Positions 1 to 64,000 of a DNA stretch of 64,000 bases are shown in pieces (position 1 is the stretch's first letter; the number at the start of each line of letters is the position of its first letter). The notes under the pieces are model-generated. The model made no database searches. It saw only the letters and a program-made list of their open reading frames with translations, and was not told the origin of the DNA. This DNA is from Mesobacillus jeotgali (GTDB lineage: Bacteria; Bacillota; Bacilli; Bacillales; Cytobacillaceae), in assembly GCF_900166585.1 (NCBI RefSeq), contig NZ_FVZC01000005.1, positions 1 to 64,000 of the forward strand, read 5' to 3'. A program made the position numbers and the translations under genes.

Positions 1-10
1 CTCTCCAAAA
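1..10 (-). rRNA. 16S rRNA, extreme 5' end (truncated by the window edge)
   Basis: Read on the minus strand the first bases are TTTTGGAGAG, the usual start of Bacillus 16S rRNA just before the universal TTTGATCCTGGCTCAG, which would lie outside the window. Only about ten bases are present, so the call rests on this match plus the boxA leader and tandem promoters just upstream, and on the B. subtilis precedent of an rrn operon next to pdaB. Confidence 0.7.
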
Positions 11-110
11 AAGAGTTATGAGTTAGCTCATAAGTTAAAACGTTGGCTCATGTTCTTCTATAATAGAAGCCATGAATAATTTATTGTTTGTTGACGCTTG
101 TTTGTTTAGT

Positions 111-122
111 TTTCAAAGAACA
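111..122 (-). promoter_or_regulatory. rrn boxA antitermination element
   Basis: The minus strand reads TGTTCTTTGAAA, the characteristic boxA-type leader motif of Bacillus rRNA operons, about 100 bases before the 16S start. In the family this element recruits the Nus antitermination complex to the untranslated rRNA transcript. The surrounding 1-150 segment is the transcribed 16S leader. Confidence 0.7.
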
Positions 123-156
123 ATTTCATTGTTCGCCGCTCGTAAGCGACTTTCAT

Positions 157-185
157 AATATATCATGCGACCAACTTAATGTCAA
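157..185 (-). promoter_or_regulatory. rrn promoter P2 (sigma-A type)
   Basis: On the minus strand TTGACA (180-185) and TATATT (157-162) are separated by exactly 17 bp. This is the promoter nearer to the 16S gene of a tandem pair. Bacillus rRNA operons commonly have two such promoters under growth-rate and stringent control through the initiating GTP pool; the start site itself cannot be fixed from sequence. Confidence 0.8.
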
Positions 186-253
186 CCACATTCTTTATTA
201 TTTTTCATCGCTGATTCATCGTTTTAGCGATTCGCTCAGCAGCGACGTTTATT

Positions 254-282
254 AATATAACAGGATAATTTATTCCCGTCAA
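254..282 (-). promoter_or_regulatory. rrn promoter P1 (sigma-A type)
   Basis: On the minus strand TTGACG (277-282) and TATATT (254-259) are spaced by 17 bp, about 97 bp upstream of P2. With P2 this gives the classical tandem arrangement of a Bacillus rrn operon. Confidence 0.75.
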
Positions 283-315
283 CATCAAATATTAAAAAAC
301 CTATCTTTTTGTATC

Positions 316-543
316 TTACCCTCTGGACGTGCTTTTCTTGGCCGGCATATACTTCAGGCATTCCTTTGGAGGCGCCACTCTTTTAAACAGTGAAAACAAA
401 ATTTGATATCGCTCTCTCATTGATCTTTTTACAATATGATCGATGCGTTCATCTCTGAGATCAAACAGAATTTCATCCATCTCTCTTTTTATTAAGTATT
501 CGATTTCCTTTAATTCCTTCTCATTGACCAGAACACCAAGCAT
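316..543 (-). CDS. Small conserved-type protein of unknown function, 75 aa
   Basis: The frame is open from 567, but the ATG at 541-543 is preferred because AGGAG lies seven bases before it, giving a 75-residue protein starting MLGVLVNEKELKEIEYL. The product is highly charged and predicted largely helical (runs such as EIEYLIKREMDEILFDL), with a basic C-terminal tail and no signal peptide or membrane segment. It lies between the rrn promoters and pdaB, divergent from pdaB. I do not recognise the family. The clear ribosome binding site and the lack of an overlapping better ORF support a real gene. Confidence 0.6.
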   Translation of the reverse strand: MLGVLVNEKELKEIEYLIKREMDEILFDLRDERIDHIVKRSMRERYQILFSLFKRVAPPKECLKYMPAKKSTSRG

Positions 544-681
544 ACATACACTCCTGTTCGTTTTCACATAGTGATTGTAGTGTTATCTTTTTTCCTGATT
601 TTTATAATCATAATTATCATATCTTTTGAAAGCCTGAATAAAAATTAGACAAGGAGTGCAGTGGACGAGGTGGTGAGAAAA

Positions 682-1434
682 ATGAATTTCTTTTATGTGA
701 TGAATGCGAAGTCAATTAAAACCGTTTTTGTTATAGTAGTCGCAGCCTTTTTTACAGCATGGTTCTTCTATATGGAAAACATGGTCCAGGTACCGGCTTT
801 TTCTGCAAAAGATGGTCCTAAAGCAATTTATCAGGGAGAAAATGATCTGGCTTTAACCTTTAATATTGGCTGGGGTGATGAGAAGGCTGGACCGATCCTC
901 GATGTGCTGGCCAAGCAAAAAGCTGGAGCGGTTACATTCTTTTTGTCCGGCTCCTGGGCAGAAAGGCATCCTGACCTTGTCAGCAGAATGGTGAAAGAAG
1001 GATATGAAATCGGCATGCTAGGGTACGAGTATAAGGATTACACTGAACTCGAGGAAGAAAAAATCAGGCGGGACATCCTGAAGGCGCAGGAAGCTTTTAA
1101 GAAGCTGAATGTGAAGAACATTGAATTGCTTCGTGCTCCAACCGGCCACTTTGACCAGCGCACCTTAAAGATTGCTGACCGGCTTGGGTATACGGTCGTC
1201 CACTGGAGTCTTGATACAAAGGACTGGACGAATCCGGGAACCACGGTAATTGCCGAAAATGCTGCAAAAGCAAAAAAAGGGGATATCCTGCTGATGCATG
1301 CTTCTGATTCCGCCAAACAAACTGCAGAAGCCTTGCCTCTTGTACTTAAAGATATCCGGTCAAAAAATTTAAAAATGGTCACCGTATCCGAGATGATTGC
1401 AAATGGTGACTCTAAATCATCAGAAGTAAAATAA
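682..1434 (+). CDS. pdaB: Polysaccharide deacetylase-family sporulation protein PdaB
   Basis: A 250-residue NodB-fold protein with one N-terminal membrane anchor (about residues 10-32), closely resembling B. subtilis PdaB (YbaN), which is needed to keep spores stable late in sporulation. The ATG at 682 is chosen over the GTG at 661 because GAGGTGG lies eight bases upstream and the protein then starts MNFFYV like its relatives. The catalytic-motif position reads TFNIGWGD, where active NodB enzymes have TFDDG, and the metal-binding His motif is replaced by a Tyr-containing stretch (GYEYKDY). PdaB proteins are atypical here, but the Asn is a further departure. The end matches the family (SAEVK-like SSEVK). 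A terminator follows at once. Confidence 0.93.
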   Translation: MNFFYVMNAKSIKTVFVIVVAAFFTAWFFYMENMVQVPAFSAKDGPKAIYQGENDLALTFNIGWGDEKAGPILDVLAKQKAGAVTFFLSGSWAERHPDLVSRMVKEGYEIGMLGYEYKDYTELEEEKIRRDILKAQEAFKKLNVKNIELLRAPTGHFDQRTLKIADRLGYTVVHWSLDTKDWTNPGTTVIAENAAKAKKGDILLMHASDSAKQTAEALPLVLKDIRSKNLKMVTVSEMIANGDSKSSEVK

Positions 1435-1463
1435 CCGCCCAACTATGCGTTGGACGGTTTTTT
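1434..1463 (+). terminator. Rho-independent terminator of pdaB
   Basis: Right after the pdaB stop, AACCGCCCAAC and GTTGGACGGTT form a stem with one mismatch around a five-base loop, followed by eight T. It overlaps the 3' end of the convergent kbaA and may act weakly in both directions. Confidence 0.8.
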
Positions 1464-2108
1464 TTGTGCTTTTTTGTTTGTTGTTCTTTTTTTCTCAAGG
1501 GCTTTCCGTTCCTCGATGGATTTCTGGTTAAGCTTATGCAGCACCATCAGCTGGTATGCATTGCAGACTAACAGCGGGAAAAGCATAAGATATACCCAGC
1601 TTTGCTCATTAACTCGAAGGATCGGTACCCATTCAATTACTGTTACGACAACCATGAAAAACAATGCTGGTATAAAAGCTTCTTTATTTGTTTGTCTTAC
1701 CTTCAGCATTGCAACGATGATTCCGGCAACAAGGACGATTGCGGCAAGCCCTATATATGGCAGGACGCTTTCACCTTTCTCGGCAAAGACATCATACCTG
1801 AGATAAACAAGGTCAAACAGTACAAAGGCAATCAGGAGCATCTGCACTGCGTTCCATAATGATTTAAAAATCCCCAGTCCAAAACGGTGGATCGTCAAAT
1901 ATGCAAAGAACCCCATTTGGCTAAGAATACTAAATATAAGACCGATGCCCATAAGCCATACTAAAATTGAAAGGAATTCAAGAATGTTAAAATCACTTAA
2001 CAGCTGCTGAAATTCGCTCCAGCGAACAATAAAGCCAACCACAGCGGTCGTTACGGCTCCAACAACCAATGTAGTGACAAACAAGTGTACCCAATTACGG
2101 CTAGTCAC
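1443..2108 (-). CDS. kbaA: KinB-signalling pathway activator KbaA
   Basis: A 221-residue hydrophobic protein with about six predicted membrane segments and a Lys-rich cytoplasmic tail (EERKALEKKRTTNKKAQKK). Position between gerD and pdaB and overall character match B. subtilis KbaA, which activates the sporulation kinase KinB and so the Spo0A phosphorelay. Translation starts at a GTG (CGTGACTAGC) preceded by GGGGGA. The gene is convergent with pdaB, its stop lying within the pdaB terminator, and divergent from gerD. Its tail is longer than I expect for the roughly 200-residue B. subtilis protein. Confidence 0.87.
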   Translation of the reverse strand: MTSRNWVHLFVTTLVVGAVTTAVVGFIVRWSEFQQLLSDFNILEFLSILVWLMGIGLIFSILSQMGFFAYLTIHRFGLGIFKSLWNAVQMLLIAFVLFDLVYLRYDVFAEKGESVLPYIGLAAIVLVAGIIVAMLKVRQTNKEAFIPALFFMVVVTVIEWVPILRVNEQSWVYLMLFPLLVCNAYQLMVLHKLNQKSIEERKALEKKRTTNKKAQKKPSNA

Positions 2109-2191
2109 GATTTTTTCCCCCAGAAACTAAATTAAACTGCACTATTTGATTGTACCAATGCGGGTTTGAAAAATCTAGGTGTCGCTTTTTG

Positions 2192-2222
2192 TGTATAACA
2201 ATTTGTCTTATTACTCATCCTA
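2192..2222 (+). promoter_or_regulatory. Candidate sigma-G promoter of gerD
   Basis: TGTATA (2192-2197), an 18-bp spacer and CATCCTA (2216-2222) fit the forespore sigma-G consensus (TGnATA, 17-18 bp, CATnnTA). gerD is a sigma-G gene in B. subtilis, so site and gene agree. The start site is inferred. Confidence 0.6.
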
Positions 2223-2257
2223 AAATTAGGGCTGTCTATGTGAAAGGGGATCAAGAA

Positions 2258-2905
2258 ATGAAAAAATGGATTAAAGTAGTCCTCCCCGCATCCTTTTTAT
2301 TATTGGCTGCCGGCTGTGCTCCAACCGAGTCAGGCGGGGGACAGGTTGATTATGAAGAAACAAAGAAAATGGTTGTCGACATCCTGAAAACTGATGATGG
2401 CAAAAAGGCGATCCAGGAAGTTATGGGTGACGACGGCATGAAGGAAAAGCTAATCATGGACCAGCCGGTCGTAACCGATACAATCGAGAAGACACTAACA
2501 TCTGATAAAGGCATGGATTTCTGGAAAAAGTCCTTTGAAGATCCCAAATTTGCGGAAAGTGTCGCAAAAAGCATGAAAAAGGAAAACGAACAACTGCTGA
2601 AGGACCTTATGAAGGATCCGGAATATAAAGGCATGATGATTGAGGTCATGAAGGATCCTGAATTAGAAAAAGAATTGACCACGGTCCTTAAAAGCAAAGA
2701 GTACAGAGAACACTTGCAGAAAGTAATGACCGAAACGTTTGAAAGCCCACTGTTCAAAGCAAAGCTGCAGGCAATGATTATCAAATCTGCTGAAGAAATT
2801 CCGACTCAAAAGCCAGAAGGCGGCGGCGGTGGCGGTGGTTCCGGCGGCGGCGGTTCTGGCGGCGGCGGTTCTGGTGAATCTGGCGGCGGTTCTGGAGGAC
2901 AATAA
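2258..2905 (+). CDS. gerD: Spore germination lipoprotein GerD
   Basis: The ATG at 2258 (after AAAGGGGAT) opens a 215-residue protein; the frame upstream to 2150 lacks a ribosome binding site. The N-terminus MKKWIKVVL...LLLAAGC is a lipoprotein signal peptide with a lipobox Cys at residue 20. The middle holds helical Lys/Glu-rich repeats (KDPEYKGMM, KDPELEKEL) typical of GerD, the inner-membrane scaffold that clusters nutrient germinant receptors into germinosomes. The last 30 or so residues (from about 2818) are almost only Gly and Ser in GGGGS-like units, making the protein longer than the roughly 185 residues of B. subtilis GerD. A shared terminator separates it from convergent salA. Confidence 0.92.
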   Translation: MKKWIKVVLPASFLLLAAGCAPTESGGGQVDYEETKKMVVDILKTDDGKKAIQEVMGDDGMKEKLIMDQPVVTDTIEKTLTSDKGMDFWKKSFEDPKFAESVAKSMKKENEQLLKDLMKDPEYKGMMIEVMKDPELEKELTTVLKSKEYREHLQKVMTETFESPLFKAKLQAMIIKSAEEIPTQKPEGGGGGGGSGGGGSGGGGSGESGGGSGGQ

Positions 2906-2915
2906 AACCACAAAT

Positions 2916-2944
2916 AAAAGCCTCTCCAAAAAGGAGAGGCTTTT
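2916..2944. terminator. Bidirectional terminator between gerD and salA
   Basis: AAAAGCCTCTCC and GGAGAGGCTTTT form a perfect stem with an A-rich loop. A/T runs on both sides let it stop transcription of both convergent genes. Confidence 0.9.
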
Positions 2945-2948
2945 AATA

Positions 2949-4007
2949 TTACTTCTTCTCAAGCATTTGTACAACTTCTTGTGCGATGTTTGTATAAATA
3001 GCGCCAATTTTATCGTCTTCCTGATAAATGGAAGGAGCAAAATCCTCTTCATTCCAGGTTGGCTGTCCAAGAGGAAGCTTGCCCAGCAGCTTAGTGTTCA
3101 GCTCGCCCGCCAGCTTTTCACCGCCGCCCTGACCGAAGACATATTCTTTCTCCTCAGTCAGTCTGCTTTCAAAGTAAGACATATTTTCGATGACACCAAG
3201 GATTTCATGTTCTGTTCTAAGTGCCATTGCTCCTGCACGTGCTGCAACGAATGCAGCTGTTGGGTGTGGAGTGGTGACGATGATTTCTTTGCAGGAAGGC
3301 AGCATTGTATGTACATCCAATGCAACGTCACCTGTTCCTGGAGGCAAATCCAATAGCAGGTAATCAAGCTCGCCCCATTCTACTTCATTGAAGAAACTAT
3401 TCAGCATTTTGCCAAGCATTGGGCCGCGCCAGATGATTGGTGCATTATCCTCAACAAAGAAGCCCATGGAAATGACTTTTACACCATGTCTTTCAACCGG
3501 GATGATTCTTTCCCCTCTTACAACAGGACGCTTTGTGATTCCCATCATGTCAGGAACACTGAAGCCATAAATATCGGCATCCACAAGTCCAACCTTTTTG
3601 CCTAATCGTGCGAGAGAGACAGCGAGGTTAACGGAAACGGTAGATTTTCCGACTCCGCCTTTTCCGCTCGCAATGGCGATGAATGTTGTTTTGCTGTTTG
3701 GAGAAAGCAGGCCTTCCTCTTCTTCAGGCGCCGCTGTCTGGAATTTAGATAGAACTTCGGCTGGAAGGTCGAAGAAGCGCAATCCTACTGACGCTGCTCC
3801 AGCACTTTTCAAAGTGTTTACGATTACGGTTTGCAGCTGCAGCTGTTCCGCTGTACCTGTTTTCGCAATGCCGATTTTAACGCTTACATGGTTCTTCTCT
3901 TCTTTTATCTTTATTTCTTCGATTGCATTTAGCTCTTCAAGTGTTTTATGTAAAAATGGATCTTTAAGGTCTTTTAGACTTTCACGCACCTTAGCTTCAG
4001 TTAACAT
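2949..4007 (-). CDS. salA: SalA, Mrp/NBP35-family P-loop ATPase
   Basis: A 352-residue protein with an N-terminal DUF59/MIP18-like domain (about residues 1-80) and a MinD/Mrp ATPase domain with the deviant Walker A GKGGVGKST (about 115) and DADIYGFSVP. In B. subtilis SalA (YbaL) relieves repression of exoprotease genes by acting on scoC; the wider Mrp family carries iron-sulfur clusters. The conserved C-terminal CxxC pair of many Mrp proteins is not visible, favouring a regulatory rather than a cluster-carrier role. The start ATG follows GAGGAAGGTG. The gene lies alone between two terminators. Confidence 0.9.
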   Translation of the reverse strand: MLTEAKVRESLKDLKDPFLHKTLEELNAIEEIKIKEEKNHVSVKIGIAKTGTAEQLQLQTVIVNTLKSAGAASVGLRFFDLPAEVLSKFQTAAPEEEEGLLSPNSKTTFIAIASGKGGVGKSTVSVNLAVSLARLGKKVGLVDADIYGFSVPDMMGITKRPVVRGERIIPVERHGVKVISMGFFVEDNAPIIWRGPMLGKMLNSFFNEVEWGELDYLLLDLPPGTGDVALDVHTMLPSCKEIIVTTPHPTAAFVAARAGAMALRTEHEILGVIENMSYFESRLTEEKEYVFGQGGGEKLAGELNTKLLGKLPLGQPTWNEEDFAPSIYQEDDKIGAIYTNIAQEVVQMLEKK

Positions 4008-4114
4008 AATGACACCTTCCTCTGTAAAATTTATCTACAATGCCAGTATACCATAATGATAAAATTCCCTAGTGTTAAACCTATCACACATTTCTGAAAG
4101 ATATTTTTACCAAT

Positions 4115-4142
4115 GAAAAAAGAAGGATCCTGGACCCTTCTT
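4115..4142 (-). terminator. Terminator of cwlD
   Basis: The minus strand has AAGAAGGGTCC and GGATCCTTCTT as a stem around a two-base core, followed by a T run, overlapping the cwlD stop codon. Confidence 0.8.
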
Positions 4143-4857
4143 ACTTTTCCCAAAATTTTTGTTCGTCAGTAAAATACCTGAGCATTCCCTCATAGATGGA
4201 GGCAGCCACTTTCTCCTGGTAGTCTTCCTGTCTTAGGTTTGCAGCTTCTCCTGGATTAGATAGGAAGCCGATTTCAACCAGGACTCCCGGTTTGTTCGTA
4301 TGCTTGAGAAGGTAAATACTGTTTGCCGCCTTCGCATCACGGTCGGTGTTTTCGAGATTCCGGCGCAATTCATCCTGGATAAGTTTGGCGGCTCGTTTGT
4401 TTTCTTTATAATTCGTTGAGTAGAAGGTTTGCGCACCTTTCCACTTCGAGGATGGAATTGCATTTAAATGGATCGTCGCGAAAAAGTCTGCTTCAGAATC
4501 GTTAATTAAATCCAGCCGCCTTTTTAAATCCTGGACCTTTCGTTTGCTGTATCCCTTAAGGCCCTTGTCGGCAAGATCCATATCTGTTTCTCGCGTCATG
4601 ATAACCAGGGCTCCCTGCTGCTGAAGATAATCCCGCAGCTTGAGGGAAACATTCAGTGCGATTTCTTTTTCAAAAGGATCTTCATCACCTGCACCGGGAT
4701 CTACTCCCCCATGACCGGGATCTAGATAGATGACTTTCCCAGTAAGAGGCAGGTTCCAGGATTCCCATGAATCGTTTTCAGTAAAATCATACTGCAATAT
4801 AAGGAACAGCACGGCAAGTCCGGCTGCAAACAATCCAATCTTAAGGTTCTTCCGCAT
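4141..4857 (-). CDS. cwlD: N-acetylmuramoyl-L-alanine amidase CwlD, spore cortex type
   Basis: A 238-residue Amidase_3 protein with a single N-terminal membrane/signal segment (about residues 7-22). The zinc ligands and catalytic Glu are all visible: DPGHGGVDPGA (His), EKEIAL (Glu), TIHLNA (His) and LVEIGFLSN (Glu). CwlD removes the peptide from muramic acid so that PdaA can form the muramic-delta-lactam of the spore cortex, which germination enzymes recognise. It follows ybaK on the same strand as in B. subtilis, where the pair is expressed in sporulation; the 73-bp gap between them has no obvious terminator. Confidence 0.95.
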   Translation of the reverse strand: MRKNLKIGLFAAGLAVLFLILQYDFTENDSWESWNLPLTGKVIYLDPGHGGVDPGAGDEDPFEKEIALNVSLKLRDYLQQQGALVIMTRETDMDLADKGLKGYSKRKVQDLKRRLDLINDSEADFFATIHLNAIPSSKWKGAQTFYSTNYKENKRAAKLIQDELRRNLENTDRDAKAANSIYLLKHTNKPGVLVEIGFLSNPGEAANLRQEDYQEKVAASIYEGMLRYFTDEQKFWEK

Positions 4858-4930
4858 GTTCTAAACCATCCTCCCGCTAGTCCCTGATAATAAACTATAT
4901 GGGACAGGTAGACGGTTTAGAACTATGCTC

Positions 4931-5374
4931 TTAATGGAGTCTTAGCTTATATTTCTTTTCACCCTTCATAAACCCTTCTCTCCACCAGCTGTCGACATAT
5001 TGTTCGCACAGATAGTAAAGCTCTTCTGATCCCACACCCTCTTCACCCTTTCCCCAAAACAGGAAAAAGTTATATAAGGTGTCAATCAAATGGCGCTCTT
5101 CTTTTTCACAGCGGGGTTTCACGGCTGATATGTTTTCCCCGTAATAGCCAAAACGGCTGAATTTCGCGCCAAGCAGATAAGCTTCGATCGCTACATCGTA
5201 GCAGGCTTCTTCAATTCCCGAGTTCATTATGAGGTTTGAGGTAAGCCTTGACGAGCTGAAATATTGTTTCACCCTGTTTTGCAGGATGTTGATGGATAGT
5301 TCACGGAGCATTGATCGCTCATATTTCACTTGTTTTTGCTTTCTTTTATCTATAAATGTCGTTACGACGTTCAA
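4931..5374 (-). CDS. ybaK: YbaK-family protein (DUF2521), function unknown
   Basis: A 147-residue protein matching B. subtilis YbaK in length, content and position directly upstream of cwlD. It starts at a TTG codon (TTGAACGTCGTAACG) preceded by AAGGGGTG. There is a basic N-terminus (IDKRKQKQVKYERSM), no membrane segment, and conserved aromatic stretches (FGYYGEN, LYNFFLFWGKGEE, WWREGFMKGEKKYKLRLH). No biochemical role is known to me; co-location with cwlD suggests a sporulation link. Confidence 0.85.
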   Translation of the reverse strand: MNVVTTFIDKRKQKQVKYERSMLRELSINILQNRVKQYFSSSRLTSNLIMNSGIEEACYDVAIEAYLLGAKFSRFGYYGENISAVKPRCEKEERHLIDTLYNFFLFWGKGEEGVGSEELYYLCEQYVDSWWREGFMKGEKKYKLRLH

Positions 5375-5633
5375 AGTTAATTCACCCCTTAGGAAATAGT
5401 GTTCAACCTGCAGGAGACTGTAATGCAGCCATTACGGACGTTTCCGTTTCCAGTTTTCACAGACGTTTACTGTATAATATAGTGATCCACCCATTAGGAT
5501 GAAATGCCCATATTTGGTTATTCTCTTACTATTAAAAACCCTACTATTGAAACTGTTCTTTAATTTTCAGAATTGTTAGACTTATTATTACAACTAGAAC
5601 TCGCTTCAATTTTATCTCTAAGGAGGGAAAGAT
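5375..5633. other. Intergenic region between ybaK and the subtilisin gene
   Basis: This 259-bp divergent region must hold promoters for both neighbours. A TATAAT lies at 5473-5478 on the plus strand, but no convincing -35 box is placed 16-18 bp before it. I see no repeat or small ORF with a ribosome binding site. Confidence 0.4.
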
Positions 5634-6599
5634 ATGGAGCAAGATGTTCGCGTTATACCTTACAAGGTGATCGAGGAGTCAGAGGAAATCAAAGAGGTGC
5701 CCCAAGGAGTCGAGTTGATTCAGGCACCGAAGCTTTGGGACAGAACCAAAGGGAAAGGCGTTAAAGTTGCTGTTCTTGACACAGGCTGCGAATCAACCCA
5801 CCCTGATTTAAAGGACCGAATCATTGGCGGAAGGAATTTTACAGATGACGACCGCAGCAATCCTGATATCTACACAGATTATAACGGCCATGGAACACAT
5901 GTTGCCGGTACAATCGCCGCCCAGGAAAATAATGATGGCGTGATTGGTGTTGCGCCCGAGGCTGGGCTATTGATCGTAAAAGTATTGAACAAGGCTGGCT
6001 CTGGAAAATACGAGTGGATCATCAAGGGCATTCAATATGCGATTGAACAAGAAGTGGATATCATCTCGATGTCACTCGGCGGACCCGCTGACGTTCCGGA
6101 ATTACATGAGGCAATCAAAACCGCTGTTGCTAAAAATATTCTCGTCGTTTGCGCTGCCGGCAATGAAGGCGATGGGGATGACTCAACCAACGAGTTTGCC
6201 TATCCAGGTGCCTATAATGAAGTCATCAGTGTCGGTGCGGTAAACCTTGAACGAGGTTCTTCCGATTTTACAAACTCACATAATGAAATTGATGTCGTAG
6301 CTCCGGGTGAGCGAATTACTTCCACCTATCTAAACGGAAAATATGCAACCTTAAGCGGAACTTCAATGGCCGCACCGCACGTATCCGGTGCACTTGCATT
6401 GATTAAATCATACGCAGAAGCCCAGTTTGAACGGGAACTGTCAGAACCCGAATTATACGGTCAATTGATTAAGCGGACCGTACCGCTAGGCAATTCACCT
6501 AAGCTCGAAGGCAATGGACTTGTTTACCTTACTGTACCGGAGCATCTAGCAGAAATCTTTGACCAGAGCTTTAAAACCATGGCCATGGATGCTATATGA
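5634..6599 (+). CDS. Intracellular subtilisin-like serine protease (IspA type)
   Basis: A 321-residue S8-family protease with the full triad: Asp in VAVLDTGCES, His in NGHGTHVAGTIAA, Ser in SGTSMAAPHVSG, plus the oxyanion Asn in AAGNEG. There is no signal peptide. The short N-terminus holds VIPYKV, resembling the LIPY motif of intracellular subtilisin propeptides that block the active site until processed. Such enzymes (B. subtilis IspA) degrade cytoplasmic proteins in late growth and sporulation. Translation starts at ATG after AAGGAGGGAAAG. The stop overlaps the start of the following endonuclease gene by four bases (ATGA), so the two are translationally coupled. Confidence 0.93.
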   Translation: MEQDVRVIPYKVIEESEEIKEVPQGVELIQAPKLWDRTKGKGVKVAVLDTGCESTHPDLKDRIIGGRNFTDDDRSNPDIYTDYNGHGTHVAGTIAAQENNDGVIGVAPEAGLLIVKVLNKAGSGKYEWIIKGIQYAIEQEVDIISMSLGGPADVPELHEAIKTAVAKNILVVCAAGNEGDGDDSTNEFAYPGAYNEVISVGAVNLERGSSDFTNSHNEIDVVAPGERITSTYLNGKYATLSGTSMAAPHVSGALALIKSYAEAQFERELSEPELYGQLIKRTVPLGNSPKLEGNGLVYLTVPEHLAEIFDQSFKTMAMDAI

Positions 6600-7369
6600 T
6601 CCTGCCATCAGTCGAGTTTTATATTGAAAGCATTGAGAATAGAACGTATTATGAGGCTGAACTGGACTCTGGAATCCGGGACAAGTATTACTGCAATGCA
6701 GTTTTTACACCTGAAGAACTTAGCTATCTGCTTATCGAAACCCATACGTCCTATTTGAGATATTCGCCACATGAATATGTATATCCATGGGTGGATCTGC
6801 AAGAGAACCTTCAGTTAAAGAGCTTATACTCTGGGCGGGATCTGGATCCGGTGAAGGTAATTAAAGAAGATTTGCAGCAGATAGAAGCTCTGCAAGATGC
6901 AGGCATGGCTGCCAATTCCAAGGCTACATTCAATACCGAACACGTTGTGCCCCAATCATGGTTCGATGGCAATGAGCCTATGCGAGGTGATCTTCATCAT
7001 CTGTTCGCCTGTGAGCCAGGCTGCAACAGCATGAGGAGTAACTTCCCCTATCACGATTTCCAAGGTTATGAGCCAGATATTCAAGCCCAGAGAATCCGGA
7101 CAGGCTGCGGTATGGCAGAGGAAGGGAAATTCGAGCCAGAATACGGAAAAGGAATTGTCGCCAGGGCTGTATTCTATTTTGCATTAAGATACATGAATGA
7201 AGTCGATATTACGAATCGTTTCGACTTTCGCTTGCTGCTGCGATGGCATTTTGTGAATCCAGTTACCGTTTACGAAAAGCATCGAAATTTCTCTATACAG
7301 GAACTGCAGGGAAACCGGAACCCTTTTATTGATTTTCCAGAGCAAGCTGAAAAAATGCTTGGACTATAA
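6596..7369 (+). CDS. Endonuclease I family (His-Me finger) nuclease, apparently cytoplasmic
   Basis: A 257-residue protein with Endonuclease_1 hallmarks: FNTEHVVPQSWF (catalytic His, about 112-123), MRGDLHHLFACEPGCNSMRSN (metal-binding Asn region), GKGIVARAVFYFALRY and the C-terminal GNRNPFIDFPE. Relatives include secreted B. subtilis nucleases (Bsn/YurI), but no signal peptide or membrane segment is present: the N-terminus is MILPSVEFYIESIENRTYYE. The start overlaps the upstream subtilisin stop by four bases and there is no separate good ribosome binding site, indicating coupling. Likely a non-specific DNA/RNA endonuclease acting inside the cell; substrate and timing are inferred only. An approximately 100-residue N-terminal segment before the catalytic core is unassigned. 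Confidence 0.85.
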   Translation: MILPSVEFYIESIENRTYYEAELDSGIRDKYYCNAVFTPEELSYLLIETHTSYLRYSPHEYVYPWVDLQENLQLKSLYSGRDLDPVKVIKEDLQQIEALQDAGMAANSKATFNTEHVVPQSWFDGNEPMRGDLHHLFACEPGCNSMRSNFPYHDFQGYEPDIQAQRIRTGCGMAEEGKFEPEYGKGIVARAVFYFALRYMNEVDITNRFDFRLLLRWHFVNPVTVYEKHRNFSIQELQGNRNPFIDFPEQAEKMLGL

Positions 7370-7372
7370 GTG

Positions 7373-7406
7373 AAAACCGCCTGCACTCGGGCGGTTTTTG
7401 AGTTTT
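7373..7406 (+). terminator. Terminator of the subtilisin-endonuclease operon
   Basis: AAAACCGCC and GGGCGGTTTTT form a stem around a short loop, followed by T-rich sequence, just after the endonuclease stop. It closes the two-gene unit. Confidence 0.9.
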
Positions 7407-7586
7407 TTATGTGGTTTATCTTCTAACGAGTGCCTTCTTATACTCCTAATACCGACGCGCTTGCTGGATCATTCATGAGTTTATTATCCTAGTTCTCCTC
7501 TTTTCTGCTGTCCAATTCTTACCTTCCCGTAACAGATATATAATTTCCTCCCTTAGCAAAACCTAAAAATAAAAAGGAGGATCAAG

Positions 7587-7727
7587 ATGGAGGATCAATG
7601 CTTTTATTGCGCAAACTCTTTAGGAGAAACCAGTCATCATGGCATTTTTACCATTGCTGATGAACAGGTAGACAAACCACTCTGTCCAGAGTGCTACCAG
7701 GATTGGCTCGAAGGTATAAAAGAATAA
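7587..7727 (+). CDS. 46-residue Cys4 zinc-ribbon-like small protein
   Basis: A short ORF starting at an ATG five bases after AAAAAGGAGG encodes 46 residues with two CxxC pairs: CFYC at residues 5-8 and CPEC at 33-36, with HH between them (17-18). This is the pattern of a small zinc-binding knuckle. The C-terminus is acidic and aromatic (YQDWLEGIKE). It lies alone between the endonuclease terminator and the convergent ligase gene. I do not recognise a named family. The strong ribosome binding site and motif spacing argue that it is real. Confidence 0.65.
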   Translation: MEDQCFYCANSLGETSHHGIFTIADEQVDKPLCPECYQDWLEGIKE

Positions 7728-7746
7728 CGGGAGAAGGCCATAGCAA

Positions 7747-7790
7747 GATTTATTCAAGTAAACACTCATAGGGAGGAACTTGAATAAATC
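7747..7790. repeat. Perfect 13-bp inverted repeat at the 3' end of the ligase gene
   Basis: GATTTATTCAAGT at 7747-7759 is the exact reverse complement of ACTTGAATAAATC at 7778-7790, with an 18-bp loop. It spans the ligase stop codon. There is no T run on either side, so it is not a standard terminator, though it may stabilise 3' ends or stop convergent transcripts. Confidence 0.7.
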
Positions 7791-8685
7791 CTTCAATGCT
7801 CGGCTGCCTCATCGCTCCTGACTCGGTCCATTCCGCAAATTTAATTTTCACTGTCTTTTTGGGCCATACCCAGATGGCATTGGCATGGTGCCTCGGTTTC
7901 TCGGTAAAGGGATGTTCCTGTACCTGGATTTCTGTCAGCTCTTTTGTAAGCTCCCTCCAGTCACCCTGTGTCATTTTGCCAATTCCGGTATGGCCGACAT
8001 AATAAAAATTTCCCTCAGCATCATATAAACCAAGCAGGATTGAGTTTATGGTCCGATCTCTCAAAGTAAAACCGCCAATGACAGCAATCGTATCACGATA
8101 ATTTTTAACCTTAAGCCAGTCGGCCCGTTTCTTCCCTATTGTATATGGGGAATCTAACCTTTTTAAAATGATGCCTTCCATTCCTTTTTCCTTTATCGCA
8201 TGAAATAAGCCTTGCGTCTCTGTGACTGTAGGAACAACCTGGATATGTGCATTCGGCTTAATGATTTGCTGAAGTATCTCATTCCTGTATTGATAAGGCT
8301 TTTGATTAATCCACTCCCCGTCCAGATAGATAACATCAAAAATCATATAGACAATCGGTATAGATTCTGCAGCCATTTCAATCCGCTCTAAAATTCTCAG
8401 ACCATCCCGCTTCATTACTTGCTGGAACGAAGGCAGACCGTTTTCATCTAAGGCTATTACTTCTCCATCTAAAATTACGGACTGACTGGTACAGTAGTCA
8501 TTTATCTTTCTGATTTCCGGGTAATGCATCGTTCTCTCATTTTTTTTGCGGTTAAAAAGCTTAACACCGAGATGATCAGCATACGTAAGAATTCTGACTC
8601 CATCCCATTTGACCTGCGCCACCCACTCCTCGCCATCCGGAATCGTTTCAGTGCTGACCGGTTCCATTGCAAAAATAGGTTCCAA
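7750..8685 (-). CDS. ligD: LigD-type ATP-dependent DNA ligase domain protein
   Basis: A 311-residue stand-alone ligase of the LigD type. Visible nucleotidyltransferase motifs: KWDGVR (adenylated Lys, motif I), ILDGEV, MIFDVIYLDGEW (motif III), EGIILKR (motif IV) and DWLKVKN (motif V), followed by an OB-fold region. The frame is open to 8757, but that extension is hydrophobic and unlike ligases; the TTG at 8683-8685 is chosen because GGGGTGA lies five bases upstream and the protein then begins EPIFAMEPV like LigD relatives. In the non-homologous end-joining pathway LigD seals breaks held by Ku. The polymerase domain normally fused to it is the divergent neighbouring gene, and no ku gene is in the window. 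Confidence 0.87.
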   Translation of the reverse strand: MEPIFAMEPVSTETIPDGEEWVAQVKWDGVRILTYADHLGVKLFNRKKNERTMHYPEIRKINDYCTSQSVILDGEVIALDENGLPSFQQVMKRDGLRILERIEMAAESIPIVYMIFDVIYLDGEWINQKPYQYRNEILQQIIKPNAHIQVVPTVTETQGLFHAIKEKGMEGIILKRLDSPYTIGKKRADWLKVKNYRDTIAVIGGFTLRDRTINSILLGLYDAEGNFYYVGHTGIGKMTQGDWRELTKELTEIQVQEHPFTEKPRHHANAIWVWPKKTVKIKFAEWTESGAMRQPSIEGFIQVPPYECLLE

Positions 8686-8772
8686 GTTGATCACCCCAAT
8701 GAGATAAATAATAGCTAGTATGAGCAAAATAGACGGAAATAATATGTCAGTATCCACCTGGAGGTGAATTTG

Positions 8773-9672
8773 GTGAATGAGCTATTAGTGGATGGCAAAA
8801 GTATTGAAATAGTGAACCCTGATAAAATCCTGTGGGAAGATGAGGGGGTTACAAAAAAGGACTATATAACCTATTTGCTCGAAGTTTCGCCGTATTTGAT
8901 TCAACATACGATGGAAAGGCTGTTAATGATCTGGATGTATCCGCATGGCATCAATAGCATGAAAATCGAAAAAAGGTCGGTCCCTGAACAGGCGCCCATA
9001 TGGGTTAGCAGCAAATTTTATAAAAATAAAAAGAGGATATTGCTCAATGACAGGGCTACCCTTATTTGGGCTGCAAACTATGGCGCCCTTGAATTTCACG
9101 TGCCATTTGACCGTTATGATAAACCCGGCTATCCTCTCGAAATCGCATTTGACCTTGATCCGCCGGATACGGACAGCTTTCACTTAGTATTGGACGTATC
9201 CATCAGACTGAAGCAGCTGCTTGATTCATTAGGTCTTTTATCGGTGCCCAGGACGTCAGGCTCTTCTGGCATGCAAATTTTCGTACCCATCCAGCCGATT
9301 TATACTTTCGAAGAAACAAGGAAGATCAATACTTTTATTGCTCATTATTTTGCTGAGCAATTCCCTAAGCAAATTACCCTTGAACGAACCGTTTCAAAAA
9401 GGGGAAATAAGCTTTATTTTGATTATTTGCAGCTTTGGAAAGGCCGGACGATGCCTGCAGTGTATTCTGCCAGAGCAAAACCAGGAGCAACAGTCGCCAC
9501 TCCCCTCACCTGGGACGAGGTAGAAATTGGGATTACGCCAGCCAACTTTACCATATTGAATATGACAAAAAGAATCCAGGAGAAAGGAGACTTGTTCAAA
9601 GTCATCACTTCAGCAAAACAAAATCAGTCTCTGGAAGAGATACTAAGGTTTATTAAGAAGAAGGAAATTTAA
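8773..9672 (+). CDS. LigD-type primase/polymerase domain protein (PolDom)
   Basis: A 299-residue archaeo-eukaryotic primase-fold polymerase of the LigD family. Motifs: FDLDPPD (catalytic Asp pair), PRTSGSSGMQIFVPI (equivalent of the TSGSKGLHV motif) and DYLQLWKGRTMPAVYSARAK followed by ATPLTWDEV. The GTG at 8773 is preferred, six bases after GGAGGTG; the GTG at 8764 overlaps that site. In Bacillus LigD this domain adds nucleotides, preferably ribonucleotides, during end joining and is usually fused to the ligase. Here it is separate and divergent, 87 bp from the ligase start. A role in spore or stationary-phase double-strand break repair is inferred from the family. Confidence 0.87.
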   Translation: MNELLVDGKSIEIVNPDKILWEDEGVTKKDYITYLLEVSPYLIQHTMERLLMIWMYPHGINSMKIEKRSVPEQAPIWVSSKFYKNKKRILLNDRATLIWAANYGALEFHVPFDRYDKPGYPLEIAFDLDPPDTDSFHLVLDVSIRLKQLLDSLGLLSVPRTSGSSGMQIFVPIQPIYTFEETRKINTFIAHYFAEQFPKQITLERTVSKRGNKLYFDYLQLWKGRTMPAVYSARAKPGATVATPLTWDEVEIGITPANFTILNMTKRIQEKGDLFKVITSAKQNQSLEEILRFIKKKEI

Positions 9673-9730
9673 ACTCTTATACCCTGCCCTTTTGCTCCCT
9701 AATTGCTTAAAAGCAAGCACTCAGGATTAC

Positions 9731-9759
9731 TTAAGCTGATTTTGGTACCGTTTTATACT
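9731..9759 (+). promoter_or_regulatory. Candidate sigma-A promoter of the acidic-protein gene
   Basis: TTAAGC (9731-9736), a 17-bp spacer and TATACT (9754-9759) lie about 100 bp upstream of the gene starting at 9862. The -35 box is weak, so this is a tentative call. Confidence 0.4.
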
Positions 9760-9861
9760 ATATAGTGAACATCAGCATCAGCAATTTCCTGATACTGGCT
9801 ATGAGGATTTTTTTTTGGCTGGGCAAACTATTCCTGATTACTGATGAGAGGAATGGTTTCT

Positions 9862-10566
9862 ATGTCAATGGAATGGTTTGACCGAGTAGTCGGAGAGTTG
9901 CAGGATCATCTTGAATCCATCTGTGAAAAATATGACCAGGAAGGCCAGATGGCTGTTGAGAGAGGTTCGAAACACCCAAGAATCGAGTTCTTTGTGGATT
10001 ACGAGGATGGCGAGAGAGATTACTTCTATACCTTGTATTTCGATCCTCACAACGAGGAATTTTATACAGAGACAATAGATGACGAACTTGAGCAGCCGGC
10101 AAGAGTCATTCTTTCTGATATTGATGATATCGTCGATGCCGTACACGAAGGGTTTCATGATTACATAAACGATGACGACGAAGATATCGAAGTCGTTTAT
10201 GAAGCGGATGATGATAACACCATATATGTAGACACCAGCGATGATGATATGGATGATATGGATGACGAAGAACTTTACATGACGGAAATCATCGACGAAG
10301 ATGACATCCTTGAAGAAATTGATGTGGAATGGGAAACTCCTGAGGTAACTGCATTCTTTATGGAAAATGATGTAGAAGTGACCTATCAGTTTGGATTGGT
10401 CCAGGAAACAGGAGACGGTGTCCTTCGCCGCATCAACCGTATTTGGACTGAAGATGACGATCTGATTAAAGACGAAACAAACTTCATCTTTACTAAAGAA
10501 GAAGCTCCTACAATTATTGCGATGATCGCAAGCCATATGGATTCCATGCAAGGTTACGAAGATTAG
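9862..10566 (+). CDS. Highly acidic cytoplasmic protein of unknown function
   Basis: The start at 9862 (MSMEWFDRVVGEL) lies nine bases after GAGAGGA; two earlier in-frame ATGs overlap that site. The product is 234 residues, with an ordered N-terminal region (EFFVDYEDGERDYFYTLYF), a central run dominated by Asp and Glu (about residues 100-160, e.g. DDDMDDMDDEELYM), and a C-terminal half with a second beta-rich segment (VEVTYQFGLVQETGDGVLRRINR). The two ordered halves look like related domains separated by the acidic linker. No signal peptide or membrane segment. I do not recognise the family; function unassigned. Confidence 0.75.
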   Translation: MSMEWFDRVVGELQDHLESICEKYDQEGQMAVERGSKHPRIEFFVDYEDGERDYFYTLYFDPHNEEFYTETIDDELEQPARVILSDIDDIVDAVHEGFHDYINDDDEDIEVVYEADDDNTIYVDTSDDDMDDMDDEELYMTEIIDEDDILEEIDVEWETPEVTAFFMENDVEVTYQFGLVQETGDGVLRRINRIWTEDDDLIKDETNFIFTKEEAPTIIAMIASHMDSMQGYED

Positions 10567-10570
10567 GTGT

Positions 10571-10604
10571 TAGGCGGGGGCATAGTCGTAATGCCTCCGT
10601 TTAT
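10571..10604 (+). terminator. Weak terminator-like hairpin after the acidic-protein gene
   Basis: GGGGGCAT and ATGCCTCC pair around a seven-base loop and are followed by GTTTATTT rather than a clean T run. Likely a weak terminator. Confidence 0.5.
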
Positions 10605-10714
10605 TTGTATGAAATCTGATACCTGATATATTTTATTGGGGAAGTTCATTGGCGAAATGGAAATTCTGAACGTTTTTTTCAAGTTCATTATAAAACACCT
10701 CATTCCCACCATAT

Positions 10715-10747
10715 AAAAAAGACCCCCAACCAAGGTTGAGAGTCTTT
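10715..10747 (-). terminator. Terminator of rplM-rpsI
   Basis: On the minus strand a long stem of about 13 pairs (including G-U pairs) runs from AAGACTCTCAACC to GGTTGGGGGTCTT, followed by a T run. It ends the two-gene ribosomal operon. Confidence 0.85.
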
Positions 10748-10760
10748 CCGAAGCGTAAAA

Positions 10761-11153
10761 TTAACGCTTTGAGAACTGAGGTGCACGACGAGCGCCTTTA
10801 AGACCGTATTTCTTACGTTCTTTCATACGAGCGTCACGAGTAAGAAGTCCTGCACGCTTAAGTGTTGGACGGAATTCTGGGTCAGCTTGAAGTAACGCAC
10901 GAGCGATACCGTGGCGGATTGCGCCAGCCTGGCCAGTGTATCCACCGCCATTTACGTTAACGTGGATATCGTAGCTTCCTACAGTTTCAGTAGCAACAAG
11001 CGGCTGCTTAACTACTTCACGTAGAGCTGCGAATGGGATATAATCTTCAATTTCACGATCGTTGATTGTAATTTTTCCAGTGCCTGGTACTAAACGAACT
11101 CGCGCAACGGAGCTCTTACGACGACCGGTACCGATATATTGAACCTGTGCCAA
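10761..11153 (-). CDS. rpsI: 30S ribosomal protein S9
   Basis: A 130-residue protein with the S9 signature [21 protein letters not shown] and the C-terminal basic tail ending QFSKR, which reaches the P site and contacts initiator tRNA on the ribosome. It follows rplM by 20 bases on the same transcript, the usual Bacillus pair, and ends at a strong terminator. The start [15 protein letters not shown] lies after AAGGAGGTAATTAACTTGGC. Confidence 0.98.
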
Positions 11154-11173
11154 GTTAATTACCTCCTTAATAA

Positions 11174-11611
11174 TTATCCGCGAAGTTCGTAAACTTCAGG
11201 TTGTTGTGCTTGATGTGGATGCTCATTGCCAGCATATACATGAAGCTTTTTAAACATTTGGCGTCCAAGAGAGTTCTTTGGAAGCATACCTTTGATTGCA
11301 AGTTCAAGCATCTTTTCAGCGTAGTTAGTACGCATTTCAAGAGCTGTTCTTTGCTTCAATCCACCTGGGTGCATTGTGTGGCGGTAGTAGATTTTGTCAG
11401 TAAGTTTCTTACCAGTAAGTTCGATCTTTGAAGCGTTGATGATGATTACGTGATCACCAGTGTCAACATGTGGTGTGAAAGTTGGTTTATGTTTACCACG
11501 CAGAATAGCTGCAACTTCAGTAGAAAGGCGACCTAGAGTCTTGCCTGCAGCATCAACTACGTACCATTTACGCTCGATATTGTTGGCATTAGCCATAAAC
11601 GTTGTACGCAT
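11174..11611 (-). CDS. rplM: 50S ribosomal protein L13
   Basis: A 145-residue early-assembly 23S rRNA-binding protein. The N-terminus [21 protein letters not shown] matches the Bacillus form, and AGGAGGG lies just before the ATG. The usual LGRLSTEVA and HPGGLKQRT segments are visible. It is first in the rplM-rpsI operon and is preceded by an untranslated leader of about 100 bases carrying the L13-type regulatory element. Confidence 0.98.
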
Positions 11612-11714
11612 GAGTTTCCCTCCTAAATAGTCAAAAAAAAATCAAGTTCATTTGGTATATTTTCAAACACGATAAAGCTCTTCCGGGGCTGATCGTGGGT
11701 TTAAAATACATACA
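11612..11714 (-). promoter_or_regulatory. L13-type ribosomal protein leader
   Basis: The transcribed leader of rplM contains CCACGATC ... TATCGTG as a closing stem around a Gly/Pro-codon-like GC-rich core (CAGCCCCGGAAGAGC), followed by nine T shortly before the ribosome binding site. Position and shape fit the Firmicute L13 leader, thought to mediate feedback by L13. The family assignment comes from context and partial structure only. Confidence 0.6.
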
Positions 11715-11720
11715 TATGAT

Positions 11721-11749
11721 ATCTTAACCTGTGGTTGAGAGATTGTCAA
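11721..11749 (-). promoter_or_regulatory. Sigma-A promoter of rplM-rpsI
   Basis: On the minus strand TTGACA (11744-11749), a 17-bp spacer and TAAGAT (11721-11726). It is placed so that transcription starts near 11714, just ahead of the L13-type leader. Confidence 0.75.
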
Positions 11750-11783
11750 CACCAGGATTAGTTGTCATATCATTTTTTTAAAA

Positions 11784-12548
11784 TTAATTTTCGAATTGAG
11801 GATCTTTATTTTCATAAAAGACTTTCCAAAGGTAAAGTCCGTGTCCAGGAGCGGTCTTGCCGGCCCGCGTACGATCCAGGTTCTCGAGCAGCTCTTGCAT
11901 GCTGCCGGCATCCCTTCTGCCTGTGCCGACTTCCAGCAAGGTCCCGACGAGTATCCTTACCATATTGTACAGGAAGCCATCTCCTGTGAACCGAAATACA
12001 AGCAGGCCATTCTCTTCGTAAATATCGATTTCCCGCAATGTTCTCACCCGGTCTTCCACCTCAGTTTTAGCCGAGCAAAAACTAGTGAAATCATGAGTAC
12101 CCAGCAGCAGTCTGCCCGCTTTCCTCATTGCCCCATAATCTAGTTCATATGGAAATTGGTAGGCATAATTCCGCTGAAATGGATCCCGATGCTTTGCCAG
12201 CAGCAAGAAATAACGATACTCCTTGCCAATTGCATCGAATCGGGCATGGAAATCCGGCTGTGCTAACTCCACTGAGCTGACGGCAATATCATCAGGAAGC
12301 AGGGAATTGAGCGCAATTTGCCATCTGGATGGCTCAATTTCGAGTTTTGTATCAAAATGGATCACCTGCCCGCGGGCATGTACTCCTGCATCAGTACGGC
12401 CCGATGCAATCACCCTGATGCATGTTCCCTTATTCAGCTTCTCCAGGGCCTTTTCCAGCTCTCCCTGGACAGTCCTTTTGCCCGGCTGCACCTGATAGCC
12501 GGAAAAGCCGGTACCGTCATATGAAATTGTACATTTAATTCGCGGCAT
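11784..12548 (-). CDS. truA: tRNA pseudouridine(38-40) synthase TruA
   Basis: A 254-residue enzyme with the catalytic motif ASGRTDAGVHARGQV, whose Asp attacks uridines 38-40 in the tRNA anticodon arm. Also visible are the FHARFDAIGKEYRYF and FTGDGFLYNMVRILVGTLLEVG segments of the TruA fold. It starts with MPRIKCTISYDGTGFSG and is the last gene of the ecfA1-ecfA2-ecfT-truA cluster, five bases after ecfT. Confidence 0.97.
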   Translation of the reverse strand: MPRIKCTISYDGTGFSGYQVQPGKRTVQGELEKALEKLNKGTCIRVIASGRTDAGVHARGQVIHFDTKLEIEPSRWQIALNSLLPDDIAVSSVELAQPDFHARFDAIGKEYRYFLLLAKHRDPFQRNYAYQFPYELDYGAMRKAGRLLLGTHDFTSFCSAKTEVEDRVRTLREIDIYEENGLLVFRFTGDGFLYNMVRILVGTLLEVGTGRRDAGSMQELLENLDRTRAGKTAPGHGLYLWKVFYENKDPQFEN

Positions 12549-12553
12549 AATGA

Positions 12554-13351
12554 CTACCCTCTTAAAACGATTAATAGAACCGTGACGGCTGCCAGAAAAA
12601 GAATCATAGAGGTATCAACCATACCCCATGTCAGCTGGCGATATTTCGTGCGGCCTTCGCCTCCCTGATAGCCTCGTGCCTCCATTGCGACTGCAAGCTC
12701 CTCTGCGCGTTTAAACGAGCTGATGAAGAGCGGGATCAACAAAGGTACGATCGCCTTGATCCTTTCCTTGATGGGACCGCTGTTATACTCTACCCCTCGT
12801 GCTGTTTGGGCCTTCATGATTTTATCGGTTTCCTGCATGAGCGTTGGGATGAATCTGAGGGAAATAGACATCATCAAGGCAAGCTCGTGTACAGGGAACC
12901 TGAATTTCTTCAAGGGATTCAGCAATGTCTCAAGTCCATCGGTAATCTCGATAGGCGTGGTCGTCAGTGTCAAAAGTGACGTCATGAGGATCAGCAGCAG
13001 GAAACGCAATGAAATAAATATCCCTTGCCTCAGACCTTCCTCGTAGATTTTCAGCCAGCCTAAATCGAGAATAATTTCCCCTTCTTTTGTCATGAAAATG
13101 TGAATTAAAAACGTAAAAAGGACTAGCAGGAAAACTGGTTTAAGCCCGCCATACAAGAATCTGAGAGGAATCCTGGAGAGTCCTACCATAATAAGCGTGT
13201 AAGCGGCTAAAATACCATAGGTCAGCACATTGTTCGCGATAAATACGACGATGACGAACAGGAAGACTATGATCAGCTTCGAGCGCGGATCCATCCGGTG
13301 AAGGACTGAATCTCCCGGTACATAACGGCCAAAAATCATCTTCTCCATCAT
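12554..13351 (-). CDS. ecfT: Energy-coupling factor transporter transmembrane protein EcfT
   Basis: A 265-residue membrane protein with about five or six transmembrane segments and the two cytoplasmic coupling motifs TARGVEY and EARGYQGG that dock on the EcfA ATPases. EcfT joins the ATPase pair to exchangeable substrate-binding S subunits for vitamins and metal ions. It overlaps the ecfA2 stop by four bases, so the module is translationally coupled. No S subunit is present in the window, as expected for a group II shared module. Confidence 0.95.
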   Translation of the reverse strand: MMEKMIFGRYVPGDSVLHRMDPRSKLIIVFLFVIVVFIANNVLTYGILAAYTLIMVGLSRIPLRFLYGGLKPVFLLVLFTFLIHIFMTKEGEIILDLGWLKIYEEGLRQGIFISLRFLLLILMTSLLTLTTTPIEITDGLETLLNPLKKFRFPVHELALMMSISLRFIPTLMQETDKIMKAQTARGVEYNSGPIKERIKAIVPLLIPLFISSFKRAEELAVAMEARGYQGGEGRTKYRQLTWGMVDTSMILFLAAVTVLLIVLRG

Positions 13352-14217
13352 TTTGGACCGCCCCCTTTCAGGAACGCCGCGACAATTTCGGCGAGCTCCT
13401 CTTCAGAGAGGCTGATCTTGCTGAATTTGGTCTGGAAGGCTTCTTCTATTTTCAGCTGCAAGCCGACTACTTCCGGCACATCAAGCCCAAGCTCCAGCAA
13501 TGCTTTTGGATCGGAAAATATCTGATCGGGTGTCCCTTTTGTAAAAACCTTGCCCTGGTGCATGACAACAATTTCGTCCGCATATCTGGCTGCGTCCTCC
13601 ATACTATGGGTGACAAGAACAGTGGATAGGTTTCTTTTTTTATGAAGAGTATAAAATAAGTCCATAATTTCTTTCCGCCCACGCGGGTCCAAACCCGCAG
13701 TCGGCTCGTCAAGTACGATGACCTCTGGCTCCATTGCAAGCACACCGGCAATTGCCACGCGCCTCATCTGGCCGCCGGAAAGGTCGAACGGCGACTTTTC
13801 AAGAATGTCCTCAGGCATGCCTACGAGTTTGAGAGCCGCCCTTGCACGTTCCTTTGCTTCCTGTTCTGAAACACCGAAATTCATTGGGCCAAACATGATA
13901 TCCTTTTCAACCGTCTCTTCAAATAATTGATGCTCCGGAAATTGGAAAACGATGCCCACCTTTTCACGGACACCCTTCAAGTTCTTTTCTTTCCGTCCCG
14001 CCTTGATTTCTCTGCTGCCGATCAGGACTGAGCCTTTTGTGGGTTTCAACAGTGCATTCAAGTGCTGAAGGACAGTAGACTTTCCCGAACCAGTATGGCC
14101 AATGACAGCAAGGTAGGTTCCTGAAGGGATATTAATTGAAACATCAGAAATCGCAAGACGTTCGAACGGGGAATCGGCCTGGTAACGATATTCTACATTT
14201 TTGAGTAAGATGTCCAT
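13348..14217 (-). CDS. ecfA2: Energy-coupling factor transporter ATPase EcfA2
   Basis: A 289-residue ABC ATPase: Walker [11 protein letters not shown]-loop FPEHQLF, signature [13 protein letters not shown], Walker [13 protein letters not shown] and the switch His in VLVTHSMED. It pairs with EcfA1 to power the ECF vitamin transporter. Its start lies 25 bases inside the 3' end of ecfA1, and its stop overlaps ecfT. Confidence 0.96.
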
Positions 14218-15032
14218 AATTCCGTCACCAGCTCTTCTTCTGTCAAATATGTTTTGGTAAGTCCAATTCCTTTTTGACGGATGATCTTGCTCATTTTTAC
14301 CGGGAAAGGAATATCCAGACCCAGCTTAACCAGCTCCTCATCCATCTCAAAAATCTCTTCGGGAGTTCCTTCACGGTATAGCTCTCCCTTATTCATGACA
14401 ATGATTCTGTCGGCTTTCGCAGCCTCCTCGAGGTCATGAGTAATCGATATTACCGTAATCTTCTCGCGTTCTTTCAATTCTCGTACTGTTTCTATTACTT
14501 CAGCGCGTCCGCGTGGGTCAAGCATGGATGTCGCTTCATCCAAAATGATGATGGATGGTTGTAAAGCCAGCACACCCGCAATGGCGACACGCTGTTTCTG
14601 TCCGCCTGATAGATGGTGCGGCTCTTGATTCAGAAAGGTTCCCATTTTGACTTTATCAAGTGAAGTCTGTACACGCTCTACCATCGTTTCCCGAGGCACT
14701 CCGTGATTTTCCAGACCAAAAGCCACATCATCCCTTACAGTCGTTCCCACGAACTGGTTATCAGGATTTTGAAAAACCATTCCTACATTTTTTCTGATTT
14801 CCCACACTGTATCTTCAGACAATTGAGTTCCGCATACATTAATTATACCTTCCTGTGGAAACTGAAGCCCATTCAATAATTTTGCCAGCGTCGATTTGCC
14901 CGAACCATTATGACCGACAATCGCCAGCCATTCTCCTTCTATAATATCAAAGCTGATATTTTTCAAAGCAGGCGTCTGCTGTCCTTCATAGCTGAAAGTA
15001 ACGCCTTCTATACTTACAAGTGGTTTGCTCAT
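14193..15032 (-). CDS. ecfA1: Energy-coupling factor transporter ATPase EcfA1
   Basis: A 279-residue ABC ATPase with Walker [11 protein letters not shown]-loop [10 protein letters not shown], signature [13 protein letters not shown], Walker [13 protein letters not shown] and switch His [10 protein letters not shown]. Glu-Ala in the Walker B loop (DEATSMLDP) marks EcfA1 against EcfA2. First gene of the ECF-truA unit. The stretch upstream is the unusual 423-bp region after rplQ. Confidence 0.96.
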
Positions 15033-15455
15033 CTCCGCCCTCCTCTCGACTCTTCTTTACTGTCTCTTCTCTCTTTAATTAGTAATCATTATAAAAAGCT
15101 TTGAATATAAAAAAAGCCTGCACCTCTCCCCGCGCGGAAGCGATCCGCAGAGTGCAGGTCCTTAAAGGACTGGGGAGAAGTGCATGAGCTAGACGAGACA
15201 GGCAGAACAGCTCCAGTACGCAATTGATCCAAGATCAATCCGCCGCCGATCCAAAGTGCTTGAAGTTCCCTGGAATAACCGGCCGATGTGGCCAGTGAAC
15301 TCTTCTTTCCCAGTGGCCTGCGCATCATAACGCTCGTTTTTGGCTTGTGCTGCTTTTTTTAAGTTTTCACCAGGGAGATCCCTGTATAGTAAAAAAAGGG
15401 GATGAAACAAGTTTGTATAAACTGTCCATCGCCCTTGTTTGAGTGTTTAATGGTA
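15033..15455 (-). other. Structured, unassigned region between rplQ and ecfA1
   Basis: 423 bp with no recognised gene. Two short frames are open but I do not recognise either product. On the minus strand the segment ends in nested inverted repeats (TGCACTTCTCCCC with GGGGAGAGGTGCA; CCTGCAC with GTGCAGG), then CTTTTTTT. Further upstream are GGCCACATCGGCC and the palindrome CAGGGATCTCCCTG, with another T7 tract after CATCCCC. It may be a structured transcript, an insertion remnant, or the 3' region of the rplQ mRNA. No known RNA family is recognised. Confidence 0.5.
15108..15148 (-). terminator. Terminator between rplQ and ecfA1
   Basis: CCTGCAC and GTGCAGG close a GC-rich hairpin (inner GCGGA/TCCGC) followed by CTTTTTTT on the minus strand. 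The same GTGCA arm can also pair with an upstream TGCACTTCTCCCC, so two alternative folds exist. Confidence 0.75.
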
Positions 15456-15842
<387 letters not shown>

Positions 15843-15893
15843 TCATAAGCTTCAAGTTTAGGTCTGACAGCAAAATGGCTAGTTAATCAATAA

Positions 15894-16838
15894 CTAGTCA
15901 TCTTTGCGTAGGCCTAAGCCTAGCTCTTCTAGTTTTGCTTTTACTTCTTCTAGTGATTTTCTGCCAAGGTTACGCACTTTCATCATATCTTCTTCTGTCT
16001 TGTGAGCAAGCTCCTGGACAGTGTTGATACCAGCACGCTTTAAGCAGTTATATGAACGAACAGAAAGATCAAGTTCTTCAATAGTCATTTCAAGGACTTT
16101 TTCTTTTTGGTCTTCTTCTTTCTCTACCATGATCTCAGCATTTTGAGCTTCGTCAGTAAGGCCGACAAAAATATTCAAGTGCTCAGTCAGGATTTTAGAA
16201 CCTAGTGCAATAGCTTCCTTAGGACCTGTGCTGCCATCTGTCCATACGTCAAATACCAGCTTGTCATAATTCGTCATTTGCCCTACGCGTGTGTTTTCTA
16301 CTTGATAAGATACTCGTGATACCGGTGTGTAGATAGAGTCGATTGGAATGACACCGATCGGCTGGTCTTCACGCTTGTTTTGGTCAGCAGGATTGTACCC
16401 GCGTCCTCTTCTAGCATGCAGGCGCATACGCAATGAACCCTTGCTTGAAAGAGTAGCGATATGAAGATCCGGATTCAGGATTTCAACATCACTGTCATGC
16501 GTGATTGAACCCGCAGTGACTGGACCCTCGCCCTGAATATCGATTTCAAGTGTCTTCTCTTCATCAGAGTAGATTTTCAACGCCAATTTCTTAACGTTCA
16601 AAATGATTGATGTTACATCTTCTACGACGCCTTCAATTGTTGAGAACTCATGAAGTACTCCATCGATTTGAATCGATGTGACAGCTGCACCTGGGAGTGA
16701 GGATAATAGGATACGACGTAAGGAGTTACCCAAAGTTGTACCATATCCACGCTCAAGCGGTTCTACGACAAACTTGCCGTACTTGGCATCATCGCTGATC
16801 TCAACCGTTTCGATTTTTGGTTTTTCTATTTCGATCAT
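15894..16838 (-). CDS. rpoA: RNA polymerase alpha subunit
   Basis: A 314-residue protein starting [14 protein letters not shown]; the ATG at 16838 is chosen over the adjoining TTG because of spacing to AGGAGGG. The N-terminal domain (about 1-228) dimerises and nucleates polymerase assembly; the C-terminal domain (about 245-314, [17 protein letters not shown]...[11 protein letters not shown]) binds UP elements and activators. Lies between rpsK and rplQ, the standard alpha-operon position. Confidence 0.99.
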
Positions 16839-17013
16839 CAAATATACCCTCCTTCAAAACGTCGAAACCCCGGCAGGCTTTTACCTTACCGAAATTCCCC
16901 CATGTATACGTTCCCGTTTGTGCACAACAACTGGATTAATGATTTCTGTATACCTAGAAAATATTTGTATCATATCCCATTATAGACAGGACTACAAATT
17001 CTATACAGAAAAA

Positions 17014-17403
<390 letters not shown>

Positions 17404-17427
17404 TTAAATGTTACCCTCCTTTACGGA

Positions 17428-17793
17428 TTATTTTTTCTTGTTAGCTACAGTCTTACGAGGACCTTTACGAGTACGTGCGTTGTTCTTCGTGTTTTGTCCG
17501 CGAACAGGCAATCCACGACGATGACGCAAGCCACGGAATGAACCGATCTCCATTAGACGCTTGATATTTAAAGAAATCTCACGGCGAAGGTCACCTTCAA
17601 CCTTTAACTTGTCGATGATATCACGGATTTTGTTAAGTTCCTCTTCAGTAAGATCGCGAACGCGAGTGTCTTCAGAAACACCAGCCTCAGCAAGAACCTT
17701 CTCAGCAGTTGATCTGCCAATTCCGTAAATATATGTTAAAGCAATAACTACACGCTTTTCACGTGGAATGTCTACACCAGCAATACGTGCCAT
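17428..17793 (-). CDS. rpsM: 30S ribosomal protein S13
   Basis: A 121-residue head protein that bridges to the 50S subunit and contacts P-site tRNA. The start [15 protein letters not shown], the [10 protein letters not shown] helix-two-turn-helix region and the basic tail [17 protein letters not shown] are typical. It follows rpmJ by 23 bases. Confidence 0.98.
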
Positions 17794-17816
17794 CTAGATG
17801 CGCACCTCCTTTATTA

Positions 17817-17957
<141 letters not shown>

Positions 17958-17964
17958 TCACGGT

Positions 17965-18183
17965 TTATTTAAAGCGGTAAGTAATTCTTCCGCGAGTCAA
18001 ATCATATGGAGAAAGCTCAACTGTTACTTTATCTCCAGGCAGGATCCGAATGAAGTGCATTCTGATTTTGCCGGAAACATGAGCCAACACTGTATGACCA
18101 TTCTCTAATTCTACCTTAAACATTGCATTCGGCAAAGTTTCTATTACTGTGCCTTCAATTTCAATTACATCATCTTTCGCCAT
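17965..18183 (-). CDS. infA: Translation initiation factor IF-1
   Basis: A 72-residue OB-fold protein starting [24 protein letters not shown] and ending RGRITYRFK, as in all Bacillus IF-1. It occupies the ribosomal A site during initiation. The B. subtilis KOW-domain gene ybzI, which I recall between map and infA, is absent here: the 216-bp gap has no matching ORF. Confidence 0.98.
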
Positions 18184-18305
18184 GTACTGGTCTCCCTTCT
18201 TTATTCAAAGTCGTATTAAATCATGCCCGCAGCTGCGGAATGTAACTTTCTATTTGTGATACGGCATGCAATCGAGAATATTGTTCAGAAATATTCAACC
18301 TTATG

Positions 18306-18314
18306 ATTATAACA
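18306..18314 (-). promoter_or_regulatory. Candidate extended -10 promoter upstream of infA
   Basis: The minus strand reads TGTTATAAT, an extended -10 element (TGn plus TATAAT), about 120 bases before infA. No good -35 box is seen. It could restart transcription after the map gene. Confidence 0.4.
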
Positions 18315-18399
18315 TAAAGCTGTCTCCCCGTCCGCATTGAAAAATCATTTTTGCCTATTTAAAGACTAAAAAACAGAATCAGACGGCTGAACACCGTGA

Positions 18400-19145
18400 T
18401 CAGGCTTTTGTCAAAATCTCAAAACCAGTTTCAGTGATCGCAATGGTATGCTCAAAATGGGCACACATCTTACCGTCAACCGTTACAACAGTCCAATTAT
18501 CGGCTAACGTATTAACATAGCGGCTTCCTGCATTCACCATCGGTTCTATGCACAGAACCATCCCAGGCTTCAGCCTCGGTCCTCTGTTAGGAGGGCCGTA
18601 ATGAGGAATTTGCGGGTCTTCATGCAATTCTTGCCCAATTCCATGGCCGACATACTCACGAACAATAGAAAAGCCTTCTGATTCCACATACGTTTGAATT
18701 GCATGGGAGATGTTCGAAAGACGTTCTCCTGGCTTAGCTTCCTTCAGGCCGATGAACAATGACTCTTCCGTCACATCCAACAGGCGCTGTGCTCCCTCAT
18801 CAATCTTGCCTACCGGGTAAGTCCAAGCAGAGTCCCCGTGGTATCCGTTGTACTTTGCACCGATATCAATACTGATGATGTCACCTTCATTAAGAACCCG
18901 ACCGCCAGGTATCCCGTGAACTAGTTCTTCATTAACGGATGCACAGATGCTGCCGCGAAAACCATTATAACCTTTAAAAGAAGGAGTTGCACCTTGTTTG
19001 CGGATAAAATCCTCAGCAATTGCATCCAGCTCTTTAGTTGTAATGCCGGGAGCAATATGATTCTTCAGCTCCTGGTGTGTCAGCGCTACAATGCGACCTG
19101 CATCCCGCATAATTTCTATTTCACGAGGGGTTTTGCAAATGATCA

Positions 19146-19146
<1 letters not shown>
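18400..19146 (-). CDS. map: Methionine aminopeptidase, type I
   Basis: A 248-residue enzyme that removes the initiator Met. All five metal ligands are visible: Asp in SIDIGA and GDSAWT, His in [14 protein letters not shown], Glu in LCIEPM, and Glu in HFEHTIAIT. The start overlaps the adk stop by one base (TAATG). Located in the secY-adk-map-infA order typical of Firmicutes. Confidence 0.98.
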
Positions 19147-19820
<674 letters not shown>

Positions 19821-19853
19821 TTAAAGATTCAGGGAACACATGTCCCCTAAATC

Positions 19854-21149
19854 TTATTTTATAAAGCCTTTATAATGGCGTTTTACAAGCTGAGCTTCAA
19901 GCTGCTTCATCGTTTCAAGCGCAACGCCCACCACGATCAGCAAGCTTGTTCCGCCAATCTGTACGGATTGAGGCAGACCAGCGAATTTAATGAAAAACAC
20001 TGGCAGCACAGAGATTACTGAAAGGAAGATAGCACCGACTAAAGTCAGGCGATAAAGCACCCTTGTCAAGTATTCCTGTGTATTTTTGCCCGGACGGATG
20101 CCTGGGACATATCCACCCTGCTTCTTCAGGTTCTCGGCAACTTGTTCTGGGTTCACCTGGATGAACGCATAGAAATATGTGAACGCGACGATTAAGGCCA
20201 CATATACGACCATACCGATCGGCTGTGTGTAATCAAACGTCTTCTGAATCCAGAGTGTCACATCATTCGTGCCGAAGAACTGAGCGATTGTCGGAGGTGT
20301 AACGACAAACGAAATCGCGAAGATAACCGGGATGACACCAGCTGCGTTCACTTTCAAAGGAAGGTGAGTGTTCTGGCCGCCAACCGCGTTGTTTCCAGCG
20401 CTCATGCGTTTAGCATACTGAATAGGTATTTTACGTGTTGCCTGTTGGATGAAAATAACACCAACGATGATTGCGATAATAGCCACCAGGATCAACAATA
20501 CAGTCACAATACGAAGGAACAGAGCGTCCCCAGCGTCTGAGAACTGCTGTGCATAAATCTGGTTGACCATTGTCGGAATTCCGGCAACGATACCTGCAAA
20601 GATTATGATTGAAATACCATTTCCTACGCCTTTCGCTGTGATCTGTTCGCCCAGCCACATAAGGAATGCAGTTCCGGCTGTCAGGACAACAGCAATCAGC
20701 AGATAAGTCGTGATACCGGCATTCTGGATTAATAATCCACCTGCCATATTGTTAAAGCCATAAGACATACCGAGTGCCTGGACAAAACCAAGAACGATCG
20801 TGAAATAGCGGGTAAACTGAGCTAATTTACGGCGTCCGACTTCTCCTTGTTTAGACCATTCAGTAAACTTTGGCACAACATCCATCTGCAAGAGCTGGAT
20901 GATGATTGAAGCAGTGATGTACGGCATGATTCCCATCGCGAAGATTGAGAAGTTCTGAAGTGCACCGCCGCCAAAAGTATTCAGCACTCCGAAGACACTC
21001 ATGTCATCTTGTGCTTTCAAAATATCTGCATTTACGTTTGGTACAGGAATAAATGTACCAAGACGAAATACAATCAACATTAAAAGGGTGAAGAGAATTT
21101 TATTTCTAATTTCACCCACGCGCATAAAATTGGAGATTGTCTGGAACAT
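19854..21149 (-). CDS. secY: Protein translocase subunit SecY
   Basis: A 431-residue membrane protein with the expected ten transmembrane helices, forming the protein-conducting channel with SecE (encoded at 48198) and SecG. Conserved loops such as [24 protein letters not shown] and [10 protein letters not shown] (cytosolic loops that contact SecA and the ribosome) are visible. It starts one base inside the rplO stop (TAATG) and leads the secY-adk-map part of the spc operon. Confidence 0.99.
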
Positions 21150-21589
21150 TAAATCACCTCAGTTTGACCGCCGGCAGCTTTGATCGCTTCCTCGGCTGCA
21201 GAGGAGAACTTATGAGCTTTAACAGTTAAATTCTTATCAAGGCTTCCCTTAGCAAGGATCTTAACACCTGCTAGTTCCTTCCTGACAAGACCTGTTTCGA
21301 TTAAAAGTTCTGGAGTCACTTCTGTTCCGTTTTCGAACACGTTTAGAGCATCAAGGTTAACGACTGCATATTCTTTACGGTTGATGTTTGTGAAACCGCG
21401 TTTAGGCAAGCGTCGGAATAAAGGAGTTTGACCACCTTCGAATCCAAGGCGTACACCGCCGCCAGAACGAGCGTTTTGACCTTTATGACCTTTACCAGCA
21501 GTTTTACCTTGACCAGAACCGATACCACGTCCAAGACGTTTGCGTTCTTTACGGGAACCTTCTGCAGGCTTTAATTCATGAAGTTTCAT
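21149..21589 (-). CDS. rplO: 50S ribosomal protein L15
   Basis: A 146-residue protein with the Gly-rich N-terminal extension [21 protein letters not shown] threaded into 23S rRNA and the conserved [15 protein letters not shown]. Starts [15 protein letters not shown] after AAGGAGGTGCC. The stop overlaps the secY start by one base. Confidence 0.98.
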
Positions 21590-21620
21590 GTTGGCACCTC
21601 CTTATTTTAAAAAGGTTAAA

Positions 21621-21803
21621 TTATTTTTCGGTTACTGTTACAAGGTGAGAAACTTTGTTGATCATGCCGCGGATTGCTGCATTATCTTGTTGCTCAACTG
21701 TTTGGTTCATTTTACGTAAGCCGAGAGCTTTAACTGTTTCGCGCTGATCTTGCGGACGGCCGATCAGGCTGCGAGTGAGGGTAATTTCTAATTTGTTAGC
21801 CAT
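21621..21803 (-). CDS. rpmD: 50S ribosomal protein L30
   Basis: A 60-residue protein with the L30 signature [23 protein letters not shown] and [20 protein letters not shown]. It lies 13 bases after rpsE and 31 before rplO in the invariant spc order. Confidence 0.98.
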
Positions 21804-21816
21804 TTGATTTCCCTCC

Positions 21817-22338
<522 letters not shown>

Positions 22339-22341
22339 CTA

Positions 22342-22701
22342 TTAAAATTCTAAGCCGTTTTCGCGGGCAGCATCAGCAAGTGCCTGGATGCGGCCATGAT
22401 AAAGGTATCCGCCACGGTCAAATACTACTGACTTATAACCTTTTTCCACAGCACGCTTAGCGATCAATTCACCGATTTGCTTTGCTGCTTCCAGGTTATT
22501 GCCTTCAACATTCACTTCTTTATCTAAAGTAGAAGCACTCACTAGAGTTACTCCCTTTACATCGTCGATTAGTTGAGCATAAATGTGCTTGTTAGAACGG
22601 AACACATTTAGACGAGGACGAGCTTCAGTTCCGCTAAGTTTCGCACGGACACGAGCGTGTCTCTTACGGCGAGTAGCGTTTTTATCAGCCTTCGTAATCA
22701 T
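22342..22701 (-). CDS. rplR: 50S ribosomal protein L18
   Basis: A 119-residue 5S rRNA-binding protein, starting [24 protein letters not shown] and carrying the family AQLIDD and [26 protein letters not shown]. It follows rplF by 32 bases, with its own AAAGGAGTGACG. Confidence 0.98.
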
Positions 22702-22733
22702 TTACGTCACTCCTTTCGTTAACCTATGCGGCA

Positions 22734-23270
22734 TTACTTACCTGTTTTACCTTCTTTACGGCGTACATATTCGCCTTCATAACGAATACCTTTGCCTTTG
22801 TAAGGCTCTGGCGGACGTACGTCACGGATGTTAGCAGCCAATGCGCCAACACGCTCTTTGTCAGTTCCCTTAATAACGATCTTTGTGTTAGAAGGAACTT
22901 CGATTTCAAGGCCTTTTTCTGCCTCGATTTCAACAGGATGAGAGTATCCTACGTTAAGTACTAGCTTGTTACCTTGCTTACTTGCACGGTAACCGACACC
23001 TACTAGCTCAAGACCTCTTTCGAAACCTTTAGATACACCCTCAACCATGTTAGCAAGAACCGCGCGAGTCGTACCGTGCAATGCGCGATGTTCCTTGTTT
23101 TCAGTTGGACGGGAAATGTTGATTACGTTCTCTTCGACCTTGATTTCGATGTCAGAGTGAAAAGTACGAGACAATTCACCTTTTGGTCCTTTAACTGTTA
23201 CCTGATTGTTATCAAGAGTAACAGTAACACCAGCTGGAATTTCAATTGGTTTTTTACCTACGCGTGACAT
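22734..23270 (-). CDS. rplF: 50S ribosomal protein L6
   Basis: A 178-residue protein of two duplicated domains near the factor-binding site. The start is [15 protein letters not shown] at 23270, after GGAGGTGCAACAA; an upstream in-frame ATG at 23285 precedes the ribosome binding site and is rejected. The C-terminal [15 protein letters not shown] is diagnostic. Confidence 0.98.
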
Positions 23271-23301
23271 TTGTTGCACCTCCATTCATTCAGAAAATCT
23301 A

Positions 23302-23700
23302 TTACCAAACGTATGCTAGAACTTCTCCGCCCACTTGCTTAGCGCGAGCTTCTTTGTCAGTTAAAACGCCGTTTGAAGTTGAAACTAGTGCGATACCTAA
23401 ACCGTTAAGTACCTTAGGTACTTCGTTAGATTTTGCATAAACGCGAAGTCCTGGCTTACTGATTCTCTTAAGACCAGTGATAACACGCTCGTTGTTTGCA
23501 CCATACTTCAAGAAGATACGGATAATACCTTGCTTGTTGTCTTCGATATATTCAACGTCACGTACGAAACCTTCACGCTTAAGGATCTCAGCGATTTCTT
23601 TTTTCATGTTAGAAGCAGGTACTTCTAGTTTTTCGTGACGAACCATATTCGCATTGCGAATACGAGTTAGCAAATCTGCAATCGGATCTGTCATGACCAT
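23302..23700 (-). CDS. rpsH: 30S ribosomal protein S8
   Basis: A 132-residue central-domain assembly protein. The N-terminus [26 protein letters not shown] and the C-terminal [13 protein letters not shown] match Bacillus S8. AAGGAGGTAAATTAA precedes the first ATG. Placed between rpsN and rplF as expected. Confidence 0.98.
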
Positions 23701-23730
23701 TTAATTTACCTCCTTCCAGAGCTTTCAGTT

Positions 23731-23931
<201 letters not shown>

Positions 23932-23941
23932 TTATTAGAGA

Positions 23942-24481
23942 TTACTTTTGAAATGGCATTCCGAATTGTGTTAATAGTTCACGAGCTTCTTCATCAGTGT
24001 TAGCAGTCGTTACAATAACAATGTCCATGCCACGTACTTTGTTTACTTTATCGTAATCAATTTCAGGGAAGATTAACTGTTCTTTAACACCAAGTGTGTA
24101 GTTACCGCGTCCGTCGAAAGACTTCTTGGAGATACCGCGGAAGTCACGTACACGTGGTAAAGATACTGAAATTAACTTGTCGATGAATTCGTACATGCGC
24201 TCACCGCGAAGTGTTACTTTCGCACCGATTGGCATACCTTCACGAAGGCGGAAGCCAGCGATTGATTTCTTAGCACGGGTAACGACTGGCTTTTGGCCAG
24301 TGATTGTTGCTAATTCCTCAACTGCAACATCAAGAGCTTTAGCGTTGGCAACAGCGTCACCTACACCCATGTTGATTACGATCTTTTCAAGTTTAGGAAC
24401 TTCCATAATTGACTTATAGTTAAACTTGCTCATAAGAGCAGGAGTAATTTCATTGTTGAACTTTTCTTTTAGGCGGTTCAT
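23942..24481 (-). CDS. rplE: 50S ribosomal protein L5
   Basis: A 179-residue protein that binds 5S rRNA and bridges to S13. Visible family segments are [36 protein letters not shown] and [17 protein letters not shown]. It follows rplX by 26 bases with AAGGGAGG upstream. Confidence 0.98.
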
Positions 24482-24507
24482 CGATTGTACCTCCCTTCTT
24501 CAATAGA

Positions 24508-24819
24508 CTATTTATCTAGAACTTCACCGGATTTTTTAGCAACGCGTACCTTCTTGCCGTTTTCGACAGTGTAACCAACTCGGGTTGGTGTGCCAGACTT
24601 CGGGTCTAAAGGCATTACGTTTGATACATGGATAGGTGCTTCCTGGTTCAAGATTCCACCTTGTGGATTTACTTGAGAAGGCTTAGCGTGTTTTTTCACG
24701 ATATTGATTCCTTCTACAAGAACACGGCTTTGCTTTGGATAAGCTTCAAGGATGATCCCTGTTTTGCCTTTGTCCTTACCAGAGATGACCATAACTTTGT
24801 CACCTTTTTTTACATGCAT
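24508..24819 (-). CDS. rplX: 50S ribosomal protein L24
   Basis: A 103-residue KOW-domain assembly initiator protein. The start is [19 protein letters not shown] at 24819, following AGGAGGTGCACACAG; an upstream in-frame Met at 24843 is rejected for lack of a ribosome binding site. C-terminal [20 protein letters not shown] is typical. Confidence 0.97.
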
Positions 24820-24853
24820 CTGTGTGCACCTCCTTAAAGGCATTTGAAATAGA

Positions 24854-25249
<396 letters not shown>

Positions 25250-25262
25250 TTAATCCGAACAA

Positions 25263-25526
25263 TTAGATAATAACAGCTTTTTCCACCACTTCTACAAGGC
25301 GGAAACGTTTTGTGGCAGATAGCGGACGAGTTTCCATGATACGAACTACGTCGCCGATTTTTGCCTCGTTTTGCTCATCATGAGCTTTGAATTTCTTAGA
25401 GTATTTTACACGCTTGCCGTATAAAGGATGCTTTTTGTATGTCTCAACAAGAACAGTAACAGTTTTGTCCATCTTGTCAGATACTACGCGTCCAGTATAA
25501 ACTTTGCGTTGGTTGCGTTCACTCAT
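25263..25526 (-). CDS. rpsQ: 30S ribosomal protein S17
   Basis: An 87-residue OB-fold protein binding the 5' domain of 16S rRNA. The start [22 protein letters not shown] and the conserved [24 protein letters not shown] are typical. It follows rpmC by 19 bases with AGGAGG upstream. Confidence 0.98.
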
Positions 25527-25545
25527 TGTGAGAACCTCCTCTCAA

Positions 25546-26828
<1,283 letters not shown>

Positions 26829-26831
26829 TGA

Positions 26832-27173
26832 TTATCCCTCCTTCTTTTCTGATAAAACGATTGTAATGTGGCTAGTACGTTTGTTAATTGCACTTGCACG
26901 GCCCATAGCACGTGGACGGAAACGTTTCAACGTTGGTCCTTCGTTAGCGTAAGCTTCGGATACGACAAGGTTATTAACATCCATCTCATAGTTGTGCTCT
27001 GCGTTTGCTAATGCAGACTTTAACACTTTTTCTACGATTGGAGAAGCTGCTTTTGGGGTAAGGTTTAAAATAGCAACTGCTTCACCAACTTGCTTTCCTC
27101 GAATTAAATCTAGAACTAAGCGAGCTTTACGAGGAGCAATACGAACTGTTCTTGCAACAGCTTTAGCTTGCAT
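26832..27173 (-). CDS. rplV: 50S ribosomal protein L22
   Basis: A 113-residue protein whose beta-hairpin ([20 protein letters not shown]) lines the exit tunnel; the hairpin tip, where macrolide-resistance changes arise, is the wild-type sequence. Starts [20 protein letters not shown], 18 bases after rpsS. Confidence 0.98.
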
Positions 27174-27191
27174 TTGGATGCCCTCCTCTCA

Positions 27192-27470
27192 TTAACGTCT
27201 TGTTTTCTTATCGTCATTACCATGTCCTTTGTAAGTACGAGTTGGAGCGAATTCTCCAAGCTTGTGGCCTACCATGTCTTCAGTGACATAAACAGGTACA
27301 TGTTTGCGACCATCGTAGACAGCAATCGTGTGTCCGATGAATTGTGGGAAGATCGTTGAACGGCGAGACCAAGTCTTAACAACTTTCTTCGCTTCAGTTT
27401 CATTTAACTTTTCGATCTTTGTGATTAAGTGCTCATCAACAAAAGGTCCTTTTTTTAAGCTGCGACCCAT
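27192..27470 (-). CDS. rpsS: 30S ribosomal protein S19
   Basis: A 92-residue head protein beginning [16 protein letters not shown] and containing the conserved [38 protein letters not shown] region. It pairs with S13 and follows rplB by 57 bases. Confidence 0.98.
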
Positions 27471-27527
27471 GATTGAACCTCCCTTCGTGATTGCCCTACG
27501 GTTCCCGTGAACCGTAGATCAATCCCG

Positions 27528-28376
<849 letters not shown>

Positions 28377-28387
28377 TTATTGGATTA

Positions 28388-28672
28388 TTATACTTCGAAG
28401 AATTCGATTTCTTTGCTGTCTTGAGTAAGTTTAACGATAGCTTTACGACGCTTGTTTGTGTAACCGCCGAACTTGCCCATACGCTTGAACTTACCTTTGT
28501 AGTTCATGATGTTAACTTTTTCAACGTTAACGCCGAAAATAGTTTCAATCGCATCTTTAACTTGTGTCTTGTTCGCTCTTGTATCAACTTCGAAAGTGTA
28601 TTTCTTCTCAGTCATTAGATCTGAAGAACGTTCTGTAATAACGGGGCGCTTAATGATATCACGTGCATCCAT
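28388..28672 (-). CDS. rplW: 50S ribosomal protein L23
   Basis: A 94-residue protein at the tunnel exit that docks trigger factor and SRP. The start [20 protein letters not shown] is typical, and the start codon overlaps the rplD stop by one base. Confidence 0.98.
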
Positions 28673-29295
28673 TATGCAAGCACCTCCTCTACTTTTTCAA
28701 CAGCTGCTTTTGTCATGATCAGCTTATCATGATTTAAAACATCTAGTACGTTGATTCCTTCAGCAGTAACTACAGTTACTCCAGGAATGTTGCGTGCAGA
28801 TAGAGCGACGTTTTCTTCAAGACCTGCAGTTACGATCAATGCTTTCGTGTTAACAGAAAGACCGCTTAGTACACTCTTGAATTCCTTTGTCTTTGGAGCT
28901 TCGAAAGCTAGGCTCTCAAGAACAAGGATGTTCTCAGCTTGCACTTTTGATGATAATGCAGATTTGATTGCCAAACGACGAACTTTCTTAGGCAATTTAT
29001 AGCTGTAGCTGCGTGGAACTGGTCCGAATACAGTACCGCCTCCGCGCCATTGTGGAGATCTGATTGATCCCTGACGAGCACGGCCAGTACCTTTTTGACG
29101 CCATGGTTTGCGTCCACCGCCCGCTACTTCAGAACGAATTTTAGTTTTATGAGTTCCCTGACGTAATGAAGCTCTTTGCATAACTACTGCTTCGAACATT
29201 ACGTGGTTATTAGGCTCGATACCAAATACTGAATCATTAAGTTCGATTTCTCCAACTTGTGAACCAGCTTGGTTGAATAATGCTACTTTAGGCAT
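28672..29295 (-). CDS. rplD: 50S ribosomal protein L4
   Basis: A 207-residue protein with the long tunnel loop [32 protein letters not shown], the site of macrolide-related changes, wild type here. It starts [20 protein letters not shown]. In E. coli L4 represses the S10 operon; no equivalent leader can be assigned with confidence here. Confidence 0.98.
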
Positions 29296-29321
29296 TCTTG
29301 TTTCCTCCTTTCCTGTGAAAA

Positions 29322-29951
29322 TTACTTCGCTTTTACAGCAGTTTTGATTTTTAGAAGGGCTTTTCTAGCACCAGGAACGTTTCCTTTGATTAGAAGAAGG
29401 TTACGCTCTGCATCTATTTTAACGATTTGCAGGTTTTGAACAGTGATCTGCTCTCCACCCATGCGTCCAGGTAGCAATTTACCTTTGAATACGCGGTTTG
29501 GAGCAACAGGACCCATTGAACCAGGGCGGCGGTGGTAACGAGAACCGTGAGCCATTGGTCCGCGAGATTGTCCGTGACGCTTGATAGCACCTTGGAAACC
29601 TTTACCCTTTGAGATTCCTGTAACATCTACGATATCGCCTTCAGCGAAAATATCAACTTTGACTTCCTGACCAACTTCAAATCCTGCTACATCAACGTCG
29701 TTGAATTCCTTAACGAAGCGCTTAGGAGCAGTGTTTGCTTTTGCAACGTGTCCTTTTTCAGGCTTGTTTGAAAGCTTTTCACGCTTGTCTTCAAAACCTA
29801 ACTGGATAGCTTCGTAGCCATCTGTTTCAGCAGATTTCACTTGAAGAACAACGTTTGGAGAAGCTTCTACAACAGTTACCGGGATAAGGTCGCCGTTTTC
29901 AGCAAATACTTGAGTCATACCGATCTTTCTTCCTAAGATTCCTTTGGTCAT
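29322..29951 (-). CDS. rplC: 50S ribosomal protein L3
   Basis: A 209-residue early-assembly protein; the C-terminal finger reaches the peptidyl-transferase centre. The ATG at 29951 ([16 protein letters not shown]) is chosen, ten bases after AGGAGG; the GTG at 29960 overlaps the ribosome binding site. In Bacillus L3 also stimulates Mini-RNase III, encoded here at 50965. Confidence 0.98.
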
Positions 29952-29989
29952 TTCAGTCACACCTCCTGTGATTTATATTGTTTTATTGA

Positions 29990-30494
<505 letters not shown>

Positions 30495-30499
30495 TTACT

Positions 30500-30528
30500 A
30501 TTATAGCGGGCGTAATGGTATTTTACAA
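30500..30528 (-). promoter_or_regulatory. Sigma-A promoter of the S10 operon
   Basis: On the minus strand TTGTAA (30523-30528), 17 bp, TATAAT (30500-30505). It is the only good promoter between the 52-bp repeat array and rpsJ. Confidence 0.7.
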
Positions 30529-30767
30529 GTGTGGAAAGAGATTTCTTACTATTTGGACGGAGAGAAAATAATTCCTTTTGATAGTGGATGATGTTTTTGG
30601 AGAAAAAACATGCAGCTTTTATAATTCGATATATTATAGAAGGAACTGATTCGGTTATTACATGCAGTTTATAGTTGGGGTTCGTTTGTTACCTGCCTTT
30701 AGATTGTTAGAATAGATTCTTTGGCCTTAAGTTAGAACATGGCATTAATCAATTTCAACTCCTTTCT
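30529..30767. other. Intergenic stretch upstream of the S10 promoter
   Basis: AT-rich sequence with no ORF, repeat or hairpin I can support. B. subtilis carries ybaC between tufA and rpsJ; no remnant of it is recognisable here. Confidence 0.5.
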
Positions 30768-31165
30768 CTTCTTGGGCAGATGATCCCCTTTTATGTTACC
30801 GAAAACCCTTCCTCTATTCTTTTTCGGGCACATGCTTCAGTTTTATGTTACCGTAATCCATTCTCCAATTCTTTTTCGGGCACATATTACTCTTTTATGT
30901 TACCGAAATTCCTTCTTCGCTTATTTTTCAGGCAGATGTTCCCCTTTTATGTTACCGTAATCCCTCTTCAGATTATTTTTCGGGCAGATGTTCCCCTTAT
31001 ATGTTACCGAAATTCCTTCTTCGCTTATTTTTCGGGCACATGTTCCCCTTTTATGTTACCGTAATCCATTCTCCAATTCTTTTTCGGGCACATATTACTC
31101 TTTTATGTTACCGAAATTCCTTCTTCGCTTATTTTTCGGGCACTTGTTTTCAATTTTTATTATAG
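30768..31165. repeat. Tandem array of about eight 52-bp repeats (array A)
   Basis: The anchor TCGGGCA (with variants) recurs at 30772, 30824, 30876, 30928, 30980, 31032, 31084 and 31136: exactly 52 bp each time with no insertion or deletion. Conserved parts are TCGGGCACATGTTCCCC, TTTTATGTTACCG and a T-rich run before the next anchor. Two sub-variants alternate in the middle (GAAATTCCTTCTTCGC and GTAATCCATTCTCCAA). The outer units are more diverged. The unit is related to that of array B near 53.5-54.3 kb. Open frames through it reflect the repeat and are not credible genes. Confidence 0.95.
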
Positions 31166-31193
31166 TTTTCTTGTATCTATAAAGTTTTTTTGC

Positions 31194-31233
31194 ATAAAAA
31201 AAAGCAGCTGGATCGTCATCCAGCTGCTTTTTC
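31194..31233 (-). terminator. Terminator of the str operon after tufA
   Basis: A perfect stem AAAGCAGCTGGAT/ATCCAGCTGCTTT around a short loop with A and T runs on its two sides, 34 bases after the tufA stop. Confidence 0.93.
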
Positions 31234-31266
31234 CGGATCGTCACCCGGATTTATTTTCTTTTAAAA

Positions 31267-32454
31267 TTACTCTTGGATAGTCGCAACTACGCCAGCGCCT
31301 ACAGTACGGCCGCCTTCACGAATTGAGAACTTAGTTCCTTCTTCGATAGCGATTGGAGCGATTAGTTCAACAGTCATTTCGATGTTGTCGCCAGGCATAA
31401 CCATTTCTACGCCTTCAGGAAGGTTACAGATACCAGTTACATCAGTTGTACGGAAGTAGAACTGTGGACGGTAATTAGTGAAGAATGGAGTGTGACGTCC
31501 ACCTTCTTCTTTTGAAAGAACGTAAACTTCAGCTTTGAACTTTGTGTGTGGCTTAACAGAACCTGGCTTAGCAAGTACTTGGCCACGCTGGATTTCTTCA
31601 CGTGATACACCACGAAGAAGAGCACCGATGTTGTCTCCAGCTTCTGCATAGTCAAGAAGCTTACGGAACATTTCTACACCTGTTACAGTAGTAGATTTTG
31701 GTTCTTCAGTCATACCGATGATTTCTACAACGTCACCGACTTTAACTTGTCCACGCTCAACACGGCCAGTAGCAACTGTTCCACGGCCAGTGATTGAGAA
31801 TACGTCCTCAACAGGCATCATGAAAGGCTTGTCAGTGTCACGTGCTGGAGTTGGGATGTACTCGTCAACAGCAGCCATAAGTTCGTTGATTTTTTCTTCC
31901 CACTCAGGCTCTCCTTCAAGAGCTTTAAGAGCAGAACCTTTGATAACTGGGATGTCATCGCCAGGGAAGTCGTATTCAGAAAGAAGGTCACGTACTTCCA
32001 TTTCTACTAGTTCAAGAAGTTCTTCGTCATCAACCATGTCACACTTGTTCATGAATACAACAAGGTAAGGTACGCCTACCTGACGAGAAAGAAGGATGTG
32101 CTCACGAGTTTGTGGCATTGGGCCGTCAGCAGCAGATACTACTAGGATACCGCCGTCCATTTGAGCAGCACCAGTGATCATGTTTTTAACATAGTCAGCG
32201 TGTCCTGGGCAGTCAACGTGTGCATAGTGACGAGTTGCAGTTTCGTACTCAACGTGTGCAGTTGAGATTGTGATTCCACGCTCGCGCTCTTCTGGAGCAG
32301 CGTCGATTTGGTCGTAACCGCGTGCTTCACCGCCGCCTACTTTAGAAAGAACAGTAGTGATAGCAGCTGTTAGAGTAGTTTTACCATGGTCAACGTGACC
32401 AATTGTACCGATGTTAACGTGTGGCTTAGAACGATCGAATTTAGCTTTTCCCAT
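31267..32454 (-). CDS. tufA: Translation elongation factor Tu
   Basis: A 395-residue GTPase delivering aminoacyl-tRNA. G1 GHVDHGKT, G3 DCPGH and G4 NKCD are visible; the C-terminal [19 protein letters not shown] and [15 protein letters not shown] are typical. Last gene of the str cluster, 122 bases after fusA, with an intervening hairpin. Ends at a strong terminator. Confidence 0.99.
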
Positions 32455-32501
32455 TAGAAAAATCCTCCTTTGATATATGAAAATTAAGTATATTTTAATG
32501 T

Positions 32502-32530
32502 GCTGCGGAATAGACAGCCTATTCCACAGC
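32502..32530 (-). other. Strong hairpin between fusA and tufA
   Basis: GCTGTGGAATAG and CTATTCCGCAGC pair (one G-U) around a five-base loop. It is not followed by a T run, so it is more likely an mRNA processing or stability element that allows differential tufA expression than a terminator. Confidence 0.6.
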
Positions 32531-32576
32531 GTATGCTTACATTAGTAGTTATACTTGATTAAAAGATGAAAATCAA

Positions 32577-34655
32577 TTATTCACCTTTATTTTTTTTGAT
32601 GATTTCTTCAGAAACAGATTTAGGAACTTCTTCGTAGTGGTCGAAGTGCATTGAGAATACACCGCGTCCTTGTGTGCTTGAACGAAGAGCAGTTGCATAA
32701 CCGAACATTTCTGATAGTGGAACCATCGCACGAACAACTTGTGCATTACCACGAGCATCCATACCTTCGACGCGTCCGCGACGAGCAGTAATCATACCCA
32801 TGATATCTCCAAGGTATTCTTCAGGAATTACAACTTCAACCCTCATGACTGGCTCAAGGATGACTGGCTTACACTTGGAAGCCGCATTCTTAAGTGCCAT
32901 TGAAGCAGCGATCTTAAACGCCATTTCAGAGGAGTCAACATCGTGGTAAGAACCATCGAATAGTCTTGCTTTGATGTCAACAAGTGGATATCCTGCAAGA
33001 ACTCCGCGATCAAGAGCGTCTTCAAGACCAGCTTGAACCGCTGGGATGTATTCACGTGGAACAACACCACCGACGATACCGTTCTCGAACTCGAAGCCTT
33101 TTCCTTCTTCGTTTGGAGAGAACTCGATCCAAACGTGTCCGTATTGACCACGTCCACCGGATTGACGAGCGAATTTACCTTCAACGTTAGCTGATTCGCG
33201 GAAAGTTTCACGGTATGCAACCTGAGGTGCACCTACGTTTGCTTCCACTTTAAATTCACGCTTCATACGGTCAACGATGATGTCAAGGTGAAGTTCACCC
33301 ATTCCTGCGATGATAACTTGTCCAGTTTCCTGGTCAGTGTGCGCGCGGAATGTAGGATCTTCTTCTTGAAGCTTTTGCAATGCAGTTGTCATCTTGTCCT
33401 GGTCAGCTTTTGACTTAGGCTCAACTGATAACTGGATTACTGGTTCAGGGAACTGCATGGATTCCAAGATAACAAGGTTCTTATCATCACATAGAGTGTC
33501 ACCTGTAGTAGTATCTTTAAGACCTACAGCTGCTGCAATATCACCCGCGTAAACCTTAGAGATTTCCTGACGGCTGTTTGCGTGCATCTGAAGGATACGT
33601 CCGATACGCTCACGCTTTCCTTTAGTTGAGTTCTGGACATAAGATCCAGACTCAAGAGTACCGGAGTAAACGCGGAAGAACGTTAACTTACCAACATAAG
33701 GGTCAGTCATAACTTTGAACGCTAGAGCAGAGAATGGCTCATTGTCGTCCGCATGACGTTCAACTTCTTCATCTGAATCCGGAAGAGTACCTTTGATTGC
33801 TGGTACATCTAATGGAGATGGAAGGTAGTCAATAACAGCGTCAAGCATTAGCTGAACACCTTTGTTTTTGAATGCTGAACCACAGATAACTGGGTAGAAT
33901 TCAACGTTTGTTGTACCTTTACGGATTGCAGCTTTGATCTCTTCGACTGTAAGCTCTTCTCCGCCAAGGTATTTTTCCATTAGCTCTTCATCCAGCTCAG
34001 CTACCGCTTCAATTAGCTTTTCACGGTATTCTTCAGCTTGTGCTTTATATTCTTCAGGAATCTCACCTTCAGTAATTTCAGTACCGAGGTCATTTCCGTA
34101 GAAGATAGCTTTCATTTCAACAAGGTCGATGATTGCTTCAAACTCATCTTCAGCTCCGATTGGAAGCTGGATTGGATGAGCATTCGCTTGAAGACGATCA
34201 TGGATAGTTGAAACTGAGTATAGGAAGTCCGCGCCTAGCTTATCCATTTTGTTAACGAATACTACACGTGGAACTCCATAAGTTGTAGCCTGGCGCCAAA
34301 CTGTTTCAGTTTGCGGCTCAACACCTGACTGTGCGTCAAGTACAGCTACTGCACCATCAAGTACACGAAGGGAACGTTCAACTTCTACAGTGAAGTCTAC
34401 GTGTCCTGGTGTATCGATGATGTTTACGCGGTGTTCTTTCCATGAAGCTGTTGTTGCAGCAGAAGTGATCGTGATTCCACGCTCTTGTTCCTGCTCCATC
34501 CAGTCCATTTGAGAAGCGCCTTCATGAGTTTCGCCGATTTTATGAATACGGCCTGTATAATATAGAACACGCTCAGTTGTTGTTGTTTTACCAGCATCAA
34601 TGTGAGCCATGATCCCAATATTACGAGTTTTTTCTAAGGAGAACTCTCTTGCCAT
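32577..34655 (-). CDS. fusA: Translation elongation factor G
   Basis: A 692-residue translocase GTPase: G1 [14 protein letters not shown]3 DTPGHVDF, G4 NKMD, domain [16 protein letters not shown], domain IV with the [12 protein letters not shown] loop and C-terminal domain V. The positions usually changed in fusidic-acid resistance show the common Bacillus sequence as far as I can tell by eye. It follows rpsG by 48 bases in the str operon. Confidence 0.99.
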
Positions 34656-34703
34656 TTGGTCTTTCTCCTTCCTAGTATGAGTGTTTTTAGATTGAAGGTA
34701 AGA

Positions 34704-35174
34704 TTACCAACGATAGTGAGCGAATGCTTTGTTTGCTTCCGCCATTTTGTGTGTATCTTCACGCTTCTTAACAGAAGCACCAGTGTTGTTAGCAGCGTCA
34801 AGAATTTCGTTAGCAAGACGCTCTTCCATTGTTTTTTCCCCACGAAGACGTGAGTAGTTCACCAACCAGCGAAGACCAAGAGTTGTACGGCGGTCTGCAC
34901 GCACCTCAACTGGTACTTGGTAGTTAGCTCCACCTACACGGCGTGCTTTTACTTCTAGAACAGGCATGATGTTCTTAAGAGCTGCATCGAATACTTCGAT
35001 TGGCTCCTTGCCTGAACGCTCACGAATGATATCAAAAGCTGAATAAAGGATCTTTTGAGATTTACCTCTTTTACCATCGATCATCATTTTGTTGATTAAA
35101 CGAGTGATAAGCTTTGAGTTGTAAATCGGATCCGGTAATACGTCTCTCTTTGCAACTGGACCTTTACGTGGCAT
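34704..35174 (-). CDS. rpsG: 30S ribosomal protein S7
   Basis: A 156-residue head assembly protein with [16 protein letters not shown], the [28 protein letters not shown] segment (here [12 protein letters not shown]) and the C-terminal [15 protein letters not shown]. It is 40 bases after rpsL with AGGAGG upstream. Confidence 0.98.
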
Positions 35175-35214
35175 GTAATTTCCTCCTTTCAGAAAGGGTT
35201 AATAGTTTGGTTTA

Positions 35215-35987
<773 letters not shown>

Positions 35988-36028
35988 GATATCCTCCAAA
36001 GTAACCGGTAAATAGGAGCACCTTTGAA

Positions 36029-36057
36029 ATATTAACATTTCGCTGGGTTTATGTCAA
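36029..36057 (-). promoter_or_regulatory. Sigma-A promoter of the str operon
   Basis: On the minus strand TTGACA (36052-36057), 17 bp, TAATAT (36029-36034), about 40 bases before rplGB and downstream of the rpoC terminator. Confidence 0.85.
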
Positions 36058-36118
36058 CAATATCAAAAACTTTTTTTCTCAAAAATATTACTTTATTCAT
36101 AGTAAAGCTCTATATTCT

Positions 36119-36160
36119 TTAAAAACGCGGCACTTCCTACCATGATAGGAAGCACCGCGC
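36119..36160 (-). terminator. Terminator of rpoB-rpoC
   Basis: GCGGTGCTTCCTA pairs with TAGGAAGTGCCGC (13 pairs including two G-U) around a six-base loop, followed by GTTTTTAAAG on the minus strand, 12 bases after the rpoC stop. Confidence 0.88.
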
Positions 36161-36171
36161 AATTCATGCTA

Positions 36172-39100
36172 TTACTCTACAGTGATGGCATCTTCTTCTT
36201 CTTCCTTCAGGATTGGCTCAGCTCTTCTGTAGCGCTGCATGCCAGTTCCAGCTGGAACAAGCTTACCGATGATAACATTTTCCTTCAGGCCGAGAAGCTC
36301 ATCGCGCTTGCCTTTGATCGCAGCGTCTGTAAGCACTCTTGTTGTTTCCTGGAAGGATGCCGCTGACAAGAATGAATCTGTCTCAAGTGATGCTTTCGTG
36401 ATACCAAGCAGCACTGGTCGTCCTGTAGCAGGAAGTTTGCCTTCAAGTAACGCTTTGCGGTTAGCATCAGTGAACTGATGGATTTCAAGCAGTGTGCCTG
36501 GTAATACATCTGTTTCACCTGCGTCGATGACCCTGATTTTACGCATCATCTGACGAACCATTACTTCTACGTGCTTGTCGCCGATTTCAACACCCTGCAT
36601 ACGGTATACTTTTTGAACTTCTTTCAATAAGTATTCCTGCACGGATTGAACGTCTTTGACTCTTAGGAGTTCTTTAGGGTCAATAGAACCTTCTGTAAGC
36701 TCCTGGCCGCGAGCAACATGATCATTAACAGCAACCTTAAGGCGCGCTGTATATGGTGCAGTGTATGTGCGGCTTTCAATTTCACCCTGGACAACGATTT
36801 CCTGCTGGCGGTCTCTTCCTTCGTTGATGCCGACTACGACACCTTCAAGCTCAGAGATGACAGCCTGCCCTTTAGGATTACGCGCTTCGAACAATTCCTG
36901 GATACGCGGAAGACCTTGTGTGATATCGTCTCCTGCAACACCGCCGGTATGGAAAGTACGCATTGTAAGCTGTGTACCTGGCTCTCCGATTGACTGTGCA
37001 GCGATGATACCGACTGCTTCTCCCACTTCAACTTCCTGGCCAGTTGCAAGGTTACGGCCATAACATTTCTTACATACGCCGTGGCGTGTATTACATGTGA
37101 AGGCAGAACGAATCCAAACGTCTTCGACTCCTGCTGCTGTAACTTCAGCTGCCAAATCTTCTGTGATCAGGCCGTTTTCTGGAACCATAACAGCTTTCGT
37201 TTCCGGATGTTTGATCGCTTTTCTTGCATAGCGGCCAATCAAGCGTTCTTCAAGTGTTTCGATGACTTCAGTGCCATCCTTGAGAGCTTTGATATATAGG
37301 CCTCTGTCTGTGCCACAGTCGTCTTCTCGAACGATGACATCCTGGGCTACATCAACAAGACGACGTGTCAAGTAACCTGAGTCAGCAGTCTTAAGCGCTG
37401 TATCGGCAAGTCCTTTACGAGCACCGTGAGTGGAGATGAAGTATTCCAATACAGTAAGACCTTCACGGAAACTTGACTTGATCGGCAATTCAATGATACG
37501 TCCAGCCGGGTTGGCCATCAGACCACGCATACCTGCAAGCTGTGTGAAGTTGGACGCGTTACCACGGGCGCCTGAGTCACTCATCATGAAGATAGGGTTT
37601 GAATTATCGAGTGATTTCATCAGCTTGGCCTGGATATTATCCTTCGCCTGGCTCCAGATAGAGATAACACGATCATAACGCTCATCCTCGGTAATCAAAC
37701 CGCGTCTGAATTGCTTAAGAACATTATCTACCTTAGTTTGTGCTTCTGAAATGATTTCCTGCTTCTCTTTTAGAACCACGATATCAGCCACACCAACCGT
37801 AATACCCGCTTTAGTCGAGTAGGTAAAGCCAAGCCCCTTCATACGGTCAAGCATTTTTGATGTTTCAGTGATTTTGAATTTCTTGAACACTTCAGCAATG
37901 ATGTTTCCAAGGATTTTCTTCTTGAACGGATCCACCAACGGCATTGACTTGATGACTTCCTTAACATCTGCGCCTTTTTCCACAAAATACTTCTCAGGAG
38001 TTTTCTCCTCAAGGTTTTGCTTTGAAGGCTCGTTGATATAAGGGAATGAAGCTGGCAGGATTTCGTTGAAAATCAACTTACCAACAGTCGTAATCAAAAG
38101 CTGGCCATTTTGCTCTTCAGTGAATGTCTGATTGCCAAGTGATGATGCGGCAACAGCAACACGTGTATGAAGATGTACATAGCCATTCTGGTATGCAACT
38201 AACGCTTCATTCGTATCCTTGAAGACCATCCCTTCACCGACAGCACCTTCCCTTTCAAGAGTCAGGTAGTAGTTACCTAGTACCATATCCTGTGAAGGAG
38301 TAACAACTGGCTTACCGTCTTTAGGGTTCAGGATGTTCTGTGCTGCAAGCATCAATAGGCGCGCTTCTGCCTGTGCTTCAGCAGAAAGCGGAACGTGGAC
38401 AGCCATTTGGTCACCATCGAAGTCAGCGTTATAAGCTGTACATACGAGCGGGTGGAGACGGATTGCCCTTCCTTCTACCAATGTCGGTTCAAATGCCTGG
38501 ATACCCAGTCTGTGAAGAGTCGGGGCACGGTTAAGTAATACCGGATGCTCCTTAATGACATCTTCAAGTACATCCCAGACTTCCGGCTGGACGCGCTCGA
38601 TTTTGCGTTTGGCAGACTTTATGTTATGGGCTAAGCCCTTTTGTACAAGTTCTTTCATGACGAACGGCTTAAACAGCTCAAGAGCCATTTCTTTTGGCAG
38701 TCCGCACTGGTACATTTGCAGGTTAGGTCCAACTACGATAACTGAACGGCCTGAATAGTCAACACGCTTACCGAGAAGGTTTTGACGGAAACGACCTTGT
38801 TTACCCTTAAGCATATGAGAAAGGGACTTCAATGGACGGTTACCTGGTCCTGTTACCGGACGACCGCGGCGGCCGTTATCGATCAACGCATCTACAGCTT
38901 CCTGCAGCATACGCTTTTCGTTCTGGACAATGATGCTTGGAGCACCAAGGTCAAGAAGACGCTTAAGACGGTTGTTACGGTTGATTACACGGCGATACAG
39001 GTCATTCAGGTCGGAAGTAGCGAAACGTCCGCCATCCAGCTGTACCATCGGGCGAAGTTCCGGCGGGATAACAGGGAGAACATCAAGGATCATCCATGAT

Positions 39101-39768
39101 GGCTCATTTCCTGACCCCCGGAATGCTTCTACTACCTCAAGGCGCTTGATGGCACGAGTACGACGCTGACCCTGTGCAGTTCTTAATTCTTCTTTCAGCA
39201 TATCCGCTTCTTTATCAAGGTCGATATCAGAAAGCAGCTTTTTGATTGCTTCAGCCCCCATGGAAGCCTGGAACTTATTGCCGTATTTTTCACGGTAAGC
39301 ACGGTATTCTTTCTCAGACAACAATTGCTTCTTTTCAAGAGCAGTGTCACCAGTTTCCGTTACCACGTATGAAGCAAAGTAAATAATTTCTTCAAGCGCA
39401 CGCGGAGACATGTCAAGAACTAGTCCCATGCGGCTAGGAATTCCTTTAAAATACCAGATGTGAGAAACAGGAGCTGCAAGCTCAATGTGTCCCATTCTTT
39501 CACGGCGGACTTTAGCGCGAGTTACTTCAACACCGCATCGGTCACAGACAACGCCTTTGTAGCGGACTCTCTTGTACTTTCCGCAATGACATTCCCAGTC
39601 TTTTGTCGGTCCGAAGATACGCTCACAGAATAAGCCGTCTTTTTCCGGCTTTAAAGTACGATAGTTGATTGTTTCCGGCTTTTTAACCTCACCGAAAGAC
39701 CATGAACGGATCTTGTCTGGTGAAGCGAGGCCAATTTTCATGTACTCAAAATTATTAACATCTAGCAA
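36172..39768 (-). CDS. rpoC: RNA polymerase beta' subunit
   Basis: A 1198-residue subunit with the N-terminal zinc ribbon ([19 protein letters not shown], residues about 60-78), the catalytic [12 protein letters not shown], the bridge/trigger region and the C-terminal second zinc site ([13 protein letters not shown]). Starts at a TTG ([23 protein letters not shown]) after GGGAGGTAGG, as in B. subtilis. It follows rpoB by 113 bases, with a hairpin between the two genes. Confidence 0.99.
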
Positions 39769-39824
39769 GGGGCCTACCTCCCTTTTAATCTAGGGTTTTA
39801 CCCTTATGGCCATCCAAAAAGGAA

Positions 39825-39867
39825 CACACGTGGACAATACTGTTATTCAACTGTTTGTACACGTGTG
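39825..39867 (-). other. Hairpin between rpoB and rpoC
   Basis: CACACGTG (39825-39832) and CACGTGTG (39860-39867) are exact reverse complements separated by 27 bases; on the minus strand they are followed by TTCCTTTTTGG. This may be a partial terminator or processing site that tunes rpoC relative to rpoB. Confidence 0.55.
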
Positions 39868-39881
39868 CCAATTAGATGGAC

Positions 39882-42800
39882 CTATTCTTTCATTCCTACT
39901 TTTTCCGAATCCATTTCTTCTGCTTCAGGAGCAATTGTCAACGTTTCAGCATGCTGCATTTCTTCGTCATCATCGAAGTCGCGCATTTCGATTTCTTTTT
40001 CATCGCCTGAAAGGATCTTGACATCCATACCAAGACTCTGAAGTTCTTTCATCAATACTTTGAATGACTCAGGAACACCTGGTTCTGGAACGTTTTCACC
40101 TTTTACAATTGCTTCATATGTTTTAACACGTCCAACAACATCATCAGACTTGACAGTTAAGATTTCCTGTAATGTGTAAGCAGCACCGTATGCTTCAAGT
40201 GCCCAAACCTCCATCTCCCCGAAACGCTGTCCGCCGAACTGGGCTTTACCGCCAAGTGGCTGCTGTGTAACAAGTGAGTATGGTCCAGTAGAACGAGCGT
40301 GAAGCTTATCGTCTACCATGTGAGCAAGCTTAATCATGTACATGACACCGACAGATACACGGTTATCGAAAGGCTCACCTGTGCGGCCATCATAAAGGAT
40401 GGTCTTAGCGTCCCTCGCCATGCCTGCTTCCTCGATCGTCGCCCAGACATCCTCTTCAGTAGCACCATCGAAAACAGGAGACGCAACATGGATTCCCAGG
40501 TAGCGTGCAGCCATACCAAGGTGAAGCTCAAGCACCTGACCGATGTTCATACGTGATGGTACCCCTAGTGGGTTAAGCATGATATCGACTGGTGTTCCGT
40601 CCGGCAAGAAAGGCATATCCTCTTCCGGAAGGATTTTGGAGATAACCCCTTTGTTACCGTGGCGTCCCGCCATTTTGTCACCTTCAGAAATCTTACGTTT
40701 CTGAACGATGTAGGCACGGACAAGCTGATTTACACCTGGAGGAAGCTCGTCGCCATCTTCACGGTTGAACACTTTGACGTCAAGGACAATCCCGCCGCCG
40801 CCATGAGGAACACGCAATGAAGTATCGCGGACTTCCCTTGCTTTTTCACCGAAGATCGCATGAAGGAGACGTTCCTCAGCAGTCAATTCAGTAACCCCTT
40901 TTGGTGTTACCTTACCAACAAGCAGGTCTCCATCTTTCACTTCAGCACCGACACGGATTATTCCACGCTCATCAAGGTTTCTGAGTGCATCTTCCCCGAC
41001 GTTTGGAATATCACGTGTGATTTCTTCAGGTCCTAGCTTCGTATCGCGGGACTCTGATTCATACTCTTCTATATGGATCGATGTATAGACATCGTCTTTA
41101 ACGAGGCGCTCACTCATGATGATAGCATCCTCGTAGTTATAACCATTCCATGTCATGAAGCCGACAAGGACGTTACGGCCAAGTGCAAGTTCTCCTGCTT
41201 CCATTGAAGGGCCATCAGCAAGGATTTCGCCCTTGGTTACACGGTCACCAACACTTACGATTGGGCGCTGGTTGTAGCATGTTCCCTGGTTAGAACGGAT
41301 GAACTTTAGCATACGGTACTTATCAAGGTCTCCCTTGACTTCCTGTCCGTCTACTTCCTTGACCCGGCGCACCCACACTTCACGTGCTTCGACATGCTCA
41401 ACGATTCCTTCATGCTTACAGATGACTGCAGCACCGGAATCCTTCGCAGATACGTGTTCCATTCCAGTTCCGACTCTTGGTGCTTCAGGCTGCATCAATG
41501 GAACAGCCTGACGCTGCATGTTCGCACCCATTAGGGCACGGTTGGAGTCATCGTTTTCAAGGAACGGGATACATGCAGTCGCTGCGGATACAACCTGCTT
41601 AGGTGATACGTCCATATAATCGACGCGGTCACGCACGACAACAGTGTTTTCACCGCGGAAACGGGCAATTACTTCATCATCAACAAAGGAACCATCTTCA
41701 GCAAGCCGAGCATTCGCCTGTGCTACTACATAGTTGTCTTCTTCATCAGCTGTTAAGTAATCGAAATGGCTTGTCACTTTACCTGTTTCAGGGTCAACGC
41801 GGCGGTACGGAGTCTCGATGAATCCGAAGCGGTTAACCTTCGCGAAACTTGATAATGAGTTGATCAAACCGATGTTTGGGCCTTCCGGCGTTTCAATCGG
41901 ACACATACGTCCGTAGTGAGAATAGTGAACGTCACGCACTTCAAAACCAGCACGCTCACGTGTTAGACCACCAGGTCCCAATGCAGAAAGACGCCTTTTA
42001 TGTGTCAATTCAGCCAGCGGATTTGTCTGGTCCATGAACTGTGAAAGCTGGGAGCTTCCAAAGAATTCTTTGATGGACGCAATCACAGGGCGGATATTGA
42101 TTAATTGCTGCGGTGTAATCGTATTAGTGTCCTGGATGGACATTCTTTCACGGACTACACGCTCCATTCTGGACAAACCAATGCGGAACTGGTTCTGCAA
42201 CAGCTCACCTACAGAACGAAGGCGTCTGTTTCCTAAATGGTCGATATCGTCCGTGTCACCAACACCATGCAGCAAGTTAAAGAAGTAGCTGATAGATGCA
42301 ATGATATCAGCAGGCGTGATGTTCTTGATTGGTTCAGGGACATACGCATTTCCTAAAACATTAATTTCTTTTTCGCCCTCAACATCGTTCGGAGAGTAGA
42401 TTTTAATGCTTTGCAGCGTTACATCCTCTTCAACCACGCCGCCATATGGGCTGAAATTCTTGAAGCCAACATTCTTCTCCAGCGCAGGAATGATTTTATC
42501 CAGGGTACGGCGGTCTAAAGTGACGCCTTTCTCCGCGATAATTTCCCCTGTTTCAGGATCTACCAATGTTTCTGCAAGCTTTTGCCCGAATAAACGGTTT
42601 TTAATATGAAGCTTTTTGTTGATTTTATAACGCCCTACATTTGCAAGGTCATAGCGCTTTGGATCAAAGAATCTTGATACCAGCAGGCTTTTGGCATTGT
42701 CAACTGTAGGCGGTTCGCCAGGACGCAGACGCTCGTAAATTTCAAGAAGCGCCTTTTCCGTGCTTTCCGTGTTGTCCTTTTCAAGAGTATTACGGATATA

Positions 42801-43445
42801 TTCGTTATCTCCGATCAGATCAATGATTTCTTGATCAGAACCGAACCCTAATGCACGCAAAAGAACCGTAACAGGGAGCTTCCTCGTACGATCGATCCTT
42901 ACATATACAACATCCTTGGCATCTGTTTCATATTCCAACCAGGCGCCGCGGTTCGGGATTACGGTAGCAGTGAACCCTTTTTTCCCGTTCTTATCAAGTT
43001 TCCCGCTGTAGTATACACTTGGTGAACGAACAAGCTGGGAAACGATAACCCTTTCCGCACCGTTGATTACAAATGTGCCAGTTTCAGTCATAAGCGGGAA
43101 ATCGCCCATGAAGACATCCTGGTCCTTTACTTCACCAGTTTCCTTATTCACAAGGCGGACCTTTACTCGCAATGGCGCAGAGTAAGTGACGTCTCTTTCT
43201 TTTGATTCTTCGACTGGATATTTCGGTTCGCCAAGACTGTAATCGATAAACTCTAACGATAAGTTACCAGTAAAGTCTTCAATCGGTGAAATGTCCTGGA
43301 ACATCTCACGGAGGCCCTCATCAAGAAACCACTGATAGGAAGAGGTTTGAATTTCAATCAAATTCGGCAATTCCAAAACTTCACTGATGCGAGCATAACT
43401 TCTACGTTGGCGGTGTCGTCCATACTGAACTAGTTGACCTGTCAA
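39882..43445 (-). CDS. rpoB: RNA polymerase beta subunit
   Basis: A 1187-residue subunit. The TTG at 43445 ([20 protein letters not shown]) is chosen, eight bases after GAGGGG; the GTG at 43454 overlaps that site. The rifampicin region [29 protein letters not shown] is written here across residues near 465-495 and is wild type at the usual resistance positions. C-terminal catalytic segments [19 protein letters not shown] are intact. The last 40 residues are acidic and variable. Confidence 0.99.
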
Positions 43446-43665
43446 CTGATTCACCCCTCAAATCAAGCGTTATTATTCATCTATCCCTGTCTTGTCCATG
43501 AAGTTTCCTCCATTTCAAAAGACAAAAAGAAAAAGGGTTTTCTCTTAAAAACCACATTTCCTGCAACGAACAATTATTTTGTTAGTTTTCCCTTTATGCC
43601 CAAAATTATACAACTTTCGTTTAAATTAGCAGACGAAAAGGAAACTAATATATTGGCATTTTATA

Positions 43666-43694
43666 ATATTAACATAGCGGTTTTCTCACGTCAA
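43666..43694 (-). promoter_or_regulatory. Sigma-A promoter of rpoB-rpoC
   Basis: On the minus strand TTGACG (43689-43694), 17 bp, TAATAT (43666-43671). The -35 box overlaps the last codon of the upstream ybxB gene. The resulting leader to rpoB is about 215 bases and has no structure I can name. Confidence 0.75.
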
Positions 43695-44293
43695 CATTTA
43701 ACAGATTTGAGAATAAAGTAACCTTTACTTTTTGCCGCCACTTCTACATCGCCAAATAACTCTTCCATTTTTTCCATTGCCGATGGTGCACCCTGCTTCT
43801 TTTGGATGACTACCCATAGCTCTCCGCCTTCAGCTAAATGCTGAAAACTTTGTTCGAAAATTTCATGCACTACCTTTTTGCCGGCACGGATCGGCGGATT
43901 GGTAAGAATCGCACTGAATTCCTTTTCTTCCACTCCTGTAAGCCGGTCACTTTCATAGATTTTAATATTATCTATTTTATTATTTGCCGCATTCTCCCCA
44001 GCAAGCGTAATCGCTCTTTCATTGACATCCACCATATGAACCGTTGCATCCGGATAAGCTTTAGCCAGTGAAAGGCCGATCGGTCCATAGCCACAGCCAA
44101 CATCAAGGATTAAGCCACTCTCATTTTTCAATTCAAAGGTATCGATCAGTAATCGGGAACCAAAATCAACTTCCTTTTTTGAAAAAACACCACTGTCGGT
44201 TTTGAAGCGGAAGCTGTTTCCTCTCAGTTCACTTTCCCATTTCACAGGATTACTTTCCGTGCTTGGTTTACGGGAGTAATAATGTTCAGTCAA
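43691..44293 (-). CDS. ybxB: Class I SAM-dependent methyltransferase (RsmC-like, YbxB)
   Basis: A 200-residue methyltransferase with motif I LDVGCGYGPIGLSLA, the acidic post-I residue in VHMVDVNERAI and the catalytic NPP in ILTNPPIRAGK, which marks N-methylation of a base in nucleic acid. RsmC of E. coli methylates 16S rRNA G1207, and YbxB is probably its Bacillus counterpart. It stands between rplL and rpoB as in B. subtilis, separated from rplL by a terminator and a dispersed repeat. Confidence 0.88.
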   Translation of the reverse strand: MTEHYYSRKPSTESNPVKWESELRGNSFRFKTDSGVFSKKEVDFGSRLLIDTFELKNESGLILDVGCGYGPIGLSLAKAYPDATVHMVDVNERAITLAGENAANNKIDNIKIYESDRLTGVEEKEFSAILTNPPIRAGKKVVHEIFEQSFQHLAEGGELWVVIQKKQGAPSAMEKMEELFGDVEVAAKSKGYFILKSVKC

Positions 44294-44390
44294 AATTTCT
44301 CACCTCCACGGGGACTCATTTGAAGAATGCGATCGCGGATTGCATTGCTACTGCGGTATTATAAACTTTTTGAAATCAAAAAGCAAAATA

Positions 44391-44655
44391 TCGAAAAGCG
44401 GAAGCGCCTTGGTCAGCCCCGACAAGCGCTGGGAGCCTGACAGTGAAGTCGTCCTTTGACTTCATTGGCAGGACCGAAATCGAAATGTATAGCCGACTGC
44501 CCAGAAACGCAGAAACTGGAGACTCCGACAAAGAAGCGCTTTTTGCTTCTGCCGGCGGAGTTGAAGTTTCGGAGTTTCTAGGAAGCGGAACTAGACAAGC
44601 GTCTCGAGGGGCTAGGCGCTGGAGCTGGACATTTCTCGAAGTGCATTTTCAGTTA
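44391..44655. repeat. Dispersed hairpin repeat, long copy (with an internal hairpin)
   Basis: The left end AAAGCGGAAGCGCCTTGG followed by TCAGCCCCGACA and the right end GAGGGGCTAGGCGCTGGAGC are mutually complementary (GCGCC/GGCGC and GCCCC/GGGGC), so the element can fold into a long hairpin. Inside lie AAGTCGTCCTTTGACTT and a secondary inverted repeat around AGAAGCGCTTTTTGCTTCT. The same ends occur in the copy at 46608-46726. An open frame across it encodes only repeat sequence. It lies between the rplL terminator and ybxB. Confidence 0.8.
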
Positions 44656-44682
44656 TCTCATTTGCCTTCAAATGCTAAAAGC

Positions 44683-44716
44683 GAAAAAAAAGCCCGCTTT
44701 AGCAGCGAGCTTTTTA
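44683..44716 (-). terminator. Terminator after rplL
   Basis: AAAGCTCGCT and AGCGGGCTTT pair around a five-base loop with a long T run on the minus strand, 13 bases after the rplL stop. Confidence 0.88.
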
Positions 44717-44728
44717 TTGTAAGGTTGA

Positions 44729-45091
44729 TTACTTAACTTCGACGTTAGCTCCAACTTCTTCAAGCTTAGCTTTGATTTCTTCAGCTTCTTCTTTAGAAAC
44801 GCCTTCTTTAAGAGCTTTAGGAGCATTGTCAACAACTTCTTTAGCTTCTTTAAGACCAAGACCTGTGATTTCACGTACAACTTTGATAACCTTGATCTTC
44901 TGGTCGCCAGCAGATGCAAGAACTACGTCAAATTCAGTTTGCTCTTCAGCAACAGCTCCAGCAGCTCCACCCATCATTGCAACTGGTGCAGCAGCAGTTA
45001 CGCCGAATTCTTCTTCGATTGCTTTTACTAGATCGTTAAGTTCTAAAACAGTCATGCTTTTAACTGCTTCAATGATTTGTTCTTTAGTCAT
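44729..45091 (-). CDS. rplL: 50S ribosomal protein L7/L12
   Basis: A 120-residue stalk protein that recruits translational GTPases. N-terminal dimer domain ([22 protein letters not shown]), flexible Ala/Gly hinge and C-terminal factor-binding domain ([22 protein letters not shown]). It follows rplJ by 56 bases. Confidence 0.98.
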
Positions 45092-45147
45092 GATTTGTTT
45101 CCTCCTAATAGGTTAATTTTTATTGTTAAACGGTAATTATTTTCAGC

Positions 45148-45648
45148 TTACGCGCCTTGCTCTTCTTTCTGGTCTGCAACAGCTTTTGCAGCAAGAGCAA
45201 GATTGCGGATTGGAGCTTGAAGTACGCTGAGTAGCATAGAAAGTAGACCTTCGCGAGACGGCAGGTCTGCAAGTGCCTTGATTTCTTCTACTGTAACGAT
45301 GTTGCCTTCAACTACGCCCGCCTTAATTTCAAGCGCTTCGTGCTTTTTAGCGAATTCGTTAAGAATCTTAGCTGGTGCAACAACATCTTCAGTACTGAAC
45401 GCGATCGCGTTAGGACCAGTTAAAGATGTGTTTAAGTCAGCAAGTTCAGCAGCTTCAGCAGCACGGCGTGTCATAGAGTTTTTGTAAACTTTGAATTCTA
45501 CGCCAGCTTCACGAAGCTCTTTACGAAGTTCAGTTACTTCAGAAACTGTAAGTCCGCGGTAATCAACAACGATTGTTGATTTGCTTTCTTTTAGTTTGCC
45601 AGCAATCTCGTCAACGATTTGCTTTTTTGCTTCAATAACTTTGCTCAT
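45148..45648 (-). CDS. rplJ: 50S ribosomal protein L10
   Basis: A 166-residue stalk base protein that carries the L7/L12 dimers. The start is [19 protein letters not shown] at 45648 with AGGAGGTGTAAGG upstream; the longer frame to 45687 lies in the leader. In Firmicutes L10-(L12)4 binds its own leader, present directly upstream. Confidence 0.98.
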
Positions 45649-45824
45649 CCTTACACCTCCTGTAGATTTCTCATTTATACCGATCAAATAAAAACCTCCG
45701 CATCTGGACAGACACGGAGGAAGTATACAATAGTAAAAGTGTTGCTCTATCGTATGACCTCGGCAGGTTATTAAGCTATAAGCCCCTGCTGTCTGCGGTA
45801 CAAATGTTATTTATTTTCACAACA
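45649..45824 (-). promoter_or_regulatory. L10 ribosomal protein leader with attenuator
   Basis: The 175-base leader of rplJL contains a structured region (CCTGCCGAGGTCATACG... and AGGGGCTTATAGC) and ends in a terminator hairpin just before rplJ. This is the organisation of the Firmicute L10 leader, where L10-L12 binding shifts the fold towards termination. The family call rests on position and architecture. Confidence 0.8.
45688..45720 (-). terminator. Attenuator terminator in the L10 leader
   Basis: CCTCCGTGTCTG and the near-complement ending ATGCGGAGG pair around a short loop, followed by TTTTTATTTG on the minus strand, about 40 bases before the rplJ start. Confidence 0.85.
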
Positions 45825-45830
45825 AGAAGA

Positions 45831-45859
45831 ATTATATCTAACCCTTCTTTAATTGTCAA
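45831..45859 (-). promoter_or_regulatory. Consensus sigma-A promoter of rplJ-rplL
   Basis: On the minus strand TTGACA (45854-45859), exactly 17 bp, TATAAT (45831-45836). All twelve bases match the consensus. It lies just beyond the rplA stop. Confidence 0.92.
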
Positions 45860-45865
45860 ATACTA

Positions 45866-46558
45866 TTATTTTACAGTTGAAGGATCTACTTTAACGCCAG
45901 GTCCCATTGTAGTTGAGATCGTAACGTTCTTCATGTAAGTTCCTTTAGCTGCAGCTGGCTTAACCTTCATCATAGTTTCAAAGATTGTGTTGAAGTTTTC
46001 AACAAGCTTGCCATCTTCGAAAGAAACTTTTCCGATAGGTACATGGATGTTACCAGACTTGTCAACGCGGTATTCTACTTTACCAGCCTTGATTTCGTTA
46101 ACTGCTTTAGTTACGTCGAAAGTAACTGTGCCAGTCTTAGGGTTTGGCATCAAGCCTTTAGGTCCCAATACGCGACCAAGCTTACCAACTTCACCCATCA
46201 TGTCAGGAGTAGCAACGATTACGTCAAAATCAAACCAGCCTTGCTGGATCTTGTTGATGTAATCTGCATCGCCAACATAGTCTGCGCCAGCAGCTTCTGC
46301 TTCTTTTAACTTTTCGCCTTTAGCGAATACTAGAACACGTTGAGTTTTACCAGTTCCGTTTGGAAGCACAACTGCTCCACGGATTTGCTGGTCAGCTTTC
46401 TTAGGGTCTACGCCCAGACGGAAAGCAGCTTCAACTGTAGCGTCAAATTTAACAGTGCTTGTCTTTTTAGCAAGCTCAATTGCTTCAGCAGCTGTATATG
46501 CTTGAGAGCGGTCTACAAGCTTAGCAGCTTCAAGATACTTTTTACCTTTTTTAGCCAT
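45866..46558 (-). CDS. rplA: 50S ribosomal protein L1
   Basis: A 230-residue protein of the L1 stalk. The start is [22 protein letters not shown] at 46558 after AGGAGG; the upstream extension to 46621 runs into a dispersed repeat and is rejected. [16 protein letters not shown] and the C-terminal [13 protein letters not shown] are typical. The gap to rplK is unusually long (338 bases) because of the repeat. Confidence 0.98.
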
Positions 46559-46607
46559 TTTTATTTCCTCCTGTATTGTGGTTTTAACGGAATAACCTCC
46601 CACTTTG

Positions 46608-46726
46608 AAAAGCGGAGGCACCTGGTCAGCCCCGACAGGAATCGGAAGACCAGACAGTAAAGCCGTTCTTTGACTTTACCGCCTGGACTGAAGTTTCCCG
46701 AGGGGCTAGGTGCCAGAGCTAGACAC
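46608..46726. repeat. Dispersed hairpin repeat, short copy between rplK and rplA
   Basis: The left end AAAGCGGAGGCACCTGG plus TCAGCCCCGACAGG and the right end GAGGGGCTAGGTGCCAGAGC match the ends of the element at 44391-44655. The inner part keeps AAAGCCGTTCTTTGACTTT. The arms are complementary (GGCACCTGG with CTAGGTGCC), and the changed bases in the two arms compensate for each other relative to the long copy. It sits inside the L11-L1 transcription unit. Confidence 0.8.
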
Positions 46727-46896
46727 GATGAAAAGCACAGGCGCCTCTGCGCCATAGCTAGACAACGAAACGCGGTGACACATCAAAAGTGTCAGAGCTT
46801 TAAAAGCGAAGGCGCCATATAGGCGCCGTATCAGACAAAAGGTTGCGAGTGAAATCTAATTCAGCTTCGCAACCCATCAATCCTCTGCAGCAGAAA
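46727..46896. other. Remainder of the rplK-rplA intergenic region with partial repeat copies
   Basis: Two further short hairpin-like remnants resemble the repeat ends (GGCGCCTCTGCGCC then AGCTAGACA near 46740-46764; AAAAGCGAAGGCGCC, ATAT, AGGCGCC near 46801-46827). A separate stem GTTGCGA/TCGCAAC at about 46842-46873, followed on the minus strand by CTTTTGTC, could act as an attenuator after rplK. Confidence 0.5.
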
Positions 46897-47322
46897 TTAG
46901 TCTTCGATAGTGATTCCCATGCTGCGTGCAGTACCTTCAACCATGCGCATTGCTGCTTCAACGCTAGCTGCGTTTAGGTCAGGCATTTTCTGTTCAGCAA
47001 TCTCACGTACTTTCTCACGCTTGACTGTTGCTACTTTATTACGGTTTGGTTCACCAGAACCAGACTGGATTCCAGCTGCTACCTTCAAAAGAACTGCAGC
47101 AGGAGGAGTTTTCGTAATAAATGTAAATGAACGGTCTTCAAAAACCGTGATTTCAACAGGAATGATCAATCCAGCTTGATCAGCTGTACGAGCGTTAAAT
47201 TCCTTACAGAATCCCATGATATTAACACCGGCTTGACCTAGTGCAGGTCCAACTGGTGGTGCCGGATTGGCTTTACCAGCAGGGATTTGCAATTTAACCA
47301 TTTTAATTACTTTTTTAGCCAC
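46897..47322 (-). CDS. rplK: 50S ribosomal protein L11
   Basis: A 141-residue protein at the GTPase-associated centre, also needed for RelA activation. It starts at GTG ([22 protein letters not shown]) at 47322 after AAGGAGG. The Pro-rich N-terminal domain where thiostrepton-resistance changes map and [18 protein letters not shown] are typical. Confidence 0.98.
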
Positions 47323-47400
47323 GAGACACACCTCCTTAAAGTCCGTGATGTGGTAATAGGGGATTTTCCCCTCCCACTCATAACAAAAGTCTTTATATAA

Positions 47401-47428
47401 AATAAAGAACTTGACATATATCTGTCAA
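47401..47428 (-). promoter_or_regulatory. Candidate rplK promoter with an 18-bp palindrome
   Basis: On the minus strand TTGACA (47423-47428) and TTTATT (47401-47406) lie 16 bp apart; the -10 is weak. TTGACA begins a near-perfect palindrome, TTGACAGATATATGTCAA, at 47411-47428. It lies about 80 bases before rplK. Confidence 0.45.
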
Positions 47429-47494
47429 TCGTCCAAGACATACTGACCTATGAAATATTAACACTTTTTAAAGTTGATTTCAAGCTATTTCAAA

Positions 47495-48028
47495 TTATAA
47501 TTTTTCAATCTGTGAAAATTCAAGCTCAACCGGAGTATCGCGGCCGAACATATTAACAAGAACTTTAAGCTTAGCCTTATCCTTGTCGATCTCTTCGATT
47601 GTGCCCGTGAAGTTTGCGAATGGCCCTTCGCTGACTTGTACGGTCTCGCCAAGCTCGAAGTTCACATCCACTCTCTTCTCTTCAACACCCATGCGCTTAA
47701 GGATGAAGGTTACTTCTTCCGGCAATAGAGGAGTAGGTTTTGATCCTGCACCTGAAGAGCCGACGAAGCCTGTGACACCCGGAGTGTTGCGGACAACATA
47801 CCAGGAATCATCTGTCATGACCAACTCTACCAGGACATAACCAGGGAAAGTCTTTCTTTTGACAACTTTCTTTTTACCATTTTTGAAATCTGTTTCTTCT
47901 TCTTCAGGAACGATCACTCGGAAAATCTTATCTTGCATGCCCATTGTTTCAACACGCTTCTCAAGATTTGTCTTAACCTTGTTCTCGTAGCCTGAGTAAG
48001 TATGAACTACATACCAGTTCTTTTCCAT
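47495..48028 (-). CDS. nusG: Transcription elongation factor NusG
   Basis: A 177-residue protein: NGN domain binding the polymerase clamp (EKNWYVVHTYSGYENKV..., FPGYVLVE) and a C-terminal KOW domain (GPFANFTGTIEEIDKDKAKLKV). In Bacillus NusG stimulates pausing. It follows secE by 169 bases, with a hairpin and T run between them. Confidence 0.98.
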   Translation of the reverse strand: MEKNWYVVHTYSGYENKVKTNLEKRVETMGMQDKIFRVIVPEEEETDFKNGKKKVVKRKTFPGYVLVELVMTDDSWYVVRNTPGVTGFVGSSGAGSKPTPLLPEEVTFILKRMGVEEKRVDVNFELGETVQVSEGPFANFTGTIEEIDKDKAKLKVLVNMFGRDTPVELEFSQIEKL

Positions 48029-48123
48029 TATCGAGGACTAAATCGTCCGTCCCTCCCCATTTCCAAATGTTCAGCCATTTGTTCTTTCAGCCATGACATT
48101 GAATGCGAATTTTTTCAAGCAAA

Positions 48124-48150
48124 TAAAAAACCCGTTATACGGGCTTTTAA
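48124..48150 (-). terminator. Terminator/attenuator between secE and nusG
   Basis: On the minus strand AAGCCCGT and ACGGGTTT pair around ATA, followed by a T run. It may partly separate secE from nusG expression. Confidence 0.7.
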
Positions 48151-48197
48151 ACTTGTCCTGCGTTTATATTTTCCATTATACCATGAGTGCGTAGTGG

Positions 48198-48380
48198 TTA
48201 TTCAAGAATTAAGCGAATCAATTCAGAAATACCAAGGTCTAGCACTGCGAAGAATATAGCAGCAAAAGCAACTGTAGACAAAACTGTAATTGTGTAACGA
48301 GTCAGTTCCTTGCGTCTAGGCCAGCTGACCTTCCTCATTTCACGTCCAACTTCACTGAAAAAATTAGTGATGCGCTGCAT
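48198..48380 (-). CDS. secE: Protein translocase subunit SecE
   Basis: A 60-residue protein with the conserved amphipathic helix (REMRKVSWPRRKELTRYT) and a single transmembrane segment (STVAFAAIFFAVLDLGI), clamping SecY in the translocon. Lies between rpmG and nusG as in most bacteria. Confidence 0.97.
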   Translation of the reverse strand: MQRITNFFSEVGREMRKVSWPRRKELTRYTITVLSTVAFAAIFFAVLDLGISELIRLILE

Positions 48381-48431
48381 TTTGTAACCTCCAACTTATC
48401 GGAATTCCATATGATGATCTATCTGAAAGCC

Positions 48432-48581
48432 TTATTTCGTTTCTTTATGAACTGTATGGGCACCGCAGTTGCTGCAGTACTTTTTCAGCTCCAGCCGTTC
48501 CGTCTGCGTTTGCTTGTTGCTCGTGGTGGAATAATTGCGGGAACCGCATTCCTGACAAGCAAGAGTCACTTTGTTGTTCAT
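48432..48581 (-). CDS. rpmGB: 50S ribosomal protein L33, zinc-binding form
   Basis: A 49-residue protein read from the short gap upstream of sec[21 protein letters not shown], then [22 protein letters not shown]. Two CxxC pairs (CQEC and CSNC) make it the zinc-containing C+ form. It is 51 bases before secE. The ribosome binding site (GCGGGTG) is modest. Confidence 0.95.
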
Positions 48582-48654
48582 TGACACTTACACCCGCTTT
48601 AACAGGCTGGTTCCAGTCTTGCTCTATGAAACCGCCATCTATTATATCTTTAAA

Positions 48655-48683
48655 AAGATAACATGGCTGATAGATTGTGTCAA
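48655..48683 (-). promoter_or_regulatory. Sigma-A promoter of rpmGB-secE-nusG
   Basis: On the minus strand TTGACA (48678-48683), 17 bp, TATCTT (48655-48660), about 75 bases before rpmGB. Confidence 0.8.
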
Positions 48684-48737
48684 TAAGGGGTTCTGAGATT
48701 AAAAGTCAGTTTTATGGCTATTTTTCGTCAATTTCAC

Positions 48738-49388
48738 CTATACTGACAGTTCTCTGAGTTCAAGATACCTTTCAAGCTTTCGCTTCACGCGCTGAAGCGC
48801 ATTATCGATTGACTTGACATGGCGGTTCAGCTCTTCGGAAATTTCCTGATAGGATTGTCCGTCCAAATATAATGCGAGCACTTTTCGTTCGAGGTCACTC
48901 AGCAGCTCTGACATTTTCACTTCAATCTGATCAAATTCTTCCTGATTGATGAATAACTCTTCGGGATCCATCACTTTTGCCCCGGATAAAACATCCATCA
49001 GTGTCCTGTCCGATTCCTCATCATAAATGGGCTTGTCCAGGGATACATATGAATTTAGCGGGATATGTTTTTGCCTTGTGGCCGTCTTGATGGCCGTGAT
49101 GATCTGACGGGTAATGCATAATTCGGCAAATGCCTTGAATGATGTGAGCTTGTCCTCTCGGAAATCACGGATCGCTTTATATAAACCGATCATACCTTCC
49201 TGCACAATGTCCTCTTTATCAGCACCAATCAGAAAATAGGACCGCGCCTTCGCGCGAACAAAGTTCCTGTACTTGTGAATCAGAAAATCAAGCGCATCAC
49301 TTTCTCCTCTGTGCACTGCTTCAACAATTTCTTCATCCTCTAGCAATAAATAAGCGTCATTTAAACGATTCCCGATGTCAGCACTCAT
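48738..49388 (-). CDS. sigH: RNA polymerase sigma-H factor
   Basis: A 216-residue sigma-70-family factor for the transition state and early sporulation. Region 2 (YKAIRDFREDKLTSFKAFAELCITRQI) and region 4 (LSDLERKVLALYLDGQSYQEISEELNRHVKSIDNALQRVKRKL) are visible. The ATG follows GGGGGG. In B. subtilis it is repressed by AbrB and feeds Spo0A activation. It follows rae1 by 67 bases with its own promoter. Confidence 0.97.
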   Translation of the reverse strand: MSADIGNRLNDAYLLLEDEEIVEAVHRGESDALDFLIHKYRNFVRAKARSYFLIGADKEDIVQEGMIGLYKAIRDFREDKLTSFKAFAELCITRQIITAIKTATRQKHIPLNSYVSLDKPIYDEESDRTLMDVLSGAKVMDPEELFINQEEFDQIEVKMSELLSDLERKVLALYLDGQSYQEISEELNRHVKSIDNALQRVKRKLERYLELRELSV

Positions 49389-49421
49389 TTCGATCCCCCC
49401 GCCCGCTATACAGTTAGAAAT

Positions 49422-49451
49422 ATTATACAGCAGGCTTTTTTAAGGCGTCAA
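49422..49451 (-). promoter_or_regulatory. Promoter of sigH
   Basis: On the minus strand TTGACG (49446-49451), 18 bp, TATAAT (49422-49427), in the 67-bp gap between rae1 and sigH. Confidence 0.75.
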
Positions 49452-49455
49452 CAGG

Positions 49456-49965
49456 TCATTGCTCCCCTCTGCGCCATTTTTCAAAAATTTCTGCCACTTC
49501 TTTTGTAAGCGGAATCTTTGCGCTTGGCTTCTTTTCCTGGATCACTTTAACCGATTTTTCTATTTTTTTACTGATGAGATTCATTTCATTGAGGAGCTCC
49601 CTTGCCGACTTCCTTAAGGCTCCCTGTCCAAAAATCGCCCATTGTTCGGTATAGTCAGAAGTGGCTACATGAATTTGCGTTTTGCGGTTGCTGAGCTCGA
49701 TCGCGAGCCTTTCAATCCGCTCGTCGGCAGTTTCATTTTCTTTTGTAAAAATAACTTCCACCTTGTAGTTCTTGTACTTTTTTTGTGTTCCTGATACAAA
49801 ATGAGCGTCAAAAACGATTATGACGCGATAGCCGGTGTAAGCCTGGTATTCAGCCATGACTTCCACCAGCCTGTCCCTGGCCGCAGAGAGTTCTTTCTTC
49901 TTCAGACTGACCAGTTCCGGCCACGCGCCGATAATATTGTAGCCGTCTACCAGCAGGATATCCAT
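49456..49965 (-). CDS. rae1: Ribosome-dependent mRNA endonuclease Rae1 (YacP, NYN domain)
   Basis: A 169-residue PIN/NYN-domain RNase. The acidic metal-binding residues are seen in ILLVDGYNIIGAWPEL, IVFDAHFVSG and HVATSDYTEQWAIFG. In B. subtilis Rae1 enters the ribosomal A site and cleaves certain mRNAs during translation. It starts two bases after the rlmB stop, within the cysE-cysS-mrnC-rlmB-rae1 cluster. Confidence 0.93.
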   Translation of the reverse strand: MDILLVDGYNIIGAWPELVSLKKKELSAARDRLVEVMAEYQAYTGYRVIIVFDAHFVSGTQKKYKNYKVEVIFTKENETADERIERLAIELSNRKTQIHVATSDYTEQWAIFGQGALRKSARELLNEMNLISKKIEKSVKVIQEKKPSAKIPLTKEVAEIFEKWRRGEQ

Positions 49966-49967
49966 GC

Positions 49968-50945
49968 TTATTCCCCTAGCGGCTGCCGTTTGCGGAAAAC
50001 TTCATACATCAAAAGCGCCGCGGCAACTGATGCATTCAAGGATGTAACATGCCCAACCATTGGCATGCTTAAAAGGAAATCACATTTATCGCGGATGAGC
50101 CTTCCCATTCCTTTTCCTTCGCTTCCGATAACAAGACCCAGTGGCAATGTGCCATCCATTTGACGATAATCCTGTTTTGCGGATGCATCAGTTCCGGCGA
50201 TCCAGACACCTCGTTCCTTCAGTTCGTCGATTGTCTGTGCCATATTCGTGACTCTGACAACCGGAATGTATTCGATGGCACCTGTCGAGGATTTTGCGAC
50301 TGTTGAAGTCAACCCGACTGCCCGTCGTTTCGGAATGATGATGCCATGTGCACCCGTCGCGTCTGCCGTTCTCATGATTGAGCCGAGATTATGCGGGTCT
50401 TCGATTTCATCGAGGAGCAGGAAGAATGGCGATTCATTCTTTTTCTCAGCAGCTGCAAAAAGATCATCGATCTCTGCATATTCATAAGCAGCAACCTGGG
50501 CGATGACGCCCTGATGATTGCCATCTGCCAGCTGGTCAATTTTCTTTTTCGGAACGAACTGGACCATGACATTTGCTTCCCTTGCCATTCCGATTACTTG
50601 CTGCATCTGTCCGCTCTGTGAACCTTCGGCAACCAAAATTTTATTGATATCACGATCTGATTTCAATGCTTCGATGACCGGGTTTTTTCCGATGATGTAA
50701 TCCTGGTTTTCGTTTTGTTCCAGCAACTGGTCAGGATTTTGCCTTTGCCTGTTGTCACGTCCAGCACTTGTTTTCTGGACACGCTTTGTATCATGATTCT
50801 GATTTTGATCCTGGTTCCTGGCAGGTTTTCTCTTAGGTCTGTCATCAGGTTTCGGCGCTGCATTCCGGGCAGGTTTTCGGTTTTTATCGTCGTCATGTTT
50901 CCGCCTGGTGTTCCGGCTCTGATTTTGCTTCTGTTTCTGGCTCAT
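49968..50945 (-). CDS. rlmB: 23S rRNA 2'-O-ribose methyltransferase RlmB (TrmH/SpoU family)
   Basis: A 325-residue SPOUT methyltransferase with substrate-binding N-terminal domain (IIGKNPVIEALKSDRDINKI) and knotted catalytic domain (LLLDEIEDPHNLGSIMRTADATG, IGSEGKGMGRLIRDKCD, PMVGHVTSLNASVAAALLMYEV). The E. coli enzyme methylates G2251. The first 82 or so residues are a disordered basic extension rich in Lys, Arg, Asn and Gln (e.g. NQSRNTRRKHDDDKNRKPARN), making it about 75 residues longer than B. subtilis YacO. The start is supported by AGGAGG. Confidence 0.93.
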   Translation of the reverse strand: MSQKQKQNQSRNTRRKHDDDKNRKPARNAAPKPDDRPKRKPARNQDQNQNHDTKRVQKTSAGRDNRQRQNPDQLLEQNENQDYIIGKNPVIEALKSDRDINKILVAEGSQSGQMQQVIGMAREANVMVQFVPKKKIDQLADGNHQGVIAQVAAYEYAEIDDLFAAAEKKNESPFFLLLDEIEDPHNLGSIMRTADATGAHGIIIPKRRAVGLTSTVAKSSTGAIEYIPVVRVTNMAQTIDELKERGVWIAGTDASAKQDYRQMDGTLPLGLVIGSEGKGMGRLIRDKCDFLLSMPMVGHVTSLNASVAAALLMYEVFRKRQPLGE

Positions 50946-50964
50946 CTGGAACCCTTCCTCCTAT

Positions 50965-51372
50965 CTATTCTTCAGCAAGTGAAAATACTGTCGTAATCAG
51001 CTCTTCAATCCGTTTCTCATTGCCCGCTAGATGCAAATAACCGATCAAGGCTTCAAAGGCTGTGCTGTAACGGTATGTCTGGACATCTGTATTTTTCGGG
51101 ACAGACCCTGACTTCGCATTGCGGCCCCTTTTTACAATTGCCATTTCTTCTTCTGACAGCTCATCCATTTCCATTAGCTTATGGAGATATTTCGCCTGTG
51201 CTTTTGCTGATACATATGCGGTCGCTTCCTTGTGCAGCTGGTTTGGCCGAACCTTTCCGCTATGCAGCAGGTGATGCCGGACATACAGTTCGTACACCGC
51301 ATCACCCATATAAGCAAGCGCAAGGCTGTTCAGTTGTTTTTCATCCACTCTTTTTTCGTAATGCAGCATCAT
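50965..51372 (-). CDS. mrnC: Mini-ribonuclease III
   Basis: A 135-residue RNase III catalytic domain without a dsRNA-binding domain: [23 protein letters not shown] holds the catalytic Asp, [35 protein letters not shown] the second acidic cluster. It trims 23S rRNA precursor ends in an L3-stimulated reaction. One base separates it from cysS. Confidence 0.95.
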
Positions 51373-51373
51373 T

Positions 51374-52771
51374 TTAGCCTCTTTTCCATCTGATGCCCTG
51401 CGGAGTGTCCTCGATGATGATCTTCATTTCCTTCAGCTGGTCACGGATTTCATCTGCCAGCTTGAAGTTCCGTTCCTTCCGTGCCTGCGTCCTTTTTTCG
51501 ATCAGTGCCTCGATTTCTTCATCCAAGAGCTCTTCATCCTTCAGAGATAGACCAAGCACGCCAAACAAAGTTTCAAATTCATTCACGAATGACCTGATCA
51601 CTTCTGCAGAAGTATTTTTCTCCATCAAGTACAGATTGGAGAGTTTGGATAGGTCAAACAGAACGGATACAGCATTCGCTGTATTGAAATCGTCATCCAT
51701 TTCCTTGATAAACTGACCGCGGAGTGCAGCGATTTTGTCAAGCCATTCCTGATTATTATCGGTCAGTTCAGCGCTTGCATCCATACGATGCTTCAGGTTT
51801 TGGTAAGAAGTCTTCAACCGTTCAAAGGCAGCCTTTGTATTTTCAAGCAGCTCTTCACTGTAATTGATTGGGTTACGGTAATGCACAGACAGCATGAAGA
51901 ACCTTAATACCTGCGGATCATGAAGCTTGATGATGTCATGGACTGTGACAAAGTTGCCAAGTGACTTGGACATCTTTTCATTATCGATATTAATATAGCC
52001 ATTATGCATCCAGTAACGGGCAAATGTCTTTCCTGTCAGTGCCTCTGACTGGGCGATTTCATTTTCATGGTGAGGAAATGCGAGGTCCTGTCCTCCTGCA
52101 TGGATATCGATTGTATCTCCCAGATATTCACGGGCCATCGCCGAGCACTCGATATGCCAGCCCGGACGGCCTTTGCCCCACGGACTATCCCATGAAATCT
52201 CACCTTCCTTTGCCGTTTTCCAAAGAACAAAATCCAGAGCGTCCTGTTTCTTTTCACCGATCTGGATTCTCGCTCCTACTTTTAGTTCTTCGATGGACTG
52301 GTGGGAAAGCTTCCCATATCCATTGAATTCCCTCGTGCGGTAATAGACATCACCGCCAGACTCATAAGCAAAGCCTTTTTCAATTAGCGCGCTTATAAAC
52401 TCAATGATCAAATCCATAGTTTCAGTTACCCTCGGGTGGGCATCGGCCTTTTTGCAGCCAAGTGCATGAACATCTTCAAAATAGGCATTGATGAATCGTT
52501 GAGCGATTGTCGGTACATCTTCACCGAGCTCGTTCGCAGCCTTGATAAGTTTATCATCCACATCGGTGAAATTAGAGATATATCTGACATCATATCCGCG
52601 GAATTCCAGATAGCGGCGCACTGTGTCAAAAACAATTGCCGGGCGGGCATTTCCAATGTGGATATAGTTATAGACAGTAGGTCCGCAGACGTACATCTTA
52701 ACCTTTCCCTCTTCTAGCGGGATAAACTCTTCTTTATTTCGAGTAAGTGTATTATAGATTTTAATTCCCAT
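51374..52771 (-). CDS. cysS: Cysteinyl-tRNA synthetase
   Basis: A 465-residue class I synthetase: HIGH motif as [15 protein letters not shown] as [10 protein letters not shown], and zinc ligands in [17 protein letters not shown] and FPHHENE. The C-terminal helical domain binds the anticodon. Its start overlaps the 3' end of cysE by 11 bases, so the two are translationally coupled and both under the cysteine T-box. Confidence 0.98.
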
Positions 52772-53447
52772 TTCCCATGCCCCTTCCTTGATTCACAGCT
52801 TCAAGCTCTTCTTTTATTTTGACCAGTTCAAGTTCTTTTCTTAATTTAACCAGTTCCATTTCAATTTCATGACATCGATCTGCTACAGGATCCGGCAAAT
52901 CGCGATGATTGAAATCCTTTTTGACTCGGATCCCATCCTGAATGACGATTTTACCCGGGATGCCCACAACAGTGGAGTTCGGCGGTACGTCTTTCAGAAC
53001 AACTGATCCTGCGCCAACCTTGGAATTCTCCCCAATCGTGATAGAGCCTAATACCTTTGCGCCAGTCGCTATCAGCGCATTGTCTTTCACCGTCGGGTGG
53101 CGTTTGCCCTTTTCCTTGCCGGTACCGCCCAGGGTCACCCCCTGGAATACCGTGACATTATCACCAATCTCGCATGTTTCGCCAATGACGACGCCCATTC
53201 CGTGATCGATGAAGAACCTTCTGCCAATCTTTGCTCCCGGATGGATTTCAACCCCGGTGAAAAAGCGGCTGATCTGCGAGATAGCCCTTGCAATAAAATA
53301 AAACTTGCGCTTGTAGAAAGCATGCGCCAAACGATGGGACCAGATCGCATGCAATCCCGCGTAAGTCAAAATCACTTCAAGCGCGCTCCTGGCAGAAGGG
53401 TCTTGATCAAATACAACTTCTATATCTTCCTTCATCATTTTAAACAT
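52761..53447 (-). CDS. cysE: Serine O-acetyltransferase CysE
   Basis: A 228-residue enzyme making O-acetylserine for cysteine synthesis. The left-handed beta-helix hexapeptides ([28 protein letters not shown] ... [17 protein letters not shown]) carry the catalytic His. The ATG at 53447 follows GGAGGATTTCAAC and gives the family N-terminus [19 protein letters not shown]. The frame continues upstream in phase to 53846 through the 52-bp repeats, but this extension is repeat sequence and probably not translated as part of CysE. Confidence 0.96.
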
Positions 53448-53546
53448 GTTGAAATCCTCCTTTTTAATAAAATTCCATTGCATTTTCGCTCTGGTTGCGA
53501 GCACCTTTAGAGCCGAGATTCGGCTATAACCTGATTGCTTTGGATG

Positions 53547-54270
53547 TATGTGACCGAAATCTTGCTGTTTCAGACTTTTCGGGCATATATTCACCGTTTT
53601 TGTGACCGTCACCTTGCTGTTTCGGCTTTTTCGGGCACATGTTCTTCGTTTATATGACCGAAATCTTACTCCTCCGGCTTTTTCGGGCACATGTTCCTCG
53701 TTTATGTGACCGAAATCTTGCTCCTCCGGCTTTTTCGGGCACATGTTCTTCGTTTTAATGACCGAAATCTTACTCCTTCGGCTTTTTCGGGCACATGTTC
53801 TTCGTTTATGTGACCGAAATCTTGCTCCTCCGGCTTTTTCGGGCACATGTTCCTCTTTTATGTGACCGAAATCTTACTCCTCCGGCTTTTTCGGGCACAT
53901 GTTCTTCGTTTTAATGACCGAAATCTTACTCCTCCGGCTTTTTCGGGCACATGTTCTTCGTTTTAATGACCGAAATCTTACTCCTTCGGCTTTTTCGGGC
54001 ACATGTTCCTCGTTTATGTGACCGAAATCTTGCTCCTCCGGCTTTTTCGGGCACATGTTCCTCGTTTATGTGACCGAAATCTTGCTCCTCTGGCTTTTTC
54101 GGGCACATGTTCTTCGTTTATATGACCGAAATCTTACTTCTCCGGCTTTTTCGGGCACATGTTCTTCGTTTATGTGACCGAAATCTTGCTCCTCCGGCTT
54201 TTTCGGGCACATGTTCCTCGTTTATGTGACCGTCAGCTCCTGAATCCAGCCTTTTCGGGCACATGTTCCA
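53547..54270. repeat. Tandem array of about fourteen 52-bp repeats (array B)
   Basis: The anchor TCGGGCA recurs at 53579, 53631, 53683, 53735, 53787, 53839, 53891, 53943, 53995, 54047, 54099, 54151, 54203 and 54255, exactly 52 bp apart each time. The unit contains TCGGGCACATGTTC, TTTATGTGACCGAAAT and CTCCTCCGGCTTTT. Inner units differ at a few positions (CTTGCT or CTTACT; CCTCG or TTCGTTTTAAT); the outer two on each side are more diverged. CCGAAA and TTTCGG within the unit can pair. The array lies between the T-box terminator and cysE and is therefore part of the cysE-cysS transcript on the minus strand. Confidence 0.97.
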
Positions 54271-54287
54271 CCCGCCGGCCAGTACAC

Positions 54288-54565
54288 CATATAAAAAAGC
54301 GCCCCTGTCGTAAACGACAGAGACGCTTGGTATGCGCGGTTCCACTCTGTTTAGGCTGCGCGTTTGAAAGGCGCGGCCTCAACTTTAACCTGTTAACGGG
54401 AGGTCCCGCCCAATACTACTGTGGCTATGTTTGCCTTTTCGCACAGGGACTCTGAGGCGCATTTCAAAAAATGAGAGGCCTGAACCACTTTCAGCCGGTG
54501 ATGGTTCTCTCTAATAAGCGTCATCCTTCTACTTTTCCTCTTCAACACTTTAGTTATATAGAATT
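54288..54565 (-). promoter_or_regulatory. Cysteine-specific T-box riboswitch of cysE-cysS
   Basis: The minus strand carries the T-box sequence AGTGGAACCGCG (54335-54346), able to pair with the uncharged tRNA acceptor end, and a stem I region beginning AGAGAGAACCATCACCGGC. The bulge GAAATGCGCC has TGC (54459-54461) as specifier, a Cys codon. A terminator hairpin follows. When tRNA-Cys is uncharged, the antiterminator forms and cysE-cysS are transcribed. The same arrangement stands between gltX and cysE in B. subtilis. Confidence 0.95.
54293..54328 (-). terminator. T-box regulated terminator
   Basis: On the minus strand GCGTCTCTGTCG and CGACAGGGGCGC pair around TTTA, followed by six T. It lies immediately before the repeat array. 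Confidence 0.92.
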
Positions 54566-54571
54566 ACTCTT

Positions 54572-54600
54572 ACTATATTACATTTTTATGTTTCTGTTAA
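54572..54600 (-). promoter_or_regulatory. Promoter of the T-box leader
   Basis: On the minus strand TTAACA (54595-54600), 17 bp, TATAGT (54572-54577), placing the start near 54565 at the head of the T-box. Confidence 0.7.
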
Positions 54601-54622
54601 CTAAAACATCTTAAAAAAGTTA

Positions 54623-56080
54623 TTAGCCTAAAAGCTTCTGGACTCTTTCCTTAACCTTGTTTTTTCCGATCAGTTCCATGGCGAGCATCAGGTCCGGTCC
54701 ATGAGTCTGTCCGGTCGCAGCCGCACGAACTGGCATGAACAGCTTTTGGCCTTTATGGCCTGTGCCCTTCTGGACAGCTTTTACTGCCGCTTTGATTGCG
54801 TCTGCCTTGAACTCTTCGATCTGCTCGATTTCACCAAGGAACGCTTTCAGCACTTCTGGAACCTGCTCACCTGCAAGAACTTCTTTTGCCTCTTCGTCAT
54901 AGTTTACCTCATCGCGGAAAAATAAATCAGACATCTCAACGATTTCTGCTCCGAAGCTCATTTTATCGTGATACAAAGAGATGAGGCCGCGAACCCAGGC
55001 ATCCTCTTCTTCCGTACGATTCTCGCTGACTTTGCCCGCTTTGATGAGATGTGGAAGTGCAAGCTCAACAACCCGGTCCAGATCAGCTTTTTTCATATAC
55101 TGGTTATTCATCCAGGCAAGCTTCTGCTGATCAAATAACGCCGGAGACTTTGAAAGCCTTGCCGGATCGAAAATTTCGATAAACTCTTCCTTTGTGTAGA
55201 TCTCCTCCTCGCCTGATGGAGACCATCCAAGCAGGGTAATGAAGTTAAACAATGCTTCAGGCAAGTAGCCAAGCTCCTCATACTGTTCGATGAACTGGAT
55301 AATCGATTCATCACGCTTGCTAAGCTTCTTGCGGCTTTCGTTGACGATCAGCGTCATGTGGCCAAATATAGGCGGCTCCCAGCCAAATGCTTCATAAATG
55401 ACAAGCTGCTTCGGGGTATTGGAGATATGATCATCTCCGCGAAGAACATGGGAAATCTTCATTAAATGGTCGTCGAGGACAACTGCATAGTTATAAGTAG
55501 GCGTGCCATCTTTCTTGACGATGACAAAATCACCCATTCCATCTGACTCAAAACTAACGTCGCCTTTTACCATATCATCAAACTTAAGGATTTTGCCTGC
55601 CGGTACCTTGAAACGAAGGCTAGGCTGGCGCCCTTCTTTTTCAAACTGCTCCTTCTGTTCTGCTGTCAGGTTGCGGCAGCGGCCAGAATAGTGAGGGGTT
55701 TCATTGCGGGCTGCCTGTTCTTCACGCTCAGCCTCAAGCTCTTCCTCTGTGCAATAGCACTTATAGGCATGGCCTTTCTCCAAAAGCTCCTGATTGTATT
55801 TCTCGTAAATATGGTTACGCTCTGACTGACGGTACGGTCCATATTCTCCGCCAACATCGACACTCTCATCCCAGTCGATTCCAAGCCACTGAAGGTACTT
55901 CAATTGGCTCTGCTCTCCGCCTTCGATATTGCGTTTCTTATCTGTATCTTCGATGCGGATGATGAACTTTCCGCCTCTGTTGCGTGCGAATAGATAATTG
56001 AATAATGCTGTACGGGCATTCCCGATATGTAAATGTCCAGTCGGACTCGGTGCGTAACGCACCCGGATATCTGCTGACAT
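54623..56080 (-). CDS. gltX: Glutamyl-tRNA synthetase
   Basis: A 485-residue class I synthetase: [15 protein letters not shown] carries the HIGH motif and KKLSKRDES the KMSKS motif; a CYC...C set near residue 110-140 is a possible zinc site. The ATG at 56080 ([15 protein letters not shown]) follows AGAGGAGGATTCACT; the frame to 56110 is rejected. In Bacillus GltX also mischarges tRNA-Gln for GatCAB. It is 85 bases after ispF. Confidence 0.98.
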
Positions 56081-56165
56081 AGTGAATCCTCCTCTAATAT
56101 TGCTGTCCATTATTGTATCACTATCGATATATAAAGCGGAAGTGGCTTATCAAGCTGCCTTCAAT

Positions 56166-56648
56166 TTATTTCTCAGTCTGCTTCAATAGTACGGTTGCCT
56201 GGGATGCGATCCCTTCTCCCCGCCCCGGGAATCCCAGTTTTTCAGTTGTCGTCGCCTTTACGTTCACCTGGTCTGGAGTACCCTCCAGCAATCCAGCAAT
56301 TCTTTCCCGCATCGCTTGAATATGCGGCGCCATTTTCGGCTGCTGGGCGATGATTGTGCAATCGATGTTGACAAGTTCATAGCCTTTTTCCTTCACAATA
56401 TTCCATACATGTTGAAGCAGTTTTGCGGAATCTGCATCCTTGAATTCCGGGTCAGTATCAGGGAAATGTCTGCCGATATCTCCTTCGCCAATTGCCCCCA
56501 GGCATGCATCCGCAACAGTATGCAACAGTACATCTGCATCAGAGTGTCCAAGAAGCCCTTTTTCATATGGTATCGTAATTCCGCCGATGATCAGCGGCCG
56601 GCCTTCCGTCAGTTGATGCACATCAAAACCTTGTCCAATTCGAAACAT
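56166..56648 (-). CDS. ispF: 2-C-methyl-D-erythritol 2,4-cyclodiphosphate synthase
   Basis: A 160-residue trimeric enzyme of the MEP isoprenoid pathway. Metal ligands are seen in GFDVHQL (Asp, His) and [12 protein letters not shown] (His); [14 protein letters not shown] and [25 protein letters not shown] segments complete the site. It follows ispD by 42 bases and makes the next-step product in the same pathway. Confidence 0.98.
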
Positions 56649-56690
56649 AATGATAACTCCTTTTAAAAATGCTATTTTTTCCGTCTATTA

Positions 56691-57386
56691 TCAAACACCG
56701 GATTCTTTCCGCTTGCGCAGAATGGCTTCGGCAAAATATAAATCTTCTGGCGTTGTCAGCTTTATATTATCATAGTCTCCTTCTATGATGCTGACTGGGT
56801 GAGGGATTCTTTCGACCAGGCTTGATTCATCTGTACCGATGAATCGTTCCCGTGCAGCCTTGTTATGTGCTTCGAGTAAAACGGAAACCCGAAAAGCCTG
56901 TGGGGTCTGGACAGCCCAAAGGCTTGAGCGCTCTACGGTTTCTGCTACCTGGTTGTTGGCCGCCTTTTTGATGGTATCTTTAACCGGAACAGCCACGATA
57001 GCCCCGCCATCTTTGTTTGCTGCATCCACAAGTTTGCGGATCGTTTCAATTTTAATGAACGGGCGGGCGGCATCATGTACGAGAACAACCCCATTCACGG
57101 AGCTTACTGCCATCAGTCCGTTGTAGACACTGTCCTGCCTTTCTTTTCCGCCAGTGACCAGTGAAGATACCTTATGTATACCATACTCTTTCAATAAAGA
57201 ATTAAACTCTTGCTCATCATCGGGATGGATGGCGAGAATGATGCCCGAACACTCAGGATCGGCTTCAAACACCTTAAGCGTATGAATGAGGATCGGGATG
57301 GCCTCCAAAGTGAGCAGCAGCTTGTTTTTTCCTGCGCCCATCCTTTTGCCCTGACCAGCCGCAGGGATAATGACCTGATAATGCAT
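56691..57386 (-). CDS. ispD: 2-C-methyl-D-erythritol 4-phosphate cytidylyltransferase
   Basis: A 231-residue nucleotidyltransferase with IPAAGQGKRMGAGKNKLLL binding CTP, VLVHDAARPFI and AVPVKDTIK. It acts two steps before IspF in the MEP pathway. It starts 160 bases after yacL; that gap contains GC-rich hairpins but no clear promoter. Confidence 0.97.
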   Translation of the reverse strand: MHYQVIIPAAGQGKRMGAGKNKLLLTLEAIPILIHTLKVFEADPECSGIILAIHPDDEQEFNSLLKEYGIHKVSSLVTGGKERQDSVYNGLMAVSSVNGVVLVHDAARPFIKIETIRKLVDAANKDGGAIVAVPVKDTIKKAANNQVAETVERSSLWAVQTPQAFRVSVLLEAHNKAARERFIGTDESSLVERIPHPVSIIEGDYDNIKLTTPEDLYFAEAILRKRKESGV

Positions 57387-57546
57387 AACAAAAACTCCTA
57401 TCTATTTTTCTGCTAAATACATTATATCTGTAAAAAATTACCCTTAACATACGAAGGGGCAGCCGAAGCCCTGCTTCATGCCTTCAAGGAACCGGGGAAG
57501 GAAGCGGGGATCAACTGCCCATAAAGGCTGTTTTATCTTTTATAAA
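57387..57546. other. Gap between yacL and ispD
   Basis: Contains a GC-rich stretch on the minus strand (CTTTATGGGCAGTTG ... GGCTTCGGCTGCCCC) that can form GGGCAG/CTGCCC pairing. There is no T run or ORF; role unknown. Confidence 0.35.
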
Positions 57547-58638
57547 TCAACTGATTATGCTTTTTTCCAAGAGTTTCGGTTTCGCGAAAATCATTCTTCC
57601 TGCAGAAGTCTGCAGCACACTTGTTACAAGCACATCAATGCGCTTTCCGATATAGTCACGGCCTTCTTCGACTACGATCATTGTACCGTCATCAAGATAT
57701 GCAATGCCCTGGTTATGCTCTTTTCCATCCTTGATCACCTGGATGCTCAATTCTTCTCCAGGAAGGACAACAGGTTTTACTGCATTGGCAAGATCATTGA
57801 TATTCAACACAGCAACCTTCTGCAATTCACATACCTTGTTTAGATTGAAGTCATTCGTCACGACAACACCATTTGTCAGCTTTGCCAGCTTTACTAGCTT
57901 GCTGTCGACCTCCTGGATGTCTTCAAAGTCCCCTTCATAAATCTCAACCTTAATCTTAAGTTCCTTTTGGATGCGGTTAAGGATGTCCAATCCGCGGCGG
58001 CCGCGGTTCCGTTTCAGCACATCCGATGAATCGGCAATATGCTGTAATTCTTCGAGGACAAATTGCGGGATGACAATGACACCTTCAAGGAATCCAGTCT
58101 GGCAGATATCGGCAACCCTTCCGTCAATAATCACACTGGTATCGAGAATTTTCCACTCTCTTGCACGCTCTTCTTTTTCCAGCTCTTCTTCACTGCCCTT
58201 TTTCTTCGACTTGGAGAACAAGCCCAGCAGCTCATCACGCTTTTTGAAGCCGACCTGGAACCCTAAATAACCAAATAAAAGGGTCAAAAGTGTTGGGGCA
58301 ACTGTATTCACTACCGGCACCTGGATCGCGTTTAAAGCAAAACCAATCAGAAATGCCACAAGCAGACCGAAGAAAAGTCCGACACTGCCGAACAGGACAT
58401 CCGTTATTGGCGCTTTGATTAGCGACTCTTCAGCCCACTTCACGAAATTGGTCACAGGATCTACGGCCCAAAAAGTAAGAAGATAAAAAATAAGTGCGCC
58501 CAAAACAGCGGTAACATAAGGATTATTGATGAGAGTCATATCTTCCACATTCATCAATATTAATAAATCAGGAATTAAGAATATACCAAGCGTTCCCCCA
58601 ATGATCAGGAAGCAGGCTTGAATGATACGTCTTAACAT
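57547..58638 (-). CDS. yacL: Membrane-anchored PIN-TRAM domain protein YacL
   Basis: A 363-residue protein with four predicted N-terminal transmembrane segments (residues 5-130), a charged linker, a PIN-like RNase domain ([26 protein letters not shown]) and a C-terminal TRAM domain ([22 protein letters not shown]). Conserved between disA and ispD in Firmicutes. Nuclease activity is inferred from the intact acidic residues. AAAGGAGGTGAAAGG precedes the start. Confidence 0.93.
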
Positions 58639-58923
58639 CCTTTCACCTCCTTTTAATCATTATAAACAACTTCCAATTTTTGAAACCCTGCTGATTGAAA
58701 CATTTTTCAATCATTTTTTATACCCAAAGGTTTATACGTTTCAACCTATGCAAAGGTTACGTTATTTGTCTACATTTTCAAAAGAACAGACTATTAATAT
58801 TTCCCTTTCGAAAAAATCAAAGAGCTTTTTAGATTGCCAATCTCCCGATAGGAGTTAATCTCTTCTTTAAATTAGCACCGGCACATGGCAGTGTCAATTA
58901 ATAGCAGGCCGCCAATGTTTGGA
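58639..58923 (-). promoter_or_regulatory. Intergenic region upstream of yacL with a candidate promoter
   Basis: 285 bases after disA. On the minus strand TTGACA, 17 bp, TAATTT with an upstream TGC lies near 58868-58896, a possible extended -10 promoter for yacL. No other feature is seen; a TATAAT close to the ribosome binding site (about 58659) has no -35 partner at good spacing. Confidence 0.45.
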
Positions 58924-59997
58924 TTACATTTGCCGATCAGCCATCAGCTGATCCCTGATGAGTTTAAAACCTTCTTTGATCTTGCGAGCCCTTACTTCAC
59001 CAATACCCTCGACATCATCAAGCTCCTCCACTGAAGCTGAAATCATATTCGTGAATTTCCCAAATCGTTTGACCAGATTTTCAACAATGACCATAGGCAG
59101 CCTTGGAATCTTATTGAGCATCCGATACCCTCTTGGACAGATAAATTCGTCCATGTGCACATACCCCTGATGTCCGAGCAGCTTTAGGATTGTAGAATCC
59201 TCTATGACCCCAGCCTTTGATAAATCCTGGAATCTCGCCATCACTTCATCTGCCTTTACCTCTGTATCAGCAGAATAATCCTTGATCACCAGCAGTGCTT
59301 CTTTTTCTATCTCAGATAACAGCTCCTGCATCTGGAGGCGGATCAGCCTCCCTTCCTGACCAAGTTCGCTCAGGTAGGTCAAAAGCTCTGTCTTGATCCT
59401 CAGCACCATTTCAAATCGGTGGATAACCTGAAGTATATCATTATAGGTGACTAGGTCTTCAAACTCCAGGACTCCCAAATTGGTAATGCCCTGCTCGAGA
59501 ACCACTTTGTACTTCTCCAGCGTCTGGATTGCCTGATTGGCCTTGGTCAAAATGACGCCGATTTCCTTCAAGGCATAGCGAAGGTTTCCCTGGTACAGGG
59601 TAATGACATTTCTCCGCTGGGAAATCGCAACGACAAGAGCCTTTGTCTGTCTCGCCACACGTTCCGCCGTTCTGTGCCTCATCCCCGTTTCGGTTGACGG
59701 GACATCCGTACCCGGAGCAAGCTGGGCATTGGCAAACAGGATTTTGCTGCCCGTCTCGTTCAGGATGATTGCGCCATCCATTTTCGCCAGTTCATAGAGA
59801 AAGCTGGGACTGAATCGGCAGTTGATTTCAAAGCCGCCGTCCACGAGATTTTTCACCTTTTCGTTGTAGCCAAAAACAATCAGCCCGCCTGTATTGGCAC
59901 GAAGTACATTATCAATTCCATCCCTTAGAGGTGTTCCAGGAGCGATAAACCGGAGAATTTCACCTAACTCTTTTTCCTCAAGTTCGTTTTGTTCCAA
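58924..59997 (-). CDS. disA: DNA integrity scanning diadenylate cyclase DisA
   Basis: A 357-residue c-di-AMP synthase. The DAC domain holds DGA (residues 74-76) and RHR (107-109); a helical spine and a C-terminal HhH DNA-binding domain ([22 protein letters not shown]) follow. DisA scans DNA for branched structures and stops making c-di-AMP on contact, delaying sporulation or germination outgrowth. It follows radA by four bases; RadA also modulates DisA. Confidence 0.98.
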
Positions 59998-60001
59998 TCC
60001 A

Positions 60002-61381
60002 TCAACCCCCTAAGGTGACTTTTAGTGCATGGCTGACAGATGACACACCAATCAATTCCACACCCGGTGGAGGAGTCCATCCGCCTAGATTATTTTCGGG
60101 TAAAATAATTCTTTCAAAACCAAGTTTCGCCGCTTCCTGGACACGTTGCTCAATTCTTGAAACCCTTCTGACTTCTCCGGTAAGGCCAACCTCGCCGATG
60201 ATACAATCAGAAGCCCGTGTCGGCTTATCCCTGAAACTGGATGCAATGCTAACCGCCACAGCAAGATCAATTGCTGGTTCATCCAGCTTCACCCCGCCAG
60301 CTACCTTCAGATACGCATCCTGATTGGCCAGAAGCAATCCAACCCTTTTTTCCAAAACCGCCATCAACAGCGATACCCGGTTATGGTCTATCCCGGTAGC
60401 CATTCGCCGCGGGTTCCCAAAACTAGTTGGCGAAATCAGCGCCTGAATCTCAACCAGTACAGGTCTGGTGCCTTCCATTGACGCTACAACCGTAGAACCT
60501 GAAGCTCCCTGTGATCTTTCTTCCAAAAAGATTTCTGAAGGGTTTGCGACTTCTTCAAGGCCCGCTTCCTTCATCTCAAAAATGCCCATCTCATTCGTCG
60601 AACCAAAACGGTTTTTTACCGCCCTGAGAATCCTGTATGTATGGTGCCTTTCTCCCTCGAAATAAAGAACAGTATCCACCATATGCTCAAGCAGCCTTGG
60701 ACCGGCAATCGAACCTTCCTTTGTCACATGGCCGACTATAAATATGGCGATCCCTTTTGTTTTCGCAATTCGCATTAGCTCGGCTGTACATTCCCTGACC
60801 TGGGACACACTTCCCGGTGCAGACGTGACTTCCGGGTGGAAAATCGTCTGGATTGAATCAACGATGACAAAATCCGGGTTGCTGTTTTCAATTGTCAGGC
60901 TGATCTCATTCAGATTTGTTTCCGAATATACAAGCAGATTGTCAGATGTGACACCAAGGCGGTCAGCACGCAGCTTTGTTTGCCTCATTGATTCCTCACC
61001 TGAAATATAAAGAACGGTATGAGCTTTTTTCGCCAGCTGATAGGATACCTGAAGCAGAAGAGTCGATTTCCCGATACCCGGGTCCCCTCCGATCAATACA
61101 AGCGACCCTCTGACAACGCCTCCGCCCAGAACACGATTTAATTCATTCGAATCTGTCGTAATTCTCGGCTCGCTGACTGTTTCAATAGAGGTAATTGGAG
61201 TTGCCTTGGCAGCGACACCCGTATTCCCTGTATTGGCGAAAGCTCCTCTTCTTGCAGAACCGGTGCTTTCGACTTCCTCAACCATCTTATTCCATTGTCC
61301 GCAGCCCGGACATTTCCCCATCCATTTGGGAGATTCATAGCCGCATTCCTGGCACATGAATTTCGTTTTTCTTTTAGCCAT
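60002..61381 (-). CDS. radA: DNA repair protein RadA (Sms)
   Basis: A 459-residue RecA-like helicase: N-terminal zinc finger [18 protein letters not shown] (Cys 10, 13, 24, 27), Walker [10 protein letters not shown], the RadA motif KNRFGSTNE and a Lon-protease-like C-terminal domain ([23 protein letters not shown]). It drives branch migration in recombination. It lies between clpC and disA; 235 bases separate it from clpC, with a terminator. Confidence 0.97.
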
Positions 61382-61559
61382 TTTCTTTGCCTCTCAGTAA
61401 AAAAGTAGTTATCTCTATAATAAAGCTAAACAAGCAATAAAAGAAATGATAGCGATTGAAGGATATTATTCCTGAATAAAGACACCGGCCTCTATTAAAT
61501 TATGTTCATATCCTGTTGTGTCAATTCCATTCTTTTTCCAAAACCATAAGTAATTTAGA

Positions 61560-61597
61560 AAAAAGGGGTACACGCATTTTGTACGTATACCCCTTGT
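61560..61597 (-). terminator. Terminator after clpC
   Basis: AAGGGGTATACG and CGTGTACCCCTT pair around a short AT-rich loop, followed by TTTTCT on the minus strand, 20 bases after the clpC stop. Confidence 0.87.
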
Positions 61598-61616
61598 ATT
61601 TACATTTTAATCGATA

Positions 61617-64000
61617 TTAAGACTTTGCAGACCCTTCAGGAGTCTTGACGACGAACTTGCCTTCTTCGACATCAATAACAACGTTCTGCCCTGTCAGGAC
61701 TGTTCCTTTCAGCAATTCTTCCGACAGTTGGTCTTCGATGTGCTTCTGGATTGCCCTGCGCAATGGACGAGCGCCGTATTCCGGATCATATCCTTCCTCC
61801 GAAATCTTATCTTTCGCCGCATCTGTGAGTTCAAGCGTGATTTCCTGTTCTCTCAAACGCTTCACAAGCTGGTCTGACATCAGTGTCACGATTTCTTTCA
61901 GATGTGGTTTCTCAAGGGCATGGAAGACGATGATTTCATCGATACGGTTCAGGAATTCCGGACGGAAGGCCTTTTTTAGCTCCTCCATGACTTTGCCCTT
62001 CATATCTTTGTAATCCTGTTCTCCATCCTGAATATTGAAGCCGACATATTTATTACGCTTCAATGCTTCAGCACCAACATTCGAAGTCAGGATCATGATG
62101 GTATTGCGGAAATCGACTGTGCGTCCTTTAGAATCTGTCAAGCGTCCATCCTCAAGGACCTGCAGTAAGATATTGAACACATCTGGATGTGCTTTTTCTA
62201 TTTCATCAAGCAGGATAACTGAATACGGTTTCCTGCGGACTTTTTCTGTTAGCTGGCCGCCCTCATCATATCCTACATAACCCGGAGGTGAGCCGACCAG
62301 ACGAGACGTCGAATGCTTCTCCATGTACTCGGACATATCGACACGGATCATCGCATCCTCATCGCCAAACATGGACTCAGCAAGTGCTCTCGCCAATTCC
62401 GTTTTACCAACACCTGTTGGCCCAAGGAAGATGAATGACCCAATCGGACGCTTAGGATCCTTTAAGCCCGCACGCGCACGTCTGACAGCTTTTGAGACTG
62501 CCTTAACCGCTTCATCCTGTCCGATTACACGTGAGTGAAGGATTTCTTCAAGGTTCAACAGCTTATCTGTTTCCGTTTGTGCCAGCTTCGAAACAGGAAT
62601 ATTCGTCCAGCTGGAAACAACGTTGGCGATGTCTTCCACGGTAACCTCGCTATTCTCCTTGCCTTGCTTCTCTTTCCAGGATTTCTTCGTATTTTCAAGC
62701 TGCTCTCGCAGACGCTGTTCTGTGTCCCTCAGTGAAGCCGCTTTTTCAAACTCCTGGCTTTGGACTGAAGCATCCTTTTCCTTTCGCACTTCCTCAAGCT
62801 TTACTTCAAGTTCCTTAAGGTTTGGCGGTGTTGTATATGAGCGAAGTCGAACCTTGGAACCGGCTTCGTCAATCAGATCGATCGCTTTATCCGGAAGGAA
62901 ACGGTCTGAAATATAACGGTCAGACAGTTTTACCGCCGCTTCGATTGCTTCATCCGTAATCGATACTCTGTGATGAGCTTCATAGCGGTCACGAAGACCT
63001 TTTAAGATTTGTACTGATTCTTCTGCAGTTGGCTCATCGACAGTAATCGGCTGGAAACGTCTCTCCAAGGCAGCATCTTTTTCGATGTATTTACGGTACT
63101 CATCAAGTGTAGTAGCACCGATACACTGCAGCTCTCCACGAGCCAATGAAGGCTTGAGGATATTGGACGCATCAATCGCACCCTCAGCACCGCCAGCACC
63201 GATCAGTGTGTGGAGCTCATCAATGAACAGAATGATGTTTCCAGCTTGGCGGATTTCATCCATCACCTTTTTAAGACGGTCCTCGAATTCACCACGGTAT
63301 TTAGTTCCCGCTACTACGGTACCCATATCAAGAGTCATGACGCGCTTGTCACGAAGGATTTCAGGCACTTCATTATTTACGATTTGCTGAGCTAATCCTT
63401 CAGCGATAGCTGTTTTACCGACTCCTGGCTCCCCTATCAAGACCGGGTTGTTCTTGGTACGGCGGCTTAGCACCTCAATGACACGCTGGATTTCCTTGCT
63501 TCGGCCGATTACCGGATCAAGGCTGCCTTCCCTTGCGATTGCTGTCAGATCTCTCGCCAGACTATCAAGTGTCGGAGTATTGGCATTAGCCGTACCGCCT
63601 CCCTGGTGCCCGGAGGTCTCATTGCTGCCAAGCAGCTGAAGGACCTGCTGACGTGCTTTATTCAGGCTGACACCAAGATTGTTCAGTACCCTGGCTGCAA
63701 CGCCCTCTCCCTCACGAATTAATCCAAGGAGGATATGCTCTGTGCCTACATATGAATGACCAAGCTTTCTCGCTTCATCCATCGAAAGTTCAATAACCTT
63801 TTTGGCTCTGGGAGTATAATGGATTGTCTGGGAAGTTTCCTGGCCGCGGCCAATCAGGTTTTCCACTTCCTTCTGGATCTTCTCTGCGCCCAGCCCAAGG
63901 CCATAAAGCGCTTTTGCAGCAATGCCTTCGCCTTCACGCACAAGGCCAAGTAAGATGTGTTCTGTCCCGATATTGTTATGTCCAAGGCGGATTGCCTCTT
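61617..64000 (-). CDS. clpC: ATP-dependent Clp protease ATPase subunit ClpC (5' end outside the window)
   Basis: At least 794 codons are present; by family comparison about the first 20-25 residues (MMFGRFTERAQKVL-like) lie beyond 64000, and the frame is open to the edge ([20 protein letters not shown]). Two Clp N-repeats, first AAA domain (Walker [14 protein letters not shown]), a middle coiled-coil/UVR segment ([18 protein letters not shown]), second AAA domain ([13 protein letters not shown]) and the ClpP-binding loop region. ClpC with ClpP degrades misfolded and McsB-tagged proteins. The ctsR-mcsA-mcsB genes expected upstream are outside the window. Confidence 0.98.

Follow-up and report, generated by a model that had tools for sequence, protein, structure and literature searches.

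Why do the units of a tandem array change in sequence and not in length, and to what does such an array belong? This question is raised by a 52-bp repeat in the gltX–cysE interval of the window, the whole stretch of 64,000 nucleotides analysed here (Table 1). TRF reports a period of 52 with 13.9 copies, 89% matches and 0% indels for this array, and 13 recognisable units could be located, spaced by 52 bp in 12 out of 12 intervals. The roughly 14 units of exact periodicity described in the initial annotation, with point differences between units yet no indels, are thus borne out; the placement upstream of cysE is likewise correct, since the array lies between the T-box leader and cysE. The array is antisense to both neighbours, cysE and gltX, begins about 25 nt past the terminator of the T-box leader, and matches the profile of the A family (see below) with 53.9 bits (E 8e-15). 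An Rfam search of the array returned nothing above the gathering score, the T-box beside it being the sole such match. On the minus strand, an open frame of the array continues into cysE, giving a 361-codon ORF (window 52761-53846) that starts inside the array; as cysE comes with a start and a ribosome site of its own, the shared frame was judged fortuitous. A coding repeat was rejected, as 52 is not a multiple of 3.

Table 1. Features of the two array loci in the window and the four parent families of the genome.
Feature	Position	Strand	Unit or sequence	Period	Basis or remark
52-bp tandem array between gltX and cysE	53547..54268	+	TTCGGGCACATG...TGTGACCGAAA	52 bp	TRF and A-family profile
T-box leader of cysE	54316..54554	-			RF00230, 97.3 bits
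Intrinsic terminator of the T-box leader	54293..54329	-			Sequence inspection
cysE	52761..53447	-			ORF and ribosome site
gltX, gene further upstream	54623..56110	-			ORF; name by sequence recognition
Second array, A family, between tuf and rpsJ	30774..31148	+	7.2 units	52 bp	TRF and A-family profile
tuf (EF-Tu)	31267..32454	-			ORF
tuf terminator	~31196-31234	-			Sequence
S10 leader before rpsJ, far side of the second array	30311..30413	-			RF03136, 38.9 bits
Parent family A			CGGGCACAT	52 bp	Parent nuclease C7:411040-411948
Parent family B			ATAAGGGTG	53 bp	
Parent family C			TATCGGACA	52 bp	
Parent family D			AAAGCTGTC	52 bp	

A link to cysE in particular is not sustained by comparison within the genus. 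The CysE protein was matched in 21 of 21 genomes (own included), and of these 21 gltX–cysE loci three are cut by contig ends and 18 could be read whole. Eight of the 18 contain no recognisable unit at the site, some of them retaining vestiges; the unit count is 13 in the own genome and 10, 6, 2, 2, 1 or none in congeners. If second-strand matches of the two longest arrays are set aside, all but one of the units at this site share the orientation seen in the window. Units that are so variable or absent indicate that the array is dispensable for cysE, and we regard it as most probably a passenger located between the T-box terminator and cysE.

The window holds a second array of the same family, between tuf and rpsJ (38.7 bits against the A-family profile), which begins about 47 nt past the tuf terminator and in which TRF detects a 104-bp higher-order repeat. 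Among 20 genomes of the genus, including the own, 13 carry a 52-bp array here, and three of the 20 stop short of rpsJ. Read by eye, these arrays differ in unit sequence and keep a constant orientation; in several genomes the core motif is altered, and both arms of the unit (see below) are altered together.

Searching the own 4.63-Mb genome for two copies of TCGGGCA, with the spacing left open between 37 and 67 bp, gave 116 matches versus none for the reversed control. Among the 100 of these matches listed, 94 are spaced by exactly 52 bp and the rest by 47, 48, 51, 53, 54 or 62 bp. Pairs spaced by 52 bp mark 12 loci besides the two in the window. Pattern-free TRF on 1.2 Mb of the genome (period at least 18; rows can overlap) also shows that 52 bp dominates with 26 rows, followed by 21 bp (17), 18 bp (9), 24 bp (8) and 53 bp (4), all else reaching 3 at most. 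A stricter form of the pattern is present in 14 of 41 genomes, own included, and in an order-wide sample 37 of 397 genomes and 17 of 135 genera match, the control giving none. Carriers among the matches listed include Mesobacillus, Neobacillus, Cytobacillus, Oceanobacillus, Evansella, Anaerobacillus, Litchfieldia, Sutcliffiella and Ureibacillus. Some names are at odds with their Bacillaceae-type arrays (L048 and L063, Chryseobacterium sp. ISL-80; L100/L120, Paenibacillus sp. BSR1-1; L124, Bacillus subtilis DE0224), and these records are probably mislabelled or contaminated assemblies. In Oceanobacillus luteolus, an array of 52-bp period (L126:3523-3968) runs over a 150-codon ORF and has a composition unlike that of the other arrays.

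The genome searches proposed in the initial annotation thus place the cysE array as one dispersed member of a chromosome-wide satellite family. Irregular spacing of copies elsewhere, named there as a sign of passive slippage, did not occur: over 145 array rows, some arrays being counted on both strands, 762 of 907 intervals measure 52 bp and 68 measure 51 bp. The suggested amplification with homogenisation holds as turnover and homogenisation, as the number of units swings between species; copy number and presence vary widely even among close relatives.

Clustering of 998 ORFs around 128 array loci, which gave 44 clusters with at least three loci, points to one recurrent neighbour. All nine members of a NERD cluster, from nine loci in different genomes, lie within 250 bp of an array, compared with 3/3 and 3/4 for the runner-up clusters and 0/31 for the largest, ABC-transporter-like cluster (26 loci). 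The nine NERD ORFs are 17-217 bp from the array, eight of them on the same strand as TTCGGGC. A NERD gene adjoins the array in only 9 of the 128 pattern-found loci; the rest are solo arrays.

The array-adjacent protein comprises about 300 residues with a NERD domain and a CxxC..CxxC zinc ribbon. Four such proteins score 53.2, 63.1, 61.0 and 27.7 bits against NERD (PF08378; Pfam cut-off 22.1). Its predicted fold (mean pLDDT 90.4) has PD-(D/E)XK nucleases as the nearest structures, in a search that effectively covers the protein up to residue ~201 and barely beyond, and D71 and K86 are invariant in 29 sequences; predicted fold and invariant residues fit a PD-(D/E)XK-like nuclease. Among 120 of 1164 homologues listed, the source names are ‘nuclease-related domain’, ‘NERD’, ‘nuclease’, ‘hypothetical’ and a few zinc-ribbon or ribosomal-S27AE-type labels. 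The only mention of NERD in the available portion of PMC10910872 is in the legend of a figure devoted to putative CRISPR auxiliary genes. A defence-system model was rejected, since for three proteins PADLOC gave no more than a 14-bit match of one of them to PglW. Phage or plasmid cargo was rejected as well: a search of 50,697 phage records and 72,556 plasmid records with one NERD protein (L123) gave no match, and thus no sign of transfer between cells.

The association also holds in the reverse direction. The NERD profile matches 251 of 397 genomes at 1e-20, and the subfamily (<1e-60) is found in 145. Seventy subfamily genes were examined, 30 fetched and 40 chosen from the remaining listed matches so as to avoid contig ends. 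An array of 51-53 bp lies no more than 250 bp downstream in 61 of the 68 genes placed by script, and in 65 of 70 after hand placement of four (L218, L229, L240 and L251). The first downstream array has a period of 52 bp in 56 rows, 51 in seven and 53 in one, three of these 64 rows being farther off. Five genes have no close downstream array (L199, L224, L227, L228 and L243), although L224, L228 and L243 have one upstream. In a class-level search that included other orders, a 51-53-bp array follows each of the 24 fetched genes scoring above 340 bits, nine of these genes belonging to the earlier set. Several subfamily genes end at a contig break on their 3' side, as expected if repeats cause breaks. 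The subfamily is present in 36 of the 37 genomes with CGGGC-type arrays versus 109 of 360 others (Fisher p 2e-16, uncorrected for relatedness). The lone miss, G293, may be due to the order-wide scoring, which considered five candidates per genome. The 109 genomes are not exceptions as such, because other members of the subfamily have arrays that differ in sequence. A point against the association is G001, which lacks a CGGGC-type array despite five NERD matches.

The own genome contains 11 NERD matches, four of them from the subfamily, and each of these four has its own array 60-101 bp downstream. These parent arrays differ in sequence (Table 1). When 20 merged arrays of 50-54 bp from the window and 800 kb of the genome, among them one array counted as two because a tile edge divides it, were compared with the parent profiles, ten matched one of the four parents (E <0.003), both window arrays falling to family A; four matched weakly (E 0.06 to 3) and six did not match. 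Outside the TRF arrays of the same 800 kb and window, the parent profiles gave no match below 1e-3. AATGCAG-type arrays at C4:36240, C8:744387 and C9:203659 have no parent nuclease in this genome, and a similar unit stands beside a NERD gene in G005 (L373); orphan arrays of this type may outlive their enzyme.

The more alike two nucleases are, the more alike are their units (Mantel r 0.34, p 0.001; 67 proteins); the correlation also holds for pairs below 60% identity (r 0.26, p 0.001) and fades below 50% (r 0.08, p 0.08). On a tree of 65 proteins, the CGGGC type requires 8 changes versus 15.2 when shuffled, with none of 500 shuffles as low. As linked inheritance would give the same correlation, it supports recognition of the unit by the nuclease and does not prove it.

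We favour, with a probability of roughly 0.58, the reading that these arrays are satellites owned by the nuclease and spread by nicking and recombination at replication forks. The NERD nuclease would bind its own array as DNA at the inverted half-sites, with copies recurring on the same side of the helix after every five turns, and would nick or cut the array at the fork. Repair by recombination would then lengthen and homogenise arrays and may occasionally seed new ones elsewhere, mostly behind the 3' ends of genes.

The orientation of the arrays bears on this reading and on the first alternative. In five single-contig congeners, all 34 clusters of at least two units lie on the minus strand of the right replichore or the plus strand of the left. 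Including single hits, 56 of 59 follow this polarity, the three exceptions being isolated matches; the count assumes that the origin can be located by means of cysE (115-121 kb into the contig in four genomes, shifted in G018) and leaves out one G019 hit and all hits of a sixth genome, G015. In the own genome, all 14 A-family loci follow the local GC skew, taken over the 8-9-kb locus with arrays included or, for two loci, over the window, and the C and D arrays change strand where the skew flips, near C9:1.30 Mb. Orientation in family B is mixed, with the parent locus running against the polarity rule and two more loci being ambiguous. Units are pyrimidine-rich in the sense of the nuclease gene in 58 of 68 cases, so that part of the polarity could reflect strand composition bias; such a bias does not account for the constant direction of the conserved motif. 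The gene beyond the 3' side of the array points at it in 94 of 125 rows, which are ORF-based and count some arrays on both strands, and the other side is even (63 to 59). Arrays thus prefer gene 3' ends.

Polarity relative to replication in 34 of 34 clusters would also suit a host function, in which the arrays are fork-oriented landmarks for pausing, segregation or a domain boundary, with NERD as their reader or editor, and are kept by selection and not by selfish spread. The tuf–rpsJ array, which in the 13 genomes that carry it changes in sequence and, as judged by eye, retains its orientation, speaks for this possibility. We nevertheless consider it unlikely, because copy number and presence fluctuate among close species, 9 of the 70 NERD genes carry in-frame stops, and each genome holds several families of unrelated sequence.

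A passive minisatellite, in which slippage and unequal crossing-over act without a dedicated protein and 52 bp is merely inherited, would account for the turnover of copy number, for higher-order 104-bp repeats and for the families of 51 and 53 bp, the latter keeping its 53-bp period in dispersed arrays as well. The behaviour of the period itself makes this improbable. Among nucleases sharing 35-45% identity, units are 41% alike versus 40% for shuffled units, and the arrays still measure 51-53 bp; length is therefore held where sequence is not. Moreover, the 52-bp class is tied to one NERD subfamily: 27 NERD genes of other subfamilies from 12 genomes include none with a 48-56-bp array. The fixed orientation relative to replication also counts against a passive origin. 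VNTRs and minisatellites in general resemble the present arrays in copy-number turnover and homogenisation and differ in having no linked nuclease, family-wide fixed period or polarity.

Of the 27 control genes, 17 have an array within 300 bp whose smallest period is 20, 21 or 42 bp. A second NERD clade (L305-L334; in the own genome L336, L338-L340 and L342), with proteins of about 320-375 residues and a different C-terminus, carries its 20-21-bp arrays upstream or downstream (these 17 genes, one at 42 bp). Six more distant relatives of the subfamily have 41-bp arrays in three cases, a 51-bp array in one and none in two; the 41-bp arrays follow L384, L385 and L388, which belong to other families of the class. 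B-DNA makes one turn every 10.4-10.5 bp, and periods of 20/21, 41/42 and 52 bp are near two, four and five helical turns. Hence, the constraint on spacing proposed in the initial annotation is supported by a 52-bp period that persists in arrays no more alike than shuffled ones, and its five-turn argument by the arrays of relatives near two and four turns, as it would predict. The existence of 51- and 53-bp families shows that the ruler is not absolute and that the period is partly just inherited. A 26-bp half-period was set aside, as later patterns imposed that spacing.

The segment between CGGGC and ACC consists of two complementary arms. In 118 representatives less than 72% alike, taken from 121 sequences scanned, Watson–Crick pairs occur at six arm positions in 64, 70, 90, 87, 75 and 58 cases, where 39, 32, 36, 45, 34 and 42 are expected from the columns; four shifted registers gave no such excess in the same set. 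Mispairs at the six positions comprise 52 G-T and 40 A-C, and deviations from consensus pairs in 69 nuclease-linked arrays comprise 99 G-T versus 107 A-C. Without a preference for G-T (G-U) the arms seem to matter as DNA and not as RNA, and the sequence pattern favours arms that act as DNA. A dyad site and a cruciform would both fit the arm data, which cannot tell them apart. Of the 69 linked arrays, 32 have an inverted repeat above the 95th percentile of shuffles and 21 one above the 99th, so that the repeat is not strong in every family; in 13 of the 32 stronger cases the arm centres are 16-17 bp apart, the most frequent distance. A G.A mismatch in the A-family stem is imposed by the pattern, in which CGGGC and ACC are fixed, and carries no evidential weight.

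These data also bear on an RNA system, in which the array would be transcribed behind the nuclease gene and its hairpins would bind or restrain the nuclease. In type III toxin–antitoxin systems of the ToxIN type, a repeat RNA restrains a toxin nuclease. The two have in common that short tandem repeats adjoin a nuclease gene, and arm complementarity is preserved here by covariation; the present array, in contrast, stands behind and not before the gene, occurs as dispersed solo copies and gives no sign of pairing at the RNA level, G-T and A-C deviations being about equal. In 94 of the 125 rows above, a dispersed array runs antisense to the gene pointing at it, the periods lie near whole turns of DNA, and the cysE array has no Rfam match above the gathering score. 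An RNA system is accordingly improbable, to about the same degree as a passive minisatellite.

REPtrons (REP/RAYT) share with the present system dispersed repeats with inverted arms, parent copies that flank a dedicated nuclease gene and several families per genome; dispersed palindromic repeats, a REP/RAYT feature, are found here as well, and 32 of the 69 linked arrays have a strong inverted repeat. IS200/IS605 elements resemble it in hairpin-forming arms and in an orientation tied to replication, which the accessible part of PMC6006769 describes for elements that target the lagging-strand template. REP/RAYT tags are given as GTAG or CGTC in the accessible part of PMC3733652. The nuclease of REPtrons is of the HUH/Y1 type, whereas a PD-(D/E)XK-like NERD is predicted here, and the present units form head-to-tail arrays of fixed 51-53 bp with replication-polar orientation and a parent array that is downstream of nearly every gene examined. 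Unlike IS200/IS605, tandem arrays are found and not single insertions, and no TnpA (Y1_Tnp) transposase is needed. That the arrays are REP/RAYT-type elements or IS200/IS605 derivatives moved by an HUH transposase can be given very little credence, since G005, G014 and G015 all have CGGGC-type arrays and no Y1_Tnp (PF01797) match, and the recurrent neighbour is NERD, with no Y1/HUH neighbour recognised among the ORF clusters. A RAYT/REP transposase as a requirement was rejected on the same grounds, although an HUH protein outside PF01797 would revive it. CRISPR arrays are similar in their regular repeats of constant unit length beside a nuclease gene and differ in their unique spacers; here the whole 52-bp unit is repeated and many arrays are dispersed, in agreement with the exclusion of CRISPR in the initial annotation. 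The interpretation given there therefore stands with respect to constrained spacing, CRISPR, turnover and homogenisation, and finds no support with respect to a link specific to cysE.

Beyond the nuclease-owned satellites of one subfamily, a more general view, for which we see an even chance, is that each NERD clade owns a satellite, located beside its gene and in trans and oriented by the fork, with a unit length in whole turns (two, four or five) independent of sequence. The nuclease would then act as a ruler on phased inverted sites, either driving fork-coupled amplification or being steered by it. No description of a NERD-linked satellite system was found in the open-licence PMC literature, which suggests that this nuclease-and-repeat system has, as far as found, not been described before. 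If true, these findings would provide a lead to the function of a large nuclease family that annotators have left without one, and would mean that satellite DNA in bacteria can have an enzyme dedicated to it. The setting of repeat length would also become testable, in a system where length remains at five turns even when the sequence is entirely different.
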